From Victivallales bacterium (lineage in GTDB: Bacteria > Verrucomicrobiota > Lentisphaeria > Victivallales > UBA1829): a stretch of DNA of 10,281 bases. Each line of letters opens with the position of its first letter. Position 1 is the first letter of the stretch. The stretch is from the NCBI GenBank assembly GCA_016285335.1, contig JAEEQO010000097.1, positions 1-10,281 of the forward strand, in the 5' to 3' direction. The notes beneath the pieces were generated by a model. The model was not told where the DNA came from, did no database searches, and saw only the letters and a program-made list of their open reading frames with translations. Below, in pieces: positions 1 to 10,281 of the stretch. The position numbers and the translations under genes were made by a program.

Positions 1-170
1 CTGGCGGCTTCGGCGGCGGCATGGACTTCGGCGGTCCCGGCGGCATGGGCGGCTTCGGCGGCGGCATGGGCGGCTTCGGCGGTCCTGGCGGCTTTGGCGG
101 CGGCATGGGTGGCTTCGGTGGCGGCGGCATGGGCGGCTTCGGCGGCATGGGCGGCTTCGGAGGCTTCTGA
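1..170 (+). CDS. C-terminal part of a Gly/Phe/Met-rich protein (partial, 5' end outside window)
   Basis: The reading frame starts at base 3 and ends with TGA at 168-170, giving 55 residues. They are almost only Gly, Phe and Met with a few Pro and one Asp, built from imperfect units such as GGFGGGMGGFGGPGG and ending GGFGGF. The DNA is a matching array of GGC-rich units. Such tails are low-complexity and flexible, and they occur at the ends of chaperones, RNA-binding proteins and secretion or surface proteins. The tail alone does not identify the protein, and Arg is absent, so it is not an RGG-type RNA-binding tail. A strong terminator follows closely, which fits a real gene end. The frame is well supported by the uniform composition and stop; the function is unknown. 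Confidence 0.75.
   Translation, partial: GGFGGGMDFGGPGGMGGFGGGMGGFGGPGGFGGGMGGFGGGGMGGFGGMGGFGGF
3..170 (+). repeat. Degenerate GGCGGCTTCGGC-type coding repeat array
   Basis: The stretch is made of repeated units combining GGCGGCTTCGGC and GGCGGCATGGGC, interrupted by GGTCCC or GGTCCT (Gly-Pro). The unit length varies, so it is not a clean tandem array. It encodes the Gly/Phe/Met tail and is prone to slippage and to assembly or alignment error. Confidence 0.7.
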
Positions 171-201
171 TCCTCCCCGCAAAATCTTCAACTGTTATTT
201 C

Positions 202-237
202 AAACGGCCTTTTCCTTACGGATTTGGCCGTTTTTTT
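202..237 (+). terminator. Rho-independent terminator of the Gly-rich protein gene
   Basis: AAACGGCC at 202-209 pairs perfectly with GGCCGTTT at 226-233, with a 16-nt loop. The run of T continues to 237. It lies 32 nt after the stop codon at 170. Confidence 0.85.
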
Positions 238-248
238 CTGTTTCGCGA

Positions 249-277
249 TTGCATTCGCGGGAATATGATGTTATATT
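249..277 (+). promoter_or_regulatory. Sigma-70-type promoter for the 363-854 gene
   Basis: TTGCAT at 249-254, a 17-bp spacer, and TATATT at 272-277. The same -10 hexamer recurs at five other promoters in the window. It sits between the preceding terminator and the next gene and leaves a leader of about 80 nt. Confidence 0.65.
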
Positions 278-362
278 GATTCCGGATTACAGAATCAACG
301 GTTCACGCGTGTGTGCGCCGCAATACAGTTTCAACCTCATCCCCCCGTTCAGGAGCTGAATC

Positions 363-854
363 ATGAAAGTTCTGATCGCGATCGTCATGTTTCTTTTCGG
401 ATTGTTCGTCGGCATCCTCATCATTCCGACGTTCAAAGAGTTTTCCACGTCGATGTTATCGGAGGAGGAATACTCCACGCCGCGCATGAAGACCGTGCTG
501 AGCGGGTTCGGGATCACTCTTCCGCTCGAAGCCGCCGACATCAACCTGTACCTGAAGCAGGACGAGGAGAAAAGACAGGTCTGGGTGAAGTTCGAATGTC
601 CCGACGACGCAAAAGACGAATTCATGCAGAGGCTGAACGCGAGGCATGCCGGGCTGTTCAACCGGGAGATCGAAATGCCGAAGATGTTCGACGGCACCCC
701 GGTCTCCTGGTGGTCGTTCAACAATTCGTTCCGGTACTATGAATTCGACGGTATGTGCGCTGCATACGACGATCTGCTGCACCAGGTCTATCTGTACGCC
801 ATTCAGGACGATGCCAAACTGGAGCCGAAAGCTCAGCCTTCCTCCCTGGACTGA
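363..854 (+). CDS. Small membrane-anchored protein of unknown function
   Basis: This is a 163-residue protein that I do not recognise. Residues 3-22 (LIAIVMFLFGLFVGILIIP) form one hydrophobic segment right at the N-terminus, with a single Lys before it. This fits an uncleaved signal anchor or a signal peptide without a lipobox Cys. The rest is soluble and acidic, about 140 residues, with aromatic strings such as WWSF (116-119) and RYYEF (124-128), and would lie outside the cytoplasmic membrane. The start ATG at 363 has AGGAG 7-8 nt upstream. The gene stands alone, with its own promoter at 249-277 and a terminator of the previous gene before that. Its plan (N-terminal membrane segment, short Tyr-rich outer domain) resembles the protein encoded at 8295-8885 on the other strand, but I see no convincing alignment. 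Coding status is likely because start, RBS, promoter and composition agree; the function is unknown. Confidence 0.75.
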   Translation: MKVLIAIVMFLFGLFVGILIIPTFKEFSTSMLSEEEYSTPRMKTVLSGFGITLPLEAADINLYLKQDEEKRQVWVKFECPDDAKDEFMQRLNARHAGLFNREIEMPKMFDGTPVSWWSFNNSFRYYEFDGMCAAYDDLLHQVYLYAIQDDAKLEPKAQPSSLD

Positions 855-871
855 CTCAAACCGAGGCAGAA

Positions 872-900
872 CGAGGCGGGAAGTCCGGCTTTGCGCCTCG
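872..900 (+). other. Hairpin after the membrane-anchored protein gene
   Basis: CGAGGCG at 872-878 pairs with CGCCTCG at 894-900 over a 15-nt loop. No T-run follows, so it is not a standard intrinsic terminator, although its place just after the stop at 854 suggests a 3'-end role. A weaker inverted repeat (GAAG/CTTC) follows near 938-950. Confidence 0.35.
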
Positions 901-1004
901 GGCTTCCTTCATCCCGGATCCTGTGTGCGCCGCCTGAAGATTATCTTCGGGACCTGAAATATGCACCGGAGGACAAAAAAAACGGATTTTTTTGGAAAAA
1001 CGGC

Positions 1005-1033
1005 TTGACAATGCAGACTTTTATGCTTAATTT
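1005..1033 (+). promoter_or_regulatory. Promoter of the gcvH-like/LOG operon
   Basis: TTGACA at 1005-1010 (perfect -35), a 17-bp spacer, and TAATTT at 1028-1033. It is the only promoter of the set without the TATATT form of the -10. The start codon is at 1079, giving a short leader with AAAGGA at 1064-1069. Confidence 0.7.
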
Positions 1034-1078
1034 CTCTATAGAACTCATCTGAACCCCTTTTACAAAGGAATTCAAGGT

Positions 1079-1456
1079 ATGGATAAATACTACTCGAAAA
1101 CCCATGAATGGGTCAAGATCACCGACGACGAGGAAGCGATTGTCGGCATTTCCGAATACGCAGCGAAAGAGCTTCTCGGTGACATTACGTATGTTGAACT
1201 GCCGAAGGAAGGAACGGACCTGATCTGCGGCGACTGCGCCGGCACCATCGAATCCGTGACGGCTTCCTCCGAAGTCTTTTCTCCCGTGAGCGGGACCGTG
1301 ACCGCCGTCAACCATGCTCTGGACGACGATGCCGGACTCATCAACAAGAGCGCCGAGGGGAAAGGCTGGCTTTACAAGCTGGAGGATTACGACCCTACCG
1401 AGCTCGAAGAGCTTATGCCGGAAGAGGATTACGCGGATTACCTGGAAACGCTTTGA
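1079..1456 (+). CDS. Glycine cleavage system H-like protein lacking the lipoyl lysine
   Basis: This is a 125-residue protein with the complete GcvH plan: HEWVK near residue 9, the strand region LGDITYVELPKEG (33-45), the lipoyl hairpin IESVTASSEVFSPVSG (57-72), GWLYKLEDYD, and an acidic C-terminal helix ending in EEDYADYLETL. Length is normal for the family. True H proteins carry lipoate on the lysine of the motif ESVKAAS and shuttle the aminomethyl group between the P, T and L proteins. Here that position is Thr61, encoded ACG at 1259-1261, one base from the Lys codon AAG. No other lysine lies in the hairpin, so lipoylation as known is not possible from this sequence. No gcvT, gcvP or lpd is in the window. 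ATG 1079 has AAAGGA 9 nt upstream and its own promoter. The LOG-family gene follows after 8 nt, so the two are very likely co-transcribed. It may be a GcvH paralogue with another role, a recent mutant, or a base error. The fold assignment is strong; the function is open, so I give no gcvH symbol. Confidence 0.9.
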   Translation: MDKYYSKTHEWVKITDDEEAIVGISEYAAKELLGDITYVELPKEGTDLICGDCAGTIESVTASSEVFSPVSGTVTAVNHALDDDAGLINKSAEGKGWLYKLEDYDPTELEELMPEEDYADYLETL

Positions 1457-1464
1457 GGTGACGG

Positions 1465-2172
1465 ATGTCTGAACTGGATCCCAATATCCTGGCCGGTTTT
1501 TCCGAACTTTACGGAATGAACGCGGAAGAGCCCTGGCGCATTTTCCGCATCATGTCGGAATTCATCGATTCGTTCGAGGTCATGGCGAAACACAAACGGC
1601 TTGTTTCCGTGTTCGGCTCCGCCAGGACGAAACCCGACGATCCCGTCTATCAGGACTGCGTCCGCTTCGGCGAACTCCTTACGGACAACGGATATGGCAT
1701 CCTTACCGGCGGCGGCCCCGGCATCATGGAAGCGGCGAACCGCGGCGCATGGAACAAGAACGGCGATTCCGTTGGGCTGAACATCAAGCTTCCGATGGAA
1801 CAGCATCCGAACCCGTACCAGACCGAATCCCTTGATTTCCGTTATTTCTTTGTCCGCAAGGTCTGTTTCCTGAAGTATTCCGTCGCGATTGTCGTCTATC
1901 CCGGCGGGTTCGGCACGCTCGACGAGTTCTCCGAAGCCCTCACTCTGATCCAGACCAGCAAGGTCCGCACTGTGCCGCTCGTGGCGGTCGGAAAGGAATA
2001 CTGGGGCCCTCTCTTCGACTGGTTCCGCACGACCATGCTCCGCGACCGCATGATCAACGAAGACGATCTTGATCTGTTCTATGTCGCCGAAAATGCCGAC
2101 GACGCGTTCAGCTTCATCAAGCGCGTTCACGACAGAAGCGGCGTGAAAAGCACGGTCCGGAAAGATATCTGA
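1465..2172 (+). CDS. LOG-family (TIGR00730-type) Rossmann-fold protein, putative nucleotide phosphoribohydrolase
   Basis: This is a 235-residue protein. The diagnostic motifs are VFGSAR (49-54), GGGPGIMEAANRGA (82-95) and PGGFGTLDEF (146-155), the last two being the LOG/lysine-decarboxylase-like signature that binds a nucleotide 5'-monophosphate. Family members split cytokinin riboside or purine nucleoside monophosphates into base and ribose 5-phosphate; older databases call them lysine decarboxylases, which is not supported. A roughly 45-residue N-terminal helix region precedes the core, as in longer bacterial members. ATG 1465 follows the stop of the GcvH-like gene by 8 nt, with GAGGTG overlapping that stop as RBS, so translation is probably coupled. 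A terminator follows at 2202-2247. The substrate in this organism is not determined by the sequence. The partnership with a lysine-less GcvH is notable and unexplained. Confidence 0.92.
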   Translation: MSELDPNILAGFSELYGMNAEEPWRIFRIMSEFIDSFEVMAKHKRLVSVFGSARTKPDDPVYQDCVRFGELLTDNGYGILTGGGPGIMEAANRGAWNKNGDSVGLNIKLPMEQHPNPYQTESLDFRYFFVRKVCFLKYSVAIVVYPGGFGTLDEFSEALTLIQTSKVRTVPLVAVGKEYWGPLFDWFRTTMLRDRMINEDDLDLFYVAENADDAFSFIKRVHDRSGVKSTVRKDI

Positions 2173-2201
2173 CGCTTTTCCCTCATAAACTCCGATCCTT
2201 C

Positions 2202-2247
2202 CGGTGCGGACGGTTTCCTGCAAAAGACCATCCGCACCGTTCTTTTT
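2202..2247 (+). terminator. Rho-independent terminator of the gcvH-like/LOG operon
   Basis: CGGTGCGGACGGT at 2202-2214 pairs with ACCATCCGCACCG at 2227-2239 with one C-A mismatch and a 12-nt loop. It is followed by TTCTTTTT to 2247 and lies 30 nt after the LOG-family stop codon. Confidence 0.88.
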
Positions 2248-2271
2248 GTCCTGAAACGGACGGGATCGCGC

Positions 2272-2300
2272 TTGATTTTTTCCATATCCCGATGTATATT
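2272..2300 (+). promoter_or_regulatory. Promoter of the thiamine operon
   Basis: TTGATT at 2272-2277, a 17-bp spacer, and TATATT at 2295-2300. Transcription would start near 2306-2308, just before the riboswitch aptamer, as expected. Confidence 0.8.
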
Positions 2301-2304
2301 AATT

Positions 2305-2405
2305 CAGTCACACGGGGTGCTGGAACCGTGCATCGAAACACGGGCTCCGGCTGAGATCATACCCGCACACCTGATCCGGATAATGCCGGCGTAGGAAATC
2401 ACGAC
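2305..2405 (+). ncRNA. TPP riboswitch (THI element)
   Basis: The sequence carries the conserved THI-box blocks in order: ACGGGGTGC (2312-2320), GGCTGAGA (2349-2356), ACCC (2361-2364), ACCTGATCCGGATAATGCCGGCG (2369-2391) and TAGGAAA. P2 forms between GGGGT and ACCC. P3 is the variable arm with ACCGTG/CACGG. P5 is CCGG/CCGG around ATAATG. The P1 stem is hard to place by eye and may be short. TPP binding would lower expression of the THI4-ThiE operon. The outer limits are approximate. Confidence 0.95.
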
Positions 2406-2412
2406 AGCGAAA

Positions 2413-2469
2413 TCCTTTCCGACGGAAAGCACTCGCGGTTTTCTGCGAACAACCAACCAAACGAAAGGA
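2413..2469 (+). promoter_or_regulatory. Candidate riboswitch expression platform masking the thi4 RBS
   Basis: TCCTTTC at 2413-2419 is perfectly complementary to GAAAGGA at 2463-2469, which contains the Shine-Dalgarno of the thi4 gene (AGGA, 8 nt before ATG 2478). The same segment can instead form a local hairpin, CTTTCC (2415-2420) with GGAAAG (2424-2429), loop GAC. These two structures exclude each other, as expected of a translational on/off switch. No hairpin followed by a T-run lies between aptamer and start, so attenuation by termination is less likely. The pairing is seen in the sequence; the mechanism is inferred. Confidence 0.55.
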
Positions 2470-2477
2470 CAGACAAA

Positions 2478-3281
2478 ATGTCGGACAACACCACCTCCCA
2501 GGTCATCGAAACGACCATCTCCCGCGCCATCGTCGAAAACTTCTCGGCGAAACTCCTCGACAACCTCACGGTCGACGTCGCCATCGTCGGCGGCGGCCCC
2601 TCCGCGCTCGTCGCGGCCCGCTACCTCGCGAAGAAGGGCGTCCGTGTGGCGATCTTCGAACGCAAGCTTGCACCGGGCGGCGGCACATGGGGCGGCGGCA
2701 TGCTCTTCAACGAAGTCGTGGTGCAGGACGCCTCGCTGGAGATCCTCGACGAATTCGGCATCCACCACAAGCCCATCCCGGGCGCGCCCGGCTACAACAC
2801 GCTCGACTCCGTTGAAATGGCGAGCGGCCTCATCTTCGGCGCGGTCAACGCGGGCGCGAAGATTTTCAACGCCGTCAGCGTGGAGGACATCGTGTTCCGC
2901 GGCGAGCAGGTCGGCGGCCTCGTCATCAACTGGACCCCGGTCGAACGACTCGGCATGCACGTGGACCCGCTGACTGTGATCTCGCAGTGCGTGCTGGACG
3001 GCACCGGACACCCGAGCGAGATCATGCACCTCGCCGTCGAAAAAGCACAGCTGAAGCTCGCCACGTCCACCGGCGGCATCCTCGGCGAGAAGCCCATGTG
3101 GGTCGACAGCGGCGAAGCTTCCACGGTCGAAAACACCCGCGAATACTACCCCGGCCTCTTCGCCTGCGGCATGAGCGCGAACAACGTGATGGGCGGCTAC
3201 CGCATGGGCCCCATCTTCGGCGGCATGATGCTCTCCGGCCGCAAGGCCGCGGACCTCATCCTGAAGAAACTCGGGAAGTGA
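2478..3281 (+). CDS. thi4: THI4-type thiazole synthase, sulfide-dependent (His) form
   Basis: This is a 267-residue protein, full family length. It has a Rossmann dinucleotide motif [18 protein letters not shown] (34-51), [16 protein letters not shown] (61-76), [16 protein letters not shown] (174-189) and a C-terminal [24 protein letters not shown] (231-254). THI4 enzymes build the thiazole carboxylate of thiamine from NAD and glycine plus sulfur. The yeast and plant enzymes give up sulfur from an active-site Cys and work once. At the matching position this protein has His184 (in IMHLA), as in archaeal and anaerobe enzymes that use free sulfide and iron catalytically. The TPP riboswitch upstream and thiE directly downstream confirm a thiamine role. 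The start ATG 2478 has AAAGGA 8 nt upstream. Codon use is strongly C/G-ending. Membership is very sure; the sulfide dependence is by analogy with the His form. Confidence 0.95.
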
Positions 3282-3286
3282 GTCCG

Positions 3287-3949
3287 ATGCCGCGCCGCGT
3301 CTACACCACGCTGGACGAACGCATCGGGGCGTTCCGGCTGACCGACGTCTACCCCGTCGTCACCTCCGAATTCTGCCTCGGGCGTTCGCCCGTCGCGGTC
3401 GCGGAATCGCTCCTGAAGGGCGGCGTCCGCCTGCTTCAGATCCGCGAGAAGACCATGCCCGACCGGCCGTTTCTGGACCTGCTCCGGCAGGTCCGCGAAC
3501 TGACGTGGGACTACGGTGCGCTGCTGATCGTGGATGACCGCGTGGACGCCGCCCTGATCGCACAGGCGGACGGCGTGCATCTGGGACAGGACGACCTTCC
3601 GCTGCCGGATGCGCGCCGCATCGCGCCCGACCTGCTCATCGGCGTCTCCACGCACAACGCCGACGAGATCGCGCGGGCGCAGGACGAGGGCTGTTCCTAC
3701 CTCAACATCGGCCCGATCTTCCCGACCAGCACGAAGAAGCTCACGGGGATTCAATTCCTCGGTCTGGACGAGCTCAAACGACTTGTCCCGCTCGTCCGCG
3801 TGCCGTTCTCCGTGATGGGCGGCATCAAGTTCGACCACCTCGCCGACCTGAAGGCCGCCGGGGCAGGGCGCATCGCCGCCGTGACCGCGTTCACGCAGCA
3901 GCCCGACCCCGGCGCCGAAGCCGCACGGTGGCGTTGCGCTCTGAACTGA
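3287..3949 (+). CDS. thiE: Thiamine-phosphate synthase (ThiE)
   Basis: This is a 220-residue TIM-barrel enzyme that joins hydroxymethylpyrimidine diphosphate to thiazole phosphate (or its carboxylate) to give thiamine monophosphate. Diagnostic motifs in order are LLQIREKTM (diphosphate binding), LIVDDRVDAALIAQADGVHLGQDDLP, IGVSTHNADE, YLNIGPIFPTSTKK and VPFSVMGGI, each matching the ThiE family. The upstream thi4 stop is at 3279-3281, only 5 nt before ATG 3287. An in-frame GTG at 3278 overlapping that stop is an alternative start adding three residues. Either way, translation is probably coupled and the operon is under the TPP riboswitch. The C-terminus has a short Ala/Pro/Asp-rich end (QQPDPGAEAARWRCALN). 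No thiD, thiC or thiM lies in the window, so the pyrimidine branch is elsewhere. Confidence 0.95.
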   Translation: MPRRVYTTLDERIGAFRLTDVYPVVTSEFCLGRSPVAVAESLLKGGVRLLQIREKTMPDRPFLDLLRQVRELTWDYGALLIVDDRVDAALIAQADGVHLGQDDLPLPDARRIAPDLLIGVSTHNADEIARAQDEGCSYLNIGPIFPTSTKKLTGIQFLGLDELKRLVPLVRVPFSVMGGIKFDHLADLKAAGAGRIAAVTAFTQQPDPGAEAARWRCALN

Positions 3950-4010
3950 AAGCGCCCCGCGAATCATTGAACATTGAAAAGCCTGATTCCTCCAAAATAT
4001 CAGTACAATG

Positions 4011-4040
4011 CCGGACGGCGAACACGCGTTTCGTGTCCGG
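4011..4040 (+). other. Hairpin after thiE, possible weak terminator
   Basis: CCGGAC at 4011-4016 faces GTCCGG at 4035-4040, with an inner ACACG/CGTGT alternative. The following bases are only loosely T-rich, near 4070-4082, so intrinsic termination is uncertain. I see no better terminator for the thiamine operon before the next promoter at 4087. Confidence 0.35.
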
Positions 4041-4086
4041 ATGCGCGATTTGTGTCCGAAATGAGGAAGATTTTTGCGTTTTCCGC

Positions 4087-4114
4087 TTGAAAAAGCCGGA
4101 AAGCGGGGTATATT
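4087..4114 (+). promoter_or_regulatory. Promoter of the leader ORF and XRE-cupin-synthetase gene
   Basis: TTGAAA at 4087-4092, a 16-bp spacer, and TATATT at 4109-4114. It matches the other promoters in the window. Transcription would start near 4121, about 37 nt before the small ORF at 4158 and about 290 nt before the large gene at 4408. Confidence 0.7.
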
Positions 4115-4157
4115 TTATACTCATTCCTTATTTTTTTTCGTGGAGATCGAGGCAAAC

Positions 4158-4301
4158 ATGAAGTTTCGCATGACAGACAGATTTGACGCGCGCAGCGGGA
4201 AGTTTTCCGCCGTGCCGCTCGCTGCTGTCCGCATTCCCGCCCCGATCGACACCACGTCCGATGCGCTGATCGCCATTATTATTAGCCAGGCCGCCCGTTA
4301 A
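4158..4301 (+). CDS. Small leader-like ORF, 47 residues, with three consecutive Ile codons
   Basis: ATG 4158 has GAGG at 4149-4152 with 5-nt spacing and lies just after a good promoter. The product starts MKFRMTDRFDARSGKF and ends SDALIAIIISQAAR; codons 40-42 are ATT ATT ATT (4275-4283). The stop TAA is followed at once by a small hairpin (CCCTT TGCG AAGGG, 4302-4315) and a perfect 10-bp inverted repeat (4317-4351). Position, length and the run of aliphatic codons near the end resemble leader peptides of branched-chain amino-acid attenuators, but no T-run terminator follows, so classic attenuation is not shown. It could instead be a real small protein. An upstream in-frame ATG at 4074 lies before the promoter -10 and has no RBS, so it is unlikely to be used. 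No family is recognised. Confidence 0.5.
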   Translation: MKFRMTDRFDARSGKFSAVPLAAVRIPAPIDTTSDALIAIIISQAAR

Positions 4302-4316
4302 CCCTTTGCGAAGGGA

Positions 4317-4351
4317 GATACGGGTGGTTCGGACGCGTACACACCCGTATC
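4317..4351 (+). promoter_or_regulatory. Perfect 10-bp inverted repeat upstream of the XRE-cupin-synthetase gene
   Basis: GATACGGGTG at 4317-4326 and CACCCGTATC at 4342-4351 are exact reverse complements separated by 15 bp. The element lies between the leader ORF and the large gene, 56 nt before its start. It may be a DNA operator for the XRE domain encoded just downstream (autoregulation) or an RNA hairpin. Half-site centres are 25 bp apart. No T-run follows, so it is not a terminator. Confidence 0.6.
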
Positions 4352-4407
4352 CGGATGCCTGAATTCTTCCTGAGCAATCCTAATACAACACAACACACAA
4401 GGATCGC

Positions 4408-6717
4408 ATGAACATGGAAAACAAAGAACTGATCTCCATGAGAGTACGTGAGCTCAGGGCTCAGAAAAACTTCACCGTGCCGCAGATGGCGGAGCTCCTC
4501 GGCGTTTCGCCGGAGGAATACTCCCTGTACGAAAGCGGGACCAAACAGGCCCCGTTCTCGTTCTACTACAATCTGGCGGAACACTTCGGGCTGGACGTCT
4601 CCTCCGTCATCAGCGGCGAAGCGCCGAACCTGGACGTCTACACCGTGACCCGCAGCGGCGAGGGCTTCCCCTTCGTCCGCCGCCCCGAGTTCTCCTACCT
4701 GCATCAGGCGATCCGCATGAAGGACCGCACCGGCGAGCCGTTCATCGTGACCGCTCCGCCGCCTGCCAACCCGGACGAACCGCTCCAGTATTCCGAGCAC
4801 AACGGCCAGGAATTCGACCTGATCCTGTCCGGCTCGCTGAAGATCTTCCTGCACGGCAAGGAAGAGCTTCTGAACGAGGGCGACAGCATCTATTTCGACG
4901 GACGCGAAGCGCACGCCATGGTCGCTTACGGCGGCAAGCCCTGCAAGTTCCTCTCCATCGTGATGCACAGCAAGTACGACGACGCCAAGCCCGACCGGTT
5001 CGCGTTCGTGCCGCAGCAGGTGGTGAAGGCACCGCCGACCGGCAGCAAACGCCTTCTGTATCAGGACTACATGGAGGAGGAGTGGAACCAGGACGGCACG
5101 CTGAAAGGCGTAAAGTTCCATGTGCCGGACAACTTCAACTTCGCGTTCGACGTGGTCGCCCGCCTCGCCGCGGAATGTCCGGACAAGATCGCCATGAAGT
5201 GGGTCTCCAAGGACAAGGTCTGCCGCGACTTCACGTTCCGTGACATCTGCGAAAACGCCATGCGGACCGCCAACCTGCTGCATTCGCTCGGGATCCGCAA
5301 GGGCGACCGCGTGATGCTGGTCCTGAAACGCCATTACCAGTTCTGGTTCGTGCTGAACGCGCTCCACATGATCGGCGCGGTCGCGGTCCCGGCGTCCTGC
5401 CAGATGACCGCCCACGATTTCGAATACCGCTTCAAAATGGCGGACATCCGCTATGTGTTCTGCTCCGCGGACGGCAATATCACGAAGGAGATCGACGAGG
5501 CCGCCAAGGTCACCGGCATGACGCTGAAGCTCTCCGTGAACGGGCAGAAGGACGGCTGGCTCGACTACGACTCCCTGTATCCGAATTTCCCGCCCGTCTT
5601 CCAGCGCCCCGCCGACCAGAAAACCACCGATCCGAGCCTCGTCTTCTTCAGCTCCGGCACCACCGGCTACCCGAAGATGGTCGAGCACGACTACGCATAC
5701 CCGCTGGGACACATCATGACTGCGCGCCACTGGCACAAGGTCAACCCCGACGGCCTCCACTTCACCGTGGCCGACACCGGCTGGGGCAAGGCGCTGTGGG
5801 GCAAGATCTATGGACAGTGGCTCTGCGAAGCCGGCGTCTTCACGTTCGACTTCGACCGTTTCCACGCCGCCGACATGCTCCCGATGTTCAAGCAGTACGG
5901 CATCACCACCTTCTGCGCGCCGCCGACCATCTTCCGTTTCCTCGTGAAGGAAGACCTCTCCCAGGTCGATTTCTCCACGCTCGAACACGTCACCACCGCC
6001 GGCGAGGCCATGCCGCCCGAGGTCAGCGAGGCGTTCGCACGCGTGTCCGGCCAGCTCCCGTACGAGGGCTTCGGCCAGACCGAAACCACGCTGACCATCG
6101 CCACGCTCTCCGATATGAAGCCGCGTCCCGGCTCCATGGGCCGCGCCAATCCGCAGTACGAGGTCGTGCTGCTCGATTCGGACGGGAATCCGGTGGCGAC
6201 CGGCGAGACCGGCGAGATCTGCGTGAAGGCGGAACCGGGCAACCGTCCCTGCGGACTTTTCGACTGCTACGTCAAGAACCAGGAAGACACGGACAAGGTC
6301 TGGCACGACGGCTACTACCACACCGGCGACCAGGCGTGGCAGGACGAGGACGGCTACTTCTGGTATCAGGGCAGGGCGGACGACATCATCAAGACGTCCG
6401 GCTACCGCGTCGGCCCGTTCGAGGTCGAAAGCGTCCTCATGGAACTCCCGTACATCCTCGAATGCGCCGTGACCGGCGTGCCCGATCCCGTCCGCGGCAA
6501 GGTCGTGAAGGCCACCGTGGTGCTCGTGAAGGGCAAGGAAGGTTCCGAGGAACTCAAGGAAGAGATCAAAAACTACGTGAAGACCCACACCGCGCCGTAC
6601 AAATATCCGCGCATCATCGAGTTCGTCTCCGAGCTTCCGAAGACCGTCAACGGCAAGATTCGCCGCGCCGCGATCCGCGCGCAGAACGAAGCGGCGTCCG
6701 CCGAAAAGAAGGCGTAA
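4408..6717 (+). CDS. XRE-HTH / cupin / AMP-dependent acyl-CoA synthetase fusion protein
   Basis: This is a 769-residue protein with three parts. Residues 10-70 form an XRE-type helix-turn-helix (VRELRAQKNFTVPQMAELLG, VSPEEYSLYESG). Residues about 125-190 form a cupin barrel (EHNGQEFDLILSGSLKIFLHG, LNEGDSIYFDGREAHAM). From about 245 to 760 lies a complete ANL adenylate-forming enzyme: P-loop SSGTTGYPK (415-423), YEGFGQTETT (552-561), YHTGD (637-641), GRADDIIKTSGYRVGPFEVE (655-674) and PKTVNGKIRR with the C-terminal catalytic Lys750. The enzyme resembles medium-chain/aromatic acyl-CoA synthetases, which activate a carboxylate with ATP and load CoA; the substrate is not readable from the sequence. 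XRE-cupin proteins are usually separate repressors, so fusion implies direct coupling of sensing, DNA binding and catalysis. ATG 4408 has AAGGA 4 nt upstream; ATG 4414 (spacing 10) is an alternative start. Leader ORF and inverted repeat precede it; a bidirectional terminator follows. The frame is uninterrupted, so the fusion is not obviously an artefact. Confidence 0.93.
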   Translation: MNMENKELISMRVRELRAQKNFTVPQMAELLGVSPEEYSLYESGTKQAPFSFYYNLAEHFGLDVSSVISGEAPNLDVYTVTRSGEGFPFVRRPEFSYLHQAIRMKDRTGEPFIVTAPPPANPDEPLQYSEHNGQEFDLILSGSLKIFLHGKEELLNEGDSIYFDGREAHAMVAYGGKPCKFLSIVMHSKYDDAKPDRFAFVPQQVVKAPPTGSKRLLYQDYMEEEWNQDGTLKGVKFHVPDNFNFAFDVVARLAAECPDKIAMKWVSKDKVCRDFTFRDICENAMRTANLLHSLGIRKGDRVMLVLKRHYQFWFVLNALHMIGAVAVPASCQMTAHDFEYRFKMADIRYVFCSADGNITKEIDEAAKVTGMTLKLSVNGQKDGWLDYDSLYPNFPPVFQRPADQKTTDPSLVFFSSGTTGYPKMVEHDYAYPLGHIMTARHWHKVNPDGLHFTVADTGWGKALWGKIYGQWLCEAGVFTFDFDRFHAADMLPMFKQYGITTFCAPPTIFRFLVKEDLSQVDFSTLEHVTTAGEAMPPEVSEAFARVSGQLPYEGFGQTETTLTIATLSDMKPRPGSMGRANPQYEVVLLDSDGNPVATGETGEICVKAEPGNRPCGLFDCYVKNQEDTDKVWHDGYYHTGDQAWQDEDGYFWYQGRADDIIKTSGYRVGPFEVESVLMELPYILECAVTGVPDPVRGKVVKATVVLVKGKEGSEELKEEIKNYVKTHTAPYKYPRIIEFVSELPKTVNGKIRRAAIRAQNEAASAEKKA

Positions 6718-6757
6718 TTCTCCCTCAAAAACGCTTCGTTTGAACGAAAAAAAGATT

Positions 6758-6803
6758 CCCCTGCTTCGGAGTTAAGGCGTCCGAGCAGGGGCTTTTTCTT
6801 TTT
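6758..6803. terminator. Bidirectional rho-independent terminator
   Basis: CCCCTGCTTCGGA at 6758-6770 pairs with TCCGAGCAGGGG at 6780-6791, with one bulged T. The + strand continues with TTTTTCTTTTT (6793-6803). The left flank is A-rich (6747-6753), giving a T-run on the - strand. It therefore serves the synthetase gene (+) and the convergent yjbQ gene (-). Confidence 0.9.
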
Positions 6804-6827
6804 GAATGAATGTCAGGGCAGGGAGGA

Positions 6828-7229
6828 TTAGTCCTGCGCCGGTTCAAAGAAAACTTTCACGTGTCTGGTGCGAGGTCCGTCGTACTCGCAGAAGTAGATG
6901 CCCTGCCAGGTGCCGAGCTCAAGACGTCCGTTGCGGAACGGCACCGTCTGGCAGAATCCGGTCAGGATCGCCTTCAGGTGCGCGTCGCTGTTGCCCTCGC
7001 AGTGCTGGTAATACGCTTCGTCGTGCGGGATCAGCGCGGAGAGTTTCTGCAGGACGTCGTGCTTCACATCCGGGTCGGCGTTCTCGTTGATCGTGATCCC
7101 GGCGGTCGTGTGCGGGCAGAAGATGTGGCAGATGCCGCACGGGATGGACTGCGGCAGCACGCGGTTCACATCCTCGGTGATGTCGATGATCTCGCAGCGG
7201 CGGTTGGTTTTGACGTAGAATTCGGCCAT
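6828..7229 (-). CDS. yjbQ: YjbQ/UPF0047 family protein (reported secondary thiamine-phosphate synthase)
   Basis: This is a 133-residue protein, full family length. It has the UPF0047 signature: CPHTTAGITINENADPDV (38-55), HCEGNSDAHLKA (76-87), TVPFRNGRLELGTWQGIYF (95-113) and the tail EYDGPRTRHVKVFFEP (115-130). His40, His76 and His84 sit at the conserved positions of the small trimeric fold. Members of this family were found in a genetic screen to have low thiamine-phosphate synthase activity, but the main cellular role is not settled. Here it lies a few kilobases from a riboswitch-controlled thi4-thiE operon, convergent to it and with its own promoter (7283-7310, - strand). No TPP riboswitch precedes it, so the thiamine link is only suggestive. 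ATG (CAT at 7227-7229) has no strong Shine-Dalgarno. The family call is very sure; the function is not. Confidence 0.93.
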   Translation of the reverse strand: MAEFYVKTNRRCEIIDITEDVNRVLPQSIPCGICHIFCPHTTAGITINENADPDVKHDVLQKLSALIPHDEAYYQHCEGNSDAHLKAILTGFCQTVPFRNGRLELGTWQGIYFCEYDGPRTRHVKVFFEPAQD

Positions 7230-7282
7230 GGTGAGGGGGCTTTCTGTTGGTTTGAGGTGAATGCGAATAGCGTTTTCCTAAT

Positions 7283-7310
7283 AATATAACCCGTCCGGCG
7301 GCGTTTGCAA
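7283..7310 (-). promoter_or_regulatory. Promoter of the yjbQ gene
   Basis: Read on the - strand: TTGCAA (7305-7310), a 16-bp spacer, and TATATT (7283-7288). Transcription would start near 7276, about 47 nt before the start codon. Confidence 0.65.
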
Positions 7311-7470
7311 CTCCGGGAGCGGAAAAACCGGGCTTGAAGGTCTTTTTTGAAGGGGGACACGGGGCAGGGCAGGGAGGACAGCCGACCGCGCCTTTCCCCG
7401 GCTCGGATGCGGTTTCCGTCTTTTTTTCTTCGTTATTTTTTCCTGCACTCTGCCTTTTTTTTGTGCTGCG
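7311..7470. other. Intergenic stretch without a supported gene
   Basis: This stretch lies between the divergent promoters of yjbQ (-) and the HTH-gene leader (+). It is rich in GGGCAGGG-type and T-rich runs (for example 7421-7440 and 7454-7462). Short open frames on the - strand across it have no RBS or protein-like composition. Beyond the flanking promoters I see nothing functional in it. Confidence 0.5.
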
Positions 7471-7507
7471 ATTGAAACAAGTTGCAATAAAGTTTCAATA
7501 AAGTTTC
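7471..7507 (+). repeat. Tandem 11-bp repeats and inverted repeat before a promoter (candidate operator)
   Basis: AATAAAGTTTC occurs twice directly in tandem (7486-7496 and 7497-7507). ATTGAAAC at 7471-7478 is the exact reverse complement of GTTTCAAT at 7492-7499. The cluster ends 9 bp before the -35 at 7517. An 11-bp period is about one helical turn, a usual layout for regulator sites. The binding protein is unknown. Confidence 0.5.
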
Positions 7508-7516
7508 AAAACAGGC

Positions 7517-7545
7517 TTGACTTTCGTCCACTTTCAGGCTATATT
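7517..7545 (+). promoter_or_regulatory. Promoter of the upstream ORF/HTH gene region
   Basis: TTGACT at 7517-7522, a 17-bp spacer, and TATATT at 7540-7545. It is among the best promoter matches in the window. It supports + strand transcription across 7552-8265. Confidence 0.75.
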
Positions 7546-7551
7546 TTCCCC

Positions 7552-7596
7552 GGATCCGCGGGACTGCTCCGATTCCGATTCGGAGCGTCCGGATCC
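7552..7596 (+). ncRNA. Long hairpin in the 5' leader
   Basis: Three helices stack: GGATCCG (7552-7558) with CGGATCC (7590-7596), GAC (7562-7564) with GTC (7587-7589), and GCTCCGA (7566-7572) with TCGGAGC (7580-7586). This gives 17 bp with bulges of three and one nt and a 7-nt loop. It starts right at the expected transcription start and is not followed by a T-run. It may protect the 5' end or be a regulatory RNA element. I match it to no known riboswitch class. Confidence 0.5.
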
Positions 7597-7643
7597 GATC
7601 CCCTTATCCGGCCTCAACTCCCCCTCAAACAGAAAGGAACAAG

Positions 7644-7748
7644 ATGAACCGTTCGCCGCCCGTTCTATCGTACATTTGTACGTGTAAATCGCATGGCTTT
7701 TACCTCGCAACAGCACTGCACATATCAACACCGAAAGATGCAGTTTGA
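7644..7748 (+). CDS. Upstream ORF of 34 codons overlapping the HTH frame
   Basis: ATG 7644 has the best Shine-Dalgarno of this transcript (AAAGGA at 7633-7638, 5-nt spacing). It encodes 34 residues beginning MNRSPPVLSYICTCKSHGF and stops with TGA at 7746-7748, 4 nt before ATG 7753 of the HTH frame. This suggests a leader peptide with termination-reinitiation, or a gene whose true start was shifted by a frameshift. A perfect inverted repeat CGTACA-TT-TGTACG lies inside it at 7669-7682. No family is recognised. Confidence 0.4.
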   Translation: MNRSPPVLSYICTCKSHGFYLATALHISTPKDAV

Positions 7749-7752
7749 CATC

Positions 7753-8133
7753 ATGAGTGAATACAACGAAGAAATCGGAACAGATCATGGGATCGGCATG
7801 GAGCAGATCCTTCACGAGGCGGAACAGGACAACGCTTCGTGGAAATGCAACGACATGCCGGACACGGAAACGCTCCGGAGAATGATCCTCCTCGCGGACT
7901 GGGCCAGCAGGGAACCGAAACGCTGGACCGCATACAGGATGTTTTACTACGACAAGATCGGCAGCTCCACCGTCATCGCACAGAAACTTCATGTGGCGGA
8001 ACGCACCGCACGGCGCTATCTGCTTCCCGTCAGGCTCGGCAGACACCTCCGCAGAAGAACGCTGAATCCGAACCGGCTCCGTCCTTTGACGCGGCAAACC
8101 AGGGGAGGGGGGCCGGATATGAACGCCTTGTGA
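7753..8133 (+). CDS. Putative small helix-turn-helix protein
   Basis: The predicted product has 126 residues from ATG 7753. In-frame ATGs at 7738 and 7693 would give 131 or 146 residues, but neither has a clear RBS; 7753 lies 4 nt after the stop of the upstream ORF, so coupled initiation is plausible. The first half is acidic. A region WTAYRMFYYDKIGSSTVIAQ runs into KLHVAERTARRYLLP, which looks like a helix-turn-helix of the sigma-region-4 or transposase/resolvase kind: a Ser/Thr-rich cap, an IAQKL helix, a turn at HVAE and a basic recognition helix. The C-terminal 30 residues are Arg-rich. It would bind DNA or RNA in the cytoplasm. A promoter, structured leader and terminator bracket it as one transcription unit. 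I recognise no family; the coding call is moderate because the - strand is also open across most of this stretch. Confidence 0.55.
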   Translation: MSEYNEEIGTDHGIGMEQILHEAEQDNASWKCNDMPDTETLRRMILLADWASREPKRWTAYRMFYYDKIGSSTVIAQKLHVAERTARRYLLPVRLGRHLRRRTLNPNRLRPLTRQTRGGGPDMNAL

Positions 8134-8208
8134 CCGACGGAAGAATGAACCGGTCTCAGGACAGAATATGGCTTCAAATCGTCCGGCTGAGGTGACGGTT
8201 CGAAGCCG

Positions 8209-8265
8209 GGCGGACCCGGAGAGACGCATCCAAGTCTTCGTCCTTCTCCGGCGTCCGCCTTTTTT
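8209..8265 (+). terminator. Rho-independent terminator of the HTH gene
   Basis: GGCGGAC-CCGGAGA at 8209-8222 pairs with TCTCCGG-C-GTCCGCC at 8245-8259, with one bulged C and a further inner GACG/CGTC pairing. Six T follow at 8260-8265. This supports a real + strand transcript upstream. Confidence 0.85.
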
Positions 8266-8294
8266 CATACAAAAAGGAAAGGGCAGGGCGCGTT

Positions 8295-8885
8295 TTACTT
8301 TTTCAGATTTTCATATCCGAAATTCACATGCATCCAGATATAATGCTCCGGATGATAGCCATCCCCTTTGTACCTTTCCGCCGCGCCGGGGTTGAAGGCA
8401 TTGACGAGGAAGAAATCGGTCTGCCGTTCGGGCGGAATGGTGTCTTTCACAGGGGAGGGGAGCTCGTCCGGTTTCGTCAGCCGGACACGCCCGTAAAACA
8501 CATAATACGGATAGTAGTCGTACTCCTGAAGGATTGTGACATGGATATCGTTATAGCTGTAAAAGTATGTCGTTTCGCCTCGAGGCGGAGGCTCTCTATG
8601 ACACGCCTCGAATCGTTCGTATCGCATCATTTTCTTGACCTCATTGATGCAGTCGATGCGCGCATAACGGAGTTTCGGCTTCGCCGGGGGCAGGGGAGGT
8701 CCGCCGTCGCCCCAACGGGAGGGCAGGGCGGACACCGCGCCGATGAACAGGACGGCACAACCGATGGCAACAAGTAAAGACGAAACGGTCAGAGTTATGA
8801 ACGCGGTTCTGGCGATCCGGGCGAATATGCGCCAGACTCGAATGCGTTTTTTTACGGTTTTGAGGTCTTTCGGCTGATTTGACAT
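8295..8885 (-). CDS. Membrane-anchored protein of unknown function
   Basis: This is a 196-residue protein that I do not recognise. The N-terminus is basic (KDLKTVKKRIRVWRIFARIAR, residues 7-26) and is followed by one long hydrophobic segment, about residues 28-53, which fits a single membrane anchor with the N-terminus inside. A Pro-rich linker (GGPPLPPAKPK, 61-71) leads to a soluble outer domain rich in Tyr: TTYFYSYNDIHV, YDYYPYYVFYGRVRL, and HYIWMHVNFGYENLKK at the end. Two Cys (79 and 95) lie in the outer domain. The start ATG (CAT at 8883-8885) has a good promoter on the - strand (8934-8961) but no clear Shine-Dalgarno. It stands alone, convergent to the HTH gene, whose terminator lies just past its stop. 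Composition and promoter make it a likely gene; the function is unknown. Confidence 0.75.
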   Translation of the reverse strand: MSNQPKDLKTVKKRIRVWRIFARIARTAFITLTVSSLLVAIGCAVLFIGAVSALPSRWGDGGPPLPPAKPKLRYARIDCINEVKKMMRYERFEACHREPPPRGETTYFYSYNDIHVTILQEYDYYPYYVFYGRVRLTKPDELPSPVKDTIPPERQTDFFLVNAFNPGAAERYKGDGYHPEHYIWMHVNFGYENLKK

Positions 8886-8933
8886 CGGGTCAAGCTTGTG
8901 TTTGTTCCGGTTCCAATCCTGTTGTTGAAACTA

Positions 8934-8961
8934 AATATACACATTCATTCGCAAAAATCAA
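8934..8961 (-). promoter_or_regulatory. Promoter of the 8295-8885 gene
   Basis: Read on the - strand: TTGATT (8956-8961), a 16-bp spacer, and TATATT (8934-8939). It lies about 50 nt before the start codon at 8885. Confidence 0.72.
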
Positions 8962-8968
8962 GCCGGAA

Positions 8969-8986
8969 CCCCTGAAAAAGCAGGGG
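8969..8986. other. Small perfect hairpin upstream of the - strand promoter
   Basis: CCCCTG at 8969-8974 pairs with CAGGGG at 8981-8986 around a 6-nt A-rich loop. No T-run follows on either strand. It lies between the - strand promoter and the terminator at 8994-9020. Confidence 0.4.
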
Positions 8987-8993
8987 GAATTTC

Positions 8994-9020
8994 AAAAAAA
9001 GCCACACGTCCTTCCGTGTG
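8994..9020 (-). terminator. Candidate - strand terminator without an obvious gene
   Basis: On the - strand CACACG (9015-9020) pairs with CGTGTG (9003-9008) over a 6-nt loop, followed by GC and seven T (8994-9000). It would stop transcripts coming from the right, yet no - strand gene is supported between 9021 and 10150. It may insulate the next gene or end a small RNA. Confidence 0.5.
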
Positions 9021-9077
9021 CGCGTTTTCTGATTATATAACCCTGAAGAAGTGCGCGTTACTGCGGTATCAAAAAAG

Positions 9078-9133
9078 ACGAGCGTAAGCGAGCTTTCCGA
9101 GGAGCGAAGCGACCCCCGGACGCGAATGCGTCC
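9078..9133. repeat. GC-rich short-repeat and hairpin cluster
   Basis: The segment contains GAGCGTAAGCGAGC, then GGAGCGAAGCGAC, then a perfect stem GGACGC (9118-9123) with GCGTCC (9128-9133), loop GAAT. The AGCGNAAGCGA pattern resembles short dispersed intergenic repeats seen in many GC-rich genomes. Only one copy of the cluster is in this window, so its dispersed nature is not shown here. Confidence 0.35.
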
Positions 9134-9455
9134 AAATCAAACTTGGATCGGTATGAATCCATCATTGCATTTCATCAGGCGCGATCAAGGCGGTGCAGCG
9201 CGTCTGACGTGACATCGGAATACCTTTCAACTCGCTTTGAACAACTCCCCATCGACATTCGTATCATTTCTCATTCGTAACAACGTGCCTCGATGTTTTT
9301 CAGAAAAGAGTTCCTCTTATTTTTTGGACGATATCGTACAATACCGGATTTCGTTTCCAGGCGTTTTAAGGGGAGGTGAATCCTCGCCGCGTGTTCCAGA
9401 GCGTCCGAAGTTTCTCCCCATGTCAAAAGGGCTTCCCGGTCTATTTATAACGTCG

Positions 9456-9471
9456 CATAATATATATTATG
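9456..9471. repeat. 16-bp perfect AT-rich palindrome
   Basis: CATAATATATATTATG reads the same on both strands. It may be a regulator site or chance in an AT-rich area; no promoter or gene is tied to it. Confidence 0.4.
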
Positions 9472-9733
9472 TTAAATCGCTTATGCCGGTTTCTGCCACT
9501 TTGTCAATCTGTTAGTCTCTTTCTGCGTGTGTGTTATAAAAAGCGTCAAACGTCGTGTTAATAACTTTTCAACAAATAACATCCGAATCCGGTGCCGGAT
9601 GGGCACACCCCCGGAAAATGGTGCTTGCAACGTCCGGTGCCGTTCACACGATGTCTCATTGTGTCAAAACTGCACGGATCATCCATTGCGATCTTGTACC
9701 ATTTCTGTCGCCACAAATCATGTTGCATGGTGA

Positions 9734-9788
9734 ATGATCGTGGACATGGAATACTTCTGGAAACTGGTTTGTGTATGATCGTAGACAT
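9734..9788. repeat. Pair of 14-bp direct repeats
   Basis: ATGATCGTGGACAT at 9734-9747 and ATGATCGTAGACAT at 9775-9788 differ at one base and start 41 bp apart. They may be a relic of duplication or a pair of binding sites. No gene is tied to them. Confidence 0.4.
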
Positions 9789-10153
9789 AAATTTCCCGAA
9801 AACAGAGGTTTTATGCCGATTTTCGGCCTTTTGGATGCTCTATGTCCTGATTTTCTGGACCCTTTTTGCTGTGTTATCATTATCATTTTGCTTCGGACGG
9901 GTTTTGATCCTGGTTTATCAGTCTTGATGTATCCTGATTCGACCTTGATTCCGGTTTTTCCGTTTTATTTCTGGCTTAGAGGGGGCAGGTGGTCAATCCC
10001 GGGATTAACGCGACAAAAGAGGGGGCTCACGTCTGACAGACAAATGTTTTGAGCTCATTTCTTGCGATCTCCCCCCTCCCCTATCGTTGTATTCGATGCG
10101 TTCACATGTTGGATGAGCGTTTGTTTTCACGGTCTTTTCGACATTTGTTTTTG

Positions 10154-10281
10154 CCACTACTGTCCGGTTAAAATATAGGGGCACAATTTGCAAAGAGATC
10201 GAGTTGTTCAGGAGCATTCCAGTCTGGAGGGTTCTTCAGGGTATCCCTGTTCAAATTGAGGACCTCGACCAGAGCGAAGTC
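10154..10281. mobile_element. Possible end of an insertion sequence (truncated by the window)
   Basis: The sequence around CACTACTGTCCGGTTAAAA (10155-10173) overlaps the stop codon of a - strand ORF that runs out of the window. A reading frame stopping inside a terminal sequence is typical of compact IS elements, and the ACTGTCCGGTTAA string looks like an IS4-type terminal repeat to me. The opposite end is outside the window, so the inverted repeat and target duplication cannot be checked. Confidence 0.35.
10168..10281 (-). CDS. C-terminal end of a probable transposase (partial)
   Basis: The last 37 residues before the TAA stop (TTA at 10168-10170) read DFALVEVLNLNRDTLKNPPD and then WNAPEQLDLFANCAPIF. 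The frame is open to the window edge. A hydrophobic helix with LNLNRDTL followed by a Pro-rich tail ending in QLDLF resembles the C-termini of IS4-type DDE transposases, but this is a weak match by eye. Other proteins also end this way. The position at a likely IS boundary favours a transposase. Confidence 0.45.
   Translation of the reverse strand, partial: DFALVEVLNLNRDTLKNPPDWNAPEQLDLFANCAPIF

Follow-up and report, generated by a model that had tools for sequence, protein, structure and literature searches.

The window, a stretch of 10,281 nucleotides from a member of the order Victivallales, contains a gene for a 125-residue GcvH-like protein (1079..1456, + strand), described as an intact GcvH relative from a gut bacterium. 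GcvH is the textbook lipoyl carrier that moves the aminomethyl group between the P and T proteins of the glycine cleavage system. In family-model searches, the window protein scored above the cut-offs of TIGR00527 (128.1 vs. 115.85 bits), PRK01202.1 (131.6 vs. 117 bits), and PF01597 (124 vs. 22.2 bits), shared 43–45% identity with the bovine H protein (3klr), and was predicted by AF2 and Foldseek to adopt the H-protein fold. Alignment to the lysines of 2ka7 and 1zko placed codon ACG (1259..1261, +), encoding Thr61, at the lipoyl-lysine position, so that the hairpin (1250..1294, +) reads E58-x2-T61-x10-G72 instead of the lipoyl motif Ex2Kx10G. The family models and the predicted fold thus confirmed the initial annotation, which had recognized an H-protein framework with Thr in place of the lipoyl lysine.

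Upstream of gcvH lies a fast-evolving gene for a small protein of no recognized family with an N-terminal hydrophobic stretch (363..854, +), and a scan of the + strand ahead of gcvH revealed no promoter-like site. A gene for a LOG-family protein (1465..2172, +; TIGR00730, 126 vs. 96.35 bits) begins 8 bp past the gcvH stop codon. It is followed by a TPP riboswitch-like element (2303..2416, +; 52.2 bits, just below the gathering score of 54.3) and by the gene for Thi4, a sulfide-dependent ADP-thiazole synthase (2478..3281, +), a neighbor that lies outside the present finding. We considered whether Thi4 and ThiE form one unit with gcvH and LOG; because the TPP riboswitch-like element lies between LOG and Thi4, the thiamine genes are probably a separate unit. 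Among the nine window proteins scanned, the recognized neighbors of gcvH were LOG, Thi4, ThiE, an AMP ligase, and YjbQ. One protein, encoded at 4408–6717, combines helix-turn-helix, cupin, and AMP-forming acyl-CoA ligase domains, and similar genes were found nearby in several relatives whose loci extend that far.

A protein search returned 295 homologues at E ≤ 1e-5. Among 121 proteins (the query and the best 120 of the 295), the lipoyl site was occupied by Ser in 92, Thr in 29, and Lys in none, while E58, S59, V60, A62, S63, S64, and G72 were invariant. A base error at position 1260, one of three readings offered by the initial annotation, would require a single transversion, since ACG is one transversion from AAG; it is refuted by the nearest homologue (P0002; 98% identical, 21 member sequences), which also carries Thr, and by the presence of Thr in 27 more of the 120 listed proteins, and we regard it as practically excluded. 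At the loci of 12 related species genomes (L001–L012), the site was Ser in 11 (TCC, TCG, or TCA) and Lys (AAA) in L010. A second search starting from L010 gave 1,889 matches, the best 120 of which added 22 proteins to the set; four of these, of the L010 type, carried Lys (P0122–P0125), and the other 18 carried Ser or Thr. A sister with a Lys codon, which the initial annotation had expected to mark an ordinary GcvH, therefore exists in one lineage only; because the closer relatives listed carry Ser or Thr, this lineage helps to date the change rather than refuting it. A codon route AAG → ACG → TCG is plausible, its direction being suggested by the Lys-bearing sisters.

Each of the 12 relatives' genomes (G001–G012) had two PF01597 matches. 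As the initial annotation had proposed to check, a second gcvH was present in 12/12: this canonical copy lies between gcvT and gcvPA, in a gcvT-gcvH-gcvPA operon, and reads ESVKAVS. The window-type copy was preceded by the counterpart of the 363–854 gene and followed by LOG in 12/12 genomes, with 9–44 bp to the start of the LOG alignment, and none of the 12 loci showed the linkage to gcvT/gcvP that is usual, although not universal, for gcvH. Judging from these relatives, the window's own genome probably also contains a second, canonical gcvH. The window protein is like canonical GcvH (TIGR00527, PF01597) in fold, length, framework motifs, and model scores, and differs from it in lacking the lipoyl lysine, in not lying beside gcvT/gcvP, and in having a canonical copy elsewhere in the relatives. 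The 12 genomes contained GcvP, GcvT (as a strong canonical match only), and a strong LplA (204–217 bits), with no LipA match. Their GcvPA proteins were 60–71% identical over the full length to other copies in the order and 35–40% identical to three copies, one from Halorussus and two from Clostridia; because they are closer to copies within the order, there is no support for a canonical operon newly acquired from a distant donor. The two gcvH copies may have arisen by either duplication or transfer within the order.

Window-type gcvH showed a median pN/pS of 0.084 (13 sequences, including the Lys sister L010), compared to 0.183 for the canonical gcvH of the same genomes (12 sequences), 0.157 for LOG (11), 0.069 for Thi4 (9), and 0.363 for the upstream 363–854 gene (13), all values being uncorrected and synonymous sites being near saturation in several sets. 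The lower ratio of window-type relative to canonical gcvH reflects its higher dS (0.637 vs. 0.240), the median dN being equal (0.038 vs. 0.039). The entropy was below 0.1 in 76 of the 125 columns of the window clade; conservation of the hairpin was not above average, 49 of 109 17-column windows having an entropy as low or lower. Because the flanks of the hairpin are still invariant, the attachment residue alone has changed in this clade so far. Loss of the one residue required for the known function is what a decaying copy heading toward a pseudogene would display; however, the frame was open in 12/12 window-type loci and, together with the median pN/pS of 0.084, this refutes such decay, so that the recently inactivated copy envisaged by the initial annotation is very improbable. 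Support for its remaining reading, that of a non-lipoylated paralogue in a new role, comes from the clade-wide change, the strong purifying selection, and the second canonical gcvH in 12/12 relatives.

To place the gene in its order, we searched 137 genomes of this order with PF01597; 127 matched, and 145 GcvH loci in 126 genomes were read, leaving out five weak partial matches (22–26 bits) and further matches at the weak end. The lipoyl column held K in 84 loci, S in 15, D in 11, R in 10, G in 6, N in 5, T in 4, E in 4, Q in 2, and A, V, H, and C in one each. Among the 137 genomes, GcvP was over the cut-off in 63 and LipA in 66, and there were matches to LplA/LipB in 109, to GcvT in 87, and to the 2-oxoacid dehydrogenase E2 in 85, where single gene absences may be false because genome completeness was not given. 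For cross-tabulation, the LipA set comprised these 66 genomes plus G123 (split match), and the E2 set comprised 74, omitting 11 weak matches (86–101 bits) that were found in 11 of the 12 window-type genomes.

Lysine loss was linked to the absence of GcvP. In the 61 GcvP-positive genomes with GcvH read, all single copies carried Lys (45/45), and at least one of the two copies in each of the 16 two-copy genomes carried Lys and adjoined gcvT or gcvPA. GcvH was kept in 65 of the 74 genomes without GcvP over the cut-off, and their 68 copies (hereafter orphans) comprised 47 without Lys and 21 with Lys; one non-Lys copy (G101) had a stop within the frame. For single-copy genomes, the Lys/non-Lys counts were 45/0 with GcvP vs. 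20/42 without (Fisher p 1e-14, uncorrected for kinship). Eighteen of the 65 GcvP-less keepers had no LipA over the cut-off and no LplA/LipB match, seven of them with a weak, sub-cut-off LipA-like match. These 18 included seven sisters (G044, G045, and G056–G060), six with Lys and one with Thr, that had no GcvP, GcvT, LplA, or E2 match. Lysine loss is not compulsory, as Lys survives in 21/68 copies from GcvP-less genomes and in the sister G010.

Molecular phylogenetic analysis revealed 21 changes of the Lys/non-Lys label on the maximum-likelihood tree (154 rows; bootstrap 19–21), at least 13 of which were forced by well-supported branches; the exact number is unsure because the tree rests on 123 columns, with many open forks and some long branches meeting. 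Orphan gcvH proved to be under purifying selection: eight sets (five non-Lys and three wholly or mainly Lys; three of the eight were single pairs) had median pN/pS values of 0.053–0.145, and a further orphan set, a divergent LOG group (five sequences), had 0.291, compared to 0.140 and 0.167 for two GcvP-positive sets. We compared conservation between 43 non-Lys orphans and 62 copies from GcvP-positive genomes, omitting eight rows (those on long branches, a fragment, and L131, whose GCS label was false), three outgroup rows, and 20 Lys orphans. In the non-Lys orphans, residues 59–65 varied widely and segment 33–39 was also loosened, while nearly all of 44–52, 93–97, and 105–115 were conserved at least as strongly as in the GcvP-positive copies, kinship being uncorrected.

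LOG was the gene downstream of gcvH in 18 genomes, namely the 12/12 window-type genomes and the GcvP-less sisters G037, G042–G045, and G056, and thus adjoined gcvH in just 6 of the 68 GcvP-less loci, which makes one partner common to all less likely. Other orphan neighbors were HPr (15 loci), FolP (3), DUF362 (6), and FolE (upstream in 5 loci of 4 genomes), with one representative of each type verified with Pfam. The HPr-like protein was next in the 15 loci (L144, L166, L167, and others in G090–G116), and in 14 of them it was followed by another conserved, membrane-like protein. Folate genes adjoined orphan gcvH in two lineages, with dihydropteroate synthase downstream in one (L121, L123, and L124; G046–G048) and GTP cyclohydrolase I upstream in the other (L126, L130, L136, L139, and L149; G081, G082, G084, and G085). 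No single neighbor was common to all orphans, as LOG, HPr, FolP, FolE, and DUF362 differed by lineage, which suggests that either a universal partner is encoded elsewhere or the role differs by lineage.

A GcvT match, mostly weak, was found in 26 GcvP-less genomes. We read the GcvT-like protein in 20 of these (L213–L232; G068, G078–G080, G087, G090, G091, G093–G096, G100, G104, G106–G109, G115, G127, and G128) and found the aligned catalytic Asp in 3 and another residue in 17, some of the alignments being weak. The catalytic Asp is the residue that we take it to be from E. coli numbering. This choice also rests on the title of PDB entry 3a8k (D97N). The GcvT-like gene was located just upstream of orphan gcvH in G078–G080 and G068, whereas G107, also among the 20, had no GcvH match.

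We consider it likely that the window protein is a non-lipoylatable pseudo-carrier and that GcvH of this order has a lipoate-independent role that outlives glycine cleavage, with the lysine repeatedly lost. Because it has no lysine, the protein cannot carry lipoate by known chemistry, and we infer that it is not lipoylated in the cell. Glycine cleavage in window-type bacteria would be performed by the second, canonical gcvH, and the whole H-protein fold would be kept while the swinging arm became dispensable. After loss of GcvP, and in some genomes after loss of the lipoylation enzymes, a lipoate-independent function would retain gcvH, and an arm no longer needed would allow the lysine to be lost again and again. 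Most likely, the window protein works by protein binding, as a binding or regulatory subunit of another protein; in the window clade this candidate partner is perhaps the LOG-family protein encoded 8 bp downstream, as the gene order suggests. Whether the order has one conserved second H-protein function, independent of both lipoate and the enzymes of glycine cleavage, partly acting with an Asp-less GcvT-like protein and maybe tied to folate or nucleotide metabolism, is in our estimate an even bet. A literature search, mostly of papers outside subscription, found no report of a lysine-less H protein.

Two other explanations grant the protein a function. Ser/Thr61 might be a new covalent site, bearing a phosphate, an acyl group, or another arm at the hairpin tip, so that the protein would still be a carrier or a switch. 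Ser and Thr alone occupied the site in 121/121 proteins (the query and the best 120 of 295) with varying codons (TCC, TCG, TCA, and ACG), and the ESV-ASS flanks were invariant in the window clade while the hairpin was variable in the other non-Lys orphans, as this explanation would predict. However, the window clade is conserved in most columns with a hairpin not above average, the sister L010 keeps Lys, and no modifying enzyme was recognized beside the gene among the window proteins scanned. Other lineages have D, R, N, E, G, Q, A, V, H, or C at the site, so a hydroxyl is not generally needed, and we judge a new covalent site to be rather unlikely. The protein could instead regulate the canonical system or act as its decoy, with GcvT, GcvP, or the lipoate ligase as the target for which it and lipoyl-GcvH compete. 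This would fit the 12 relatives, which carry GcvT, GcvP, canonical GcvH, and strong LplA with no LipA match, and the predicted model, which matches both apo-H and the H protein of the LplA–apoH complex (3a7a). Yet orphan GcvH was kept and its Lys lost in genomes without GcvP and mostly without a strong GcvT, where there is little to compete with, and the sisters G044, G045, and G056–G060 lacked matches to GcvP, GcvT, LplA, and E2 as well as any LipA over the cut-off; competition of this kind seems a slightly poorer prospect still.

The TIGR03077 'not_gcvH' protein is an H-like protein of a related superphylum that occurs without GcvP/GcvT, and which we take to be chlamydial; the window protein scored 62.5 bits against this NCBIfam model, below its cut-off of 144.05. 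According to the accessible part of its report, GcvH-L of Streptococcus and Staphylococcus (5a35) is lipoylated at Lys56 by LplA2 and then ADP-ribosylated, its operon containing a sirtuin and a macrodomain protein (PMC4518038). Like the window protein, it is an additional H-like protein encoded apart from the glycine cleavage operon, but the window protein has no lysine, and no LplA2, SirTM sirtuin, or macrodomain was present among the window genes scanned. LbpA of Hdr-like sulfur oxidation is likewise an H-protein homologue working outside glycine cleavage; in the part of that report available, 95 aligned LbpA proteins keep the lysine and two conserved cysteines, some archaeal ones lacking the cysteines (PMC6067878), whereas the window protein lacks the lysine and no hdr genes were found among the nine window proteins scanned. 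As far as these partial sources go, GcvH-L and LbpA thus keep the lipoyl lysine outside glycine cleavage and window-type proteins do not. For mouse GCSH, too, there is evidence of a role beyond glycine cleavage, proposed in the accessible text to be lipoylation of 2-oxoacid dehydrogenases (PMC7868403); a window-type protein, which has no lysine, could not donate lipoyl groups in this way. A Mycoplasma GcvH is reported to act on the host ER, and the words 'lysine' and 'lipoyl' do not occur in the available part of the text (PMC11156438); it is alike in having a role outside glycine cleavage and differs in being host-directed.

An order in which strong selection maintains GcvH lacking Lys, in the absence of GcvP and partly of recognized lipoylation enzymes, separates the arm from the protein body, and its lysine-less proteins are natural variants for finding the other roles of the H protein. 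If the order does have one such second function, H and T proteins would survive as pseudo-enzymes in another process. Some lysine-less genes are annotated as 'glycine cleavage system protein GcvH', and such names could lead pathway tools to assign glycine cleavage or the use of lipoate to genomes with neither.

To evaluate the pattern outside the order, we used a phylum sample of 288 genomes, 212 of them from outside. GcvP matched in 161 of the 212 (weakly in G191) and not in 51, of which 19 had a PF01597 match. Copies were read in these 19 and in G191 (L183–L212): two genomes had a short, weak match that we read as biotinyl-type from the motif EAMKM, and of the best copies in the other 18, 16 carried Lys, while the remaining 2 had A and D. 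Compared with 65/74 within the order, the 19/51 outside it indicate that retention of GcvH without GcvP, together with lysine loss, is mainly a feature of this order. Another, distantly related GcvH-like family, whose lipoyl motif is eroded (L156, L157, and L159 in G015–G017; L205–L207 and L209–L212), occurred both within the order and beyond it, alongside a Lys-bearing GcvH in the same genome.
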